DNA from: Hydrocarboniphaga daqingensis
Lineage (GTDB): Bacteria; Pseudomonadota; Gammaproteobacteria; Nevskiales; Nevskiaceae
NCBI RefSeq assembly: GCF_900129825.1
Contig: NZ_FQWZ01000007.1
Coordinates: forward strand, 62,001-126,000
DNA length: 64,000 bases
Direction: 5' to 3'
Positions 1-64,000 of this stretch are shown piece after piece (within the stretch, counting starts at the first letter, position 1; every line of letters begins with the position of its first letter). The translations under genes and the position numbers were made by a program. The notes under the pieces were generated by a model. It was not told where the DNA came from, did no database searches, and was given only the letters and a program-made list of their open reading frames with translations.

Positions 1-825
1 CGCGCCGGAGACCATCTGCTGGCCGTCGGCGGCAACGGCGTCATCGTCACCTCGCGCGATGGCGCGTCTTGGTCGCAGGTGCTGACGCCGATCGATCTGA
101 CGCTGACCGGCATTGCCTTCGGTGACGCCAACAACGGCTGGGCTGTCGGCCACGATGCGCTGATCCTGCATACCCGCGACGCCGGGCAGCACTGGGAGAT
201 CCAGCACTACGAGCCCGATTTGAATGCGCCGTTCTTCGCGGTGATCGCCACCAGTCGCGATCATGCGGTGGCGGTCGGTGCATTCGGCTTGATGCGGCAG
301 ACCACCGATGGCGGCAAGACCTGGACGGCGCTAGAACCCGCGCAGGTCGTCGACGAGAAATACCACTTGAACGCTGCGACGCGGCTGCCGGGTGACCGTA
401 TCGCGGTAGCGGGCGAGCGCGGCCTCGTTGCGTTCCAGACCTCGGCAACCGAATGGGCTCGCTCGACCACGCCGTACGACGGATCGTTCTTCGGCATCCT
501 GCCCTGGGGTGATGCCGGCGCGATCGCGTACGGCATGCGCGGCAACGTATTCGCGACCGACGATCTGGCCAAAGGCGCATGGCGCAAGATCGACGTCGGC
601 ACGCTGGGCAGCCTGTTCGGTGGCGAAGTGCTGCCGGGCGGCGCCGTGGCGCTGGTCGGTGCCGACGGCCAGATGATCCAAGTCTCGCGCAGCGGCGCAT
701 CGCAGCCGTTGGCACCGAGCATCAACGTTGCCGGCAAGTCGAGCAGCCTCGCTGGCGCCGTGGTCGACGGCAACGCGCTGATCGTCGCCGGCGAGCTGGG
801 CGTGTACTCGGTGCCGCTGCGCTGA
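1..825 (+). CDS. YCF48/BNR-like beta-propeller protein, 5' truncated
   Basis: The reading frame is open from base 1, so the N-terminus lies outside the window; about 274 residues are visible. The protein shows repeated short blades of the type 'G..GW.VG....I..T.D.G..W' (for example NNGWAVGHDALILHTRDAG and TTDGGKTW), as in the Ycf48/HCF136 and BNR/sialidase-like propeller families. Ycf48 itself is a photosystem assembly factor. In non-phototrophs these proteins are mostly uncharacterised exported propellers, often next to RND-type transport genes, so no function is assigned. A strong hairpin terminator follows 80 bp downstream and nrdB converges from the other side. Confidence 0.8.
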   Translation, partial: RAGDHLLAVGGNGVIVTSRDGASWSQVLTPIDLTLTGIAFGDANNGWAVGHDALILHTRDAGQHWEIQHYEPDLNAPFFAVIATSRDHAVAVGAFGLMRQTTDGGKTWTALEPAQVVDEKYHLNAATRLPGDRIAVAGERGLVAFQTSATEWARSTTPYDGSFFGILPWGDAGAIAYGMRGNVFATDDLAKGAWRKIDVGTLGSLFGGEVLPGGAVALVGADGQMIQVSRSGASQPLAPSINVAGKSSSLAGAVVDGNALIVAGELGVYSVPLR

Positions 826-906
826 CCGGGCCACACCTGATGCCTCCTGCCGCCCGCAACGCCGCGAACCCAGGCGAAGCAGTCGACCGCGGCTGATCGA
901 TGCCAC

Positions 907-937
907 AAAAAAGCCCCCAGCAAGCTGGGGGCTTTTT
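907..937. terminator. Bidirectional Rho-independent terminator
   Basis: The 9-bp perfect stem GCCCCCAGC/GCTGGGGGC closes around AA and is flanked by an A run on the left and a T run on the right, so it can act on both strands. It lies between the convergent YCF48-like gene and nrdB. Confidence 0.9.
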
Positions 938-991
938 GTTTGAGCGCGCATCGACGGGTAGTCGATGCGGCCGCTCACGTTGCTGCTGAAC

Positions 992-2188
992 TCAATCCCA
1001 GTTCAACGCTCCACCCGTCTGGTACTCGGTGACGCGCGTTTCGAAGAAGTTCTTCTCCTTCTTCAGGTCGATCACTTCGCTCATCCACGGGAACGGGTTT
1101 TCGGCGCCGGGGTAGATTTCCTTCAGGCCGATCTGGTTGCAGCGACGGTTGGCGATGTACTGCATGTACTCGTTGAACATGCTGGCGTTCAGGCCGAGCA
1201 CGCCGCGCGGCATCGTGTCGTGGGCGTAGCGGATTTCCAGTTCGGTGGCTTCGACGATCATGCGCCGGGCTTCTTCCTGGAACTCGGCCGTCCACAGATG
1301 CGGGTTTTCGATCTTGATCTGGTTGATCACGTCGATGCCGAAGTTCATATGCATGGCTTCGTCACGCATGATGTACTGGATCTGCTCGGACGCACCGACC
1401 ATCTTGTTGCGGCGGCCGAAGCTCAGCAGCTGCACGAAGCCGACGTAGAAGAAGATGCCTTCGAACACCACGTAGAACGCGATCATGTCGCGCAGCAGAC
1501 GCTGGTCCATCTCCGGCGTGCCGGTGTGGAAGTTTTCGTCGGCCAAGCTCTGCGTGTACGGCAGGCTCCATGCGGCCTTGTCGTGGATCGACGGCACTTC
1601 GCGGTACATGTTGAACACTTCGGCTTCGTCCAGGCCGAGGCTTTCGATGATGTACTGGTAGGCGTGCGTGTGGATCGCTTCTTCAAACGCCTGGCGCAGG
1701 ATGTACTGGCGGCATTCCGGGTTGGTGATGTGCTTGTAGACCGCGAGCACCAGGTTGTTGGCGACCAGACTGTCGGCGGTGCTGAAGAAGCCCAGCGAGC
1801 GCTTGATGATCATGCGCTCGTCATCGGTCAGGCCGTTCGGGTCCTGCCACAGCGCGATGTCGGCGCTCATGCCGACTTCCTGCGGCATCCAGTGGTTGTT
1901 ACAGGCGGCCAGGTACTTTTCCCAAGCCCACTTGTACTTGAACGGCACCAACTGGTTGAGGTCGGCGCGGCAGTTGATGATCTTCTTGTCGTCGACCTGG
2001 ATGCGCTTGGCACCCATCGTCAGATCTTCCAGGCCGGTGAAGCCGGCGTCTTTCGGTGCGGCGTTCATGACGACAGCCGGCGACGGTTTGTAGGAGGCCG
2101 ATGCAGCGGGCATGGCAGCAGCACGAGCGGCTTGCAGGCCGAGGTCGGGCTTGGTGGCGGTCTGAGGGGCATCATCCCAATCCAGCAT
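992..2188 (-). CDS. nrdB: Ribonucleoside-diphosphate reductase class Ia, beta subunit
   Basis: This is the 398-residue radical-generating small subunit that reduces ribonucleotides to deoxyribonucleotides together with NrdA. The diiron ligands fall at the spacing seen in E. coli NrdB: D139 (FSTADS), then E170 and H173 with the radical tyrosine Y177 in EAIHTHAYQ. The second ligand cluster is [15 protein letters not shown], a good Shine-Dalgarno sequence, precedes the ATG by about 7 nt on the minus strand. Unusually, nrdA is not adjacent but lies 14 kb away on the same strand. The leader contains a tandem NrdR-box pair and a DnaA box, described separately. Confidence 0.97.
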
Positions 2189-2381
2189 GGTGTCGTTCCT
2201 TTGTTTTAGTGGGCTCTGCCGGCAAAAGGTTTCAAGCCTTTGCAGGGCGTGGCCGCGAGGGTTATGACGTGGGCTGTAGTAGGTGCCGCCGGGTACTGCT
2301 TGGCGGTCACTCGGGCCTTCAGCTGCGTGCCGCTAGGGTGCTCCCGAGCCGGGGCAACGTCAAGAAGAAAATGCGCTGCAA

Positions 2382-2447
2382 ACACTAGTAGTAGTGAGCG
2401 TACGGTCGCCCCACCACTAAATGTAGTGTTTACCCACATTCGGGCAA
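2382..2447 (-). promoter_or_regulatory. nrdB promoter with tandem NrdR boxes
   Basis: Two NrdR-box-like 16-mers occur, ACACTAGTAGTAGTGA at 2382-2397 and CCACTAAATGTAGTGT at 2414-2429. The known consensus is ACACTATATATAGTGT. Their start-to-start distance is 32 bp, about three helical turns, which is the spacing typical of NrdR box pairs. On the minus strand a candidate -10 TACATT (2420-2425) sits inside the upstream box, and a weak -35 TTGCCC (2442-2447) lies 16 bp away. A repressor bound here would cover the promoter. The boxes are seen directly; repression is inferred from the NrdR family. Confidence 0.8.
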
Positions 2448-2451
2448 CAGC

Positions 2452-2460
2452 TTATCCACA
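2452..2460 (+). promoter_or_regulatory. DnaA box upstream of nrdB
   Basis: TTATCCACA is an exact match to the high-affinity DnaA 9-mer and lies just upstream of the nrdB promoter region. DnaA sites are known upstream of nrdAB in E. coli. Binding here is inferred. Confidence 0.65.
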
Positions 2461-2612
2461 CCCTGTGCAGCACTGTGGCGGTAGCGGGTTGCCGCTACGT
2501 GTGCCGGGCGGTTCAGCTTGTATTCGCTGCGGGCATGGCTGCTATGGCGACGGCGGGTCTTCTGCAGTACCCGCTGCGGGCTCAGCCTTGAGTCTGCCCC
2601 CGACTTGATCGA

Positions 2613-4055
2613 ATGGACGCGCCGATGCCGGCCTTGCCCGAATTGCCCGTTTTGCACCCGACCGCCGCCGTGCCGTCACCGCATCTGCGGATCGCCAGCG
2701 GCAGCCTGTCGCAGGTGCCGGAGCGTGGCGCGCTGCTGCTGTGCCTGCCGTCCGACACGGCTGCCTCTACATCGCTGCGGGCTTTGCTGCACCAGCGCCG
2801 GCCGGACCTGCTCGATGGCACCGCGCCTTCGCTGACGCAGGCGGCGGCGATAGCGCACCTCGCCGCCGGTGGTGCGCTGCTGTGCTGTATTGCCACGCCG
2901 CGCCGCGCGTGGGTGCTGCGGCGCCGCAGCGGGGTCGATCTGCCTGGGCTGCTGGCAGCGCAGACGGTGCCGGTGCAGCCGCTGCGGCTCGACCGGCCGG
3001 CGTCGTGGTCGCCGCGTCGGCCGACGCTGCTGCATCTCGGCGACGTTTTACCCGCGGCCGAATTGGCGCGGATCGATCTTGCGGCGCAGGGCGCCTACTT
3101 GCGGCTGCTGTGTCAGGCGCTCGGCGGCAGCAGCGCCGTGGCACCCGAGCAACGGCCGCTGGCGCCCTTGGCCGCCCCGGTCGCCGCCGAACGCCTGGCG
3201 GCCGAAATCGACGCGCTGTCGGCGTCTTGTTGCCTGCTGCGTCAAGGCGAGTTCGCGGTGTACTGCGCGCCGGCGGCGCCGATCCCCGGCGTGCTCGACG
3301 AGATCGGCCGGCTGCGTGAGCTGAGCTTTCGCGCCGTGCAGGAGGGCAGCGGCTTGCCCGCGGACCTTGATCGCTACGACGCGCACTATCAGCACCTGTG
3401 GCTATGGCATGCGCCAAGCCGGCAGATCATTGGTGCGTACCGCCTGGGCTTCACGGCAACGCTGGCGGCGCCGCAGGCCTTGTACACGCACAGCTTGTTC
3501 GACTACGACCAGCGCCTGCTGGCGCGGATCGGCCCGTCGCTGGAGCTGGGCCGCTCGTTCGTGCGGCCCGAGTGGCAGCGCAGCTTTCGAGCGCTGCGGC
3601 TGCTGTGGAGCGGCATCGTTCAGGTGCTCGACGCGCATCCGCAACTGCAGTACCTGTTCGGGCCGGTCAGCATCAGCGGCGGCTACAGCGCGCTGAGTCG
3701 CAAGCTGATGGAGCTGGCGCTGACGCGGCATCACGGTGAGCGCAGCCTGCAATCACTGGTGCGGCCGCGCACACCGGCACGCTACGCGGCGGGCGACCGC
3801 GTCACGCCGACAGTGGCCGCTGCGCTGGCCGAGCCGGCGCTGCTGTCGCGCGCCGTGTCGCGGGTCGGCAGCGGCGCCGGCCTGCCGGTGTTACTGCGCC
3901 ATTATCTGGAGCTGCGCGGGCGCTTTGCGGGCTTCAATGTCGACGCCGACTTCGGCGGCACGCTCGACGGCTTGGTGTTCGTCGCGGTGGCCGACATCCC
4001 GCCGCGCATCCGCGCCAAGTTCAGTGCGTCGTCGGCGTCGTCCGACGACGCCTAG
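2613..4055 (+). CDS. OlsB/OlsF-like GNAT N-acyltransferase with a reduced N-terminal domain
   Basis: The protein has 480 residues. The C-terminal part (about residue 190 onward) matches the OlsB-type GNAT fold that N-acylates ornithine-like amino groups with acyl-ACP. Visible motifs are EIGRLRELSFRAV, DRYDAHYQHLWLW, GAYRLG, LELGRSFVRPEWQRSF, FGPVSISGGY and a C-terminal FNVDADFGGTLDGLV. In OlsF-type proteins the other half is a PlsC-like O-acyltransferase. Here the first 180 residues are short, rich in Ala/Leu/Arg, and show no HxxxxD acyltransferase motif. Ornithine or other aminolipid synthesis is therefore likely only for the N-acylation step. Its stop codon overlaps that of the convergent hydrolase. 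Confidence 0.75.
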   Translation: MDAPMPALPELPVLHPTAAVPSPHLRIASGSLSQVPERGALLLCLPSDTAASTSLRALLHQRRPDLLDGTAPSLTQAAAIAHLAAGGALLCCIATPRRAWVLRRRSGVDLPGLLAAQTVPVQPLRLDRPASWSPRRPTLLHLGDVLPAAELARIDLAAQGAYLRLLCQALGGSSAVAPEQRPLAPLAAPVAAERLAAEIDALSASCCLLRQGEFAVYCAPAAPIPGVLDEIGRLRELSFRAVQEGSGLPADLDRYDAHYQHLWLWHAPSRQIIGAYRLGFTATLAAPQALYTHSLFDYDQRLLARIGPSLELGRSFVRPEWQRSFRALRLLWSGIVQVLDAHPQLQYLFGPVSISGGYSALSRKLMELALTRHHGERSLQSLVRPRTPARYAAGDRVTPTVAAALAEPALLSRAVSRVGSGAGLPVLLRHYLELRGRFAGFNVDADFGGTLDGLVFVAVADIPPRIRAKFSASSASSDDA

Positions 4056-4897
4056 CCCGGCGCTGCTGCGCAGGGCAGGGCGTTGATCGCATCGGTGACC
4101 CGCTGCGGCTGCTGCCACAGCACGAAATGCCCCTGGTCGGCGACGCGCTCCACACGCAACCACGCGGCGGGTGCGCGCTGCTCGACGTAGTCGGCGGTTC
4201 GCGGATCGACCAGTTCGTCGCGCTCACCTTGGATCGCGATCAGAGGCCGATGCAGCGAGGGCCAGGCGGCGTCGAGCCGCATCAGCTCGGACTGCAGCGG
4301 CAGCATCTCGTCGTTGGACCATTGCATTTCGTCCGGCGCGAGCCAGCGCCCCAACCAGGACGCCGCAAGGCGGTTGTACCAGCGCGGCGCTTCCAGCGCT
4401 GGTGCCAGTGAGCCGGCGACCATCACGCCGCCGCAAACCTGCTCCGCGTGGCGCAGCGCAATCCAGGCCACCAGCGGCCCGCCGAGCGAATGGCCGACCA
4501 GCACGGTGGGGCGCTGCGGTTCAAGCACGCGCATCGCGGCGGCGATGTGATCGGCCTGCTGCTGCAGGTCGGTGATCACGGCGCCGGGCATCGACCCGCC
4601 GAACCCGGGGCGGTCGAACGCGTAGCGCGTGCCGCTGCCGGCCAGCGCGGTGCTGTCGAGATAGCGCGCCCACGCTGTCCAGTCTCCGGGTGAGCCGTGG
4701 ATGAAGAACAGCGGCGTGCCATCGGCGCGGCCCGGCATCACGGCGACGCGCAAGGGGCGGCCGTCGATGTCGATCGAACGCAGTTCCGGGCGCGGCGGTT
4801 GTGGATACAGCCGCTCGATATCGCCGCGTGGATACGGTGGGCCGATGCAAGCCGCGAGCGCCAGCGTCAGCGCGACGATCGAGACGGCAGGGCGCAT
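4052..4897 (-). CDS. Alpha/beta hydrolase lipoprotein
   Basis: This is a 281-residue alpha/beta-hydrolase with a lipobox (LALAAC, Cys17), so a membrane-anchored periplasmic enzyme is expected. The oxyanion-hole motif FIHGSPGD, the nucleophile elbow GHSLGG, the acid in GERDELVD and the histidine in DQGHF form a complete catalytic set. The substrate cannot be read from sequence. The ATG at 4897 shares a base with the LysR gene's TGA (TGATG), which suggests translational coupling. A GTG one codon upstream is possible but less likely. The two genes probably form an operon. Confidence 0.85.
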   Translation of the reverse strand: MRPAVSIVALTLALAACIGPPYPRGDIERLYPQPPRPELRSIDIDGRPLRVAVMPGRADGTPLFFIHGSPGDWTAWARYLDSTALAGSGTRYAFDRPGFGGSMPGAVITDLQQQADHIAAAMRVLEPQRPTVLVGHSLGGPLVAWIALRHAEQVCGGVMVAGSLAPALEAPRWYNRLAASWLGRWLAPDEMQWSNDEMLPLQSELMRLDAAWPSLHRPLIAIQGERDELVDPRTADYVEQRAPAAWLRVERVADQGHFVLWQQPQRVTDAINALPCAAAPG

Positions 4898-5844
4898 CAC
4901 AACGCGGCGGACTGCAGCGCGCGCACGCAGGGCTCCAAGCCCATCTCGGCGACCGCTTCGCCATTCAGGCAGGGGTCGCGGCTGAATGCGTCGACGACGA
5001 AGTCGATGAATGCGCGCGTTCGCGCCGGCAAGAAGCCCTTGGCGGGATAGATCAGATGCACGGGCAAGGCTTGGATCGGCCAGGCTTCGAGCAGGCAGCT
5101 CAAGCGTCCGTCGTGCAGCTCGTCGGCAAACAGCCAGGTGGGCGCAACGACGATGCCCAACCCCGACAGCACGGCGCTGCGCAGGCCGTCGGGGCTGTCG
5201 ACGCGCAAGTTGCCTTGCGGGCGAATACTGTCGTTACCGAACTGCCAGATCGGCCCGGTGCTGTTGCGTGTGAACAAGATGCAGTTGTGCTGCAGCAGAT
5301 CGGCAGGTGTCTGCGGTGTGCCGTGCCGCTGCAGATACTCGGGGCTGGCGGCGCAGCACAGTGCATAGGTCGCGACCAGTCGCGCGCGATAGCTGGAATC
5401 CTGCAGCTTGCCGATCCGGAATGCGATGTCGAGACCTTCTTCGATCAGGTCCAGATCGCGATTGCTGAACATCAGGTCGATGCTGACGTCTGGATGCTGT
5501 TCGGTGAACGGCTTGATCAGCGGCATCACGCGATGCCGCGCCAGTGCGGCGGGGCAGGCGACGCGCAGCAGCCCGGCGGCGGCTTGCTGGCCGCGCGCGC
5601 CGGATTCGGCTTCGGCCACGGCGTCGAGAATGCGCCGGCATTCAGCGTAGTAGCTTTCGCCTTCGGACGTCAGCGACATCTTGCGGCTGGATCGGTGCAG
5701 CAGGCGCACACCGAGATGATCTTCGAGCGCGGCGATGTTTTTGCTGACGGTGGGTTGCGTCGTCGCCAATTCGCGGGCCACAGCCGAAAAGCTGCCCGTC
5801 TCTACGGCACGCACGTAACACTGCATCAGGGTAAAGCGGTCCAT
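4897..5844 (-). CDS. LysR-family transcriptional regulator
   Basis: The 315-residue protein has an N-terminal winged helix-turn-helix (FSAVARELATTQPTVSKNIA, about residues 19-38) followed by a substrate-binding domain. I start it at the internal ATG giving MDRFTLMQ, the usual LysR beginning, although the frame is open 51 bases further upstream. LysR proteins usually control a divergent or adjacent gene. The coupled lipoprotein hydrolase downstream and the divergent peroxiredoxin-like gene cluster are the obvious candidate targets. The inducer is unknown. Confidence 0.9.
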   Translation of the reverse strand: MDRFTLMQCYVRAVETGSFSAVARELATTQPTVSKNIAALEDHLGVRLLHRSSRKMSLTSEGESYYAECRRILDAVAEAESGARGQQAAAGLLRVACPAALARHRVMPLIKPFTEQHPDVSIDLMFSNRDLDLIEEGLDIAFRIGKLQDSSYRARLVATYALCCAASPEYLQRHGTPQTPADLLQHNCILFTRNSTGPIWQFGNDSIRPQGNLRVDSPDGLRSAVLSGLGIVVAPTWLFADELHDGRLSCLLEAWPIQALPVHLIYPAKGFLPARTRAFIDFVVDAFSRDPCLNGEAVAEMGLEPCVRALQSAAL

Positions 5845-5952
5845 GTCGCTACTGTAGCCGGGAAGCCGCGCTTTCGAATCATTCCGTTTGCGCATCCTTG
5901 CTATGGCGCCGATCGGTCTTCTGAAAGCGACGGTTACCGGTCAGGCTGTGTC

Positions 5953-5982
5953 CATCATCATCATCATCGTCATCATCATCAC
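5953..5982. repeat. CAT trinucleotide repeat
   Basis: Ten near-perfect CAT units (one CGT, last one CAC) lie in the gap between the divergent LysR gene and the peroxiredoxin-like gene, ending 23 bp before the latter's ATG. It is a simple-sequence tract that could vary in length. No coding role is apparent. Confidence 0.8.
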
Positions 5983-6005
5983 GACCAGACCAGCCGCCAC
6001 CCGCC

Positions 6006-6671
6006 ATGAACCTTCAGACCGAGCTCGACCAAGAGCGTGTCTACTGGCTGCAGCAGCAGCCAGCGCCGGCCAGCGCGGTCGAACGCATGGCGATGGACTA
6101 CCTGCACCATGCTGGTATCGAGGCCCGAGCGGTGCGCGTTGGCGAGCGTGCCCCCGGATTCCGGCTGGCCGATCGCGACGGCCGCCCGCAGTCGCTGGAT
6201 CAGTTGCTGGCTCAGGGGCCGGCGGTGATTCTGTTTTTTCGCGGTGTCTGGTGTCCGTTCTGCGAGCTGACGCTGCGCGCGTTTGCCGAAGCGGCGCCGC
6301 GTTTTGCCGCACTGCGCAGCCCGCTGGTCGCGATCACGCCGCAGCGTCTGCCGCTGTCGACGGTGCCTGACCCGTTTCCGTTGCTGGCCGATGTCGGCAG
6401 CCACGTCGCTCGTGCCTATGGTCTGGCCTACGATCTACCGCCGAATCTGAAGCTGCTGTTCGAGCAGCACTACCAGACGCCGCTACCGCAGCTCAACGGC
6501 GATGGCGGCTGGACCTTGCCAGTGCCGGCCGCCTACATCGTCGGCGAAAACGGCCAGGTTCTATGGGCCCAGTTGGACGTCGACTATCGCCGGCGTGCAT
6601 CACCCGAGGCGCTGCTGGCCTGGCTGGTGTCACACCACCGCGCCGTCGATGCGCCGCGGACTCGCGTATGA
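6006..6671 (+). CDS. Peroxiredoxin-like (AhpC/TSA) protein
   Basis: This is a 221-residue thioredoxin-fold protein of the AhpC/TSA group. The active-site segment is FFRGVWCPFC with C83 and C86, so the catalytic pair is CPFC rather than the single peroxidatic Cys of classic peroxiredoxins. No signal peptide is seen, which suggests a cytoplasmic location. It is the first gene of a tightly packed run and its stop overlaps the next start (ATGA). Peroxide or disulfide reduction is inferred from the family; the electron donor is unknown. Confidence 0.85.
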   Translation: MNLQTELDQERVYWLQQQPAPASAVERMAMDYLHHAGIEARAVRVGERAPGFRLADRDGRPQSLDQLLAQGPAVILFFRGVWCPFCELTLRAFAEAAPRFAALRSPLVAITPQRLPLSTVPDPFPLLADVGSHVARAYGLAYDLPPNLKLLFEQHYQTPLPQLNGDGGWTLPVPAAYIVGENGQVLWAQLDVDYRRRASPEALLAWLVSHHRAVDAPRTRV

Positions 6672-7135
6672 GCGCCCCGCGCTTGCTGTCGCGGCTGCGG
6701 CGCCTCGTCGACAGCGTGGTCGGTGCGATTCTCGGCGGCGCTGTCTATGGCGCCTGGGTGCTCTATGTGAATTGGGATGCTGGACTGCGCATCGCCGGAA
6801 CGGCCGCCGCCGCGCACTGGGCGATGAGCACGCTACTGACCTACTGCGGTACCGGGCTGATGCGCCGCTGCTACCGACTCGGCTCGCGGCCGCTCGAGGC
6901 CATCTTGTTCGCTTGCGGCGGCGGCCTGACGCTCACCTATGCCTTGCTGATCAGTGTTCATCTGGCGATCGGCACGCCACATCTTGCACTCACACTCGCT
7001 GCCGGCGTGGTGCCCAATCTCGTGTTTTGCATCAGCTACGTGTCGCTGCTGCTCCGCACCGAGCCGCTGCGCGCGGCGCAATCGATCAATCGTGAAGACC
7101 CCTTGGAAGCCTTGTCTAATGAATCTGCGTCCTGA
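6668..7135 (+). CDS. Small integral membrane protein of unknown function
   Basis: This 155-residue protein has about four hydrophobic segments (for example VVGAILGGAVYGAWVLYV and GGGLTLTYALLISVHLAIG). I chose the ATG that overlaps the peroxiredoxin-like stop by four bases (ATGA), although the frame is open further upstream. I recognise no family. Its position between the peroxiredoxin-like and DinB-like genes suggests co-translation with them. Confidence 0.7.
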   Translation: MSAPRLLSRLRRLVDSVVGAILGGAVYGAWVLYVNWDAGLRIAGTAAAAHWAMSTLLTYCGTGLMRRCYRLGSRPLEAILFACGGGLTLTYALLISVHLAIGTPHLALTLAAGVVPNLVFCISYVSLLLRTEPLRAAQSINREDPLEALSNESAS

Positions 7136-7631
7136 CCTGCACAAACTGCTGCGCTACAACGTCGATGTCATCGAGCAAGGCCTGCAGTTGATCGACTTGT
7201 ACCGCGCCGACGGCCGCGATGAGTTTGGATGCTACTGCGGACCGCATCTGCGCCATATCGTCGAGCACTACGACGCATTCACGCTGCATATCCACACCAG
7301 TTCGGTCGACTACGACACGCGCGCCCGCGACCACGCGCTCGAATCCGATCCGCTGCTGGCGCAGCAACGGCTGCGTCATGTGCAGCAGCAGTTGCTGGCG
7401 CTCGATGTCGGCCGTATCGCCGAGCCGATCGCAGTCCAGATGCGCGGCGGTCTGGGTGGCGAAGACAACTACGTCAGCTTCTCGTCGCTGAGCCGCGAGT
7501 TATTGTTCTTGGCCAGTCATGCGATCCATCACTATGCGCTGGTACGGGTGCGCTGCGAGGCCAGCGGCATGCAGCTCGACGAGCACTTCGGCAAAGCCCC
7601 CGCCACGGTGCGTCATGCACGCGGCGCTTGA
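7119..7631 (+). CDS. DinB-like (YfiT/DinB superfamily) protein
   Basis: The protein has 170 residues. The histidine pattern typical of the four-helix DinB fold is visible: HLRHIVEHYDAF near the N-terminus and LASHAIHHYALV near the C-terminus. Such histidines usually bind a divalent metal. Superfamily members include thiol S-transferases for bacillithiol and mycothiol and the DinB half of EgtB. The start overlaps the upstream membrane-protein gene by 17 bases. The substrate is unknown, and its neighbours (peroxiredoxin-like and ATP-grasp) suggest a redox or small-thiol role only by inference. Confidence 0.75.
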   Translation: MNLRPDLHKLLRYNVDVIEQGLQLIDLYRADGRDEFGCYCGPHLRHIVEHYDAFTLHIHTSSVDYDTRARDHALESDPLLAQQRLRHVQQQLLALDVGRIAEPIAVQMRGGLGGEDNYVSFSSLSRELLFLASHAIHHYALVRVRCEASGMQLDEHFGKAPATVRHARGA

Positions 7632-8814
7632 TCACGGTGCGCCGATGGCTGCGCCCGACACTGCGACCGATGCCGCCGATGCGGGCCTGCGCGCCGACAT
7701 GATCGCCATCGATGCCAATGCAGCTCCATGGGATGCAGCGCCATCGGCTGCACCGCTGGGCTGGGTCACACGCTGGGCTATCGGTTGGTCGCGGGCGCGA
7801 CGCTGGGAGTTCTGGCCGGCGTGGCTGTACTACGGACCGATCGTGCTGTGGATCCTCGTGCTGGGCTTGCGGCACCGCAGCGCCACGCTGTTTACAGCGG
7901 CCAACCCCGCGCTCGACAACGGCGGTGTCGTCGGCGAGCGCAAGCATCAGGGCTTGATGCCGCTGCAACGCAATGCTCCGGATCTGGTGGCCTGCTTCAC
8001 GCTGCTGCCGGCCGAGCCGGGTACGGCCCGCGAACAGCAGGCGCTGGCATTTGCTGCGCGCGACGATATCGGATTTCCGCTGGTACTCAAGCCCGACGTC
8101 GGTCAGCGCGGACGCGGCGTCTACATTGCGCGCGATGCGGCGGCGGTCAGTCAGTATCTGTCACGTCACGACGGTGCTGTGATCGCGCAGCGACATGTCG
8201 GCGGTGAAGAGTTCGGGGTATTCATCGCGCAGATGCCGGGGCAGCGCCTGGACGTGATATCGATCGTCCACAAGACGTTCCCGAGCGTGACCGGCGACGG
8301 CCGCCGCAGCCTTCGCGAACTGATTCTGGCCGGAGAGCGCACCAGGCTGATCGCGGCGATCCTGCTCGAGCGTTGGGCGTCACAGCTGTCGCAGGTGCCG
8401 GCTGACGGCCAACGGATCAAGCTGGTCGAAATCGGGTCGCATTGTCGCGGCAGCCTGTTTCTGGATGCCACGGCGCACGCCACGCCGGCTTTGGTCGACA
8501 GCCTGATGCGGCTGACGGCGGCGGTGCCCGGTTATCGATTCGGCCGCATCGATTTGCGCGCGCCGAGTCTGGAGCATCTGCAGCGCGGCGAGGGGCTCCA
8601 GGTTCTGGAGCTCAACGGCGTCACGGCCGAGAGCGCTCACATCTATCACCCCGGTACGCCGCTGGTCGAGGGCTACCGCGCCATGTTCCGGCAGTGGCGA
8701 CTCGCCTTCTCGATCGGCGCCGCCAGCCGCTCGCTGGGCGCGCCGGTCACTTCTGCATTCGAGCTGCTGCGCTTGTTCATCGCCGATCTGCGGCGCGGCC
8801 GGCAGTGGTTCTGA
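7615..8814 (+). CDS. ATP-grasp family ligase-like protein
   Basis: The protein has 399 residues from the ATG at 7615; an ATG at 7645 is an alternative start. An N-terminal segment (FWPAWLYYGPIVLWILVLG) is hydrophobic and may associate with the membrane. The rest resembles ATP-grasp ligases: FPLVLKPDVGQRGRGVYI (ATP-binding lysine and glycine-rich loop), EEFGVFI, and late RIDLRAP and LELNGV with metal-binding acidic/Asn residues. These enzymes join a carboxylate to an amine or thiol through an acyl phosphate. The substrate is unknown. It is the fourth gene of the 6.0 kb run. Confidence 0.75.
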   Translation: MHAALDHGAPMAAPDTATDAADAGLRADMIAIDANAAPWDAAPSAAPLGWVTRWAIGWSRARRWEFWPAWLYYGPIVLWILVLGLRHRSATLFTAANPALDNGGVVGERKHQGLMPLQRNAPDLVACFTLLPAEPGTAREQQALAFAARDDIGFPLVLKPDVGQRGRGVYIARDAAAVSQYLSRHDGAVIAQRHVGGEEFGVFIAQMPGQRLDVISIVHKTFPSVTGDGRRSLRELILAGERTRLIAAILLERWASQLSQVPADGQRIKLVEIGSHCRGSLFLDATAHATPALVDSLMRLTAAVPGYRFGRIDLRAPSLEHLQRGEGLQVLELNGVTAESAHIYHPGTPLVEGYRAMFRQWRLAFSIGAASRSLGAPVTSAFELLRLFIADLRRGRQWF

Positions 8815-8851
8815 ATCACCCTTTCCTACATTCCCGACAAGGAGCTGTCCC

Positions 8852-9367
8852 ATGCGCTATCTGATGTCTTCCTCGATCCGCTTCCGCCCGATGTCATCGC
8901 TGGCGGTCTACGCCGCATTGCTGCTGTGCCTGTTACTGGCGCTGCCGTCGCAGGCTTGGGCTGCATCGCCGGTGAACACGCTCAAGCGCGGCTTGATCCG
9001 TGACAGCGATACCGGTGTTGCGATCAATGGCTACGATCCGGTGGCCTATTTCACCGAGCGCAAGCCGGTGCCCGGCAAGCCGACGCTGCGCTACAGCTGG
9101 AACGGCGCGCAATGGCAGTTCGCGTCGCAGCAGCATCTGGATCTGTTCAAGGCGGCGCCCGAGCAGTACGCGCCTCAGTTCGGTGGTTACTGCGCCTATG
9201 GTGTCGCGCAAGGCTATCTGGTCAGCATCGAGCCCGAGCAGTTCACGATTCTCGACGGCAAGCTGTATCTGAACTACAGCGCCGACGTGCAGAAGAAGTG
9301 GACGCAGGATCCGGCCGGCTACAACGCCAAGGCGCAAGCGGCATTCGCGTCGCTGCTCGCCAAGTGA
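8852..9367 (+). CDS. Exported YHS-domain protein
   Basis: The 171-residue protein has an N-terminal signal peptide (hydrophobic AALLLCLLLALPSQAWA, cleavage after AWA). The mature part is YHS-like: GVAINGYDPVAYF near the start and FGGYCAYGVAQGY later. YHS domains are associated with metal binding, but none of the ligands can be proven here. A strong Shine-Dalgarno AAGGAG lies 7 nt before the ATG. The DoxX-like gene follows 7 bp after the stop, so the two are probably one operon. Confidence 0.85.
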   Translation: MRYLMSSSIRFRPMSSLAVYAALLLCLLLALPSQAWAASPVNTLKRGLIRDSDTGVAINGYDPVAYFTERKPVPGKPTLRYSWNGAQWQFASQQHLDLFKAAPEQYAPQFGGYCAYGVAQGYLVSIEPEQFTILDGKLYLNYSADVQKKWTQDPAGYNAKAQAAFASLLAK

Positions 9368-9374
9368 GGCCGCC

Positions 9375-9866
9375 ATGCAAACTCTGAGTCCCTGGCAGCG
9401 CCACGCGCACTGGTTGCCGACCGTGTTCGTCGTGTTCGTGTTCGTGCAGTCGCTGTTCTTCAAATTCAGCAACTCGCCGGAGACGGTCTACATCTTTGAG
9501 GGTCGTCTCGATCCCTGGGCGGCTTCGCTGGGCTTTGCCGGCGTGTTCGCCCCGGGCGGCGTGTTCTCGGCCAAGGTGGTCGGCAGTGCCGAGTTGATCG
9601 CATCACTGCTGCTGTTGTTCGGTGCCATGTCGCCCTCGCGCCGGCTGCTGCAATTGGCCGGAGCGGCGCTGGGCTTGGGCGTGATCTCCGGCGCGATCGG
9701 CTTTCATCTGTTTACGCCGCTGGGCGTGGCCGTCATCAACACCGATGGCAGCAGCGACGGCGGACAGCTGTTTGCGATGGCGTGCGTGGTCTGGCTGTGT
9801 TGCGCGCTGCTGCTGTGGATGCGCCGGTCGATCTGGCTGGGCTGGATGACGCCGCGATCCCATTGA
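9375..9866 (+). CDS. DoxX-like four-helix membrane protein
   Basis: This 163-residue protein has about four membrane segments (LPTVFVVFVFVQSLFF, AELIASLLLLFGAM, LGLGVISGAIGFHLF, FAMACVVWLCCALLLW). Its length and layout resemble DoxX-like inner-membrane proteins, which are linked to thiol or quinone redox processes in some bacteria. The assignment rests on topology and the FKFS motif after helix 1, not on a catalytic site. It ends at a strong terminator. Confidence 0.6.
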   Translation: MQTLSPWQRHAHWLPTVFVVFVFVQSLFFKFSNSPETVYIFEGRLDPWAASLGFAGVFAPGGVFSAKVVGSAELIASLLLLFGAMSPSRRLLQLAGAALGLGVISGAIGFHLFTPLGVAVINTDGSSDGGQLFAMACVVWLCCALLLWMRRSIWLGWMTPRSH

Positions 9867-9922
9867 AGCGGTCGGGACGCGACGGCCGAAGCAGCGCATC
9901 GCAACCGATAATCGACGACCAC

Positions 9923-9956
9923 AAAAAAGCCCCCGCCATTACGGCGGGGGCTTTTT
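9923..9956. terminator. Bidirectional Rho-independent terminator
   Basis: The 9-bp GC stem GCCCCCGCC/GGCGGGGGC closes around ATTAC, with AAAAAA before and TTTTT after. It separates the convergent DoxX-like gene and the beta-helix-like lipoprotein gene. Confidence 0.9.
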
Positions 9957-9976
9957 AGCAGCTTAAAGGCTTGCGC

Positions 9977-12949
9977 TTACAGCGAGCCGGGGATCGTCCA
10001 GTTCTTCCACCAGGCGGCGCTGGCACTCGTGCCCGGCTTGACGGCGCCGATGTAGTCAGTGGCGTCGAACGTGAAGTTCGAGCCGTTGTTGACCGGCGTG
10101 ATCGAGGACGGGGCCGACAGGGTCGCGGTGGACTCGGTCAGTGCATACGAGGTGTCGAGCGTGACCGTCGACGGGCCGGCGTTGCTGGCGTTGTCGGCAG
10201 CACGGCGTGCATAGAAGCCCGCCGTGCACTCGCCCAGCACGTTGCTGAGTGACACAACCGAACGGACATCGGCAACGGTGTCGTTGTTGGTGTCCGCATC
10301 GTCGATGCGGACGCAACCGACATCAAAGCCGCGCACCGCGCTGTTGACCATCGACATCGTGACGGCGCCGCGAGCCAGCACACCCGGCTGAGTCCGACCC
10401 GTGACGTTGTTCAGCGGACCGCCGATCAGCGTCAGGTTGGCGAGCATCGCCTGCGTATCAACCACCAGGTCAGCATTGCTGCTGTTGGCTTCGATTGCGC
10501 GCGGGTCATTGCTGCCGGTCGGCGCCGTCTTCGTCGGATTCTTGCGAACGATGGCGAACTGCATGTTGCCCTTATAGCCCTCGTCGAAGTCGATGTCGTC
10601 GTCGTCGTTGTTGGTCAGCACCATGTGACGCACATTGACCGTGCCGCCGAACCACTCGATACCGTCGTCCAGATTGTTGTGGACCTGGATGTAGTCGACC
10701 AGCGTGCCGTGACCCACGCCCATCAGCGTCAGGCCGTTGATCTCGTTGTTCGGACCAGCGACCAAGCCACCTTCCGCGATACGGACATAGCGCAGGGTGC
10801 CGCTGCTGTCGGCCGGCTCGTTGCCGCCGTAGTTGCCGACGAACGTACCGCCTTCACCGGCGACGTTGCAGACGGTGCCGGAGCCGAAGCAGGCGCCCGT
10901 GTTGCCGCGGCCGAACTGCGGCGCGAAGCCCTGGATCACGACGCCGCCCCATTCGCCTTCACCGTCGAAGTTCTCGTCCAGGCTGCTGAACGTGATCGGC
11001 GCATTCGCTGATCCATCAGCGACCATCTTGGAACCGCGGGTGACGACCAGCACGCCATCGTCAAATGCCTTGACGTTGACGCCGGGCCGAATCGTCAGCG
11101 TGACGCCGGCCGCCTTGACCGCTGCCACATCGGCCGCGTCGGTGATCGTACGATTGCCGCCACCAACCAGCACCGGACCGTCGATGCGCCATTCGGTGCC
11201 CGCGGTGAACGTGTAGTTCGTGTTGATCGTACCGGTGACCGTGCAGACGTTGCTGGCGCAGCTGACGAAGCTGGCCGGAGCCGGCGTTTCGGCAACCGGC
11301 GCGAGCACGCCCGGCAGCGTCCAGCCTGCCCACCAAGCCGAGGCAGCCGAGGTATCGGGCGCGATGGCGCCGACGTAGTTGGTCGGTTCGAACTGGAACG
11401 ACGAGCCATTGGCAACCGGCGTGATCGACGGGGCCGATGACAGACGTGCCGACGACTCGTTGACGGCATAGGCGTCATTGAACGTCACCGTGGTCGCCGT
11501 CGCATTGCTGGCGCTGTCGGCGGCACGGCGTGCGTAGAGGCCCGCAGCGCAGTCACCGAGCACGTTGGTCAGCGACACGTTCGAGCGAACATCCGCCGTG
11601 CTGTCGTTGTTGGTATCGGCATCGTCGATACGGATGCAGCCGGCGTTGAAGCCCTTAACGGCCGAGTTGAACATCGACATCGTCACCGCACCGCGAGCCA
11701 GCACGCCCGGCTGCGTTCTGCCGCTTGCATTGACCACCGGACCGCCGATGATGCTGACGTTGGACAGGACGGCCTGCGTTTCCGTGACCAGGTCAGCGTT
11801 GCTGCTGTTGGCCTCAATGCCGCGGGGATCGTTGCTGCCGGTCGGCTGCGCCTTGGTCTGGTTCTTCTGGACGATCGCGTACTGGATATTGCCCTTGTAG
11901 CCTTCGTCGAAGTCGATATCGTCGTCGTCGTTATTGGTCAGCACGATGTGCGTGACGTTGACGGTGCCGCCGAACCACTCGATGCCGTCATCGAGGTTGT
12001 TGTGGACGTGTACGTAGTCAACCGTCGTACCGTAGCCGACGCCCTGCAGCGTCAGGCCGTTGACTTCGTTGTTCGGCCCCGCGACGAGACCCGCTTCCGC
12101 GATACGCAGATACTTGATCGTGCCGCTGCTGTCGGCCGGGTCGTTGCCGCCGTAGTTGCCGACGAACGTGCCGCCTTCGCCTGCGACGTTGCAAACCGTG
12201 CCGGTGCCAAAGCAGGCGCCGGTATTGCCCTTGCCGAACTGCGGCGCGAAGCCCTGGATGATGACACCGCCCCATTCGCCTTCGCCGTCGAAGTTTTCAT
12301 CGAGGCTGCTGATCGTGATCGGAGCGGTTGCCGTGCCGATCGCGTTGAGCTTGGAGCCACGCGTGACGAGAAGCACGCCGTCGTCGAGCGCCTTGATGTT
12401 GGTGCCGGCTTCGATCGTCAACGTCACGCCCGCCGCCTTGGTAGCAGCGACGGCATCCGCGTTGGCCAGCGTGCCGTTACCGGTGCCGACTTGAACCACG
12501 GCATCGATGACCCAGTTCCGCGACGCCTGCATCGTGTAGTTCTGATTGACGATGCCGGTGATCGTGCAGGTGTTGCCGTTGCAGCTGACGAAGCTCGGAT
12601 CGACCGGGGGATTGCTGCTGTCGCACACATTGCCGATGCCGTCATTGTCGGCATCCGCTTGGTCAGCGTTGGCAACCGTCGGGCAGTTGTCGGTGGTGTC
12701 GGCGATGCCGTCACCGTCGGTGTCGACCGGCGGGGGCGGTGCATCGCATGCATCGCCAACGCCGTCGCGGTCGCTGTCGGTCTGTGATGCGTTGGCAACG
12801 GCAGGGCAGTTGTCGGCAGCATCCGCGATGCCATCGCGGTCGGCGTCGGGCGGCGTCGTGCCTTGGTTGTCGCTACCGCCGCTGCCGCAGGCAGATACGA
12901 GCAGGAAACTGGCGCTGGCTAGCGACAGTAGTAACGGGTTGTTCTTCAT
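9977..12949 (-). CDS. Large lipoprotein: two TSP3-like calcium repeats and two tandem beta-helix-like domains
   Basis: The 990-residue protein begins with a lipoprotein signal (LLVSAC, Cys21). Residues 35-69 and 76-110 are thrombospondin-type-3-like repeats (DADRDGIADAADNCP, DTDGDGIADTTDNCP) with the Asp-rich pattern that binds calcium. Then follow two 430-residue copies of one domain, about residues 120-549 and 561-990, each starting FVSC and ending W-x-LPG or W-x-IPG. Asn/Gly/Asp-rich periodic sequence (NNDDDDIDFDEGYKGN in both copies) suggests a right-handed beta-helix. A strong Shine-Dalgarno (AAGGGAGAG) precedes the ATG. It lies 100 bp downstream of a TonB receptor gene, so it is probably the receptor's surface or periplasmic partner. 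The ligand is unknown. Confidence 0.85.
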   Translation of the reverse strand: MKNNPLLLSLASASFLLVSACGSGGSDNQGTTPPDADRDGIADAADNCPAVANASQTDSDRDGVGDACDAPPPPVDTDGDGIADTTDNCPTVANADQADADNDGIGNVCDSSNPPVDPSFVSCNGNTCTITGIVNQNYTMQASRNWVIDAVVQVGTGNGTLANADAVAATKAAGVTLTIEAGTNIKALDDGVLLVTRGSKLNAIGTATAPITISSLDENFDGEGEWGGVIIQGFAPQFGKGNTGACFGTGTVCNVAGEGGTFVGNYGGNDPADSSGTIKYLRIAEAGLVAGPNNEVNGLTLQGVGYGTTVDYVHVHNNLDDGIEWFGGTVNVTHIVLTNNDDDDIDFDEGYKGNIQYAIVQKNQTKAQPTGSNDPRGIEANSSNADLVTETQAVLSNVSIIGGPVVNASGRTQPGVLARGAVTMSMFNSAVKGFNAGCIRIDDADTNNDSTADVRSNVSLTNVLGDCAAGLYARRAADSASNATATTVTFNDAYAVNESSARLSSAPSITPVANGSSFQFEPTNYVGAIAPDTSAASAWWAGWTLPGVLAPVAETPAPASFVSCASNVCTVTGTINTNYTFTAGTEWRIDGPVLVGGGNRTITDAADVAAVKAAGVTLTIRPGVNVKAFDDGVLVVTRGSKMVADGSANAPITFSSLDENFDGEGEWGGVVIQGFAPQFGRGNTGACFGSGTVCNVAGEGGTFVGNYGGNEPADSSGTLRYVRIAEGGLVAGPNNEINGLTLMGVGHGTLVDYIQVHNNLDDGIEWFGGTVNVRHMVLTNNDDDDIDFDEGYKGNMQFAIVRKNPTKTAPTGSNDPRAIEANSSNADLVVDTQAMLANLTLIGGPLNNVTGRTQPGVLARGAVTMSMVNSAVRGFDVGCVRIDDADTNNDTVADVRSVVSLSNVLGECTAGFYARRAADNASNAGPSTVTLDTSYALTESTATLSAPSSITPVNNGSNFTFDATDYIGAVKPGTSASAAWWKNWTIPGSL
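9980..12592 (-). repeat. Internal gene duplication in the beta-helix-like lipoprotein
   Basis: Bases 11303-12592 and 9980-11269 encode the two homologous 430-residue domains, which are equal in length. Several stretches are identical or nearly so (for example FVGNYGGN, NNLDDGIEWFGGTVNV, NNDDDDIDFDEGYKGN). This is a head-to-tail duplication within one gene and could recombine. Confidence 0.9.
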
Positions 12950-13049
12950 GAATCTCTCCCTTGATCGGGTTTGGTACGGACGAAGACGGCGGGTAAAGAC
13001 AAGGTCTCAGCCGTCGCAAGACGGCTGGACCGGAAGGCGACCAGAACGA

Positions 13050-16000
13050 CTAGAAGTTGTAGCTGTAGCCCAGCGTGAACTCGATGCCGTTGCTCCAGCT
13101 CTCGATGGTTTTGTCGGCTTGTACGAACTTGACCTTCGCGTCGAGCAGGTTCTCGATCCGGAAGCTGAGCTTCGACAGGTTGGCGAATTCCTTTTCGTAG
13201 GTCAGGTTCACCGTGGCACGGCCGGCCTCGAAGATCGGGGCCTGCGGTGCACGGGCCACGATGTCGATGCGGTCATCGAAGTAGTTGATGACCAGCGTGG
13301 CCTTCTGCGACGTCGGGAAGTGGTCGTAGCCGATGCGCATGTTGGCGAGGAACGGCGACTGACCCTGCAGCTTGCGGCTGTCGTTGCTTTCGAGGCGGCG
13401 ACCGACATCGTCAAGCTCGATCTTCGACTCGATGAAGCTGACGTTGGCACCCAGCGACAGCTGATGCGCCTCGGCGAACAGGAAGGACTTGTTGCCGTCG
13501 AGTTCGACACCCTTCACCGTGGCGCCTTCGTTGTTACGGAACGTCAGCGCGTTGGTGGCCGATCCCGAACCGTCGGCGACCGAACGCTCCAGAGGATTGG
13601 TGATGTCCTTGTAGAACAGCGCGAACGAGATGCTGTCTTCGCGGCTGAAGTAGTACTCGACGCGCAGGTCGTAGTTGTCGATCGTCGAGGCGGTGCAAGT
13701 CGGGCAGCCGACGTGCTCACGGCCCTTGTCATCGAAGAAGCGCGACGGCGCCAACTCGGTGATGTTCGGACGCGACACCGTCATCGCATAGTTGGCGCGC
13801 ACCTGGAGATCGTCGCCATAGCGATAGATGGTGCCGAGCGAGGGCAGCAGCTCGTTGGACTTCAGGCTGACCGCGGACGTGGTGTCGTTGGGGAAGCTCA
13901 GGCTCTGCTTGAAGTTGTCCTGACGGGCGCCAGCGACCACGGTGAACGATTCACCGATATTGGTTTCGGTCGACAGATACCCGGCGGCCGTTTCCTGCTC
14001 GGCGACGTAGGTGTCGGTCAGCGTCGAGGTGCCGCGCAAGCGGAACGAGTCGTTGGCGAAGTTCTCGAACGAAAGCAGTTCTTCGACGTCCTGGGTCAGA
14101 TCGGCGGAACGGTTGCCGGTACGCAGACCGAGACGGACCAGATCGTTGTTGCGGTCGCGGGTGTCGTACAGGCCGCCGAACTTGATGTTGCTGTTGACGC
14201 TGTCGCTGATCTCGATCGGCAGCGTGTAGTCGACGCCGGCGTCGATCGCGTCTTCGGTCAGGTCGGAGTAGCTGCGCTCGACCGACGACACGACCAGCGA
14301 TCCACCGAGGTAGTTGTAGGTCCGGCGGTCCGGCGACATGCGCGTGGTCTGCGAAATGCTGGCGTGCAGATCCAGCTTGTGCGTGTCGAACAATGGGACC
14401 GAGGCCAGAAGCTGCTGCGAGATCAGCTGACGCTCGATCCATTCCAGCAGGATGCGGTCGAAGTTGTTGTCTTCGTTCTTGTCGAAGCCGGACTCGAACG
14501 TGGTGTTGTCTTCGCTGTCGTGCAGGAACAGCGTCTTGCTGGTGGCCGTCCAGCCATCGACGCTTTCGATTCCGGCGACCAGGTAGCCAGTCAGCGCGGT
14601 GTTGAACGTGTCGCGCTGATAGGTTGAGCGCGTCGTGACGTTGTCGACGCTCGCATCCTGACGCGACGCGTTGCTGTTGTCGTAGGTCGCCACGCCGTAG
14701 ACGCCGACGCGGCCGATGTCGAGATCAAACGAGTTGCCAAGCGAGTAGGCGGCGCCGAACTTCGGAGCGGCCTTTTCTTCTTTGACCTTGTAGATGTTCG
14801 GCAGCAACGACGCCAGACGCGCGGCTTCGACCTGGCTGACGCAGCCGGTCTGCCCTTCGACCTGGCACAGGCGGAAATTCAGGCCACCGTTGGTGGCGCT
14901 GTCGACATCGCCTGGCAGTTCGCGGATGCCATCGTCGTAGCCGATTTCATCGCCGTCACCACCCCGGTAGCGCACCAGGCCCTTGCCGGTGACGCCGCTG
15001 ACGAAACCGCCGCTGACCGACAGACGATTGACGTACTGGTCGGGAATATCGCGGGTGGCGATCTTGATGATGCCGCCCGTGGTGTCGCCCGGCATATCGG
15101 CCGAGAAACTCTTCTGCACTTCGATGCCGCCCAGAATGTCGGACGGGAACAGGTCCAGCTGGACGTCGCGGCGGAACGGATCAGTGCTCGGCAGCAAGTT
15201 GCCGTTGAGCGTGGCCGCGATGTAACGACCGTCGAGGCCGCGGACGACCGCGTAACGACCGCCGGTCACCGACACGCCGACCAAGCGACGCAGCGACGCG
15301 GCGACGTCAGTGTCACCGGCGCGCACCAGTTCTTCGACGCTGATCGCGTCGGTCACCGCCACCGAGAAACGCTCGATGCCGGCCGGCGTCGAGCGCGGCT
15401 TGTACGAGCCGGTGACGACGATTTCTTCGACGCCGTCGGCGCCCTTGCCGCTGCTGCTGCCGCCGCCGATTTCCTGTACCGCTTCCGGGTTCAGCGTTGC
15501 GTTCATTGCGGTGCCGACGCCGGCTGCAACGCGCAGCCCGGTGGTGCTGACGGTCTGGTAGCCGTCGGCGCGGATGCTCAGTTCGTAGATGCCGCGCGGT
15601 GCTTGCAGACTGAAGCGGCCGCTTTCATCGGTCACCGTCTCGAGATTGGCCGGTTCGATGTGGACCACGGCGCCAGCCAGAGGCTTGCCTTCGCCGTCGC
15701 TGACGGTGCCTTCGATCAGACCGGGCGCGCCTTGCGCAGCCGTTGCGGGATCGTACTTCTCGATGTTGGCGGCCGGAGGCTGCGCGAAATCGGTGAACGT
15801 CAGGCTCAGATCGGCGCTCTGCCCAGGCGCCAGTTCGAAGCGGTATTCCGTCAGGGGTACGCGCTTTTCGAGCACGCGCAGCACGTGCGCGCCTTCCTTC
15901 AATTCGCCGCTGACGGCGCCGTTGGCATCGGTGGTTCCGAGCAGGCGACCGTCGAGTTCGACTTCGAGGTCCTTCAGCGGGTTGCTACCGAGGAAGGTGT

Positions 16001-16082
16001 TCAGATAGAGCTCGGCCGAGAGTGCCGAGCCGGACATCAGCGCAAGCGTGGCGGCTCCGAAAAGCGGGTAGAACGATTTCAT
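13050..16082 (-). CDS. TonB-dependent receptor with N-terminal carboxypeptidase-regulatory-like domain
   Basis: This 1010-residue outer-membrane receptor has a signal peptide (ending ALSA), an N-terminal beta-sandwich region including a carboxypeptidase-regulatory-like segment (GLIEGTVSDGEGKPLAGAVV, about residues 120-200), a TonB-box-like EEIVVTGSY, a plug with RGLDGRYIAATLNGNLLPST and a long beta-barrel ending in the aromatic YSYNF. The extended N-terminus is typical of receptors for larger or complex ligands rather than simple siderophores. A Pho box lies 181 bp upstream of the start and the two-domain lipoprotein follows. Phosphate-starvation control is inferred; the ligand is unknown. 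Confidence 0.93.
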   Translation of the reverse strand: MKSFYPLFGAATLALMSGSALSAELYLNTFLGSNPLKDLEVELDGRLLGTTDANGAVSGELKEGAHVLRVLEKRVPLTEYRFELAPGQSADLSLTFTDFAQPPAANIEKYDPATAAQGAPGLIEGTVSDGEGKPLAGAVVHIEPANLETVTDESGRFSLQAPRGIYELSIRADGYQTVSTTGLRVAAGVGTAMNATLNPEAVQEIGGGSSSGKGADGVEEIVVTGSYKPRSTPAGIERFSVAVTDAISVEELVRAGDTDVAASLRRLVGVSVTGGRYAVVRGLDGRYIAATLNGNLLPSTDPFRRDVQLDLFPSDILGGIEVQKSFSADMPGDTTGGIIKIATRDIPDQYVNRLSVSGGFVSGVTGKGLVRYRGGDGDEIGYDDGIRELPGDVDSATNGGLNFRLCQVEGQTGCVSQVEAARLASLLPNIYKVKEEKAAPKFGAAYSLGNSFDLDIGRVGVYGVATYDNSNASRQDASVDNVTTRSTYQRDTFNTALTGYLVAGIESVDGWTATSKTLFLHDSEDNTTFESGFDKNEDNNFDRILLEWIERQLISQQLLASVPLFDTHKLDLHASISQTTRMSPDRRTYNYLGGSLVVSSVERSYSDLTEDAIDAGVDYTLPIEISDSVNSNIKFGGLYDTRDRNNDLVRLGLRTGNRSADLTQDVEELLSFENFANDSFRLRGTSTLTDTYVAEQETAAGYLSTETNIGESFTVVAGARQDNFKQSLSFPNDTTSAVSLKSNELLPSLGTIYRYGDDLQVRANYAMTVSRPNITELAPSRFFDDKGREHVGCPTCTASTIDNYDLRVEYYFSREDSISFALFYKDITNPLERSVADGSGSATNALTFRNNEGATVKGVELDGNKSFLFAEAHQLSLGANVSFIESKIELDDVGRRLESNDSRKLQGQSPFLANMRIGYDHFPTSQKATLVINYFDDRIDIVARAPQAPIFEAGRATVNLTYEKEFANLSKLSFRIENLLDAKVKFVQADKTIESWSNGIEFTLGYSYNF

Positions 16083-16262
16083 GTAGAGGTGATGATCCGC
16101 GGCAAATCCAGTGCAATGCGGCTCATGCCGAGCGTGTGGCTCGAGATGGATGCACGAAATGCTGAAGGAACCTGCCGCTCGACGAGCCTCTACGAGCGCC
16201 GACTCGAAGCCCCGGGGTGTCGAGCCCAGTTCGTTCAGCGGAGCGCAGGTTATTCACCGCCC

Positions 16263-16280
16263 GTGATTGTTTTATGACAG
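16263..16280 (-). promoter_or_regulatory. Pho box upstream of the TonB receptor/lipoprotein pair
   Basis: On the minus strand the sequence reads CTGTCATAAAACAATCAC. It contains a perfect first PhoB half-site CTGTCAT, a 4-bp A-rich spacer and a second half-site CAATCAC matching five of seven positions of CTGTCAC. The 11-bp period is that of known Pho boxes. A weak -10-like TAACCT lies 10 bp further downstream. PhoB binding is inferred. Confidence 0.75.
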
Positions 16281-16372
16281 CGGGCGTTGGATCGGCCCGG
16301 ATTTGTTGCAGCCATGTGAAGTCCGCTAAGCGGTAGCGCTGCCGCCATGACAACGATGTGGCGATTTGCAAC

Positions 16373-16402
16373 AAAAAAGCCGCCCGGTTGCCCGGGCGGC
16401 TT
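16373..16402 (-). terminator. Rho-independent terminator of nrdA
   Basis: The 9-bp stem GCCGCCCGG/CCGGGCGGC has a four-base loop and, on the minus strand, a T6 tail. It lies 42 bp after the nrdA stop. Confidence 0.9.
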
Positions 16403-16443
16403 GGCTGCGCATCCAACCGCGATGCGCGTCGACTACTGGTTGC

Positions 16444-19401
16444 TTACTGGCAGGCTTCGCAGTCTGGATCGAGGATCGAGCAGACCTTGGCCCCGCTGAC
16501 ATCGGTCGTCGACAGCACGCTGCTGGCCGGGACCGACGGGGCGTTGGCGACCGCAGCGGCGGCAGCCGACGCGCTGGCCGTGGCCGAGCCGACCTTGTTC
16601 AGACGGCCGTCGGTGATCGTCGTCTTCTCGGTGTGCGTCGCGCCCATCGTGCGCAGGTAGTAGGTCGTCTTCAGGCCCGACACCCAAGCATGCTTGTACA
16701 ACTCGTCGAGCTTCTTGCCGCTCGGCTGGGCCATGTACAGATTCAGCGACTGGGCCTGGTCGATCCACTTCTGGCGGCGGCTGCCGGCGTCGACTAGCAC
16801 CTTGGCGTCGATTTCGAAGGCGCACTTGTACAGCGCCTTGATCTCGGCCGGGACGCGGTCGATCTTCTGCACGCTGCCGTCGTAGTACTTCAGGTCATGG
16901 GCCATGACCTCGTCCCACAGGTCGAGCGCCTTGAGGTCGTTGACCAGGTACTCGTTGACCACCGTGAACTCGCCCGACAGGTTCGATTTGACGTACAGGT
17001 TCTGGTAGGTCGGCTCGATCGACTGGCTGACACCGGTGATGTTGGCGATGGTCGCCGTCGGCGCGATCGCCATCGTGTTGCTGTTGCGGATGCCGGTGGT
17101 GCGGATCTGCTGGCGCAGCGCATCCCAGTCGAACGCACCCGACACACTGACGTCCTGCTTCAGATACGCGGTGTCGTTGCCGCCGCGCGACTGGGCCAGG
17201 ATCTTGATCGAGTCGAGCGGCAGGATGCCCTGATCCCACAGCGAGCCCTTGAAGCTGGCGTAGGCGCCACGTTCGACCGCGAGGTCTGCCGAGGCCTTCA
17301 ACGCGTAGTAGCTGATGGCTTCCATCGACCGGTCGGCAAACTCGACCGCCTGCTGGCTCTCGTACGGCATGCGCAGCTTGTACAGCGCGTCGTGGAAGCC
17401 CATCACACCCAGGCCGACCGGACGGTGGCGCAGGTTGGAATTGCGCGCCGTTGCGACCGAGTAGTAGTTGTACTCGATGACGTTGTCGAGCATCCGCATC
17501 GCGGTCTTGATCGTGCGCTCGAGCTTGGCGGTGTCGAGCTTGCCGTCGACGATGTGCGCCGGCAGGTTGACCGAGCCCAGGTTGCAGACGGCGATTTCGG
17601 AGCCCGCCTTGGTGTTGAGCGTGATCTCGGTGCACAGGTTGGAGCTGTGCACGACGCCGATGTGCTGCTGCGGGCTGCGCAGGTTGCAGGCGTCCTTGAA
17701 CGTGATCCACGGGTGGCCGGTTTCAAACAGCATCGACAGCATCTTGCGCCACAGGCCCAAGGCCTGGGTGCGCTTGAAGTTCTTGATGCGGCCTTCGCTG
17801 GCCAGCTTTTCGTAGGCGATGTAGCGCGCTTCGAAGGCTTCGCCGATCAGGTCGTGCAGGTCGGGCGTTTCTTCCGGCGAGAACAGCGTCCACGGGCCGT
17901 CTTCCATCACGCGCTTCATGAACAGGTCGGGCACCCAGTTGGCCGTGTTCATGTCGTGCGTGCGGCGACGGTCGTCACCGGTGTTCTTGCGCAGTTCGAG
18001 GAATTCCTCGATGTCGCGGTGCCAGGTTTCCAGGTACGCGCAGACGGCGCCCTTGCGCTTGCCGCCCTGGTTGACGGCCACCGCCGTGTCATTGGCCACT
18101 TTGAGGAACGGCACGACGCCATTGGACTTGCCGTTGGTTCCCTTGATCCAGCCGCCCATGCCGCGCACCGGCGTCCAGTCGTTGCCCAGGCCGCCGGCGT
18201 ACTTGGACAGCAGCGCGTTGTCCTTGATCGCACCGAAGATGCCGTCGAGATCGTCGGGCACCTGCGTCAGATAGCAGCTCGACAGCTGCGGGCGCGGCGT
18301 GCCGGAGTTGAACAGCGTCGGCGTCGACGACATGAAGTCGAAGCTCGACAGCAGCTGGTAGAACTCGATCGCGCGGGCTTCGCGGTCGATCTCGTTCATC
18401 GCCAGGCCCATCGCCACGCGCATGAAGAAGGCCTGCGGCAGCTCGAAGCGGACCTTGTTGCTGTGGATGAAGTAGCGGTCGTACAGCGTCTGCAGGCCCA
18501 GGTAGTCGAACTTGGCATCGCGCTCGGCGATCAGCGCCTTGCCCAGCGTGTCCAGGTCGTACAGCGCCAGCTTCGGATCCAGCAGTTCCAGGCTGACGGC
18601 GCGGTGGATGTACTCGCGGAAGTATTCCGGGTACAGCGCCTTCATCTCGGCCAGCGTCGGGCGGGTTTCGGCCATGCCGAGGAACTTGGTCGCCTCGTGG
18701 CGCAGGCCGTCCATCAGCAGCCGGGCCGACACGTAGGTGTAGTTCGGCTCCTTTTCGATGCGGGCGCGGGCAGCCAGCGTCACGGCCTGCGACAGCTCGG
18801 CTTCGCTGATGCCGTCGTACAGGTCGCGCAGCGCCGACTGCACGACTTCGTCGATGCTGATGCCGCTCAGGCCCTGCGCGGCTTCGGTGACCACGCGGAC
18901 GATGCGCGCGGTGTCCAGCGGGCGGACGGTGCCGTCGTCGAGCTTGACGTTGATCGCCGGGCCGGCCGGCGCATCGGGGGCCGCCTTGGCCGCTTCGGCG
19001 GCGCGGGCGCTGGCGCGCTCGGCGCGGTAGATGACGTAGGAGCGGGCGACCTTGTGCTCGCCGGCGCGCATCAACGCCAGTTCGACCTGATCCTGAATGT
19101 CTTCGATGTGGACGGTACCGCCGCCGGACATGTGGCGGGTCAGCGCCTGCACGACCTGCGTGGTCAGCGTCTGCACCGTCTCGCGGACGCGGGCGCTGGC
19201 CGCTGCCTGGCCGCCTTCGACGGCGAGGAAGGCCTTGGTCAGCGCGATGGCGATCTTGGTGGAATCGAAGCCGGTGACCTTGCCGTTACGGCGGATCACC
19301 TTGATACCGCCCGGGGCGACGGCGGCCAGTTCGGCCGTGGAAGCGGGCGCCGCCGAAACCGGGCGACGCAGGTCATTGAATTCTTGGGTATGTGTTTGCA
19401 T
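16444..19401 (-). CDS. nrdA: Ribonucleoside-diphosphate reductase class Ia, alpha subunit
   Basis: This is the 985-residue catalytic subunit. Two ATP-cone regulatory domains are visible, one near residues 32-125 (IKVIRRNGKVTGFD start) and a second near 150-240 (INVKLDDGTVRPLD start), as in Pseudomonas-type NrdA. Active-site residues are the redox cysteines C376 (FNSGTPRPQLSSC) and C606 (IAVCNLG), plus N588, C590 and E592 in SSNLCTEI. A YY pair (KTTYYLRT) serves radical transfer. The C-terminal tail ends CEACQ, the shuttle cysteine pair. A very good Shine-Dalgarno AAGGGGAG lies before the ATG. nrdB is not adjacent. Confidence 0.97.
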   Translation of the reverse strand: MQTHTQEFNDLRRPVSAAPASTAELAAVAPGGIKVIRRNGKVTGFDSTKIAIALTKAFLAVEGGQAAASARVRETVQTLTTQVVQALTRHMSGGGTVHIEDIQDQVELALMRAGEHKVARSYVIYRAERASARAAEAAKAAPDAPAGPAINVKLDDGTVRPLDTARIVRVVTEAAQGLSGISIDEVVQSALRDLYDGISEAELSQAVTLAARARIEKEPNYTYVSARLLMDGLRHEATKFLGMAETRPTLAEMKALYPEYFREYIHRAVSLELLDPKLALYDLDTLGKALIAERDAKFDYLGLQTLYDRYFIHSNKVRFELPQAFFMRVAMGLAMNEIDREARAIEFYQLLSSFDFMSSTPTLFNSGTPRPQLSSCYLTQVPDDLDGIFGAIKDNALLSKYAGGLGNDWTPVRGMGGWIKGTNGKSNGVVPFLKVANDTAVAVNQGGKRKGAVCAYLETWHRDIEEFLELRKNTGDDRRRTHDMNTANWVPDLFMKRVMEDGPWTLFSPEETPDLHDLIGEAFEARYIAYEKLASEGRIKNFKRTQALGLWRKMLSMLFETGHPWITFKDACNLRSPQQHIGVVHSSNLCTEITLNTKAGSEIAVCNLGSVNLPAHIVDGKLDTAKLERTIKTAMRMLDNVIEYNYYSVATARNSNLRHRPVGLGVMGFHDALYKLRMPYESQQAVEFADRSMEAISYYALKASADLAVERGAYASFKGSLWDQGILPLDSIKILAQSRGGNDTAYLKQDVSVSGAFDWDALRQQIRTTGIRNSNTMAIAPTATIANITGVSQSIEPTYQNLYVKSNLSGEFTVVNEYLVNDLKALDLWDEVMAHDLKYYDGSVQKIDRVPAEIKALYKCAFEIDAKVLVDAGSRRQKWIDQAQSLNLYMAQPSGKKLDELYKHAWVSGLKTTYYLRTMGATHTEKTTITDGRLNKVGSATASASAAAAAVANAPSVPASSVLSTTDVSGAKVCSILDPDCEACQ

Positions 19402-19459
19402 GGGCTCCCCTTATGCAGTGCGACGGAGTCGGTTCTTCCAACGGGGCTGAACCGTCCGG

Positions 19460-19507
19460 TAACAATATCTAGTGGTTCGGCGGGGCGTCAACCCCAACAT
19501 CCTGTGT
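19460..19507 (-). promoter_or_regulatory. nrdA promoter with degenerate NrdR-box pair
   Basis: On the minus strand -35 TTGACG (19486-19491) and -10 TATTGT (19462-19467) are 18 bp apart. A 16-mer at 19460-19475 matches the NrdR consensus at 11 of 16 positions and covers the -10. A weaker one at 19492-19507 (9 of 16) lies exactly 32 bp away, the same spacing as at nrdB. The promoter is plausible; the second box is weak on its own. Confidence 0.55.
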
Positions 19508-19536
19508 TTACATCCTGTGATTATCTGTGCGCTGCC

Positions 19537-19545
19537 TGTGGACAA
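19537..19545 (-). promoter_or_regulatory. DnaA-box-like site upstream of nrdA
   Basis: The minus strand reads TTGTCCACA, one mismatch from the DnaA consensus TTATNCACA. Like the nrdB site, it lies upstream of the promoter and NrdR boxes. Confidence 0.45.
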
Positions 19546-19759
19546 AAGTGCTGGAATCACGCAGCGACGCGGCTTTGCGGGGCTTGGCGGGGGTGTGGAT
19601 CAGGCCGCTCCGGCAGGGCTTTGTTTCGCGAAGCCGACGAACGGTCGGGGTCGGTCGAAGCCGGGTTGCAGACCCCGCAGAAACCGAGCGGCTTCTCATC
19701 TGTCCTACCCGGCGCTGGCTACAATGCCGAACCGAATACCCTGTGCCGATGAAACGCTG

Positions 19760-21187
19760 ATGATCGTTCCCGTATTGATGGCTGGCGGCTCCGGCACCCG
19801 GCTCTGGCCGCTGTCCCGTGAGCAATACCCGAAACAGTTTCTGAAGTTGCTCGACGAGCGCAGCCTGCTGCAGAACACGGCGCTGCGGCTCGGCGGGGTC
19901 GGCGACACGGCGCCGCCGCTGGTCATTGGCAGCGACGCGCACCGCTTCGTGATCGCCGAGCAGCTACGTCAGGTCGGCCTCGACGGGGCCGGCATCATGC
20001 TCGAGCCCGAGGGCCGCAATACGGCGCCTGCCGCCGCGGTCGCGGCCCATTACGCCACGACGCAATACGGTTCCCAGGCCGTGGTGTTTCTGATGGCGGC
20101 CGACCAGGCGGTGACCGATACCGCCGCATTCGTTCGTGCGGTCGAGGCGGGCGCCGCGGTCGCGGCCGAGGGCCGGATCGTCACGTTCGGCATCCAGCCC
20201 ACCCACCCCGAGACCGGCTTCGGCTACATCAAGGTCGGCGCCGCGATCGGCCAAAGCGGCGCTTACGACGTGGCGGCGTTCGTCGAAAAGCCGGAGCGGG
20301 CCAAGGCTGAAGCCTTCATTGCCGAAGGCGGCTACTACTGGAACGGCGGCATGTTCATGTTCCGGGCCGACGTGTTCCTCGACGAACTCAAGCGTCTGGA
20401 GCCCGAGATGTATGCGTCCAGCCTGTTGAGCTGGAACAACGCGGTCAAGGACATCGACTTCATCCGGCTTGAGCCGGGCGCGTTCCGCAAGTGCCGCAAC
20501 GAATCGATCGACTACGCGGTGATGGAAAAGACCGCCAACATCGCGCTGGTGCCGCTGGACGCCGGCTGGGACGATGTCGGCTCCTGGAGCTACCTGGGCA
20601 AGCTGCCGGCGGATGACGCGGCCGGCAACCGCACCCGCGGCGACGTGCTGCTCGAGGACTGCCAGGACAACTTGGTTCACGCCAGCAGCCGGCTGGTCGG
20701 CATGGTCGGCATCCGCGACACGGTCGTCGTCGAGACCGAAGATGCGATCCTCGTGGCGCCGCGCGACCGCGTGCAGGAGGTCAAGAAGATCGTGAGCCGG
20801 CTCAAGCAGGCGCGACGCTCCGAAGCCGAAGCCAGCCCGCGCGTCTACCGGCCCTGGGGCTCGTACGAAACCGTCGCGCAAGGCGACCGCTTCCAGGTCA
20901 AGCGCATCATCGTCAAGCCGGGTCAGAAGCTGAGCTTGCAGATGCATCACCACCGCGCCGAGCACTGGATCGTGGTCAAGGGCACGGCGCGCGTCTGGTG
21001 CGGCGACAAGAACTTCCTGCTGTGCGAAGACCAGTCGACGTACATCCCGCTGGGCCAGACGCACCGGCTCGAAAACCCCGGCAAGGTGCAGCTGGAGCTG
21101 ATCGAAGTGCAGTCCGGCGCCTACCTGGGCGAGGACGACATCGTTCGCTTCGACGACATCTACGGCCGCACGCCGGCCAAGGTCTAG
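19760..21187 (+). CDS. manC: Mannose-1-phosphate guanylyltransferase / mannose-6-phosphate isomerase (bifunctional)
   Basis: This 475-residue type II PMI/GMP enzyme makes GDP-mannose for exopolysaccharide or LPS. The nucleotidyltransferase signature GGSGTRLWPLSR is at residues 9-20 and FVEKP at 174-178. The C-terminal cupin isomerase domain has QMHHHRAEHW starting at residue 394 with zinc-binding histidines, preceded by RPWGSYE. I use the ATG giving MIVPVLMAGG because it matches family starts; the frame is open far upstream without support. It stands alone, with no other GDP-sugar genes next to it. AlgA and XanB are equivalent names. Confidence 0.95.
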   Translation: MIVPVLMAGGSGTRLWPLSREQYPKQFLKLLDERSLLQNTALRLGGVGDTAPPLVIGSDAHRFVIAEQLRQVGLDGAGIMLEPEGRNTAPAAAVAAHYATTQYGSQAVVFLMAADQAVTDTAAFVRAVEAGAAVAAEGRIVTFGIQPTHPETGFGYIKVGAAIGQSGAYDVAAFVEKPERAKAEAFIAEGGYYWNGGMFMFRADVFLDELKRLEPEMYASSLLSWNNAVKDIDFIRLEPGAFRKCRNESIDYAVMEKTANIALVPLDAGWDDVGSWSYLGKLPADDAAGNRTRGDVLLEDCQDNLVHASSRLVGMVGIRDTVVVETEDAILVAPRDRVQEVKKIVSRLKQARRSEAEASPRVYRPWGSYETVAQGDRFQVKRIIVKPGQKLSLQMHHHRAEHWIVVKGTARVWCGDKNFLLCEDQSTYIPLGQTHRLENPGKVQLELIEVQSGAYLGEDDIVRFDDIYGRTPAKV

Positions 21188-21193
21188 CGCCGG

Positions 21194-22150
21194 TCAGCAG
21201 GCCAGCCGGGTCGACGCCGCGTCGAAAATCTTTTCGGCGTTGGCCGCCAGGAAGTTGCGGAAGATCAGCGGCGTGCCGTCTTGCTTCCACAGCTTGCCGC
21301 CCCAGGCGTTGACCGCCTGGTTGCGCTCGATGATCTCGACAAACTGCTTTTCGGTCTGCGCAACGCCGAGCTGACCGTCGGCTTCCAGCACCGGCGTCGG
21401 CTGCGTGGCGGCCATCGTCGCCGTCTGCCGCAGCATCGTGCCCGGTGCGCCCTGGATCGCCGGCAGCAGCGTGAAGCCGCGCGCGCGCATCGCCTCGGCC
21501 ATCGCATCGATGCCGCTGAACCCGGCCGCGTAGACGTCGATCGTCACGTGGTTGAAGTCGGGCCCCAGCGCCAGCGCGCTGGCCGCCTCCCCCGAAACGG
21601 CGGCCACCGCTTCGAGCAGCGAGCGGCGCAGCGGCGCACCGTTGCGCTGCATCAGCCGGTAGACGAAGTGCTGGACGAAGGCCTCGGCGTCGCCGTCGCT
21701 CAGGCCGCCGTCTTGTTCGGCTTGTTCGATCAGTTCGACCCATTCACCGTGGTCGACGGCCGCCGCTTGTTCGGCGCAGTCGGCTTCGATCAGCGCGGCG
21801 ACCTCGGCCGGAAATGCGCTCAAGTCGACTTGCGAGACGAAGATCTTGAACGGCCGCGGGTCTTCGCCGATCGCTTGCAGGTCGAAGCTGACCAGCTTCT
21901 TGGCCGGGAACAGGTAGTCGCGTTCCTTGCGCAGGCCGAGCACGCCGGCGGCGCGGACGATCAGCGCGCGCAGCGCCGGGTCGGCCGTGCGGATTGCGCC
22001 GTGATCGTTGATGAAATGGCCGCCGTTGTCGGCAACCAGTTGGCGCAGCGCGACGAAGTCCGGCACTTGGGTGGCGAATTTTGCCGTGGCGACGTCGACG
22101 AAGCGTTCACGCAGGGCCTGCGGGGGCAGGCGGGATGGCAAGGCAGTCAT
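21194..22150 (-). CDS. DUF1338 (2-oxoadipate dioxygenase/decarboxylase-like) protein
   Basis: The protein has 318 residues. Three candidate metal ligands of the DUF1338/HglS fold are visible: H50 in FINDHGAIRT, H201 in FNHVTIDV and E272 in FVEIIERN. HglS converts 2-oxoadipate to 2-hydroxyglutarate in lysine catabolism and needs Fe(II). This protein is shorter than HglS (about 460 residues) and could act on another 2-oxoacid. The ATG giving MTALPSRLPP is chosen as the first plausible start with an upstream AAGG. It converges with manC, seven bases apart. Confidence 0.8.
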   Translation of the reverse strand: MTALPSRLPPQALRERFVDVATAKFATQVPDFVALRQLVADNGGHFINDHGAIRTADPALRALIVRAAGVLGLRKERDYLFPAKKLVSFDLQAIGEDPRPFKIFVSQVDLSAFPAEVAALIEADCAEQAAAVDHGEWVELIEQAEQDGGLSDGDAEAFVQHFVYRLMQRNGAPLRRSLLEAVAAVSGEAASALALGPDFNHVTIDVYAAGFSGIDAMAEAMRARGFTLLPAIQGAPGTMLRQTATMAATQPTPVLEADGQLGVAQTEKQFVEIIERNQAVNAWGGKLWKQDGTPLIFRNFLAANAEKIFDAASTRLAC

Positions 22151-22294
22151 GGGTCGACCTTCGATGGAGGAGGCGCGCCGGGCGCAGCCGATGTTGGCAA
22201 GCCTATGCGCTGATGCGATCCAACAAAAGTGCGGCGGCCAGCGGCCGGCTTGCGCATACAATCGAACGCAACCCTGCGGCCGCCCCGAGCTTCA

Positions 22295-24559
22295 ATGGTC
22301 TTTCAGAAGCATTGCCCCGGCTGTTTCCACGACAAGAGCGGCATCGCCGTCTGCCCGGTCTGCGGCTACGACGAGTCGCTGCCGCGGCCGCCGTTGTTCC
22401 TGCCGCACGGCATCGTCATCGGCGGCCAGTACCGCGTCGGCCGCGTGCTCGGCCAGCCCGGCGGCTTCGGCATCACGTACCTGGGCTGGGACGTGCATCT
22501 GCAGCAGCGCGTCGCGATCAAGGAATTCCTGCCGCGCGACATCGTCACGCGCCACCCCGGTCAGCTCGACATCGCCACGCACACCGAGGAATCGCGCGGC
22601 ACCTTCGAGTTCGGCAAGGAGCAGTTCCTGCGCGAAGCGCGCATCGTCGCCAAGCTCGATCATCCCAACGTGGTCCGCGTGCGCTCGTTCTTCAACGCCA
22701 ACGGCACCGCGTATCTGGTGATGGACTATTACGAAGGGCTGTCGCTCGGCGAGTACCTGTCGCGCGTGCGCAAGGTCATCGAGCCAGCGCTGGCCGTGCC
22801 GCTGATCCGCCCGGTGCTGGAAGCGCTGCAGTTCGTTCACGAACACGACGTCGTCCATCGCGACCTCAAGCCGCACAACATCTACCTGGCCACGGTCGGC
22901 AAGCCGATCGTGCTGGACTTCGGCGCGGCCCGGCAGGCGGCCGGCGAGCGTCAGCACAGCATGTCGGTGGTGCTGACCGACGGTTATGCCCCGCTGGAGC
23001 AGTACCAGCGCCGCACCGCGCAAGGCCCGTGGACTGACGTCTACGGTGCGGCAGCGACGCTGTACCGAATGCTGACCGGCGTGGCGCCGCCGACCGCGCT
23101 CGATCGTCTCAGCGACGACCCGCTGGAGCGCGACGGCTGGGCCGGCATACCGGCGACGCTGGTGCCGGCGATGCGCCGGGCGATGGCCCTGATGCCCGAA
23201 GCGCGCTTCCAGAGCGCCGCCGAATTCATCGCCGCGCTGACCGACTTTCGTCCGCTGATGGAGCCGTCGACCGCGGCAGCGCCGGTGGCCGAGGTCGCGG
23301 CGGCGCCCGAGTCTGCGCCGGCGACAGCACCCGTGCCGGCGCCCATCGCGCCGCCCGAGGCGGTGCCGCCTGCCGACCCAGCCGCGTTTTCCAGCGCGGT
23401 CGCGGCCGAGGCGTTTCTGACCGATGACCTGCCAGGCGCCGACGAAGTGCCGCCGACGCGGCGTGTCGCGCCGCTGCACCCGCCATCGACACCCGAGGCG
23501 CAGGCGGCCGAGTCCGAGCCGCCCGTCGTCGCACCGCAGGCACGCGCCCAGGCCCGTGCATCGGGGCTGGCGCCGGCAGCGCCACCCAAGGTGTCGACCG
23601 CTGCGGCGGCGCCGTCGTGGACCGTGCTCGCCGTGCCAATGGCGCTGGTCGGCGCACTGGCTTTGCTGGTGGCAGCGCTGGTCTGGCAGCTCGGGTTCGA
23701 CGGCGTTGCCCTGTCGCCGCCGCCGCTGAATCCGCGCATCGTCAGCACCGCCACGCCGATCGCCCAGCCGGCGGCCTCCGTTGCGGCCGCGTCGCCATCG
23801 CGACCGACCACAGTCCGCGGCCCATTGACGATGCCGCAGATGCGCCTGTTGCCCGCTGGCACCGCCAAGGTCGGCGACGACCGTGGCGACGACAGCGAGC
23901 GCCCGGCCCATCGTGTCCCGGTCGAGGCCTTCGCGTTGGCGGCAGAGGAAGTAACGGTCGAGCAGTTCGGGCAGTTCGTCGAGCAGACCGGCTACGTCAA
24001 TCCGCAATGGTCGCGCTACCCCTGCGACAGCGCGGGCGGCCGTGACGCCAGCTGGGCCGAGCCCGGCTATTCGTCAGGGCCGCGGCGACCGGTGGTTTGC
24101 GTCAGCGCAGTCGACGCTCAGGCCTACGCCGCGTGGCTGAGCGCGGTCACCGGTACGCCTTACCGGCTGCCGACCGAGGCGGAATGGGAGTACGCGGCCC
24201 GTGCTGGCAGCGACAGCCGCTATTGGTGGGGTGACCGGTTCGATCCGCGCCAGGCCACCTGCGCGGGTTGCCCCGAAGCGCGCACTGGTCCGCTGCCGGT
24301 CGGCCGCTGGCCGCGTAATGCCTTCGGGCTGGCCGACACCGCCGGCAACGTCCGCGAATGGACTTGCTCGGCCTATGCGCCCTACGGCGGTGGCAGCGAC
24401 AGCCGCTGCGCTGACGCCACTCGTGACGGTGCCGTGCTCAGCGTGCGCGGCGGTGCCTGGATCGACAACGCCGACGGTTTGCGTTCGGCGCGCCGAGCGC
24501 CGCTGGACCGCCAGCGTCGCGATGCTTGGACCGGCTTCCGCCTCGCGCAGCCGCGATAA
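22295..24559 (+). CDS. Ser/Thr protein kinase with zinc ribbon and C-terminal FGE-fold domain
   Basis: The 754-residue protein starts with a four-cysteine zinc ribbon (C7, C10, C20, C23). A PknB-like kinase follows with G-loop GQPGGFG, catalytic K76 (VAIKEF), HRDLKPHN (D190) and DFG (208-210), so it looks active. After a Pro/Ala-rich linker comes one transmembrane segment (about 440-465) and, outside the membrane, a SUMF1/FGE-like domain (about 512-754) with TEAEWEYAARAG, DTAGNVREW and a final DAWTGFRL. The Cys pair needed for formylglycine generation is absent, so the domain is probably a sensor or binder. The next gene encodes a paralogous FGE-fold domain. Confidence 0.92.
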   Translation: MVFQKHCPGCFHDKSGIAVCPVCGYDESLPRPPLFLPHGIVIGGQYRVGRVLGQPGGFGITYLGWDVHLQQRVAIKEFLPRDIVTRHPGQLDIATHTEESRGTFEFGKEQFLREARIVAKLDHPNVVRVRSFFNANGTAYLVMDYYEGLSLGEYLSRVRKVIEPALAVPLIRPVLEALQFVHEHDVVHRDLKPHNIYLATVGKPIVLDFGAARQAAGERQHSMSVVLTDGYAPLEQYQRRTAQGPWTDVYGAAATLYRMLTGVAPPTALDRLSDDPLERDGWAGIPATLVPAMRRAMALMPEARFQSAAEFIAALTDFRPLMEPSTAAAPVAEVAAAPESAPATAPVPAPIAPPEAVPPADPAAFSSAVAAEAFLTDDLPGADEVPPTRRVAPLHPPSTPEAQAAESEPPVVAPQARAQARASGLAPAAPPKVSTAAAAPSWTVLAVPMALVGALALLVAALVWQLGFDGVALSPPPLNPRIVSTATPIAQPAASVAAASPSRPTTVRGPLTMPQMRLLPAGTAKVGDDRGDDSERPAHRVPVEAFALAAEEVTVEQFGQFVEQTGYVNPQWSRYPCDSAGGRDASWAEPGYSSGPRRPVVCVSAVDAQAYAAWLSAVTGTPYRLPTEAEWEYAARAGSDSRYWWGDRFDPRQATCAGCPEARTGPLPVGRWPRNAFGLADTAGNVREWTCSAYAPYGGGSDSRCADATRDGAVLSVRGGAWIDNADGLRSARRAPLDRQRRDAWTGFRLAQPR

Positions 24560-24639
24560 CCGCGCCGGCGTTTGCAGCGCCACCGTGCGCTGTACATGCG
24601 GCCCTCCCGTTTTGACGGCACTGCCTCTACCATCGGGAG

Positions 24640-25632
24640 GTGACCGACACACCGCCTCCTGCCGACCCCGCATCCCCTGAGTCGGCACCGACGCGCGAGC
24701 CGTTTCGCCGTCAGCAACGTGACGACGGCAGCCCGTCGGACCGCATTCGTCCTCCCGAACTGCCGGGCGAAGCGCCGCCCGAAACCGACTCGCTGCGTTT
24801 CCCGCTGCTGGCGCTGGCGCTGACGTCGATGATCGTGTCGCTGCTGCTGGCCTGGATGCAGGCCGATCCATCGGTCCCAGTGGCGCCGCGCCAGCCGAGC
24901 GCGCAGGAGCGCCTGCAAATGCCACAGTGGATCGACATCCCCGGTGGGCGCCTGCAGCAGCGTGATCCGCCGGCTCGTTTCGAGGTGGCGCCGTTCCGGA
25001 TCAGCCGAACGGAAATCACCGTCGAGCAGTTCCGGCTGTTCATCAAGTACACCGGCTACAGCAACCCGGCATGGACCGACTTTCCATGCACCGGCACCTC
25101 AACGGATCTTTCCTGGGACCGCCCCGGCTACGAGCAGGCCGACACGTTCCCGGTGGTCTGCGTCAGTGCCCGAGATGCAATGGCCTTTGCCGGCTGGCTG
25201 TCCGAGCAGATCGGCCAGCCGCTGCGGCTGCCCACCGAGCTGGAGTGGGAGTACGCGGCCCGCGCAGGCACCGCGACGCGCTTCTGGTGGGGCGACGAAT
25301 ACCAAGAGCGTTATGCCGAATGCTTCGGCTGCGGGCCTCGCCCACCTCAGCACCCGACCTACGTCGGTGCCCGGGCGCCCAATCCGTTCGGCTTGCTCGA
25401 TATCGCCGGCAATGTCCGCGAATGGACCTGCACCCCGTTTGCGACCCGAGGTGCCGGCAGCGTCGGCAGTTGCGCGCCGCATTTCGACGAGGCCACCAAC
25501 CTGGTGCTGCGCGGCGGGTCATGGCAGGAGCCGCAGCAAGCGCTGGAGTTGGTGCACCGCAGCCCGTTTGGCGCCTGGCACCGCAACGTCTGGACCGGCT
25601 TCCGGCTGGTGGCCCCGGCGCAACCGAGCTGA
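24640..25632 (+). CDS. Membrane-anchored FGE-fold (SUMF1-like) protein without catalytic cysteines
   Basis: The 330-residue protein has one N-terminal transmembrane segment (about residues 50-72, LALALTSMIVSLLLAWM) and an FGE-like domain from about residue 85, closely parallel to that of the upstream kinase: EITVEQF, TELEWEYAARAG, DIAGNVREWTC, NVWTGFRLV. Both domains share six similarly placed cysteines (for example FPC, VVCVS, CFGCG, WTC), suggesting periplasmic disulfides, but neither has the CxxxxC pair of true FGE. The only possible start is the GTG at 24640, which abuts the GGGAGG ribosome-binding sequence, an unusual spacing. It is a possible partner or target of the kinase. Confidence 0.85.
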   Translation: MTDTPPPADPASPESAPTREPFRRQQRDDGSPSDRIRPPELPGEAPPETDSLRFPLLALALTSMIVSLLLAWMQADPSVPVAPRQPSAQERLQMPQWIDIPGGRLQQRDPPARFEVAPFRISRTEITVEQFRLFIKYTGYSNPAWTDFPCTGTSTDLSWDRPGYEQADTFPVVCVSARDAMAFAGWLSEQIGQPLRLPTELEWEYAARAGTATRFWWGDEYQERYAECFGCGPRPPQHPTYVGARAPNPFGLLDIAGNVREWTCTPFATRGAGSVGSCAPHFDEATNLVLRGGSWQEPQQALELVHRSPFGAWHRNVWTGFRLVAPAQPS

Positions 25633-25688
25633 TCGACGCGGTTGCCGGCGACGCCTGGATTGGCATCGCGACGACAGCCTGAATCGGG

Positions 25689-25712
25689 CGCTATATAGTC
25701 GGCGATATAGCG
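25689..25712 (+). promoter_or_regulatory. ModE box upstream of modABC
   Basis: Perfect inverted half-sites CGCTATAT (25689-25696) and ATATAGCG (25705-25712) are separated by 8 bp, matching the known ModE operator architecture. The box ends 20 bp before the modA start codon. Molybdate-bound ModE would be expected to repress modABC here; a modE gene is convergent with modC. Confidence 0.85.
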
Positions 25713-25732
25713 GATCGACCGGGGGACATCGG

Positions 25733-26536
25733 ATGGCAGCAGCACAAGCACCTCGGCGCGGCAGCGTCGCGAGCTGGCTGCTGCGCTGTGGCCTGCTGCT
25801 GGTGGGTCTGCTGCCGTCGCCGGCACCGGCAACCGATGCGCGGCTGCGGACCTATGCCGCCGCCAGCCTGACCGATGTGCTTGGCGATATCGCCGCGCAG
25901 TGGACGGCCGACGGCCATTCGCGTCCGCAACTGGTGCTGGCCTCGTCGTCGACGCTGGCCCGGCAGATCGAAGCCGGCGCACCGGCCGACGTGTTCGCGT
26001 CGGCCGATAGTGCCTGGATGGATCAAGTGCAGCGGGCAGGGCGCGTCGCCGACGGTCAGCGGATCGACTTGCTCGGCAATGCTCTGGTGCTGATCGCGCC
26101 CAAGGGCCGCGCGCCGGCCGTGACGATGGCGCCGGGCTTCAATATGGCGGCGTCGTTCGACGGCAGGCTGTGTACCGGTGAGCCCGGCGTGGTGCCGGTG
26201 GGCCGCTATGCACAAGCCGCGCTGCAGTCACTGGGTTGGTGGGCGTCACTGCGGGGGCGCATCGTCGGCACCGACGACGTGCTCACGGCGCTGGCCTTCG
26301 TCGAGCGCGGCGAGTGCGCGCTCGGCATCGTCTACGCCACTGACGCGGCGACCAGCGCACGCGTCGAGGTCGTCGCGCGCTTTCCGGCTGACACGCATCC
26401 GCCGATCGTCTATCCGTTTGCGTTGTTGCGCGACGCCAGTCCGGCTGGACGCGATTGGTTTCTCTATCTGCAATCACAGGCGGCGCGGCGCGTGTTCGAG
26501 CGCCATGGCTTCGTCTGGCTGCCGGCGAGCCGCTGA
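25733..26536 (+). CDS. modA: Molybdate ABC transporter, substrate-binding protein
   Basis: This 267-residue periplasmic binding protein has a signal peptide ending PAPAT, followed by LRTYAAASLTDVLGDIA, the ModA start of the mature protein. SSSTLARQIEAGAPADVFAS is the typical oxyanion-binding loop region. Molybdate or tungstate is the expected ligand. The start ATG follows a GGGGGA ribosome-binding sequence and lies downstream of the ModE box. Its TGA overlaps the modB ATG (TGATG). Confidence 0.95.
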   Translation: MAAAQAPRRGSVASWLLRCGLLLVGLLPSPAPATDARLRTYAAASLTDVLGDIAAQWTADGHSRPQLVLASSSTLARQIEAGAPADVFASADSAWMDQVQRAGRVADGQRIDLLGNALVLIAPKGRAPAVTMAPGFNMAASFDGRLCTGEPGVVPVGRYAQAALQSLGWWASLRGRIVGTDDVLTALAFVERGECALGIVYATDAATSARVEVVARFPADTHPPIVYPFALLRDASPAGRDWFLYLQSQAARRVFERHGFVWLPASR

Positions 26537-27240
26537 TGCTGACACCCGACGAGCTGACCGCGCTGTGGCTGTCGGCCAAGGTCGGCTTCTGGGCCACGCT
26601 GGTGTCGATGCCGCTGGCGGTGGCGTGCGGCGCGCTGCTGGCGCGCTACTCGTTCCGCGGCAAGCTGGTCGTCGAAGCGCTGGTGCAGTTGCCGATGGTG
26701 CTGCCGCCGGTGGTGCCCGGTTACCTGCTGCTGATGCTGCTGGGTACGCAGGGGCCGCTGGGCGCGTGGCTGCAGCGCGTCGCCGGCATCACGTTGGCGT
26801 TCGACTGGAAAGGCGCGGTGCTGGCCTCGGCGACGATGGCGTTTCCGCTGGCGGTGCAGCCGATCCGCCTGGCGTTCGAGCTGGTCGACGCGCGGCTTGA
26901 GCGCGCGGCCGCGACGCTGGGCGCCTCGCCCTGGCAGGTGTTTGCCAGCGTGACGCTGCCGCTGGCGATGCCGGGCATCGTCGTCGGCGCGATCCTGTGT
27001 TTTTCGCGCAGCCTGGGTGAGTTCGGCGCGACGATGGCCTTCGTCGGCAACATCCCGGGGCAGACGCGCACGCTGCCGCTGGCGATCTATTCCTACGCAC
27101 ATCTGCCGGGCGGCGAAGCCGCGTCGCTGCGGCTGGCGCTGTTGTCGATCGGGCTCGCGTTTGCAGCGCTGCTCGCCAGCCATGTCGTCACCGCGCGGCT
27201 GCGGCGGCGCTGGGCGCTGCCGACACGGCGTGACGCCTGA
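26536..27240 (+). CDS. modB: Molybdate ABC transporter, permease
   Basis: This 234-residue inner-membrane permease has about five to six helices and the EAA-type loop typical of ABC importers (ERAAATLGASPWQVFASVTLP). The sequence SRSLGEFGATMAFVGNIPGQ is strongly conserved in ModB. Both its start and its stop overlap neighbours by one base (TGATG), so modABC is translationally coupled. Confidence 0.95.
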   Translation: MLTPDELTALWLSAKVGFWATLVSMPLAVACGALLARYSFRGKLVVEALVQLPMVLPPVVPGYLLLMLLGTQGPLGAWLQRVAGITLAFDWKGAVLASATMAFPLAVQPIRLAFELVDARLERAAATLGASPWQVFASVTLPLAMPGIVVGAILCFSRSLGEFGATMAFVGNIPGQTRTLPLAIYSYAHLPGGEAASLRLALLSIGLAFAALLASHVVTARLRRRWALPTRRDA

Positions 27241-27896
27241 TGCTGGACGTCGATCTACATTTCAGCCGCGGCGACTTTCAGCTGCAGGTTCAACACCGCT
27301 TCGATCCGGGCGTCACCGGCATCTGCGGTCCGTCGGGATCGGGCAAGAGCAGTCTGCTGGCGCTGATCGCCGGATTGCTGGTGCCGCAGCAGGGGCGCAT
27401 CACGTTCGACGGACGCTGCTGGGTCGATACCGCGCGCGGGTGCTTCTTGCCGCCGCACCAGCGGCGCATTGGTCTGGTGTTCCAGGACGGGCAGCTGTTC
27501 CCGCATCTGAGCGTCCACGCCAACTTGCACTATGCGCTGCGCTGGCTGCCGGCTGCACAGCGACGCGTCGCGCCTGACGCCGTCATCGACCTGCTGGAAC
27601 TGCGGCCGTTGTTGCAGCGCCGACCGGATCAGCTCAGTGGCGGCGAGCGCCAGCGCGTCGCGCTGGGGCGCGCGCTGCTGATGTCGCCGCAACTGTTGCT
27701 GCTCGACGAGCCGCTGTCGGCGCTCGACGCGCGGCTCAAGGCGCAGATCCTGCCGTTTCTACAGCGTGTGCGCGATCAGATGCACCTGCCGATGCTGTAC
27801 GTCAGCCATGCGCCGCAAGAGATCGCGGCGCTGACCACGCAGGTGTTGGCGATCGCCGATGGTCGTCTGGCGCCCGCGATCGCCGCTGATGCTTAG
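27240..27896 (+). CDS. modC: Molybdate ABC transporter, ATPase (short, no Mop domain)
   Basis: The 218-residue ATPase has Walker A GPSGSGKS, signature LSGGERQR and Walker B LLLLDEP followed by an H-loop (SHAPQE). Canonical ModC is about 350 residues with a C-terminal molybdate-binding Mop domain; here that domain is missing and the gene ends soon after the ATPase core. The stop TAG overlaps the stop TAA of the convergent modE. Trans-inhibition by molybdate through a C-terminal domain is therefore not expected. Confidence 0.93.
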   Translation: MLDVDLHFSRGDFQLQVQHRFDPGVTGICGPSGSGKSSLLALIAGLLVPQQGRITFDGRCWVDTARGCFLPPHQRRIGLVFQDGQLFPHLSVHANLHYALRWLPAAQRRVAPDAVIDLLELRPLLQRRPDQLSGGERQRVALGRALLMSPQLLLLDEPLSALDARLKAQILPFLQRVRDQMHLPMLYVSHAPQEIAALTTQVLAIADGRLAPAIAADA

Positions 27897-28714
27897 CTCG
27901 CGACGCTCAGGATCACGCTCGACGCCTTGAACAGGGCCACCACGTCGTCGCCCGGTGTCAGTGCCAGTGCTTCGGCGCTGCTCTGCGTGATCACGGCCGA
28001 CAGCGTGTTACCACCGGCCAGTTCAATCGTCACGTCGGTGTTGACCGCGCCGGCCTGCAGCGCAACGACGCGGCCGCGCAGTTGGTTGCGCGCTGATATG
28101 CGCAAGTGCGGCTGAGACGCATCGACGACGGCGAGCATGACCCACGAGGCCTTGATCAGGGCAGCGGCTTCGGTGCCGACCGCCAGGCCCATCGCCTCGG
28201 TGCTGGCCTGCGTGATGATCGCCACGATGCGGTCGCCACCGCGCAGCTGCAGCGTGATCTCATCGTTGACCGCGCCGCGCGTGATCGCGACGACGCGGCC
28301 CCACAGTTGATTGCGCGCACTGGTCTTCATCGTCAGCCTCTGTAGCAGCGACAGATCGCTGCGAGCCTGCCCCAGGCTCTGGTTCAGCGCGTCGACGAAG
28401 CGCGCGTGCTGCTCAGCGGCGACGCGATAGCTCGCCAGCAGTGCGGCGCCGCGAGCCGTCAGCGCGGTGCCGCCACCGCCGGGACCGCCGGCCATGCGGG
28501 CGACCAAGGGTTCGTCGGCAAGATTGTTCATCGCCTCGACCGCATCCCAGGCGGCCTTGTAGCTCAAGCCGATCGCCTTGGCGGCCTGGGTGATCGAGCC
28601 GGTACCGGCAATGGCTTCGAGCAGCGCCATGCGCTTCTCGCCCGCGAGCACGCCGTCGCCGGACGCCAGGCTCAAGCTTGCCTGCAGCGCCAGCGGCGGC
28701 TTGCTCGACGCCAT
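27893..28714 (-). CDS. modE: Molybdate-responsive regulator
   Basis: The 273-residue protein has an N-terminal winged helix (ITQAAKAIGLSYKAAWDAVE, the ModE recognition region) and two C-terminal Mop domains, each beginning SARNQLxGRVVA (about residues 131-196 and 203-270). This is the classic ModE layout: a DNA-binding dimer that represses modABC when molybdate is bound. The start ATG overlaps the upstream permease TGA (TGATG), so it is translationally coupled to the exporter operon. It converges on modC. Confidence 0.95.
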   Translation of the reverse strand: MASSKPPLALQASLSLASGDGVLAGEKRMALLEAIAGTGSITQAAKAIGLSYKAAWDAVEAMNNLADEPLVARMAGGPGGGGTALTARGAALLASYRVAAEQHARFVDALNQSLGQARSDLSLLQRLTMKTSARNQLWGRVVAITRGAVNDEITLQLRGGDRIVAIITQASTEAMGLAVGTEAAALIKASWVMLAVVDASQPHLRISARNQLRGRVVALQAGAVNTDVTIELAGGNTLSAVITQSSAEALALTPGDDVVALFKASSVILSVAS

Positions 28715-29892
28715 CAGCCGGCCCGCAGCGCCGTGGCGATCGGCAAGCGTGCTGCACGCACGGCCGGGAACAAGCCGCCGATCACGCCGATCACACAAGC
28801 CCAGACGATGCCATTGACCAGCAGCGCCGGGCTCACGGTCAGGTTGAACACGACTTGCGTGAAGTTGGCGCCGAGCGTGTTGACGGTGTTGCCGTTGAAG
28901 AAGATCCACGCGCCGATTGCGCCGAGCGCACCGCCGATCAAGGCCAGTGCCAAGGCTTCGACGAACACCGACACGACGACCGGCAACGCACCAAAGCCGA
29001 TTGCGCGCAGCGTGGCGATCTCCACACCGCGTGACGAAACGGCGGTGTACATCGTGTTCAGCGTGCCGAAAATCGCACCCAGCGCCATGATGCCGCCGAC
29101 GCCGAACGACAGCAGATCGAGCAGCTTTTTTAAGCCCTGCGACTGCTTGGCGTAGTAGTCGGGCTCGCGCTTCACATCGACGCCCAGCGTCGGATCGGTG
29201 GTCAGCCGGTCCTTGTAGGCGTTGAACGCCTCCGGCGATTCGAGCATCACCGTCACCGACTGGAACAGGTTGCGACGGTACGCCGACAGCGCGGTTTCGA
29301 TGTCCGTCATCAACTCGGATTCGTGCGCGTCGCCGTTGCTTTCGAAGATGCCGACGACGGTCCAGTCGGCGTCGCGGAACGATACCTTGCTGCCCAGATC
29401 GAGCCCGGAGAATTGCTTGACGGCGCCGCGGCCGACGATCAGCTCGCGCAGCGCCGGCGTGAACATGCGGCCTTCGACGATGCGGATTTCGGGCCGCAGT
29501 ACGGGCATCTTCGGGCCGACGCCGCGCAGCGTCACGTTGGCGCCCGAGCCGCTCGCCTTCAGCGGCAGGCTGACGATGGCGACCATGTCGGCCGAGCCGA
29601 TCGGCTTGCCGTCGGCATCACGCTTGACGCCGGGAGCATCCAGGATGGTCAACGTGTTGTCGCGCGAAATGGTGCTCGACAGCTCGGCTTCGGAGCCGCC
29701 GCGCAGCACGATCACGCGGTCGTCGCGCCCGGTGTTGGATAGCGTCTTCTGGAAGCCGGTGGCCATCGCACCGACCGACACCAGCACGGCGACGGTCACC
29801 GCGATGCCGATGACGATGACCAGCGAGATGCCGAGCCGTTGCGGCAACGCGCGGAGGTTCATGCTGGTGACGGCGATTGTCTGTTTGAACAT
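28714..29892 (-). CDS. MacB-type FtsX-like ABC permease
   Basis: This 392-residue permease has an N-terminal transmembrane helix (LGISLVIVIGIAVTVAVLVSVGA), a large periplasmic MacB-like domain and three C-terminal helices around GGIMALGAIFGTLNTMY and a final FPAVRAARLPIATALR. It belongs to the mechanotransmission exporters (MacB/LolC family), which move substrates from the periplasm rather than across the inner membrane. It is the second permease of the operon. The cargo is unknown. Confidence 0.9.
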   Translation of the reverse strand: MFKQTIAVTSMNLRALPQRLGISLVIVIGIAVTVAVLVSVGAMATGFQKTLSNTGRDDRVIVLRGGSEAELSSTISRDNTLTILDAPGVKRDADGKPIGSADMVAIVSLPLKASGSGANVTLRGVGPKMPVLRPEIRIVEGRMFTPALRELIVGRGAVKQFSGLDLGSKVSFRDADWTVVGIFESNGDAHESELMTDIETALSAYRRNLFQSVTVMLESPEAFNAYKDRLTTDPTLGVDVKREPDYYAKQSQGLKKLLDLLSFGVGGIMALGAIFGTLNTMYTAVSSRGVEIATLRAIGFGALPVVVSVFVEALALALIGGALGAIGAWIFFNGNTVNTLGANFTQVVFNLTVSPALLVNGIVWACVIGVIGGLFPAVRAARLPIATALRAG

Positions 29893-29962
29893 GGCCCACT
29901 CACGGATGCTGGTGTTGATTGACCGGGTCGGCGACGGCCCGGACTCGCCAGAATGGCGCGCG

Positions 29963-31111
29963 CTAGCGTCCCGCCAGCGCGTCGACGATATTCAAGCTGC
30001 GCGCCCGCAGCGCCGGTGGCAGGCCGGTGATCAGCGCCAGCAGCACGGCCGCGATCAGCCCGCCGGCGACAACTTCGCCCGGCAGTCGGACCAAGCCGAG
30101 TACGTCTTTCAGCGCCGGGAACAACAGCGCCGCGATACCCAAACCCAGACAGGCCGACAGCACGCACAGCAGCACGGATTCGCCGAGCACCAGCGTCAGC
30201 ACCCTGGCATCGGAGAAGCCTAGTGTCTTGAGCACGGCCAGCTCGGGGACGCGCTCGCGCACCGACTGCATCATCGTGCTGCCGGTTGCGAACAGCAGCG
30301 CGACGAACACGGCGATCAGAATCCGGGTGACGATGTAGTTGATGTCGCCGAGCTGCTTGAGAAAGCTCATCTGGAATTCCTTTTCCGACTGCGCCTTGGT
30401 CTCGTCGGTGGAATTGGCGAACAGCGCATCGATCGCCGCACCGACCTGAGCCGCCTGGTTGGCGTCCTTGATCCGCACGATGTACCAGCCGACGCGACCG
30501 CGTCCGAAGGCACGCGCTTCGTCGAAGTTTTCGTGCTGGAAGAAGAACTGGTTTTCCTGGCCGACATCGGTCGGCACCGTGTAGATGCCGACGATCTCGA
30601 AGTTCCAGTCGGAGCTGCCGTTGTCCTTGCGCGTCCAGATCGTCGAATGCAGTGGAATGCGATCGCCGATTTTCCACCCGTACTTGGTCGCCAGCGCCGC
30701 GCCGACCACGGCGCCGCCGCGATTGCGCTCGAACGCCTGCAGCTGATCCTCGGGCAGCTTGAACTCGGGGTACATGTCGAAGTGGCGGCGCGGCTCGACC
30801 GGGAACGAGAAGATGAAGTTCTTCGGGTCCTGGAAGTAAGCACCGAACCAGCTGTTGAAGCTGACCGCATCGACGCCGTCGACGGCCGCGATCTGCTGCA
30901 TCTGCGAATACGGCAGCGACTCGGTAAACGAGATCTTGCTGACGACGACCAGACGATTGACGTTGGCCAAGTCGGCGGTGCGCTCGAAGGCCGCGTTGAC
31001 GCCTTGCAGCATGCCGAACAGCAGAAAGGCCGCGACGATCGACAGCAGCGTGAAGATCGTCCGCGTCTTCTTGCGCCACAGCGACGCCCACAACAAGGGC
31101 AGGAATTTCAT
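29963..31111 (-). CDS. MacB-type FtsX-like ABC permease
   Basis: This is the first of two paralogous permeases, 382 residues, with the MacB fold: an N-terminal helix (TIFTLLSIVAAFLLFGML), a periplasmic domain and C-terminal helices including ERVPELAVLKTLGFSD, the conserved FtsX-loop. I start it at the ATG giving MKFLPLLWASLW, 7 nt after a GGAG. The ATPase gene ends 13 bp upstream. The two permeases probably form a heterodimer. Confidence 0.9.
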   Translation of the reverse strand: MKFLPLLWASLWRKKTRTIFTLLSIVAAFLLFGMLQGVNAAFERTADLANVNRLVVVSKISFTESLPYSQMQQIAAVDGVDAVSFNSWFGAYFQDPKNFIFSFPVEPRRHFDMYPEFKLPEDQLQAFERNRGGAVVGAALATKYGWKIGDRIPLHSTIWTRKDNGSSDWNFEIVGIYTVPTDVGQENQFFFQHENFDEARAFGRGRVGWYIVRIKDANQAAQVGAAIDALFANSTDETKAQSEKEFQMSFLKQLGDINYIVTRILIAVFVALLFATGSTMMQSVRERVPELAVLKTLGFSDARVLTLVLGESVLLCVLSACLGLGIAALLFPALKDVLGLVRLPGEVVAGGLIAAVLLALITGLPPALRARSLNIVDALAGR

Positions 31112-31124
31112 GGCGTACTCCGCG

Positions 31125-31826
<702 letters not shown>

Positions 31827-31867
31827 GGGGCTTTCCTTTGCAACGCTCTTGAAAATGGAACGGAAAA

Positions 31868-33100
31868 CTACGGTTTGACGATGACGGTTTGACCGTCGGC
31901 AAACGTGCTGCTGTCGCCGATGGCGACGCGCTCGCCGGCCGACAGGCCGGCCAGCACAGTCAGCGTTTCGCCTTGCGAGGGCCCCAGCTTGACCGCACGA
32001 CGTTCGAGCTTGTCGTCGCGGACCACCCAGGCCACGCCGGTATCGCCACTCACTTGCACCGCACGCGCCGGCACGCGTACGCCGGCCGGCGCTGCAACGG
32101 CGCCGGCGCTCGGCGCGGCGCTGAGAAACGCGACGCGCGCGCCCATGTCCGGCAGCACGCGCGGGTCGCCCTTCTGCTTGAAGCCGACACGAACTTTGAC
32201 GGTGGCCTTGGCGCGATCGGCGGTGGGGATAATCGCGATCACTTCGGCCGGGATTTCCCAGTCCGGATACGCATTGAGCTTGATCAATGCCGGCTGCGCG
32301 GGACTGACGCGGTTGATGAAGCTTTCGTTGACGTCGACTTCGACTTCCAGCGATTCCATGTCGACGATCGTGCCGATGCCGGTGCGAGTGAAGCCACCGC
32401 CGGCCGACAGCGGCGAGACGATTTCGCCGGTCTGCGCGGCCTTGACCGTGATCACGCCGGCAAACGGAGCGCGCACGACGGTGTCGTCGAGGTTCTTCTG
32501 CGAGACGTTGACGGTGCGCGACGCCACCTCGCTGTTGCGCTGGGCGGTGACCAGCTGCGCCTTGAGGTTGTCGAGCGTGGTCCGTGCGTTGTCGACATCG
32601 GCCTGGCTGACGAAATTGCGCGCCAGAAGCTGCTGGCGACGCTCGTAGTCCCGCTGGGCATTGTCGAGTTGCACGCGCACTTGCTGCTCGGATGCCCGTG
32701 CCAGCGCCAGCTGGGCTTGCGCCTGGTCAAAGCTGGCGCGGATGTTGGTGTCGTCGAGCCGGCCCACGATCTGACCTGCCGCAACGCGCTGCCCTTCTTC
32801 GATCAGCACCTCGATCACCTTGCCGGTGATTTCCGACGACACGGTGGCCATGCGCCGCGCAACGACGTAGCCCGAGGCGTCGAGCGTCGAGGCCGGCGCA
32901 CCACTCGCGCCGCCGGCCGACTCGACCCGCGCCACCTGCACGGCGATGCCATCGGGCCGCATCAGCCACCAGGCCACGGCCGCGATCAGCGCTGCGACGA
33001 TCAGGCCGATCACGATCCAGCGGCCGACGCCTACTTCGCCATCAGGCTCCGGGGCACGGTCGATCTTCAGCTGGTTCAGCAGTGCGGCTTTGTCGTTCAT
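31868..33100 (-). CDS. MacA/HlyD-like periplasmic adaptor protein
   Basis: This 410-residue membrane-fusion protein has an N-terminal membrane helix (about residues 26-47), a split lipoyl domain (AGQIVGRLDDTNI and DDTVVRAPFAGVITVKAAQTG), a coiled-coil hairpin between them (QAQAQLALARASEQQVRVQL, QQLLARNFVSQADVDNARTT) and beta-barrel/membrane-proximal domains. It should link the MacB-type permeases to an outer-membrane channel. It is the first gene of the minus-strand exporter operon. Confidence 0.92.
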   Translation of the reverse strand: MNDKAALLNQLKIDRAPEPDGEVGVGRWIVIGLIVAALIAAVAWWLMRPDGIAVQVARVESAGGASGAPASTLDASGYVVARRMATVSSEITGKVIEVLIEEGQRVAAGQIVGRLDDTNIRASFDQAQAQLALARASEQQVRVQLDNAQRDYERRQQLLARNFVSQADVDNARTTLDNLKAQLVTAQRNSEVASRTVNVSQKNLDDTVVRAPFAGVITVKAAQTGEIVSPLSAGGGFTRTGIGTIVDMESLEVEVDVNESFINRVSPAQPALIKLNAYPDWEIPAEVIAIIPTADRAKATVKVRVGFKQKGDPRVLPDMGARVAFLSAAPSAGAVAAPAGVRVPARAVQVSGDTGVAWVVRDDKLERRAVKLGPSQGETLTVLAGLSAGERVAIGDSSTFADGQTVIVKP

Positions 33101-33189
33101 GGAAGGCGTGGAAACGCGGGCGGAACCGCGACCAGGCTAGCTTGGCAGCTTGGCGATCCACGTCAACCGGCGTTCGCTGTCGCGCGCAC

Positions 33190-33223
33190 AGCCAAAAGGC
33201 CGGTCCTTGCGGACCGGCCTTTT
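33190..33223. terminator. Rho-independent terminator hairpin
   Basis: A perfect stem of about 15 bp (CCAAAAGGCCGGTCC with its complement) closes around TTGC. It lies after the stop of the poly-Gly lipoprotein gene and before the adaptor gene, so it separates two minus-strand units. Confidence 0.8.
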
Positions 33224-33269
33224 GGAGCCGCGGCGCGCGATCGCCGTCGCGGCGGTCGCGTTGGCTTGA

Positions 33270-35312
33270 CTAGCGCAGCGCTTGAGCGGCGAGCATCGAC
33301 GACGGCGACGGACGTGCGCCGGTCGGCGCTGCAGCCCGAGCGGCCTTGCCGGCGGGCAGCGCCTCGACGTCATAGAAGCGCGCCAGATAGGTCGCCGGTG
33401 TACGGTCGGTGACGACTTCGTTCGGGCCTGCGATCTGGCGCTTCTCGATCCAGTAGTAGCGGCTGCCGGACAGCACGGCCGGGAAGATGCGGCGCTCGTC
33501 GAACGTGGCGCAGTTGGCGCTGCCGGGCTGGCACTGGAAGCTGCCGGTGTTGATGTCGATGCTGCGGCTCAGCAGCACGCTGTTGTCGCTGTCGATGGCC
33601 CACCGGAAGAACTGGTTGGGCGTGTTGCTGCTGTCGACGGTGACGAGGTTGCCGTTGTCGTCGATGAAGTCGTCTTCCTGTGAGCCACTGCCGTTGGCGT
33701 CGAAGCGCAGTCGGAAGCCCTTGGTATTCGGCGCCGGTGCCGTTTCGTTGCCGATGCCGAACTGGTAGTAGCGCGCCGGCAGGGTCTGCGCGGTGAACAC
33801 CGGCGGCGGTGTCTCGATGCTGATCGAGGCGCCGGCGTCGATATAGCGCTGTTCGCCGACCGTCAGGTCATAGAACCCGTCAGACGCCACCGTGTCCACA
33901 TCGCGCAGCAGCCGGTAGGTGCTGCGGACGCCGTTGTCGTAGTTGACGTTGATGCCACGCCCGTCGGTGGTCAGCGTCCACTGGAACGGCAGCCCGAACA
34001 GCACGGTGCGGCCGGAGCCGTCGGCATTGAACGTCGCCACGTCGGCTGCAAGGCTGCTGGTGCTGGCGTCGAACACCTGCAGGCTCTGCGTCGCGTCACG
34101 GACATCATCGAGTGTCAGCGTCTGGAAGTCGCTGGTCGTCAGCAGCGTCCGCGCCGCCGTTTCGGTGACGGTGCGATTGCTCAGTTCCGGGCAATCCAGA
34201 TACGTGATCTGGAACGTCGTCGTCAGCGCCAGCGTGCGATCACTCAAGCGGTTGAGCGAAACGCCCTCGCTGACGAAGCGGGCCTGCACCTGCCGCTGCG
34301 TATTGCCGCAGCGCTCGACCGGGAAGCTGATCGACGACACCGGCTCGGCGTAGCGGATCGCGATCGTGTTGCCCTGAACCTGCCAGGTGGATGCGGCCTT
34401 GCCGTCGCCGTTGGTCACCGAGGCGCTGCCATCGACTGCAAACTCGAAGGCCATCACGCGGTTGGTGAAGTTGAATGTAAAGCCGATCTCGTCCGACAGC
34501 TGCGCCGCGAGCATCGCGGGCGGCGTCGAGCCTGCCGGAAGCGGCGGCGTCACCGCCGGGTCCGCCGCCACGGCGGTCGCGGTCTGCTGAAATACGGCCG
34601 GGTCCTGCGCCTGGGCGCTGGCGATGAACGCTTCGCGTGCCTCGGTGTTGAGCGCCAGCGTCAGCGTCGTCGCCTGGCCGGACGGCAGCGGGTAGCTCGA
34701 CGGACTGTCGACCGCCAGCTTGATCGCGGTCGCCAAGTCCAGCACGTCGCCGCCGTTGATCCCGGTCGCCAGTTGGCTCTTCTGCGCGCTGCTGGTGATC
34801 GGCTGGCCGCCGTTGGCCTGCTGCAGCAGCACGGCTTCGGCGGTGCTGACGTTGGTCACCTGGGTAACGAAGCTTTCAGCGGCCGTCAGGACGCCGTCGC
34901 TGCCCGCTGCGGCGATCAGCGCCGACAGGTCGCCGGCCAGGCTGACCAGTTCCACGAAAGCCTGGGCGCCGACGCCGTCGGCGTTGAGGGTGACAAAGCT
35001 CGCACCGGCATCCCGCGGCACTTCGATCGGCAGCGAGTAGTTGCCCTGCGCATCGGCGGTCGCCGTGAAGCTGCGGCTGCCGACCGCTGCGGTGACCACT
35101 GCGTTGGCAATCGGCGAGTCGACGACTTGGCCTCTGAGTGTCACCTTCAGTGTGGGCACCGGAGGCGGCGGCGTGACCGGGTCGCTGCTGCCCCCACCAC
35201 CGCCGCCGCCGCCACAAGCGGCCAGCGACAGAGTGGCGGCCAGCGCCGCAGGGCGCCAGGGCAGGGAGGTGCGAGCCCGTAACAGGCGGGACTCAGAGAG
35301 GGCTGGATGCAT
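33270..35312 (-). CDS. Poly-glycine lipoprotein of unknown function
   Basis: The 680-residue protein has a lipobox (LSLAAC, Cys33) followed directly by eight glycines and a Ser/Pro-rich linker, a common arrangement in surface or periplasmic lipoproteins. After it comes a short carboxypeptidase-regulatory-like beta-sandwich (VDSPIANAVVTAAV, FTATADAQGNYSLPI). The rest is beta-rich with no family I recognise. AAGGAC precedes the ATG. It is divergent from the winged-helix kinase gene with an 11-bp direct repeat in the shared upstream region, so it is a candidate target of that regulator. Confidence 0.8.
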   Translation of the reverse strand: MHPALSESRLLRARTSLPWRPAALAATLSLAACGGGGGGGGSSDPVTPPPPVPTLKVTLRGQVVDSPIANAVVTAAVGSRSFTATADAQGNYSLPIEVPRDAGASFVTLNADGVGAQAFVELVSLAGDLSALIAAAGSDGVLTAAESFVTQVTNVSTAEAVLLQQANGGQPITSSAQKSQLATGINGGDVLDLATAIKLAVDSPSSYPLPSGQATTLTLALNTEAREAFIASAQAQDPAVFQQTATAVAADPAVTPPLPAGSTPPAMLAAQLSDEIGFTFNFTNRVMAFEFAVDGSASVTNGDGKAASTWQVQGNTIAIRYAEPVSSISFPVERCGNTQRQVQARFVSEGVSLNRLSDRTLALTTTFQITYLDCPELSNRTVTETAARTLLTTSDFQTLTLDDVRDATQSLQVFDASTSSLAADVATFNADGSGRTVLFGLPFQWTLTTDGRGINVNYDNGVRSTYRLLRDVDTVASDGFYDLTVGEQRYIDAGASISIETPPPVFTAQTLPARYYQFGIGNETAPAPNTKGFRLRFDANGSGSQEDDFIDDNGNLVTVDSSNTPNQFFRWAIDSDNSVLLSRSIDINTGSFQCQPGSANCATFDERRIFPAVLSGSRYYWIEKRQIAGPNEVVTDRTPATYLARFYDVEALPAGKAARAAAPTGARPSPSSMLAAQALR

Positions 35313-35380
35313 GACGGTCCTTAGAGTGAGGAGGCCCGAATCGGGACATTCCGGGTTGTAGTCCGCTGCGCTGGCCGAGT

Positions 35381-35400
35381 CCTCACGAAACCCTCACGAA
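35381..35400. promoter_or_regulatory. Direct repeat CCTCACGAA with 11-bp period
   Basis: CCTCACGAA occurs at 35381-35389 and again at 35392-35400. The 11-bp period equals one helical turn, the spacing used by OmpR/PhoB-type winged-helix dimers. It lies between the divergent poly-Gly lipoprotein gene and the gene for a protein that itself carries an OmpR-type winged helix. Use as an operator is inferred. Confidence 0.6.
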
Positions 35401-35520
35401 GCCCGACGGAAACCTGAGGGGCTGTATCGGACCTGCCACATTCGGAGGGCTCACACTGTGACGTGGTTGGGTTATGGTCTGCAGTGGACGCGCTGCTTCT
35501 GCCGCCGCCCGAGGAGCCAT

Positions 35521-38121
35521 GTGAACGACCGACCGACGCGGGGTGAGGCCCCCGCCCAGTTACCGCCGATGATCTGGCGGTTCGCACAAGCCGAATTCGA
35601 CGAGCTGCGCTGGACGCTGCAGGTGGCCGGCCAAAAGACCGAGTTGGAACCCCGGCCGTTGGAAGTGCTGCGCCAGCTGCTGCGTTATGCCGGCGAAGTG
35701 GTCCGCAAAGACGAACTGGTCGAGGCCGTCTATGGCCACCAGCATGTCAGCGATGGGGCCTTGAACCAGGCCGTCAGCCGGCTGCGTGCCGCACTCGGCG
35801 ACCGAGACCAGATGATCGTCGCGACGGTTCACCGCTTGGGCTATCGAATTGCGGTGCCGGTTGAAGCGCAGCCGGCGTTGGAGTCGCGCGCCCACGCCGC
35901 GCGCCTTCAGGCCGGCGCGACGATTCCGGGTCGCGACGATTGGGAGCTGGTTGAGGCGCTCGGCAGCAACCGCGATATCGAAGTCTGGCTGGCACGCCAC
36001 CGACGGCTCGACGAACGTCGGGTATTCAAGTTCAGCGTCGACGGCGTGCGGCTGTCGTCGCTCAAGCGCGAAGTCACGCTGTATCGGATGCTGCGGGAGC
36101 AGTTGGGTGATCGGGACGATCGGGTTCGGCTGATCGACTGGAATTTCGACCGCGCGCCGTTTTTCATCGAAGCCGAGTTCGGCGGCCCGCGGCTCGACGA
36201 CTGGGCGCAGTCACTCGGCGGACTTGCGACGCTGCCGCTGGATACGCGGCTCGAACTGCTGGCCGATATTGCCGACGCGATCGGAGCAGCGCACTCGGTC
36301 GGGGTACTCCACAAGGATCTCAAGCCGGCCAATGTGCTGGTTTTCCGCGATGGCGCGGGGCGCTGGCGTCCACGCTTGGCCGACTTCGGCAGCGGGCATC
36401 TGCTCGCGGTGGCGCAGGACGCCGCGCTGCAGCCGACGCTGACCGTGGCGGACCAGGGCGCCGCCGGCAGCACGACGCTGTATGTGGCGCCGGAGTTGCT
36501 AACGGGTCAGTCGCCGACCGCGCTGGCCGACATTTATGCACTCGGCGTGCTGCTGTATCAGCTGGTCGTCGGTGATTTGAGCAAGCCGCTGGCACCAGGC
36601 TGGGAGCAGGACGTCGACGATGCCTTGTTGCGCCAAGACATCGCACTGGCCGTCGACGGCAACCCGGAGCGTCGTCAGACCTCGGCCCGGGAGCTTGCGC
36701 TGCAGCTACGCCGCCTGCCGTGGCGCCGGCGCGAATATCAACGTCAGCTGCAGGCTGAACAGCAGGCTGACGAGGCGCGTCGTGCGGCGGAACGTGAACA
36801 TGCGATGCGGCCTTGGCGCCGTGCGGCGCTGGCCGCGATCGGCATCGGCTTCGTCGGCGGGGCCGTGCTGTACGAACACGCGCTGCGTGCCGGCCGCGAT
36901 GCACGCCAGCAGGCGCAGCTGGCGGAGTCCGTGACCGATTTCTTCAACACCGAGCTTCTTGCGGTGGCCTCCCCGTACGACCGGATCGGCGGTGCGCCGA
37001 ATCCGACGATTCAGGAGGCGGTTGACCGGGCCGTGGCGCGAATTGGCGATCGCTTTTCCGACCAGCCGGCGACCGAAGCCGCGATCCGCGCCACCGTCGG
37101 TCAGATCTACGGTGAGATGACCCGTCTCCCGGCGGCCCTGGAGCAGGACCGTCTCGCGGTCGAGCTGTTTGAGCGCAGCTTGGGCGCGACGCATCCGCGC
37201 ACGCTGCGCGCCCGCTACTGGTGGGCGCAGGACCTGACCGAAGCCACGCAGTTCGATGCGGCCGCCGAGCAACTGCGGCGCGCCGATGCCGACGCCGCGC
37301 GCGGTGATGTCGGCGAGGCGCGCACACAGCTCTCGAGGCACCGCGCGCATTGCTACCACGCGATCATCCGCTCGCAGTTTCAAGACGCGGTGCCGCATTG
37401 CGAAGCGACCGTCGAGCTGCAGCAGCAGGTCGACCCGCGCGACCATACGGCGCTGTTCAAATGGCGAGCCAATCTGGCGACGCTGTATTCACGGATGGGC
37501 CGCTTCACCGATGCCGATCCGCTGTTCGAGGCGGGCCTTGCCGCTCTGCGCAAACGCGGCGTCTCCGACAGCCTGACCGCCGCCCGATTCGGTAACTTGT
37601 ACGGACTGAACCTGTTGGCGCAGCAGCGCTACGCCGACGCCGAAGCGGTGCTAGCACCGGCTTATGCGGTGATGAATCGCAACGCGCCCAATACGCTGTA
37701 CACGTTCGAGACGCTGGGCTTGCTGGCGACGATCTACAACGCCACCGGCCGCTTTGATCAAGCCCTGACCGCGGCTCGCGACAGCTACCAGGGCTACCAG
37801 CGCACCGCGGGTGACACCAGCCACTTCACGGCGCAAGCGGCGGCATTGCTGGCCGTCTGCCGCTTCGATGCTGGTGAGTCGCAAGCTGGCTTGCAGCAAC
37901 TCGACGAGGCGCGTGCACAGTTGGTGCAGTTGCTCGGGCCAGACCATCCGCAGACGCAATGGGCCATGTACCGGCGTGCCGAGCTGGGACGTCGCGCTGG
38001 CCTGCCACCGGCCGATCTGGATACGCTGCTGGCCTCGCTGTCGGCATCGGCGCTGCATCGCGCCGAGCCGCGTGACGATTGGCCAGAGCGGCTGGCCGCG
38101 TTGCGTGATTCCTCCGGGTGA
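35521..38121 (+). CDS. Winged-helix DNA-binding / Ser-Thr kinase / TPR transmembrane regulator
   Basis: The 866-residue protein has an OmpR/CadC-type winged helix at residues 18-114 (DELVEAVYGHQHVSDGALNQ), then a protein kinase (about 140-400) with K170, HKDLKPAN (D266) and DFG at 288-290, so it may be active. One transmembrane helix (about 434-450) leads to a periplasmic C-terminal half with TPR-like helical repeats. The GTG at 35521, five bases after GAGGAG, is preferred over a later ATG at 35569. The layout suggests a one-protein system that senses outside and binds DNA and phosphorylates inside. Targets are unknown. Confidence 0.9.
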   Translation: MNDRPTRGEAPAQLPPMIWRFAQAEFDELRWTLQVAGQKTELEPRPLEVLRQLLRYAGEVVRKDELVEAVYGHQHVSDGALNQAVSRLRAALGDRDQMIVATVHRLGYRIAVPVEAQPALESRAHAARLQAGATIPGRDDWELVEALGSNRDIEVWLARHRRLDERRVFKFSVDGVRLSSLKREVTLYRMLREQLGDRDDRVRLIDWNFDRAPFFIEAEFGGPRLDDWAQSLGGLATLPLDTRLELLADIADAIGAAHSVGVLHKDLKPANVLVFRDGAGRWRPRLADFGSGHLLAVAQDAALQPTLTVADQGAAGSTTLYVAPELLTGQSPTALADIYALGVLLYQLVVGDLSKPLAPGWEQDVDDALLRQDIALAVDGNPERRQTSARELALQLRRLPWRRREYQRQLQAEQQADEARRAAEREHAMRPWRRAALAAIGIGFVGGAVLYEHALRAGRDARQQAQLAESVTDFFNTELLAVASPYDRIGGAPNPTIQEAVDRAVARIGDRFSDQPATEAAIRATVGQIYGEMTRLPAALEQDRLAVELFERSLGATHPRTLRARYWWAQDLTEATQFDAAAEQLRRADADAARGDVGEARTQLSRHRAHCYHAIIRSQFQDAVPHCEATVELQQQVDPRDHTALFKWRANLATLYSRMGRFTDADPLFEAGLAALRKRGVSDSLTAARFGNLYGLNLLAQQRYADAEAVLAPAYAVMNRNAPNTLYTFETLGLLATIYNATGRFDQALTAARDSYQGYQRTAGDTSHFTAQAAALLAVCRFDAGESQAGLQQLDEARAQLVQLLGPDHPQTQWAMYRRAELGRRAGLPPADLDTLLASLSASALHRAEPRDDWPERLAALRDSSG

Positions 38122-38124
38122 CGG

Positions 38125-38166
38125 ACAGGCCCGGCAACAGGCAGACTTCTTGCCGGGCCCCTGTTT
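38125..38166 (+). terminator. Terminator-like hairpin after the kinase gene
   Basis: A 10-bp GC-rich stem (GGCCCGGCAA and complement), extended by ACAG/CTGT after two unpaired bases, is followed only by TTT. It would separate the kinase gene from the DUF350 gene that starts at 38176. Confidence 0.5.
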
Positions 38167-38175
38167 CGGAACATT

Positions 38176-38577
38176 ATGCTGTCCTACCTCAGCAGCCTTC
38201 CTGCATTTCTGACGTATTGGGGCTTTGCCGTACTGGCGACGGTCGCTTTCGTCGGCATCTACTTGTGGATCACGCCGCAGACGGAGTTGAAGCTGATCGC
38301 GCAAGGCAATCGGAGCGCCGCGATCAGTCTGAGTGGCGTCATCCTCGGCTTGGTCCTGCCGGTCGCCAGCGCCGTTGCGCACAGCGTCAGCCTGGCCGAT
38401 CTGGCGTCCTGGAGTGCCGTCGCCTTTGCCGTGCAGCTCGTTGCCTATGCCGTCATGCGGCTGATGTGGCGTGATCTGCGATCGCAGATCGAGAACGACA
38501 ATGGCGCGGTGGCGCTGCTCGCGGCCGTCGTGTCCGTCGCGGCCGGCGTGCTCAACGCCGCTGCCATGACCTACTGA
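38176..38577 (+). CDS. DUF350 (YjfL-like) membrane protein
   Basis: This 133-residue inner-membrane protein has about four helices (FAVLATVAFVGIYLWI, ISLSGVILGLVLPVASAVA, AVAFAVQLVAYAVMRLM, ALLAAVVSVAAGVLNAAAM). The sequence NRSAAISLSGVILGL is typical of DUF350/YjfL. It is followed by a DUF1190-like small protein and a glutathionylspermidine-synthase-like protein, the same trio as E. coli yjfL-yjfM-yjfC. Function is unknown. Confidence 0.85.
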   Translation: MLSYLSSLPAFLTYWGFAVLATVAFVGIYLWITPQTELKLIAQGNRSAAISLSGVILGLVLPVASAVAHSVSLADLASWSAVAFAVQLVAYAVMRLMWRDLRSQIENDNGAVALLAAVVSVAAGVLNAAAMTY

Positions 38578-38585
38578 GCGCGTCG

Positions 38586-38957
38586 ATGAAACGATCCGAC
38601 GGCGTGACGCTGACGGTCGCCGGCGTGGCCTTGGTCACCGCGACCGTCTTGGCACCGAATTACCAAAGTCTTGAACGGAAGCGATACACCGACCGTCGCG
38701 ACTGCGAATGCGACTACTCGGCCGCACAGTGTCAAAGCGCCGGTGGTACCGAGGTCGTGGGCCCCTGGTTTGCCAGCGATGAGACGATCCGCCGTCAGGA
38801 TCCAGCGGATCCGGGCCCGGGCCATTGCGATCGCCATTGGCGATCCAGCTCGGGCTATTCGGGTGGTCGAGGCGAACACGGCTCGGTCACCACCGAGCCG
38901 GGCTATCGCAACGGATTCGGCGGCACCGCTCGGCGGGGCACGCCGCCTCGCAGCTGA
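38586..38957 (+). CDS. DUF1190-like small protein (YjfM/YgiB-like)
   Basis: The 123-residue protein has an N-terminal hydrophobic segment (VTLTVAGVALVTATVL), a short cysteine-containing region (CECDYSAAQC) and a Gly/Ser/Arg-rich tail ending GYRNGFGGTARRG, which resembles the DUF1190 tail. In E. coli such genes sit beside GspS-like genes (yjfMC, ygiBC). It lies 8 bp after the DUF350 gene and its TGA overlaps the next ATG, so co-translation is likely. The family call depends partly on context. Confidence 0.65.
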   Translation: MKRSDGVTLTVAGVALVTATVLAPNYQSLERKRYTDRRDCECDYSAAQCQSAGGTEVVGPWFASDETIRRQDPADPGPGHCDRHWRSSSGYSGGRGEHGSVTTEPGYRNGFGGTARRGTPPRS

Positions 38958-40069
38958 TGGAACGACTCGTCTGTCCGCCGCGCGACCACTGGGCCGCCCG
39001 GCTGGAAGCACAGGGCTTCGATTACCACACGTCCGACGGCGTGCCGTATTGGAGCGAAGGCGTCTGCTATCGATTCACCGAGGACGAAATCGATCAGCTG
39101 GAGGCCGCAACCGACGAGCTTCACGGCATGTGTCTGTCGATGGTCGCCGACACGGTGGCCTCGGGGGACTACCACGCGTTCTCGCTGGACGCCGATGCGG
39201 CAGCGCTGGTGGAACGCAGCTGGAAGCGCAGAGAGCCGGCTCTGATGGGTCGTATGGATCTCTGCTTCGACGGGCGCTCTGCGCCCAAGCTCTACGAGTA
39301 CAACGCCGACACGCCCACGTCGCTGCTCGAAGCGGCTGCGATCCAATGGTTCTGGCTTCAGGACGTGTATCCGCAGGCCGACCAGTTCAACTCCATTCAC
39401 GAGAAGCTGATCGCAGCCTGGCAACAGCGATGGCACGGCGACCTGCGGACCGTCCACTTTGCGAGTTTTTCCGCGAGTCGCGAAGACGAGGCGAACGTGG
39501 AATATCTGCGCACGACCTGCGCTCTGGCGGGGCACGCCACCATCGAGCTCGACATTCAGGACGTCGGATGGAAAGGTCGGCAGTTCCTCGATCTGCAAGA
39601 CCAGCCCATCGACCAGCTGTTCAAGCTCTATCCCTGGGAATGGATGCTCGACGAGCCCTTTGGGCAACATATCGCGTCAGCGCCTACCGAGTGGATCGAA
39701 CCGGCCTGGAAGCTGCTGCTGTCGACCAAGGCGCTGTTGCCGGCCTTGTGGAAGCGCCACCCGGGGCATCCGAACTTGCTGGCGGCATCGTTTGATGGAC
39801 GACTGATCGACGGCCCGGTCGTCGCCAAGCCCCGACTGGGCCGAGAGGGCGCCGGCATCCAGGTGTTCCCAACGGCGCTCGACGCGTGGGCCGAACGGGC
39901 ATCGACCGACATCGTGATCCAGCAGTATCAGCCGTTGCCGTCGTTCGAAGGCCACCGACCGGTGATCGGGTCGTGGGTCATCGGCAATCAGGCCGCCGGA
40001 ATCGGGATTCGGGAGAGCCTGACCGACATTACCTCCAACACCAGTCGATTCGTGCCCCACTGGTTCTGA
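38957..40069 (+). CDS. Glutathionylspermidine synthase-like ATP-grasp protein (YjfC/YgiC family)
   Basis: The 370-residue protein has the preATP-grasp motif YEYNADTPTSLLEAA and the late ATP-grasp motif KPRLGREGAGI of the GspS synthetase domain. It lacks the amidase domain of true GspS. YjfC-type enzymes are predicted acid-amine ligases with unproven substrates. The ATG overlaps the preceding stop by one base (TGATG), linking it to the DUF350/DUF1190-like pair. Confidence 0.9.
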   Translation: MERLVCPPRDHWAARLEAQGFDYHTSDGVPYWSEGVCYRFTEDEIDQLEAATDELHGMCLSMVADTVASGDYHAFSLDADAAALVERSWKRREPALMGRMDLCFDGRSAPKLYEYNADTPTSLLEAAAIQWFWLQDVYPQADQFNSIHEKLIAAWQQRWHGDLRTVHFASFSASREDEANVEYLRTTCALAGHATIELDIQDVGWKGRQFLDLQDQPIDQLFKLYPWEWMLDEPFGQHIASAPTEWIEPAWKLLLSTKALLPALWKRHPGHPNLLAASFDGRLIDGPVVAKPRLGREGAGIQVFPTALDAWAERASTDIVIQQYQPLPSFEGHRPVIGSWVIGNQAAGIGIRESLTDITSNTSRFVPHWF

Positions 40070-40205
40070 TTGCCCCCGGCGATGCCGGTCTCTGACAGTC
40101 GAACACCCGTGGCGCGGGCGAAGGCGGATGGGGCCCGGCCGATGTCGGTACCAACGTATCGAAGGCCACCGGTGCGATGCCGCGCATCGCGCCGCGCTGC
40201 GCCGT

Positions 40206-41090
40206 CTAGTTGAAGTCTTCGTCCTGCTCGTCGCCGTCGTCGAGCGTCAGGCTGCGCGTGTCACCGACAAAGTCGAGGTCGTCGTCGCGGGCGGCGTCTT
40301 CGATGTCGCCGTTGCAGGTCAGTGCCAGCGTGTAGTCACCGGACGGCAGCAAGGGCAGCGTGTACGACCAATCGCCGCTGCTGCCGCTGCGGCTCACCGG
40401 CGCGGACGCCAGCGGCGCCGGCTCGGTGCCGTCGGCATCATTGGGCGTCACGTCGCGGCCGCGGAACGCGTAGATCGCCACGCCGACGCCTTCGTTGCGG
40501 TTCTGGCGGCAGCTGCTGGCGCTGATCAAGCTGCTGCGCACGCTGCCGCTGACCTGACCGGCGCGGCTGTCGCGCGCGGCGCGCAGCACCGGACGCAGCT
40601 CGCGTCGGTCGCCATTGGCCGCCAAGGACAGACGCAAGTCGAGCCGCGTCTGCACCACGTAGGTCCGGCCGTTGTCGTTGACCTTCAATGCCAGCGCAGC
40701 GAAGTCGGCATCGTCAGCGACGATGTCGAGCGGGCGCTGCGCGCCGTTGGCATCGACGACCAGGTTGTCGGTGTCGCTGCGGTCGCTGTCGCTGAAATCG
40801 ACGCGAATGCCGTTGAACTCGCCTTCATCCAGGCCTTCGGCGCCGAGCAGCGAGAACGCGTTGCGGTCGAAGCGCATCAGATCGACGCGCAGCGGATCGT
40901 CGAAGGTGTAACGGTCCAAGCTGCCGTCGGTGCGGCGCAGCGTGACGCCCGCGATCTGCACGACCACCTGTTGCGTGGCGGCCACCGCGGGCCGGTCGGC
41001 GCTCAGCTCGACGCTGACGCGTCCGTCTTCACAGGCGCTCAGCGCAACGACGCTGGACAAGATCAGCAGGCAACGGCTCGGCAGATTCAT
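40206..41090 (-). CDS. DUF4382 lipoprotein
   Basis: This 294-residue lipoprotein (lipobox ALSAC, Cys20) has a DUF4382-type domain: VVVQIAGVTLRRTDGS followed by FNGIRVDFSDS. The C-terminal part looks like a carboxypeptidase-regulatory-like beta-sandwich (WSYTLPLLPSGDYTLALTC) and the tail is very acidic. It lies 38 bp downstream of hisD on the same strand and could be read through from it, but has no known role in histidine synthesis. Function is unknown. Confidence 0.8.
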   Translation of the reverse strand: MNLPSRCLLILSSVVALSACEDGRVSVELSADRPAVAATQQVVVQIAGVTLRRTDGSLDRYTFDDPLRVDLMRFDRNAFSLLGAEGLDEGEFNGIRVDFSDSDRSDTDNLVVDANGAQRPLDIVADDADFAALALKVNDNGRTYVVQTRLDLRLSLAANGDRRELRPVLRAARDSRAGQVSGSVRSSLISASSCRQNRNEGVGVAIYAFRGRDVTPNDADGTEPAPLASAPVSRSGSSGDWSYTLPLLPSGDYTLALTCNGDIEDAARDDDLDFVGDTRSLTLDDGDEQDEDFN

Positions 41091-41128
41091 CGGGCGGACT
41101 CCATGACCGGGCAGACCGGCGCAGCGTA

Positions 41129-42445
41129 TCAGCTGCGATCGCGCGCCGAGGCAGCGTGCGCGTGCAGACCTTCGGCATCGGCGATACGACCGGCGATCGC
41201 TGCCAGCGGGCATGCGCCGTCGGCGGTGCAGTCGATCAGGCTGCTGCGCTTCTGAAACTCGTAGACGCCGAGCGGATTGGAGAAGCGCGCGGCGCGCGAG
41301 GTTGGCAGCACATGGTTGGGACCGGCGCAGTAGTCGCCGAACGATTCCGGAGCGTGACGGCCCAGGAACACGGCGCCGGCATGGCGGATCTGCTGCAGCA
41401 GCGCGCGCGGATCGGCCACCGACAGCTCCAGATGCTCGGGCGCGATGCGGTTGCTGATCTCGGCGGCCTGCGCCAGATCGCGGACCGCGATCAGCGCGCC
41501 GCGTCCGGCCAGCGAGGCGCGCACGATGGCCGCGCGCGGCAGTTCGGCAAGCCGCTGTTCCATTGCCTCGGCAACGCGCTCCAGATAGGCGATGTCGGGC
41601 GCGATCAGGATCGACTGCGCGTCTTCGTCGTGTTCGGCCTGGCTGAACAAGTCCATCGCGATCCAGCGCGGATCGGTCTGACCATCGCAGATGACGACGA
41701 TCTCGGACGGCCCGGCGATCGAGTCGATGCCGACACGGCCGAACACGGCGCGCTTGGCGGCCGCAACGTAGGCGTTGCCGGGGCCGACGATCTTGTCCAC
41801 CGGCGGAATCGTCGCCGTGCCCCAGGCCAGCGCCGCCACCGCCTGCGCGCCGCCGATCGTGAACACGCGATCGGCGCCGGCCAGATGTGCTGCGCCGAGC
41901 ACGGCGTCATTGGGCTTGCTGTGGCCCTCGGCGTCGCTGGGCGTGGGCACGACCATGATCACTTCGGGCACGCCGGCGACCTTGGCCGGAATCACGTTCA
42001 TCAGCACGCTCGACGGATATGCCGCCTTGCCGCCGGGCACATAGACACCGACGCGGTCCATCGGCGTCACGCGCTGGCCGAGGCGGTTGCCCAGCTCGTC
42101 GCTGAATTCCCAGTCGGCCAGCTTCTGATGCTCGGCATAGCGGCGGATGCGCGCCGCCGCCGCTTCGAGCGCCGCGCGCAAATCGGCCGGCAGCCGCTGC
42201 CATGCGGCGGCCAGCTCGGCTTTGGGAATCTCCAGCTCGGCTGCCTGGCTGACGCTGCGGCGGTCGAAGCGGTTGGTGTATTCGAGCAGCGCGGCGTCGC
42301 CGCGACGGCGGATGTCGGCGACGATCGCGTCGACGGTTTGCGTGACGCTGGCGTTTTGTTCGGGCGCGCGGTCCAGAAGCTGGTCGAGCTGGGCGTCGAA
42401 GCCGGCGGCGCTGGCGTCGAGCCGCAGAATCTCAAGCCGGCTCAT
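41129..42445 (-). CDS. hisD: Histidinol dehydrogenase
   Basis: This 438-residue zinc enzyme catalyses the last two oxidations of histidine synthesis, histidinol to histidine. Recognisable motifs are [54 protein letters not shown] and SEIVVICD, with late histidines in APEHLEL and [11 protein letters not shown]. The ATG overlaps the hisG stop by four bases (ATGA), so it is the second gene of a hisGD operon. Confidence 0.97.
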
Positions 42446-43092
42446 GACGCCCGTACCCGCTTGGCATCCGCATCGCGGAAGGCGTCGATCAGGTGCTGGA
42501 TCGCAGCATGTTTCATTTTCATCGAGGCCTTGTTGACCACCAGGCGTGAGCTGATGTCGCAGATTTTTTCGACTTCGACCAGGCCATTGGCGCGCAGCGT
42601 ATTGCCGGTGGCGACCAGATCGACGATCTGGTCGGCCAAGCCTACGAGCGGCGCCAGTTCCATCGAGCCGTACAGCTTGATGATCTCGACCTGCTCGCCG
42701 CGTGCCGCGTAGAAGCGCCGCGCGATCTCGGGATACTTGGTGGCGATCCGCAGCCGGCGGTTACGCGGGGCGACATAGCCTTTGACGGCGGCCACCGACA
42801 TCCGGCATTGCGCGATGCCGATATCGAGCGGCTCGTACAGGTCACTGCCGCCGTGCTCCATCAACACGTCTTTGCCGACGATGCCCAGGTCGGCGGCGCC
42901 ATGCTCGACATAGGTCGGCACGTCGGCCGGGCGGATCATCACCAGGGAGACGTCGGCGCGGGTCGACGGCACGCGCAGCAGCCGGTCGATGTCGCCGGCC
43001 GGCGCGATGCCGACGTGTTCGAGCAGCGGCAGGCTTTCGTCGAGGATGCGTCCCTTGGACAGGGCGAGGGTGAGGCCGGTCATCGTAGGCAT
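42442..43092 (-). CDS. hisG: ATP phosphoribosyltransferase, short form
   Basis: The 216-residue protein catalyses the first step of histidine synthesis. [18 protein letters not shown] is the conserved N-terminus, and [14 protein letters not shown] and [13 protein letters not shown] (PRPP-binding loop) are clear. The length matches the short HisG_S form, which lacks the regulatory ACT-like domain and needs HisZ; no hisZ is in this window. In Pseudomonas, hisG follows murA directly; here 5.4 kb of other genes lies between. Confidence 0.96.
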
Positions 43093-43199
43093 CGGTGAAG
43101 CGAGGGGCCGCGATTTTAACCGCTAGGGGCGCCGCGCGTGGCGAATGCACGGCCTGGCCGGACGCGGCAGATTCATCGGCGGCGCTTAAGCTAGGCCCC

Positions 43200-44594
43200 A
43201 TGCGCTACCAGCACGCCGTCGGCCTCCGCCGCTACACCTTCGCCAGCCTGCGCGAGCTGCTGGCCAAGGCCAGCCCGGCCCGATCCGGCGACTACCTGGC
43301 CGGCGTGGCGGCGGCGACCGCCGAGGAGCGGATGGCCGCGCGGCGGGCACTGGCCGAGCTGCCGCTGAGCCGCTTCCTCGACGAACCCGTGATCCCGTAC
43401 GAGGCCGACGAGGTGACGCGGCTGATCGTCGACACGCACAACGCAGCCTCGTTCGCGCCGGTGGCCGGGCTCAGCGTCGGCGGTCTGCGCGACTGGCTGC
43501 TGGCCGACACCACGACGCCGGCGATGCTGGCGGCGCTGGCGCCGGGCCTGACGCCGGAGATGGCCGCTGCCGTGTCCAAGCTGATGCGCAATCAGGACCT
43601 GGTGCTGGCCGCGCGCAAATGCCGCGTCGTCACGCGGTTTCGCAACACGCTCGGTCTGCCGGGGCGCCTTGCGGTACGCCTGCAGCCGAATCATCCGACC
43701 GACGACCCGCGCGGCATTGCAGCCAGCACGCTCGATGGCCTGATGTACGGCTGCGGCGATGCCGTCATTGGCATCAATCCGGTCAGCGACGATCCGGCCA
43801 AGCTGATGACGCTGTGGCAGTTGCTCGACGAGCTGATTGCCCGTTTCGATATCCCGACGCAGTCCTGCGTGCTGACCCACCTGACGCGGCAGATCGAGGC
43901 GATCGAGCGCGGCGCACCGATCGACCTGGTGTTCCAGTCGATCGCCGGCACGCAGGCGGCCAACCGCAGCTTCGGCATCAGCCTCGCCATGCTCGACGAA
44001 GCACATCAGGCCGGGCTGAGCTTGCGGCGCGGTACCTGCGGGTCGCAGCTGATGTATTTCGAAACCGGGCAGGGCAGTGCGCTGTCGGCCAACGCGCATC
44101 ACGATGTCGACCAGCAGACGCTCGAAGTGCGCGCTTATGCAGTTGCGCGGCGCTTTGATCCGCTGCTGGTCAATACCGTCGTCGGCTTCATCGGCCCCGA
44201 ATACTTGTACGACGGCAAGCAGATCATCCGCGCTGCGCTCGAAGACCATTGCTGCGGCAAGCTGCTGGGTCTGCCGATGGGCGTCGACGTCTGCTACACC
44301 AATCACGCCGAAGCCGATCAGGACGACATGGATACCTTGCTGGTGCTGCTCGGCACGGCCGGCGTCAACTACATCATGGGCGTGCCCGGCGCCGACGACA
44401 TCATGCTCAACTACCAGAGCACCAGCTTTCACGACGCGCTGTTCCTGCGCGAAGCGCTGTCGCTGCGACATGCACCCGAGTTCGAGCAATGGCTGCAGAA
44501 GATGCAGTTGATTGATGAGCAAGGTCGCCTGCGCGACAGCCGTCGGTCACCGATGTTGCCGGCGCTGACCGCGTTCGCACAGGCCGCCTCGTGA
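43200..44594 (+). CDS. eutB: Ethanolamine ammonia-lyase, large subunit
   Basis: This 464-residue adenosylcobalamin-dependent subunit makes acetaldehyde and ammonia from ethanolamine with EutC. Conserved segments include KLMRNQDLVLAARKCRVVT, RLQPNHPTDDPRGIAAS, GDAVIGINPVSD, QSIAGTQAANRSFGI and PMGVDVCYTNHAEADQDD. Length is close to E. coli EutB (453). The ATG at 43200 is used because it starts the conserved region; the frame is open earlier. No microcompartment or aldehyde dehydrogenase genes are present nearby. It overlaps eutC by four bases (GTGA). Confidence 0.96.
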   Translation: MRYQHAVGLRRYTFASLRELLAKASPARSGDYLAGVAAATAEERMAARRALAELPLSRFLDEPVIPYEADEVTRLIVDTHNAASFAPVAGLSVGGLRDWLLADTTTPAMLAALAPGLTPEMAAAVSKLMRNQDLVLAARKCRVVTRFRNTLGLPGRLAVRLQPNHPTDDPRGIAASTLDGLMYGCGDAVIGINPVSDDPAKLMTLWQLLDELIARFDIPTQSCVLTHLTRQIEAIERGAPIDLVFQSIAGTQAANRSFGISLAMLDEAHQAGLSLRRGTCGSQLMYFETGQGSALSANAHHDVDQQTLEVRAYAVARRFDPLLVNTVVGFIGPEYLYDGKQIIRAALEDHCCGKLLGLPMGVDVCYTNHAEADQDDMDTLLVLLGTAGVNYIMGVPGADDIMLNYQSTSFHDALFLREALSLRHAPEFEQWLQKMQLIDEQGRLRDSRRSPMLPALTAFAQAAS

Positions 44595-45436
44595 GCGCCA
44601 TCAACGACGACGCCGCCGGCCCGCTGCTGCCGTCGGATCCCGGTGATCGCAGCGTCGTCGCGCGCGATCCCTGGCAGTCGCTGCGCCAGTACACGGCAGC
44701 ACGCATCGCGCTCGGCCGCAGCGGCAGCAGCCTGCCGACGCGCGAAGTGCTCGACTTTGGCCTGGCCCATGCGCAAGCGCGCGACGCAGTGCATCTGCCG
44801 CTCGATGTCGCGGCCTTGCAGTCGCAGTTGCAGGCCGACGGCTGGGACGTGATCGCGCTGACCAGCCGGGCTGCCGATCGCGCGGCGTACCTGGCGCGCC
44901 CCGACTGGGGCCGCCGGCTGCATGACGATGCGCTGCCGCTGCTGGACGCGGCACGGTCGGCCACCGCGCCGCGCATCGATGCCGACGATGTGGCCTTCGA
45001 CGTCGCCTTCGTCGTCAGCGACGGCCTGTCGTCCACCGCCGTCCAATGCCATGCAGCGCCGCTGCTGCAGGCCTTGCGGCCGCTAATGGCCGATCTGCGC
45101 ATCGCGCCGATCGTGATCGCCACGCAGGCGCGCGTCGCGCTGTCCGATGAAGTCGGGCAACGCTTGCAGGCGCGCATCGCCGTCAGCTTGATTGGCGAGC
45201 GGCCGGGGCTGTCGTCGCCCGACAGCCTCGGCGCCTATCTGACCTACGCACCGCGCGTCGGCAATACCGACGAGGTGCGCAATTGCATCTCCAATATCCG
45301 GCCGCAGGGCTTGGTGTTGACTCAGGCTGCGCAGCAGATCGCCGCGTTGCTGCGCGCTGCGCTGCAAGCGCAGCGCAGCGGCGTGGCACTGCGCTTCGAC
45401 CCGTCGACGATCGCCGCAATCAGAAGCGATAGCTGA
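44591..45436 (+). CDS. eutC: Ethanolamine ammonia-lyase, small subunit
   Basis: This 281-residue EutC shows the cobalamin-site region IALGRSGSSLPTREVLDFGL, VVSDGLSSTAVQCHA and GERPGLSSPDSLGAYLTY, followed by DEVRNCISNIRPQGL. It starts at a GTG that overlaps the eutB TGA. The 3' end overlaps the convergent TonB-receptor gene by 17 bases. Together with eutB it should suffice for the lyase reaction if adenosylcobalamin is available; no reactivase gene is in view. Confidence 0.95.
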   Translation: MSAINDDAAGPLLPSDPGDRSVVARDPWQSLRQYTAARIALGRSGSSLPTREVLDFGLAHAQARDAVHLPLDVAALQSQLQADGWDVIALTSRAADRAAYLARPDWGRRLHDDALPLLDAARSATAPRIDADDVAFDVAFVVSDGLSSTAVQCHAAPLLQALRPLMADLRIAPIVIATQARVALSDEVGQRLQARIAVSLIGERPGLSSPDSLGAYLTYAPRVGNTDEVRNCISNIRPQGLVLTQAAQQIAALLRAALQAQRSGVALRFDPSTIAAIRSDS

Positions 45437-47570
45437 GCGTGGCGGCGACGTTCGCCGGGGCGCCGTAGGCGAGGTTGGCGTACTCGTCGAGCACGTAGTA
45501 GCGGCGGTCGAGCAGGTTGTTGCCATTGACCTGCAGCGTCCAGTGCGCATCAAACGCGTAGCGCGCCATCAAGCCGAGCAAGGGCACCGAGCCTTGGCGG
45601 ATCGTCTGCACGTCGCCCTGGACGTTCTGGGCGGCCTCGACTTCGCTGGCGGACTGCCAATTGAGGTTGCCGCCCAAGGTCAGCGCCTGCCAGTCGCCGG
45701 GCAGCGTATAGCTGGAGAACGCGCGCACCAGGCTGCGTGGTACGTAACGGCGAATCGTTTCGCCATCGCCATCTTGCATGCGGAAGTGCGATACGCCCAG
45801 CGACAGATTCCAGCCGTGCAACGGTGAGCCGCTGGCTTCAGCTTCGATGCCGCGGGTGCGTGTGCCATCGGCCTGCCGGTAGGCCGGACGCGTCGGATCG
45901 TCGTTGACGTAGCGGCCAACGTCACTGACGCCGACGTGATCCTGGCGCGTATCGAACACGGTCAGCGCGGTATTCAGGCGCCCCCCGAAATGCGCGCCCT
46001 TGATGCCGACTTCCTGGCTATAGCCGTCGAGCGGGTCCAGATAGGTTCCATCGGCCTGCTGCAGATTCTGCGGCTTGAAGATCTGCGTGTAGCTGCCGAA
46101 CGCCGACCACTGCGAGCCGAGGTCGTAGATCAGCCCGGCATACGGGGTGATGCGATCGTGATCATGCTGGAAGGTTTCCGGTCCGTCATACAAGTAGTAC
46201 TGCTCGGCGCGGTAGCGGGTCGCACGCGCGCCGACGATCAGCTTCAACGGCTCCGCCAGCGCCAGCCGCAGCGCCGAGTAAGCCGCGCGCTGACGCGTGC
46301 GATTGCGCTGGATATCGGTGCCGACACGTTCGAACATCGGTTCGGGGTACGAGCCGTCCCAGTCATAGAAATTGCCGGTATCGGCCATTTCGCCGTGCGC
46401 GAACTCATCGGCATCGCCGCGCAGCCACGAGCCCGTCGCACCGATCAGCCACTCGTGCTGCAAGCCGCGCCAGGTAAACGGCGCGCTCAGGTACGCATCG
46501 GCGGTGTTCTGTCGACCGGCGTCTTCGCTGCGGTAGGCGTAAGGAAACAAGCCTTCGCCGGTATCGCGGTCCGGGTAGCCGTAAACGTAGAACAGGTTCG
46601 AATGCCCGTCGGTTTCGCGACGCTGCACGCTGCTGCGCAGCGACCATCCATTACCGAAACGGTGGCGCAGTTCGGCAAACGCGGTTCGCGTGTCGTTGTT
46701 CCAGTAGCTCCAGCGTGTCGCCGTCGTGATCGATCGACGCCAGTGCGTGCGGCTGCCGTCGCTGAAGAACAGCGGGAACGAACCCCAGGTATTGCCTTGC
46801 GGTCGCGTTGCCTGGTCGTCATAGCCCAAGCTGAGCCGTGTAATCGGCGTCAGATCGGCATCGACGACGCCGTAGAACACGCGTTTCTCGTTCTCGTACA
46901 GGTCCATGTAGGAATCGCGATGCTGGTAGACGGCAACAGCGCGGGCACGCACGCGACCGTCGGCGCTCAGTGGCGTGCTGACATCGGCCGTGGTCCGCAG
47001 GTCGTTCCACGACGCCGCGGTCAGCGTCAGCATGCCTTCGGGCGTACGCGCATCGGCGTGCTTGCGGACAAAGTTGATCGCAGCTGAGGGGTTGCCGGCG
47101 CCCGACATCAGTCCCGTCGCACCGCGGACGATCTCGATGCGCTCGTACAGCGCGGTGTCGAGTGAGGCATCGCTGGAGCCGGTGTTCAGGCCAGGGGCCA
47201 CCGGGACGCCGTCGTACAAGGTGTTGTCGATCGTAAAGCCGCGTGCGCTGAATACAACGCGCTCGCTGTCGTAGCTGTACGAATAGACGCCAGTGGTGTT
47301 GTCCAGAACATCGCGCAGCGACTGCAGGTTCTGGTCTTCGATGCGCTCGCGCGTGAACGTGGTCAGCGACTGCGGCGTATCGCGCGGGCTCAGGTTCAGC
47401 CGCGTGGCCGCGCTGGTTTCGCGGACCGCATAGGGCGAGGCGCCACTGTCGGTGACGACGACGGTTTCCAGCACGACGGCGTCGGTGTCGGGCGTTTCCG
47501 CCGACCATGACAAACCAGTGTGGAGCAGCAACGGAAGCCAAAGGGTGCGGCGGGGGAGTGCAGCAGACAT
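45420..47570 (-). CDS. TonB-dependent siderophore receptor (FhuE/FpvA type)
   Basis: This 716-residue outer-membrane receptor has a signal peptide, a plug domain with SPRDTPQSLTTFTRERIEDQ, DVLDNTTGVYSYSYDSER, ARGFTIDNTLYDGVPV and ERIEIVRGATGLMSGAGNPS, then a 22-strand-type barrel ending NVAATLSYRF. These plug motifs are characteristic of ferric hydroxamate or pyoverdine receptors. No Fur box is obvious upstream. It converges with eutC. Confidence 0.93.
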   Translation of the reverse strand: MSAALPRRTLWLPLLLHTGLSWSAETPDTDAVVLETVVVTDSGASPYAVRETSAATRLNLSPRDTPQSLTTFTRERIEDQNLQSLRDVLDNTTGVYSYSYDSERVVFSARGFTIDNTLYDGVPVAPGLNTGSSDASLDTALYERIEIVRGATGLMSGAGNPSAAINFVRKHADARTPEGMLTLTAASWNDLRTTADVSTPLSADGRVRARAVAVYQHRDSYMDLYENEKRVFYGVVDADLTPITRLSLGYDDQATRPQGNTWGSFPLFFSDGSRTHWRRSITTATRWSYWNNDTRTAFAELRHRFGNGWSLRSSVQRRETDGHSNLFYVYGYPDRDTGEGLFPYAYRSEDAGRQNTADAYLSAPFTWRGLQHEWLIGATGSWLRGDADEFAHGEMADTGNFYDWDGSYPEPMFERVGTDIQRNRTRQRAAYSALRLALAEPLKLIVGARATRYRAEQYYLYDGPETFQHDHDRITPYAGLIYDLGSQWSAFGSYTQIFKPQNLQQADGTYLDPLDGYSQEVGIKGAHFGGRLNTALTVFDTRQDHVGVSDVGRYVNDDPTRPAYRQADGTRTRGIEAEASGSPLHGWNLSLGVSHFRMQDGDGETIRRYVPRSLVRAFSSYTLPGDWQALTLGGNLNWQSASEVEAAQNVQGDVQTIRQGSVPLLGLMARYAFDAHWTLQVNGNNLLDRRYYVLDEYANLAYGAPANVAATLSYRF

Positions 47571-47749
47571 CGCGGATTCCTCATTCGAGACAGGGCGGGG
47601 AAGTGCCTGCCTTGCGAATCGCGCGATCGGTGGGTCGGCGTCAGTGTACGGCGCGCGGAGGATTTAAGTCGATAGTCAGCGCGGCCGTATGACTCGGCCC
47701 AACGCGCGGCAGCGACGCGCAAGCGCCGTCCGCGCAAAAGCTGAGTGAC

Positions 47750-48514
47750 TCAGCGCTTGCGCGCGGCGCTGCGCTTGATACGAATGTAGATGCCGCGACT
47801 GCGGCCGTCTTCGTGGCGACGGTGTTCGACTTCGAACGATGTGATTGCCGCGGCCAGGTCGCTGAGCTTCTTGTAGCCGTAGTTGCGTGGATCGAAGTCG
47901 GGCGCTTGTTTGCCGATGATCTGACCCACGCCGCCGAGCGCGGCCCAACCCTCGTCATCGGCCGTGGACTCGATGCCGTCGCGGAACAGCGCCAGCAAGC
48001 GCGCATCGGCGTTGAGTTGCGCATCGCCTTTGACGCGCTTGCCGTCGTCGCTGGCAGCGGGTGCGCGCAGCACGTCCAGGTAAATGAACTTGTCGCAAGC
48101 CGACACCAGCGATGTCGGCGTCTTGCGTTCACCGAAGCCGAACACGTCGAGCCCTGACTCGCGCAGCCGCGAGGCCAGCCGCGTGAAGTCGCTGTCACTG
48201 GACACCAGGCAGAAGCCGTCGAAGCGATTGGTGTACAGCAAGTCCATCGCATCGATGATCATCGCGCTGTCGGTCGCGTTCTTGCCGCTGGTGTAACCGA
48301 ACTGCTGGATCGGCTGGATCGCCAACGTCACCAGCACGTCCTTCCAGCCCTTCAGGTTGGGCTGTGTCCAGTCGCCGTAGATGCGCTTGACGCTGGCCAC
48401 GCCGTACTTGGCGATCTCGGCCAGCAGCGCTTCGGCGATGCCCGGCGTGGTGTTGTCGGCGTCGATCAGCACCGCCAGGCGGCGGTGTGTGGCTTCAGTG
48501 CTCGGCGATGTCAT
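47750..48514 (-). CDS. NYN (PIN-like) domain protein with C-terminal LOTUS/OST-HTH domain
   Basis: The 254-residue protein has an N-terminal NYN fold with acidic metal-binding residues in LIDADN (D18, D20), TDSAMIIDAMD and VSSDSDF, typical of PIN-like ribonucleases. The C-terminal part contains GVGQIIGKQAPDFDPRNYGY and KKLSDLAAAI, the LOTUS/OST-HTH signature linked to RNA binding. RNA cleavage or binding is therefore likely but the target is unknown. GAGGAG lies 7 nt before the ATG and the gene starts 42 bp after murA ends, so it may be the last gene of that operon. Confidence 0.88.
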   Translation of the reverse strand: MTSPSTEATHRRLAVLIDADNTTPGIAEALLAEIAKYGVASVKRIYGDWTQPNLKGWKDVLVTLAIQPIQQFGYTSGKNATDSAMIIDAMDLLYTNRFDGFCLVSSDSDFTRLASRLRESGLDVFGFGERKTPTSLVSACDKFIYLDVLRAPAASDDGKRVKGDAQLNADARLLALFRDGIESTADDEGWAALGGVGQIIGKQAPDFDPRNYGYKKLSDLAAAITSFEVEHRRHEDGRSRGIYIRIKRSAARKR

Positions 48515-48556
48515 GCGGTGCTCCTCGTCGTGGCGATCGACCGCAGACGGCCGGGG

Positions 48557-49837
<1,281 letters not shown>

Positions 49838-50056
49838 TTAGGCCGCGCGCGTGCGCAGTTGCAGGGCGTGAATGTCGCGGCCCATCTTGTCGCCGAGCGT
49901 GGCGTACACCATCCGGTGCTGGGCCAGCGGCAGCTTCCCGGCGAAGCCTGCGTAGATCACTTCGGCTTCGAAGTGCTGGCCGTCGTCTCCGAGTACGCGC
50001 ACGGTGGCGCCGGGCAGGCCGGCTTCGATCAGTTGCTGGATTTCGGTTTTGGTCAT
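49838..50056 (-). CDS. ibaG: BolA-family protein IbaG
   Basis: The protein has 72 residues. The BolA fold is recognisable from DDGQHFEAEVIYAGFAGK and LPLAQHRMVYATLGD, with the conserved histidine in QHRMVY. IbaG proteins work with monothiol glutaredoxins in iron-sulfur cluster handling. The gene is sandwiched between the ABC permease and murA on the same strand, the usual location next to murA. Confidence 0.93.
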   Translation of the reverse strand: MTKTEIQQLIEAGLPGATVRVLGDDGQHFEAEVIYAGFAGKLPLAQHRMVYATLGDKMGRDIHALQLRTRAA

Positions 50057-50063
50057 GGCGGGC

Positions 50064-50827
50064 TCAGCGCTTCATTTTGTAGCCGGTGATCAGCATCCGC
50101 ATGCACACCGCCGACGCCAGCGCGAAAAAGCCAGCGCTCCAGGCGATGCTGTGCAGAATCGGCACGTCGGCATGGCCGAAGAAGCCGAAGCGGAAGCCGT
50201 CGATCATGTAGAAGAACGGGTTCAGGTGCGACGCCGTGTACCAGAACGGCGGCAGCGCATGCACCGAATAGAAAACGCCGCTCAGAAATGCCAGCGGGTT
50301 GATGAAGAAGTTGGTGAAGGCCGCGATATGGTCGAACTTCTGCGACACGATCCCGGCGATCAGTCCAACCACGGCCAAGCTGCCGGCCGACAGCAGAAAC
50401 ATCGCCAGGATCGCCAGCGGCTGGTGCACCGGCAGCGGCACGAAGAACAGCGTGGCAATGAACATCGCGCTGGCGACCAGCACGCAGCGCACCAGCGCGG
50501 CCAGCACGTAGGCGGCGAACCATTCCCAGGGCCCCAGCGGCGCCATCTGCAGGAACACCAAGTTGCCCATGACCTTGGACTGGATCAGGCTCGACGAGGT
50601 GTTGGCGAACGCGTTCTGCATCACCGTCATCATGATCAGGCCCGGCACCAGAAACTCGGTATAGCTGATGCCGTCGTAGGCCGAGGCGCGGCCCGACAGC
50701 GCTTGGGCGAACACCAGCAGGTACAGCAGCGCGGTGATCACCGGTGCGGTCACGGTCTGGCCGAGCACGGCCCAGAAGCGCATCACTTCTTTTTTCAGCA
50801 GCGTGACGAAGCCGCGCTGGTTGGGGG

Positions 50828-50831
<4 letters not shown>
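50064..50831 (-). CDS. ABC-2 type permease (YadH-like)
   Basis: This 255-residue inner-membrane permease has six hydrophobic segments (for example VITALLYLLVFAQAL, LAILAMFLLSAGSLAVVGLI). YTEFLVPGLIMMTVMQNAF and NPLAFLSGVFYS are typical of the YadH/ABC-2 family. Its ATG overlaps the upstream ATPase gene (ATGA), so the two form a transporter. The substrate is unknown. Confidence 0.92.
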
Positions 50832-51742
<911 letters not shown>

Positions 51743-51750
51743 GGGGCGCG

Positions 51751-51756
51751 ATTATA
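51751..51756 (-). promoter_or_regulatory. -10 element for the YadG-like operon
   Basis: The minus strand reads TATAAT, a perfect -10, with its last base 9 bp before the ATG at 51742. No good -35 is seen. The predicted transcript would start within a few bases of the start codon. Confidence 0.5.
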
Positions 51757-51871
51757 GCGGCCGATGCCGACGGCCCGGCTGCCGTGTTTTTGCACCTCGC
51801 CGCTGCGGGGTGGCCTTTGCAGCGGGCAGCGGTCTTACAATCGCAGCCCTTTCCTGCGGTGACAACGACCC

Positions 51872-53317
51872 ATGACGACGGCGCTGGTCTGGTTTCGGCG
51901 CGACTTGCGCCTGGCCGATAACCCGGCTTTGTACGATGCGGTGCGCCAGGCCCAGCGCATCGTCCCGGTCTATATCGACGGCTTCGAAGCGCCGGGTACC
52001 GAGCCCGGTGGCGCCGGCCGCTGGTGGCAGCACCACGCGCTGGCCGCGCTGTCGGCCGATCTGCAAGCCCTCGGGGCCCCGCTGCTGATCCGTCGCGGAG
52101 AGCCGCTGGCCGTGCTGCTCGAACTCGCCCAACAGGTCGGCGCGACGGTTGCGGTTTGGAACCGCTTGTACGAGCCGGCCCAAGATCGCGCCGATCGGCG
52201 GCTGGCCGAGGCGCTGATCGGCGATGGCCTGCGTGTCGACACCTTCAATGCCTCGTTGGTGGTCGAGCCCTGGGACGTCAAGACGCAGACCGGTGGTCCG
52301 TATCGGGTCTACACGCCGTTTTCGCGCACGGTTCGCGCTCGTGGGCTGCCGCGCGCGCCGCTGCCGGCGCCGACGCGGCTCGACGGCGTGCCCGGCTTAC
52401 AGGGACTCAGCGTCGAGGACCTGGGCCTGCGGCCGACGATCGCCTGGGACGCTGGATTTGCTCCCGTGTGGACGCCGGGCGAGCGCGGCGCGCATCAGCG
52501 GCTGGAGCGCTTCTGCGCCGAGGCGCTGGCCGGCTATGCCGACGGGCGAGACCGTCCCGACCAACTATTGACCTCGATGCTGTCGCCGCATCTGCACTTC
52601 GGCGACATCGGCCCGGTACAGGTGCTCAGCCGCCTGCAGCGCGCGCTGGCCGAGCAGCACGGGGCCGGCGTCGCCGGTGGCGCCGAAGTCTTCGAGCGCG
52701 AGATCTACTGGCGCGAGTTCGCGCACCACGTGCTGTTTCACTTTCCGCAAACGCCGGTTGCGCCGATGGACCCGCGCTACGCCGCCTTCCCGTGGCGCGA
52801 GCCGGCCGATTACGCCGACGATCTGCGCCGCTGGCAGCGCGGACAGACCGGGGTGCCGATCATCGACGCCGGCATGCGCCAGCTGTGGACCACCGGCTGG
52901 ATGCACAACCGCGTGCGCATGATCGTTTCGAGCTATCTGGTCAAAAACCTCCTGATTCCGTGGCAGGAAGGCGCGGCTTGGTTCTGGGACACGTTGTTGG
53001 ACGCCGACCAGGCCAACAACACGCTCGGCTGGCAGTGGATCGCCGGCAGCGGCGCCGACGCGGCACCTTATTTCCGCGTGTTCAACCCGGTCACGCAGAG
53101 TCAGAAGTTCGATCCGGATGCGCTCTACATCCAGCGCTGGGTCCCCGAGATCGCGCGCTTGGGCAAGAAGTCGATCCACGCGCCGTGGATGGGCGACCCT
53201 GCCGATCTGGCCCGCAACCGGCTGCAACTGGGGCACGACTATCCGATGCCGTCGGTCGACTTGGGTGAGAGCCGCGGTCGCGCTCTGAAGGCCTTCGAGC
53301 GGCTCAAGGCCGGATGA
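51872..53317 (+). CDS. phrB: Deoxyribodipyrimidine photolyase, class I
   Basis: The 481-residue protein repairs UV pyrimidine dimers using FAD. The N-terminal antenna domain starts LVWFRRDLRLADNPAL. The FAD-binding domain has LTSMLSPHLHFGDIGP, EFAHHVLFHFPQ and GVPIIDAGMRQLWTTGWMHN with the typical tryptophans, then LLDADQANNTLGWQW and YFRVFNPVTQSQKFDP. It is divergent from the YadG-like operon; a -10-like TACAAT lies at 51836-51841. It is not part of the Kdo/Lpt operon, which starts 58 bp later. Confidence 0.96.
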   Translation: MTTALVWFRRDLRLADNPALYDAVRQAQRIVPVYIDGFEAPGTEPGGAGRWWQHHALAALSADLQALGAPLLIRRGEPLAVLLELAQQVGATVAVWNRLYEPAQDRADRRLAEALIGDGLRVDTFNASLVVEPWDVKTQTGGPYRVYTPFSRTVRARGLPRAPLPAPTRLDGVPGLQGLSVEDLGLRPTIAWDAGFAPVWTPGERGAHQRLERFCAEALAGYADGRDRPDQLLTSMLSPHLHFGDIGPVQVLSRLQRALAEQHGAGVAGGAEVFEREIYWREFAHHVLFHFPQTPVAPMDPRYAAFPWREPADYADDLRRWQRGQTGVPIIDAGMRQLWTTGWMHNRVRMIVSSYLVKNLLIPWQEGAAWFWDTLLDADQANNTLGWQWIAGSGADAAPYFRVFNPVTQSQKFDPDALYIQRWVPEIARLGKKSIHAPWMGDPADLARNRLQLGHDYPMPSVDLGESRGRALKAFERLKAG

Positions 53318-53375
53318 GCGCCGTATCGGACCCAACCCGCTAAACTGGGAGACCTCGTTTGCTGCGATCGCTCCC

Positions 53376-54359
53376 GTGCCTCACCGCCTGAACCCCGAAA
53401 ACGTACTGAACATGGGGCGCCGCGTGCTCGAAATTGAGCGCGACGGCCTGCAGGGCCTGCTGTCTCGGATCGACACCGACTTCGTCCGCGCCTGCGAGCG
53501 CATGATGGCCTGCACCGGGCGCGTCGTCGTTACCGGCATGGGCAAGTCGGGCCACATCGGCGGCAAGATCGCCGCGACACTGGCGTCCACTGGCACGCCG
53601 GCGTTCTTCGTCCACCCCGGCGAAGCCAGCCATGGCGACCTGGGCATGATCACGCGCCAGGACGTGGTGCTGGCGATCAGCTATTCGGGCGAAACCGCCG
53701 AGATCGTGACGATCCTGCCGCTGATCAAGCGCATGGGCGCGCCGCTGATCGCGATGACGGGCAAGCCGAACTCGACGATGGCGAAGATGTCCGACGTCCA
53801 TCTGAACGTGGCGGTCGACCAGGAGGCTTGCCCGATGAACCTCGCGCCCACCGCGTCGACCACGGCCACGCTGGCGATGGGGGATGCGCTGGCGGTGGCC
53901 CTGCTCGACGCCCGTGGTTTCACCCCCGAAGACTTCGCGATGTCGCATCCGGGCGGTTCGCTGGGCCGCCGGCTGCTGCTGAAGATTGCCGATGTGATGC
54001 ACGGCGGCGACCGTCTGCCGAAAGTTGCGCCAGGTACGCCGATGACGGTCGCGCTGCTGGAGATGACGCGTCAGGGGCTGGGCATGACCGCCGTGGTCGA
54101 CGCTCAGGACCGCATCATCGGCGTCTACACCGACGGCGACCTGCGCCGCTCGCTGGAAGAGCAGGTCGATCTGCGCACGGCGACGATCGACCAGGTCATG
54201 ACGCCGGGCGGCCGTCGCGCGCGACCGGAATGGCTCGCCGCTGAAGCGGTGCGGCTGATGGAACTTCACAAAATCACCGCGCTGCTGGTCGCTGACGCCG
54301 ATGACCGGCTGGTCGGCGTGGTTCACATGCATGATCTGCTGCGCGCAGGAGTGGTCTGA
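53376..54359 (+). CDS. kdsD: Arabinose 5-phosphate isomerase
   Basis: The 327-residue protein makes D-arabinose 5-phosphate for Kdo synthesis. An N-terminal SIS domain (GMGKSGHIGGKIAATLAS, HPGEASHGDLGM) is followed by two CBS domains (about residues 210-327). The GTG at 53376 gives an N-terminus of family length; an ATG at 53412 would be too short. Its TGA overlaps the kdsC ATG. Confidence 0.95.
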   Translation: MPHRLNPENVLNMGRRVLEIERDGLQGLLSRIDTDFVRACERMMACTGRVVVTGMGKSGHIGGKIAATLASTGTPAFFVHPGEASHGDLGMITRQDVVLAISYSGETAEIVTILPLIKRMGAPLIAMTGKPNSTMAKMSDVHLNVAVDQEACPMNLAPTASTTATLAMGDALAVALLDARGFTPEDFAMSHPGGSLGRRLLLKIADVMHGGDRLPKVAPGTPMTVALLEMTRQGLGMTAVVDAQDRIIGVYTDGDLRRSLEEQVDLRTATIDQVMTPGGRRARPEWLAAEAVRLMELHKITALLVADADDRLVGVVHMHDLLRAGVV

Positions 54360-54895
54360 TGCTGACGTTGGAACAGGTTCAATTGCGTGCCGCCAAGATC
54401 CGCTGCGTGATCTTCGACATTGACGGCGTGATGACCGACTGCAAGCTGTACTTGGGACCGGACGGTTTTGAGATCAAGGCGGTCAGCGTCCGCGACGGCC
54501 TGGGCATCAAGAATCTGCAGCGCGCGGGTATCGAAGTCGCCGTGATCTCCGGCCGTCCCTCTGAGGCAATGCAGCGGCGGCTCGAGCACCTCGGCGTGCC
54601 GCACATCGTGCTGGCCACCGAAAACAAGCTTCCCGCCTATGAGGCGCTGCTGCAGCGCCTTGGGCTGAGCGACGATGAGTGCGCGATGATGGGGGACGAT
54701 ACCCCCGATCTGCCCCTGATGCGCCGTGTTGGTCTCGCGCTGACCGTCGCTGATGCCCATCGCACGGCGATGCAGGCGGCGCATTGGGTCAGTGCGTTCC
54801 GCGGAGGCGAGGGCGCGGTGCGCGAGGCTTCGGACCTGATCCTCGACGCGCAGGGCCGCAGTGACGCGACCTTGAGCGTCGACATGGCCGGCTGA
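54359..54895 (+). CDS. kdsC: 3-deoxy-D-manno-octulosonate 8-phosphate phosphatase
   Basis: This 178-residue HAD-family phosphatase releases Kdo from Kdo-8-phosphate. The nucleophile is in IFDIDGVMTD, and AVISGRPS and MGDDTPDLPLM are the other HAD motifs. It lacks a cap domain, as expected for the tetrameric KdsC. It lies between kdsD (TGATG overlap) and lptC (3 bp gap). Confidence 0.96.
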   Translation: MLTLEQVQLRAAKIRCVIFDIDGVMTDCKLYLGPDGFEIKAVSVRDGLGIKNLQRAGIEVAVISGRPSEAMQRRLEHLGVPHIVLATENKLPAYEALLQRLGLSDDECAMMGDDTPDLPLMRRVGLALTVADAHRTAMQAAHWVSAFRGGEGAVREASDLILDAQGRSDATLSVDMAG

Positions 54896-54898
54896 GGC

Positions 54899-55468
54899 AT
54901 GTTCGCCCGGATCAAGCCCTGGTTGATTTGGCTGATGCTGCCGTTGATGGCGGGTGTGTGGCTGTTGTTTCAGTCGCGCGGCATGCAGCCCGAGCCGGTG
55001 CCGGTCGCCGACGGCGCCGCAGCCCCTCGTTACAGCCTGCGCGGCGTCAAATGGACGCGAGTCGATGCCACCGGCCAGCGCGAGTTCACGGCCGAAGCCG
55101 ACAGCGCCGACTACTACGACGACGAATCGGCGCGCTACGAACAACTGCGGATGAACGTGCCGCGCGCTGGCCAAGCGCCGTGGCGCTTGAGTTCGCCCAA
55201 GGGTTCGGCGCCGGCGCACGAAAAGCGCATCTCGATGGAGGGCCCGGTCGAAGTCGTCGGCAGCTGGCCGGATGGCGAGGCGCTGACGATGACGACGCCG
55301 CAGTTGTGGGTCGACCCGGCGCGCCATCTGCTGAGCACCGAAGCCGGCGTGCAGTTCGACAGCGCCAGTCGCAGCGGCCAGGCCAAGGGGCTCAAGGCCG
55401 ACTGGGAACAACAGACCGTGCAGCTGCTCGGTAATGTGAGAATGCAATATGTACCGCGCAAGCCTTGA
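54899..55468 (+). CDS. lptC: LPS export protein LptC
   Basis: The 189-residue protein has one N-terminal membrane anchor (IWLMLPLMAGVWLLFQS) and a periplasmic beta-jellyroll. GVKWTRVDATGQREFTAEAD and VDPARHLLSTEAGVQF resemble the LptC core. It passes LPS from LptBFG to LptA. Its 3' end overlaps lptA by 20 bases. LptF and LptG are not in the window. Confidence 0.9.
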   Translation: MFARIKPWLIWLMLPLMAGVWLLFQSRGMQPEPVPVADGAAAPRYSLRGVKWTRVDATGQREFTAEADSADYYDDESARYEQLRMNVPRAGQAPWRLSSPKGSAPAHEKRISMEGPVEVVGSWPDGEALTMTTPQLWVDPARHLLSTEAGVQFDSASRSGQAKGLKADWEQQTVQLLGNVRMQYVPRKP

Positions 55469-56026
55469 ATCCCTGCTGCTGGCGTCGGCGCTGCTGCTGT
55501 CCGGCGTGCCTTCGGCATCGGCCCAGGACGCGTCGCCGACACGCGAATCGCGGCCTCGCGCCGCTGAGCGCCTGCGCCCGGTCGGGCCGGTCACGGTCAC
55601 CGCAACCAGCGTCGATTGGGCCAAGAACGGCATGATGATCTACACCGGCGACGTGAAGCTGTCGTCCGACACGCTCAATCTCGACGGCGACCGACTGGAG
55701 CTTGAGCAGCTCGGTGACGGCGAATATCGCGCCCGCATCATCGGCAAGCCGGCGCACCTGCTGCACAGCGGCACGCCGGCCAGCGGCGAGACGCCGGCCG
55801 ATCCACCGGTCACCGCTCGCGGCCGCACGCTGGTGTTCGATTCCAAGAACGGCATCGCCGACATCAGCGGCGATGCCCGCGTGACCCGCGGCGAAGACGA
55901 GATCACCGGCGAGACGATCCATTACAACGTCAACGAGCGTCGCATCCAGGCCGCCGGCGGCAGCGGCGGACAGGTCCGCATTGTGATTCAGCCCAATAAT
56001 CGCGCCGCTCCGGCGGCAGGCACGCC

Positions 56027-56030
<4 letters not shown>
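55449..56030 (+). CDS. lptA: LPS transport periplasmic protein LptA
   Basis: The 193-residue OstA-like protein has a signal peptide ending ASAQ. The beta-jellyroll core begins [20 protein letters not shown] and includes [20 protein letters not shown]. It forms the periplasmic bridge carrying LPS. Start and stop both overlap neighbours (lptC by 20 nt, lptB by ATGA), consistent with a coupled operon. Confidence 0.93.
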
Positions 56031-56770
<740 letters not shown>

Positions 56771-56896
56771 CGGGGACCCACCCGTAACGGGGGATTCGTC
56801 GGCGGCGTAGTACCGCGTAGCGGGCCGCTCGGTAACAAGCTGGGGACCTGCGTAGCTTCCGAGTATGCACCGCCCCAACAGAGGCGTCTAGCCTAC

Positions 56897-56925
56897 TTGA
56901 TGCAAGACTCATACCGACGTATAGA
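56897..56925 (+). promoter_or_regulatory. Sigma-70-type promoter of rpoN
   Basis: TTGATG (56897-56902) and TATAGA (56920-56925) are separated by exactly 17 bp, and the rpoN ATG lies about 60 bp downstream. It would give rpoN its own transcription separate from lptB. Confidence 0.65.
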
Positions 56926-56985
56926 ATGGGCCATGCACCGCCAAATTCGTACGATTATCGGCATTGAAGCCGACCGGGTCAGGCA

Positions 56986-58440
56986 ATGAAGCAGTCCCTC
57001 TCGCTTAGAGCTGGGATGGCTCTGACGATGACGCCCGCTTTGCAGCAGGCGATCCGTTTGTTGCAGTTGTCGAGCCTCGATCTGCAGATGGAAATCCAGC
57101 AGGCGCTCGACTCCAACCTGATGCTCGAAGCGGAGACCGACGAGCCCGATTGGGACAGCGTGGCGTCCGAGCCGGCGCCGGAAGCCGCGTCCGACACCGA
57201 CGGTGCACTCGAAGAAGTAACCGCGTCGGAAACCATCCCCGACGACATGCCGGTCGACGCCGACTGGCAGGATGTATTCGACGACTATGCCCCCAGCACG
57301 TCCGGGTCTGACGACGAGGGGCTGCAGGACTATCTGCAGGCCAATCTGCGTTCGACCGGTACCTTGCAGGAGCATCTGGCGTCGCAGGCGCAGCTGCTGC
57401 CGGTCAACGAGCGTGACGCCGAGATCGCAGCCAACCTGATCGATGCGATCAACGAAGATGGTTACCTCGAAAACTGGCCGGAGCTGTGCGTTCGGCTCGA
57501 GCAGCAGTTCAACGTCAGTCCGCAGCAGGTCGAGGCGGTACTCAGGCTCGTCCAGGACTTTGACCCACCCGGCGTCGGTGCTCGCGATCTGGCCGAATGT
57601 CTGCGGCTTCAGTTGTTGCAACTCGACTCTGCGACGCCCGGCCATGCGGCTGCGCTGCGCATCGTCGACGGGCACTTGTTGCTGCTGGCGCGCCGTGACG
57701 AAGCCGGGCTGCGTCGCGCGACGGGGCTGGACGTGGCGACGCTGCGTATCGGGGCGGCCCTGGTGCGCAACCTGCAACCGCATCCGGGGCGTCCATTCCA
57801 GGCGCATGAGTCCGATTACCTGAAGCCGGACGTGATCGTCGCCAAGAAAAGCGGCCGCTGGCGCGTGTCCTTGAACCCTGAGCACACACCGAGGCTGCGG
57901 ATCAACTCGCATTACCAGGGCTTCATCAAGCGCGCCGACCAGTCGCGCGACCAGTTGCAGCTCAAGCAGCATCTTCAGGAGGCGCGCTACTTCATCAACA
58001 GCCTCGAATCGCGCAACGAAACGATTCTGCGCGTGTCGCAGTGCATCATCGAAGAGCAGCGCGCATTTCTGGAGTACGGCGAAGAGGCGATGCGTCCTCT
58101 GGTGCTGCGCGATGTTGCCGAGCAGCTGGGGATTCACGAGTCCACCGTGTCCCGAGCCACCGCCAACAAATACATGCTGACGCCGCGTGGACTCTACGAG
58201 TTGAAGTATTTCTTCAGCAGCCACGTGCAGACCACGCAGGGCGGTGTCTGCTCGGCGACCGCGATCCAGGCGATGATCAAGCGCATGGTCGGCGGCGAAG
58301 ACCCGTCCCGTCCGCTGTCTGATTCGACACTGGCCGACTTGTTGCTGAAAGAAGGCATCCAGGTTGCCCGCCGTACCGTTGCAAAGTACCGCGAGGCGCT
58401 CAATATTCCACCTTCACACGAGCGCAAGGCCATCGCATAG
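56986..58440 (+). CDS. rpoN: RNA polymerase sigma-54 factor
   Basis: The 484-residue protein has the activator-interacting N-terminus LSLRAGMALTMTPALQQAIR (region I), an acidic region II (residues 70-120) and the core-binding/HTH domain with LGIHESTVSRATANKYM. It ends with the RpoN box ARRTVAKYREALNIPPS that reads the -24 element. It lies between lptB and hpf in the standard gammaproteobacterial order. Confidence 0.98.
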   Translation: MKQSLSLRAGMALTMTPALQQAIRLLQLSSLDLQMEIQQALDSNLMLEAETDEPDWDSVASEPAPEAASDTDGALEEVTASETIPDDMPVDADWQDVFDDYAPSTSGSDDEGLQDYLQANLRSTGTLQEHLASQAQLLPVNERDAEIAANLIDAINEDGYLENWPELCVRLEQQFNVSPQQVEAVLRLVQDFDPPGVGARDLAECLRLQLLQLDSATPGHAAALRIVDGHLLLLARRDEAGLRRATGLDVATLRIGAALVRNLQPHPGRPFQAHESDYLKPDVIVAKKSGRWRVSLNPEHTPRLRINSHYQGFIKRADQSRDQLQLKQHLQEARYFINSLESRNETILRVSQCIIEEQRAFLEYGEEAMRPLVLRDVAEQLGIHESTVSRATANKYMLTPRGLYELKYFFSSHVQTTQGGVCSATAIQAMIKRMVGGEDPSRPLSDSTLADLLLKEGIQVARRTVAKYREALNIPPSHERKAIA

Positions 58441-58457
58441 AACTCGCTTTACCCCGT

Positions 58458-58509
58458 TGGCGGCGGGGGCCGCCAGCGGTGTACCTACCGGATCCCGTCC
58501 CGGGATCCG
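58458..58509 (+). promoter_or_regulatory. Two hairpins in the hpf leader
   Basis: TGGCGGC/GCCGCCA (58458-58475, loop GGGG) and CGGATCCCG/CGGGATCCG (58489-58509, loop TCC) are perfect stems. The second ends seven bases before the hpf ribosome-binding sequence (AGGAG). No T run follows, so terminator function is unlikely. They may affect processing or translation between rpoN and hpf. Confidence 0.5.
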
Positions 58510-58529
58510 CCCACCAGGAGTCACCCCGA

Positions 58530-58856
58530 ATGAACCTGAACATCTCCGGCCATCATGTCGACCTCACCCCGCCGCTGCGTGACTACGTCACGACCAAGCT
58601 CAAGCGGATCGAACGACACTTCGACAACCTCATCAATGCTGATGTGGTCCTGACGGTGGAGAAGCTCCGGCACAAGGCCGAGGCGACGGTTCACGCCAGC
58701 GGCGCCGACCTGCACGCGGAAGCGACGGTCGATGACAACATGTATGCCGCGATCGACAGCCTGATCGACAAGCTCGACCAGCAGACGCGCCGCCATAAGG
58801 AAAAGCTGCGCGACCACCACGTCCGTGAGGCAGTCAAACGGATGCCGCTGCAGTAG
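58530..58856 (+). CDS. hpf: Ribosome hibernation promoting factor
   Basis: This 108-residue short-form HPF starts MNLNISGHHVDLTPPLRDYV, the conserved N-terminus, and continues KLKRIERHFD. It binds the 30S subunit and promotes ribosome dimer formation in stationary phase. AGGAG lies 9 nt before the chosen ATG; the frame is open slightly upstream but without support. It is followed by a terminator. Confidence 0.96.
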   Translation: MNLNISGHHVDLTPPLRDYVTTKLKRIERHFDNLINADVVLTVEKLRHKAEATVHASGADLHAEATVDDNMYAAIDSLIDKLDQQTRRHKEKLRDHHVREAVKRMPLQ

Positions 58857-58876
58857 CCAAGGCGTTTGATTGATCG

Positions 58877-58908
58877 GGCCTCGCGCCATCCGGCGCGGGG
58901 CCTTTTTA
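58877..58908 (+). terminator. Rho-independent terminator after hpf
   Basis: An 11-bp stem (GGCCTCGCGCC with GGCGCGGGGCC, one G-T pair) and the loop ATCC are followed by TTTTTA. It separates rpoN-hpf from the ptsN operon. Confidence 0.85.
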
Positions 58909-58978
58909 TTGGCGGCGCGAGATGCAATGCAAAATCGGCCTCGTCCGTATTGAGGTCATTTCGACGACTGCCAGTTCA

Positions 58979-59001
58979 TATAGAATCGTGTGCTAACACG
59001 A
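58979..59001 (+). promoter_or_regulatory. ptsN -10 region with adjacent palindrome
   Basis: A -10-like TATAGA (58979-58984) is followed after one base by the perfect palindrome TCGTGT-GCTA-ACACGA (58986-59001), which would overlap the transcription start. No clear -35 is seen. An operator is possible; the binding protein is unknown. Confidence 0.4.
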
Positions 59002-59021
59002 CGCGTACGGAGACCGATTCA

Positions 59022-59480
59022 ATGAAATTGAGTGAGATTCTCGTGGCAGAGCGGGTGTCGTCCGGCACGTCGGTGACCAGCAAGAAGAAGGCGCTCGAAG
59101 AGCTGTCCGCGCTGCTGGCCAAAGGTGCGGAAGCGCTCGCGCCGGGTGACGTGTTCAACAGCCTGACCGGCCGCGAGAAGCTGGGCAGCACCGGCCTCGG
59201 GCATGGCGTGGCGATCCCGCATGGCCGCATGGCCGGCGTGCCCTCCAGCGTTGGCGCCTTCATGCGGCTCAAGCATCCGGTCGATTACGACGCGCATGAC
59301 GGCAATCCGGTCGATCTGGTGTTCGGCTTGCTGGTACCTCAGGCGGCGACCGAGGCTCACTTGAAGCATCTGGCGGCCATCGCCGAGATGTTTTCCGACG
59401 AGGAATTCTGCGCCAAGTTGCGCGCTGCCCCGGACGACCGCGCGCTGTACTCGCTGCTCGCCGGCTACACCGCCGCCTGA
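59022..59480 (+). CDS. ptsN: Nitrogen-regulatory PTS EIIA protein
   Basis: The 152-residue EIIA-Ntr protein has the phosphorylated histidine H67 in GVAIPHGRM. It receives phosphate from an NPr/HPr-like carrier and regulates rather than transports. It starts at the ATG giving MKLSEIL and is preceded by a -10/palindrome. hprK follows 17 bp downstream. Confidence 0.96.
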   Translation: MKLSEILVAERVSSGTSVTSKKKALEELSALLAKGAEALAPGDVFNSLTGREKLGSTGLGHGVAIPHGRMAGVPSSVGAFMRLKHPVDYDAHDGNPVDLVFGLLVPQAATEAHLKHLAAIAEMFSDEEFCAKLRAAPDDRALYSLLAGYTAA

Positions 59481-59497
59481 TCAGGGCGCGCGACGCA

Positions 59498-60079
59498 ATG
59501 GGCGTCGACGCACCAGGCGCCGCCCCGTCGCTGACGTTGCATGGCGTTTTTATCCAGATATTCGATGTGGGTGTACTGATAACCGGCGGCAGTGGTGTGG
59601 GCAAGAGCGAACTGGCGCTGGAGTTGCTCGCCCGGGGGCATCGTCTGGTTGCCGACGATGCTGCCGAGTTCTATCGCGGCAGCGATGGAAGGATTCAGGG
59701 TCGTTGCCCGCCCCTGCTGAGCGGCTTTCTCGAAGTGCGCGGTCTGGGCATCTTGAATGTCGGCCGGATGTTCGGCGCTGCCGCGTTGCTCGCCAGTTGC
59801 CCGCTGGACCTGATGTTGCGGCTGCAATCGCCGGGCGATGTCGCCGAAGCGCCCGATCGGGTCTATGGTCAACGCACGCTGCGCCGGGTCCTTGATGCCG
59901 ATATCGCGGAGATCGCGCTGCCAATCCGGCTCGGCCACAACTTGGCGGCGCTGGCGGAAGCGGCCAGTCGTGACCAGCGTTTGAAGCGCGCCGGATATGA
60001 CGCGGCCGCCGACTTCGTGGCGATCCAGTTGCGCGCCATCAACCCTGCATCTTTACCGTCGGAGGAGCGCCGTTCATGA
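59498..60079 (+). CDS. hprK: HPr kinase/phosphorylase, short form (C-terminal domain only)
   Basis: The 193-residue protein keeps the catalytic core: Walker A GGSGVGKS (30-37), LVADD (50-54) and the HprK signature EVRGLGILNVGRMFG (79-93). Canonical HprK is about 310 residues with an N-terminal domain, absent here. It would phosphorylate the serine of HPr (S45), encoded 1.3 kb downstream. Its stop overlaps the rapZ start (ATGA). Regulatory control probably differs from that of full-length enzymes. Confidence 0.92.
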   Translation: MGVDAPGAAPSLTLHGVFIQIFDVGVLITGGSGVGKSELALELLARGHRLVADDAAEFYRGSDGRIQGRCPPLLSGFLEVRGLGILNVGRMFGAAALLASCPLDLMLRLQSPGDVAEAPDRVYGQRTLRRVLDADIAEIALPIRLGHNLAALAEAASRDQRLKRAGYDAAADFVAIQLRAINPASLPSEERRS

Positions 60080-60939
60080 AGTTGGTCATCGTCAGCGGAC
60101 TATCCGGCGCCGGCAAGACCGTTGCACTCAAGCAGTTCGAAGACCTTGGCTGGTATTGCATCGACAACATCCCGCTGGCGCTGATCGAGCCACTGCTGCG
60201 GCGTGCGCTCGGTGAAAAGGCCGATAAGCGCTACGAGCGCATGGCCGTGGGCATCGATGCGCGCGAAACCGCTGCGCAGATTCGCCGTTTTCCCAGCTAT
60301 CTGGCCAAGCTGCGCGAGAAAGGCGTCGATGTCCGCGTGCTGTTCCTGACCGCCGACGACGATGTGATCATGCGCCGCTATAGCGAAACGCGGCGCAAGC
60401 ACCCGCTGTCGAGCGCCAAGCTGTCGCTGCTTGAAGCGGTGCAACTCGAGCGCAAGCTGCTGCAGCCGATCGCCAACTTCGCCGAGGAGCCGCTGGACAC
60501 CTCGCACATGAATCTCCATGACGCCCGCGAGGCGGTGTACCAGCGACTGTCGGAGCAGGCGGCCGGCAAGCTGTCGGTGCTGTTCCTCAGCTTTGGCTTC
60601 AAGAACGGTGTGCCCAGTGGCGTCGACTACATCTTCGACGTCCGCTGCCTACCCAATCCGCACTGGGACCCGACACTGCGTGAGCTGACCGGGCGCGACG
60701 CCAAAGTCGAAACCTGGCTCAAGAGCCACACGCCGGTGACGGCGATGGTGACCGATATCGCCGACTTCCTCGAAAAGTGGTTGCCGGCATTCCGCGCCCA
60801 GGATCGCGCCTATCTGACGATCGCCATCGGTTGTACCGGCGGCCAGCATCGCAGCGTCTACATCGTCGAGCGTCTCGCGGAGCACTTCGCCCGCCACACC
60901 GATCAGATCATGCACAAACATCGGGAGCTGCAATCTTGA
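60076..60939 (+). CDS. rapZ: RNase adapter protein RapZ
   Basis: The 287-residue P-loop protein has Walker A GLSGAGKT (8-15). The C-terminal domain has FGFKNGVPSGVDYIFDVRCL and IGCTGGQHRSVYIVE. In E. coli it controls GlmZ decay and so amino-sugar synthesis. Start and stop overlap the neighbours (ATGA with hprK, TTGA with the next gene). Confidence 0.96.
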   Translation: MKLVIVSGLSGAGKTVALKQFEDLGWYCIDNIPLALIEPLLRRALGEKADKRYERMAVGIDARETAAQIRRFPSYLAKLREKGVDVRVLFLTADDDVIMRRYSETRRKHPLSSAKLSLLEAVQLERKLLQPIANFAEEPLDTSHMNLHDAREAVYQRLSEQAAGKLSVLFLSFGFKNGVPSGVDYIFDVRCLPNPHWDPTLRELTGRDAKVETWLKSHTPVTAMVTDIADFLEKWLPAFRAQDRAYLTIAIGCTGGQHRSVYIVERLAEHFARHTDQIMHKHRELQS

Positions 60940-61349
60940 GCGCGGCAGGTCCTGCCGTCGGTGTGCTGCTGGTTACCCACGGCAAACTCGGTCATCTGTT
61001 GCTGGAGACCATGAGCGACATGCTCGGCCCGCTGCCGATGGCCTGCGACGTGCTCGAAGTGCGCCGCGTCCAGGCAACCGAAGTGCTGCTGCGGCAGGGC
61101 GCCCGCATGATCGAGCGGCTCGACGCCGGTGCCGGCGTGCTGATGCTGACCGACGCCTACGGCTCGACGCCGGCGAACATTGCCAACAAGTTGGCGATCG
61201 GAACGCCGACGCTGGTCGTGGCCGGCGTCAACCTGCCGATGCTGGTCCGTGTTTTTAACTACCCGACGTTGAGCCTGGATGTGATGGCGCGCGCCGCGGT
61301 CGAAGGTGGCCAGAAGGGCGTCACGCTATGCCCTCGGGCCTCTATTTAA
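60936..61349 (+). CDS. PTS EIIA protein, mannose/fructose family
   Basis: This 137-residue EIIA-Man-type domain has H15 in LLVTHGKLG as the phosphorylation site, plus MLTDAYGSTPANIAN and VVAGVNLPML. I chose the TTG at 60936: it overlaps the rapZ stop (TTGA), has a GGGAG upstream and fits the family length, whereas no ATG is suitably placed. There is no EIIB, EIIC or EIID partner, so it is a regulatory rather than transport subunit. Confidence 0.88.
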   Translation: MSAAGPAVGVLLVTHGKLGHLLLETMSDMLGPLPMACDVLEVRRVQATEVLLRQGARMIERLDAGAGVLMLTDAYGSTPANIANKLAIGTPTLVVAGVNLPMLVRVFNYPTLSLDVMARAAVEGGQKGVTLCPRASI

Positions 61350-61359
61350 GGAGATCGTC

Positions 61360-61626
61360 GTGGAATGTACCGTCAGCATCGTTAATCGTCTCGGCTTGCA
61401 TGCGCGTGCCGCCGCCAAGCTGGTGACGCTGGCGTCGAAGTTCAGCGCCGACATTCGCGTGCGCAAAGATCAGCGTGAAGTCAGCGGCAAGAGCATCATG
61501 GGCGTGATGATGCTGGCGGCCGCCCAAGGCAGCCAGATCACCCTGATCGCGGAAGGCGACGATGCCCAAGCCGCACTCGACGAACTCTCCGCGCTGGTCG
61601 CGGATCGCTTCGGCGAGGAGGCCTGA
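61360..61626 (+). CDS. ptsH: Phosphocarrier protein HPr
   Basis: The 88-residue protein has H14 in RLGLHARAA, phosphorylated by EI, and S45 in GKSIMGVMML, the HprK target. It starts at a GTG six bases after AAGGAG; the open frame continues upstream but without a good start. It may be the NPr-like carrier of this regulatory PTS. ptsI follows 47 bp later. Confidence 0.95.
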   Translation: MECTVSIVNRLGLHARAAAKLVTLASKFSADIRVRKDQREVSGKSIMGVMMLAAAQGSQITLIAEGDDAQAALDELSALVADRFGEEA

Positions 61627-61673
61627 GGGCGGATGATGATGGTTGCGATTCGCCAAACCGACGGTAGCCGCAC

Positions 61674-63419
61674 ATGAGCCTGTGGCTGACCGGTATCGGC
61701 GTGTCGCGCGGGATCGCGATCGGCCGCGTGCAAAAGTTGCACGGCGGCGATCTGGAGATTCCCGAGTACAGCTTGCCGCCGTCGGATATCGACGGCGAGG
61801 TGGTGCGCTTCTATGGCGCTCAGCGCCGCGCCAAGGAGCAGTTGCGCGAAGTGCGCAGCAAGATCCCGGTCGGTACGCCCGGCGACATTGCGGCCTTCAT
61901 CGACACCCATCTGCTGATGATGGACGACCGCTCGATCACCGAGGCCACGGTCAGCCACATCCGCAGCCAGCGCTGCAATGCCGAGGCCGCGTTGCGCCGC
62001 GCGCGCGACGCGCTGGTCGAGGTGTTCGAGCAGATGGAAGATCCGTATCTGCGCACCCGCCGTGACGACGTCGAGCATGTTTGCACGCGAATTCTGCGCG
62101 TGCTGATGAAGACCGACCGCGCGCTGGCGATGAAGTCGGACAGCATCTCCGAGCCGACCGTGATCGTGTCCGATGACATCACGCCGGCCGACATCATCCT
62201 GCTGTCGCAGCAGTCGGTGGTGGCCTTCGTCACCGAGTACGGCGGCCCCTTGAGCCACACGGCGATCCTGGCGCGCAGCTTGGGTATCCCGGCCGTCGTC
62301 GGCGTGCACAACGCCCGGCGTCTGATGCGCGAAGGCGAGCAGGCGATCATCGACGGCGAGCTGGGCCATGCATTGGCCGATCCCGAGTCGCTGGCCTTGG
62401 CGTTCTACCGGCGCAAGCAGCGCAGCCAGGCCCAGGCGCGCAAGAAGCTGACGCTGCTGCGTGACGAGCCAGCCGAATCACGCGATGGCGAGTTGATTCA
62501 CTTGCTGGCCAACATCGAACTGCCCGAAGACGCAGCCGTCGCAGCCGCCAACGGCGCCGAGGGCGTCGGTTTGTACCGCACCGAATTCCTGTTCATGAAT
62601 CGCAAGGATCAGCCGAGCGAGGAAGAGCAGTACGACGCCTACGCGCGAGTGGTATCGGCCGTGAACGGGCCGATCACGATCCGCACGCTCGATCTGGGCG
62701 CCGACAAGCAGGTCGACTCCGGTCGCAGCCACGGCCCGACGCCGAACAACCCGGCGCTGGGATTGCGTGCGATCCGGCTGTGCCTGAAAGAGCCCGAGAT
62801 GTTCCGTACGCAGGTGCGCGCGCTGCTGCGCGCCTCGGCGCACGGGCAGATGCAGATCATGCTGCCGATGATCAGCAACCTCGCCGAGTTCCGCCAGGCA
62901 GCGGCGATCATCAACACCTCGCGCGACGAGTTGCGTGCTCAGGGCGTGCCGATGGCCGGCAAGGTGCCGATCGGCGCGATGATCGAAGTCCCCGCCGCCG
63001 CGATCGCGGCGCCGATGATCGCCCGCCATGCGCGCTTTTTCTCCATCGGCACCAACGACTTGATCCAGTACACGCTGGCCATCGACCGCGTCGACGACGA
63101 GGTCAATTATCTGTACGACCCGCTGCATCCAGCGGTACTGCAGCTGATCCGCATGACCATACAGGCGGGTGAGGCTGCGGGTATCAGTGTGGCGATGTGC
63201 GGCGAAATGGCCGGCGACCCCCGCTATACGCGCTTGCTGTTGGGGTTGGGGCTGACCGAATTCTCGATGCATCCTAGCAGCGTGCTCGAGGTCAAAAGCG
63301 TGGTCCGCGAATCGTCGGTCGGCGAGTTGCGCGGCCGCGTTGGCGGCTTGCTGGAGCGGATCATGAGCGGCGAGACCGGCGCCGACCCGCTCGAAGAGCT
63401 GCTGCGACCCGCGAGCTGA
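61674..63419 (+). CDS. ptsI: Phosphoenolpyruvate-protein phosphotransferase (enzyme I)
   Basis: This 581-residue EI has the phosphorylated H195 in GGPLSHTAILARSLGIPA and the PEP-binding part with EGVGLYRTEFLFMNR, IRTLDLGADKQ, FSIGTNDLIQYTLA and MCGEMAGD. The length fits ordinary EI; no GAF domain (as in PtsP) is present. It starts the phosphate relay to HPr and on to the EIIA proteins. Confidence 0.97.
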   Translation: MSLWLTGIGVSRGIAIGRVQKLHGGDLEIPEYSLPPSDIDGEVVRFYGAQRRAKEQLREVRSKIPVGTPGDIAAFIDTHLLMMDDRSITEATVSHIRSQRCNAEAALRRARDALVEVFEQMEDPYLRTRRDDVEHVCTRILRVLMKTDRALAMKSDSISEPTVIVSDDITPADIILLSQQSVVAFVTEYGGPLSHTAILARSLGIPAVVGVHNARRLMREGEQAIIDGELGHALADPESLALAFYRRKQRSQAQARKKLTLLRDEPAESRDGELIHLLANIELPEDAAVAAANGAEGVGLYRTEFLFMNRKDQPSEEEQYDAYARVVSAVNGPITIRTLDLGADKQVDSGRSHGPTPNNPALGLRAIRLCLKEPEMFRTQVRALLRASAHGQMQIMLPMISNLAEFRQAAAIINTSRDELRAQGVPMAGKVPIGAMIEVPAAAIAAPMIARHARFFSIGTNDLIQYTLAIDRVDDEVNYLYDPLHPAVLQLIRMTIQAGEAAGISVAMCGEMAGDPRYTRLLLGLGLTEFSMHPSSVLEVKSVVRESSVGELRGRVGGLLERIMSGETGADPLEELLRPAS

Positions 63420-63485
63420 CCGCGCCGCACCACCCAACGGGCCGGGCCATACACAAACCTTGTGACGGCGGACGGTTCAGCACCT

Positions 63486-63491
63486 TATAAT
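63486..63491 (+). promoter_or_regulatory. -10 element of petA
   Basis: TATAAT is a perfect -10 hexamer, 88 bp before the petA ATG. TTGTGA at 63460-63465 could be a -35 but the 20-bp spacing is long. Confidence 0.45.
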
Positions 63492-63578
63492 CGCAGGGCT
63501 TCGGGTGTAGCCCGCTAGCTGCATGAGCCGAACCCGGCTCTGCGCCCGCCGCCACGAACATCTACCGAATCCAGATCT

Positions 63579-64000
63579 ATGCAAAATGCTGCTGCTGGCC
63601 CGAAAGGCATTGGCCCCGAGGGCGCGAGCCCGGGTTCCGAGGTTGACCAAGGCCGTCGTCGTTTCCTGACGCTCGCCACCTCCGGCGTCGGTGCCGTTGG
63701 CGCCGGCTTCGTTGTCTGGCCCTTCTTGGCGTCGCTCAAACCCAGCGAACGCGCCAAAGCGCTCGGCGCTCCGGTCAAAGCCGACATCGCCGGCCTTGAA
63801 GATGGCCAGATGCTGACGCTGGCCTGGCGTGGTAAACCGGTCTGGATCATCAAGCGGACGCCCGCGATGATCGAGAGCCTGACCAAGGTCAAGGCCGAGG
63901 TCGCCGACCCCGAGTCGTCGGTTCAGCAGCAGCCCGAGTACGCGAAGAACGAAACGCGGTCGATCAAGCCGGGCATCATGGTCATGGTCGGGTCCTGCAC
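63579..64000 (+). CDS. petA: Ubiquinol-cytochrome c reductase, Rieske iron-sulfur subunit, 3' truncated
   Basis: The first 140 residues are visible. A twin-arginine signal (RRRFLT) is followed by a hydrophobic anchor (VGAVGAGFVVWPFLASL) and then LKPSERAKALGAPVKADIAG and MLTLAWRGKPVWIIKRT, the conserved start of proteobacterial Rieske subunits. The cluster-binding CxH loops lie beyond the window end. The protein is part of the cytochrome bc1 complex in the inner membrane. Cytochrome b (petB) is expected next. Confidence 0.95.
   Translation, partial: MQNAAAGPKGIGPEGASPGSEVDQGRRRFLTLATSGVGAVGAGFVVWPFLASLKPSERAKALGAPVKADIAGLEDGQMLTLAWRGKPVWIIKRTPAMIESLTKVKAEVADPESSVQQQPEYAKNETRSIKPGIMVMVGSC

Follow-up and report, generated by a model that had tools for sequence, protein, structure and literature searches.

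A winged-helix Ser/Thr kinase with a predicted periplasmic TPR domain and a candidate operator in its own divergent promoter

Introduction

Work on bacterial Hanks-type kinases usually treats them as separate enzymes, and their substrates are hard to find. The locus described here, located in a 64-kb window (the whole stretch of DNA analysed, G000:C13:62001-126000, from a genome of 3.8 Mb), raises the question of whether a receptor kinase could act directly on the promoter that it shares with a neighbouring gene. A predicted sensor, a kinase and a DNA-binding output are combined in one chain, and a likely operator stands in plain sight; given these two features, the control of transcription by a receptor kinase becomes testable at a single locus. 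A preliminary description of the sequence had suggested that the protein regulates its own gene as well as a divergently transcribed lipoprotein gene, and we consider here how the architecture of the protein, the repeat in its promoter and the relatives of both bear on that suggestion.

Architecture and Distribution of the Kinase Protein

The open reading frame as called begins at a GTG at position 35458 (35458-38121, 887 aa). However, the start is likely to be the GTG at 35521 rather than the one at 35458, since a likely Shine-Dalgarno sequence that would serve it (GAGGAG, 35511-35516, forward strand) lies just upstream and homologues start shortly before the winged helix; the product is then a protein of 866 aa (35521-38121, forward strand). 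Its N-terminal part is an OmpR/CadC-type winged helix (35569-35865, forward strand; PF00486, Trans_reg_C, E=3.7e-14, 53 bits against a curated cut-off of 26.2), for which the DNA-binding domain of CadC is the closest solved relative (5ju7, E=1.1e-10). Alignment places the recognition helix at approximately residues 100-113 in the 887-aa numbering, with the key residue Q104 encoded at 35767-35769 of the forward strand. On the same strand follow a predicted Hanks-type kinase domain (35935-36720; PF00069, E=1.1e-16), a single transmembrane helix (36820-36876), which appears as a hydrophobic stretch in the translation and as part of a long helix (433-483) in the predicted model, and a C-terminal TPR solenoid, presumably periplasmic (37009-38109; PF13424/PF13374, model helices 497-863). 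The preliminary description had read the protein as a join of DNA-binding, Ser/Thr kinase, membrane-helix and TPR domains, and this holds: the matches to Trans_reg_C, Pkinase and TPR_12/TPR_10 are all above the curated Pfam cut-offs, and the predicted model contains the winged helix, a kinase (partly at low confidence), one long transmembrane helix and the TPR solenoid. The window protein has no match to a receiver domain (Response_reg), and the kinase, the transmembrane helix and the TPRs are found in its place.

The kinase carries the Hanks-type residue set (VAIK Lys, αC Glu, HRD Asp, DFG Asp and APE Glu), with K191, E205, D287, K289, N292, D309 and E346 all present, the HRD motif in the variant form HKD and a degenerate Gly-rich loop. 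Across the family, K191 and E205 are found in 122 of 122 members and the other catalytic residues in 120-121 of the 122. A fold search with the whole model assessed the TPR part only and returned LGN, Rap/NprR and KLC-like structures; the modelled solenoid therefore resembles the peptide-binding TPRs of these proteins in its predicted fold.

No NCBIfam model reaches its cut-off on the window protein, no named Pfam or NCBIfam family covers its whole length, and in the open-access literature we found no paper describing a winged helix–kinase–TM–TPR architecture. The protein is best regarded as known parts in a new arrangement. Strong relatives are present in 43 of the 85 genomes of the window's own order and in 15 of 78 genomes of a Dokdonella-type family, and are rare across the class (2/229 genomes in a wide sample, both from the window's own order). 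Up to nine copies of the family are found per genome.

Comparison with Known Systems

Several known systems share parts of this arrangement. ToxR and CadC have the same N-terminal cytoplasmic OmpR-type winged helix, single transmembrane helix and C-terminal extracytoplasmic sensor as the topology predicted for the window protein, which differs in having a PF00069 kinase between the winged helix and the membrane. In Streptomyces, the SARP regulator AfsR combines an OmpR-like winged helix with TPRs, binds direct repeats and is linked to the Ser/Thr kinase AfsK; AfsR carries an ATPase domain and is cytoplasmic, the kinase AfsK being a polypeptide of its own. The winged helix, the TPRs and the link to a Ser/Thr kinase are thus shared with the window protein, whereas the kinase of the latter is in the same chain. 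The NCBIfam model for AfsK gives a weak score over the window kinase.

The closest worked-out case in which a kinase–TM–TPR receptor controls transcription is PknS–EcfK of Xanthomonas citri, where the Hanks-type receptor kinase PknS phosphorylates the ECF43 sigma factor EcfK (PMC13147305). Both PknS and the window protein have a kinase, a transmembrane helix and a periplasmic TPR domain (predicted for the latter), with control of transcription as the output (proposed in the case of the window protein), but the substrate of PknS is a separate sigma factor, whereas the window protein has an OmpR/CadC-type winged helix fused to its N-terminus. This comparison introduces a different explanation, in which the window protein would be a receptor kinase chiefly for other proteins and DNA binding would only position it or provide local feedback. 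The match to the PknS architecture (PMC13147305) and the intact catalytic residues are in keeping with such a role. On the other hand, no sigma factors occur among the neighbouring genes examined (no ECF sigma factor among the lipoprotein, DUF350 and glutathionylspermidine synthase genes), and the winged helix remains intact, with a specificity that drifts as described below. We consider it unlikely that other substrates are the chief purpose of the protein, and the two roles can coexist.

A Tandem 11-bp Repeat Between Divergent Genes

The sequence CCTCACGAA occurs twice, 11 bp apart, at 35381-35400, between the kinase gene and the divergent lipoprotein gene. The earlier report of an 11-bp-period repeat in this interval is confirmed by the two tandem units CCTCACGAAAC (35381-35391) and CCTCACGAAGC (35392-35402), which together form the predicted operator (35381-35402, forward strand) and are followed by a degenerate third unit, CCGACGGAAAC (35403-35413, forward strand). 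The direct repeats bound by PhoB are of the form 7+4 bp with an 11-bp period. The repeat had been called OmpR-spaced; the 11-bp spacing stands, and its form fits PhoB rather than OmpR in particular. A winged helix and tandem direct repeats with an 11-bp period are indeed features of PhoB/OmpR response regulators, from which the window protein differs in that it is without a receiver, predicted to be membrane-bound, and equipped with a Ser/Thr kinase in the same chain. The sites of CadC are reported to be head-to-head AT-rich motifs (PMC5430869), whereas the repeats at this locus are arranged head-to-tail at 11 bp.

The motif TCACGAA-N4-TCACGAA has one exact copy (0 mismatches) in the 64-kb window, where a mean of 0.21 is expected by chance, and the window holds no further match within ≤2 mismatches. 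The genome scan for more copies that had been proposed returned, for the 20-mer at ≤3 mismatches, a sole other match (C4:80006), which was rejected as a second operator as it sits within a coding sequence. A regulon with the same repeat was not found in the seven genomes scanned, each having 1-3 matches, which is near chance; it is therefore simplest to read the circuit as local and private. Neither scanning for promoters nor searching for a -10 element at a fixed distance from the repeats gave a hit, and at the repeats of the family no sigma-70 -10 element and no constant spacing were recovered.

On the other side of the repeat lies the presumed target gene, which encodes a divergent exported lipoprotein (33270-35312, reverse strand) with a weak, CarboxypepD_reg-like Pfam match. 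Its N-terminus, MHPALSESRLLRARTSLPWRPAALAATLSLAACGGGGGGGG, has the lipobox LAAC followed by a poly-Gly stretch (Gly8). Directly downstream is a gene for an HlyD-family membrane-fusion protein (31868-33100, reverse strand), which could be co-transcribed with it.

Enrichment of 11-bp Repeats Across the Family

Absence of the repeat from related loci would have counted against the proposal, and we therefore scanned 113 distinct relatives (nearly all from genomes of the window's taxonomic family), searching the 300 bp in front of the winged helix's conserved start for a tandem pair with a period of 11 and an identity of ≥9/11. The repeats proved to be enriched upstream of the relatives: a period-11 pair was found in 38 of the 113, compared to 4.35±2.0 in dinucleotide shuffles (maximum 8 in 20 runs), although such counts overstate the number of independent events because the sequences are related. 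Among the other periods, 22 was raised (15), 10 (14) and 9 (11) were somewhat above background, and most were near it. When the set was thinned to one member per 60%-identity cluster, period 11 gave 9.8/38 and other periods 0.7-4.8. The position of the repeats peaks at approximately 100-200 bp before the winged helix.

It might be argued that two such units can come to lie side by side by chance in GC-rich DNA, given that control segments taken from coding and distal parts of the same loci contain period-11 pairs of ≥9/11 in 3-8 of ~110 cases. At ≥10/11, the difference is sharper, with 15 upstream regions against 0-1 in the control segments. Furthermore, a separate set drawn mostly from other bacterial families (sharing two or three loci with the first set) has a pair in 9 of 23 members, and 0 and 0 in two control segments. 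The enrichment, position and period specificity across these 113 + 23 genes, together with the recurrence of the 11-bp period at homologous lipoprotein loci, make chance a highly improbable explanation.

The repeat is by no means universal. About two thirds of the relatives are without a clear 11-bp pair upstream, the window's own paralogue (C2:646003) has no repeat (7/11), and two other long Trans_reg_C proteins in the same genome (with L001 left out) have no 11-bp pair upstream. The intergenic control set included promoters of other family genes, and the extra sites that it produced were inspected singly. The same scan also recovered TTGGATGACAGTTTGATGACAG upstream of a porin-like gene (L161, ~2054), which fits the Pho-box consensus and which we take to be a likely Pho box and a positive control. 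In another genome, three tandem family kinases are found with a CTCTCGAAACA/CTCTCGCAACA repeat between them and a repeated gene for a small exported protein (L151, G010:C5).

Covariation of the Repeat Unit with the Recognition Helix

The repeat unit varies by clade of the kinase tree, and members of one clade share their unit: YCACGRA in the window's clade, and TTCCGACC, TTCCTGAAA, TTTCTTGAGG, TAACGG and others elsewhere. Inspection of these units beside the recognition helices yielded a rule for residue 104. Members with N, Q, S or T at this position have [A/C]ACG-like units (11 A-type, 0 G-type, 1 with both), and those with K or R have GAC/TGA units (15 G-type, 0 A-type, 4 with both, 1 with neither); the comparison of 11:0 with 0:15 gives a Fisher p=1.3e-7, a value without correction for phylogeny and based on classes set post hoc. 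A held-out set with overlaps removed, which admitted pairs at 8/11 as well as above and comprised N/S/T members only and no K/R members, gave 10 A-type, 1 with both and 0 G-type. Two members inside a K clade, L118 and L107, have T104 and CTCAC units (8/11, below the cut of the main count), and fit the rule. Position 104 aligns with Gln70 of CadC, which is among the residues that reflect how CadC, PhoB and PmrA differ in their preferred DNA sequence (PMC5430869). In a partial Mantel test, the distance between units correlated with the distance between recognition helices given the kinase distance (r=0.16, p=0.002). The remainder of the winged helix, treated in a similar way, gave r=0.14 (p=0.009), which means that the signal extends beyond the recognition helix.

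Our main argument rests on this covariation: since changes in the unit go along with changes in the recognition helix encoded next to it, the comparison argues that the fused winged helix itself reads the adjacent repeat. The obvious alternative is that a separate OmpR-family response regulator reads the repeats, leaving the winged helix of the kinase protein vestigial or with its sites elsewhere. The window's own genome encodes approximately seven Trans_reg_C proteins of response-regulator size, and the recovery of the likely Pho box in L161 indicates that an 11-bp scan also sees the sites of response regulators. A separate regulator would, however, have to account for repeats that drift across clades together with the recognition helix of the neighbouring kinase protein, that are concentrated just upstream of the kinase gene, and that in the case of the window's operator are hardly present elsewhere in the genome; it appears distinctly unlikely to us, more so than a main role in phosphorylating other proteins.

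Partner Genes

Family members with a repeat have neighbours in predominantly divergent orientation (35 divergent, 2 co-directional), compared to 42:38 for those without (p=2.5e-6), with neighbour genes predicted from a simple GC3 criterion; the association becomes non-significant after thinning to one member per cluster. The divergent partners are often exported or envelope proteins, including S8 subtilases with Calx-beta domains, a TonB receptor, an RND pump, DUF5122/OmpA proteins and lipoproteins; at least one partner, that of L111, is a LuxR/GAF regulator, and many others are without a Pfam match. A single partner gene conserved across the family was considered and rejected, as the neighbours vary and form several small conserved clusters (the subtilase/propeller group, L165/L170, L115/L116/L120 and L090/L160/L168).

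Of 58 genomes, 10 encode a homologue of the lipoprotein, and in three of these, namely the window, G039 and G044, the gene is divergent from a family kinase. The intergenic array of G039 consists of TTCGTCAGAAA and TTCGTCAGAAC on the lipoprotein strand (10/11). That of G044 is degenerate, being read by eye as GTCATGAATCC, GTCAGAACTTG and ATCAGGACATG with a best pair of 8/11, below the 9/11 flag, and aligns with the arrays of the window and G039. Lipoprotein homologues without an adjacent kinase have a weak 11-bp pair in one of seven cases (L174). The kinases of G039 and G044 are 42-43% identical to the window kinase and belong to another branch of the tree, indicating that the lipoprotein and kinase are not a simple ortholog pair; as these kinases are not close orthologues, the shared pairing may involve replacement of the regulator.

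Two loci place the repeat away from the kinase promoter. In L081, a TTCTAACGGAG/TTCTAAC repeat (~6262) stands before a gene for a membrane protein; the family kinase gene just ahead of it has no upstream repeat. In L144 (10,201 bp), two tandem family kinases are repeat-free upstream and the strong 11-bp pair TTCCGACGAAA, a GACGA repeat, lies upstream of an outer-membrane-like exported gene downstream of them; residue 104 of these kinases is R, which fits the rule for a GAC unit.

These observations bear on whether the repeat could serve autoregulation of the kinase gene only, the lipoprotein being an unrelated neighbour. The great differences between neighbours across the family, and the weakening of the association between repeat and divergence after clustering, would be expected from such an arrangement. 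It sits less well with the pairing of lipoprotein, kinase and 11-bp array in G039 and G044 as well as in the window, with the other divergent partners that recur as clusters, and with L081 and L144, where the repeat is in the promoter of the nearby membrane or exported gene and not in that of the kinase. We regard autoregulation alone as unlikely. Autoregulation together with control of the lipoprotein, as the preliminary description had proposed, is the best reading and is supported by comparative evidence, since the repeats are enriched, arrays are present at three divergent pairs, and the unit covaries with the recognition helix.

A Proposed Circuit

We propose, with a probability of about 0.68, that the window protein is a membrane transcription factor, self-contained and regulated by phosphorylation, which binds PhoB-type repeats in its own divergent promoter and controls itself and one neighbour. 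From the comparative data, the cytoplasmic N-terminal winged helices would bind the 11-bp repeats at 35381-35413 as tandem protomers, and binding in this shared promoter region would control both the kinase gene and the divergent lipoprotein gene. The transmembrane helix would tether the protein to the inner membrane, outside of which the TPR domain could sense a ligand or a partner, perhaps the envelope protein under its control. Such sensing would switch the Hanks-type kinase in the same chain. The analogy of PknS–EcfK suggests that this kinase may phosphorylate itself, the winged helix or the attached linker, thereby tuning DNA binding.

Extended to the family, the proposal would provide one such protein per neighbouring target gene, and given that each has its own diverged repeat, the circuits would be largely private. 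Whether this is a lineage-specific family in which private, clade-specific repeats pair each member with its own envelope or secreted gene, with specificity following chiefly residue 104, seems to us evenly balanced. If true, it would amount to a set of orthogonal cassettes, each made up of kinase, operator and envelope gene, with up to nine copies in a genome. An expanded family with diverging operators would offer a natural series for the insulation of paralogues and for changes in recognition-helix specificity.

Other Genes at the Locus

Downstream of the kinase gene, a GC hairpin (~38125-38163) separates it from a likely operon at 38176-40069, which encodes a DUF350 membrane protein, a small open reading frame and a glutathionylspermidine-synthase-like ATP-grasp protein (PF03738). 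On the reverse strand, 40206-41213 encodes a DUF4382 protein whose N-terminus is lipobox-like (LSACED) and which appears to be a second exported lipoprotein close by.
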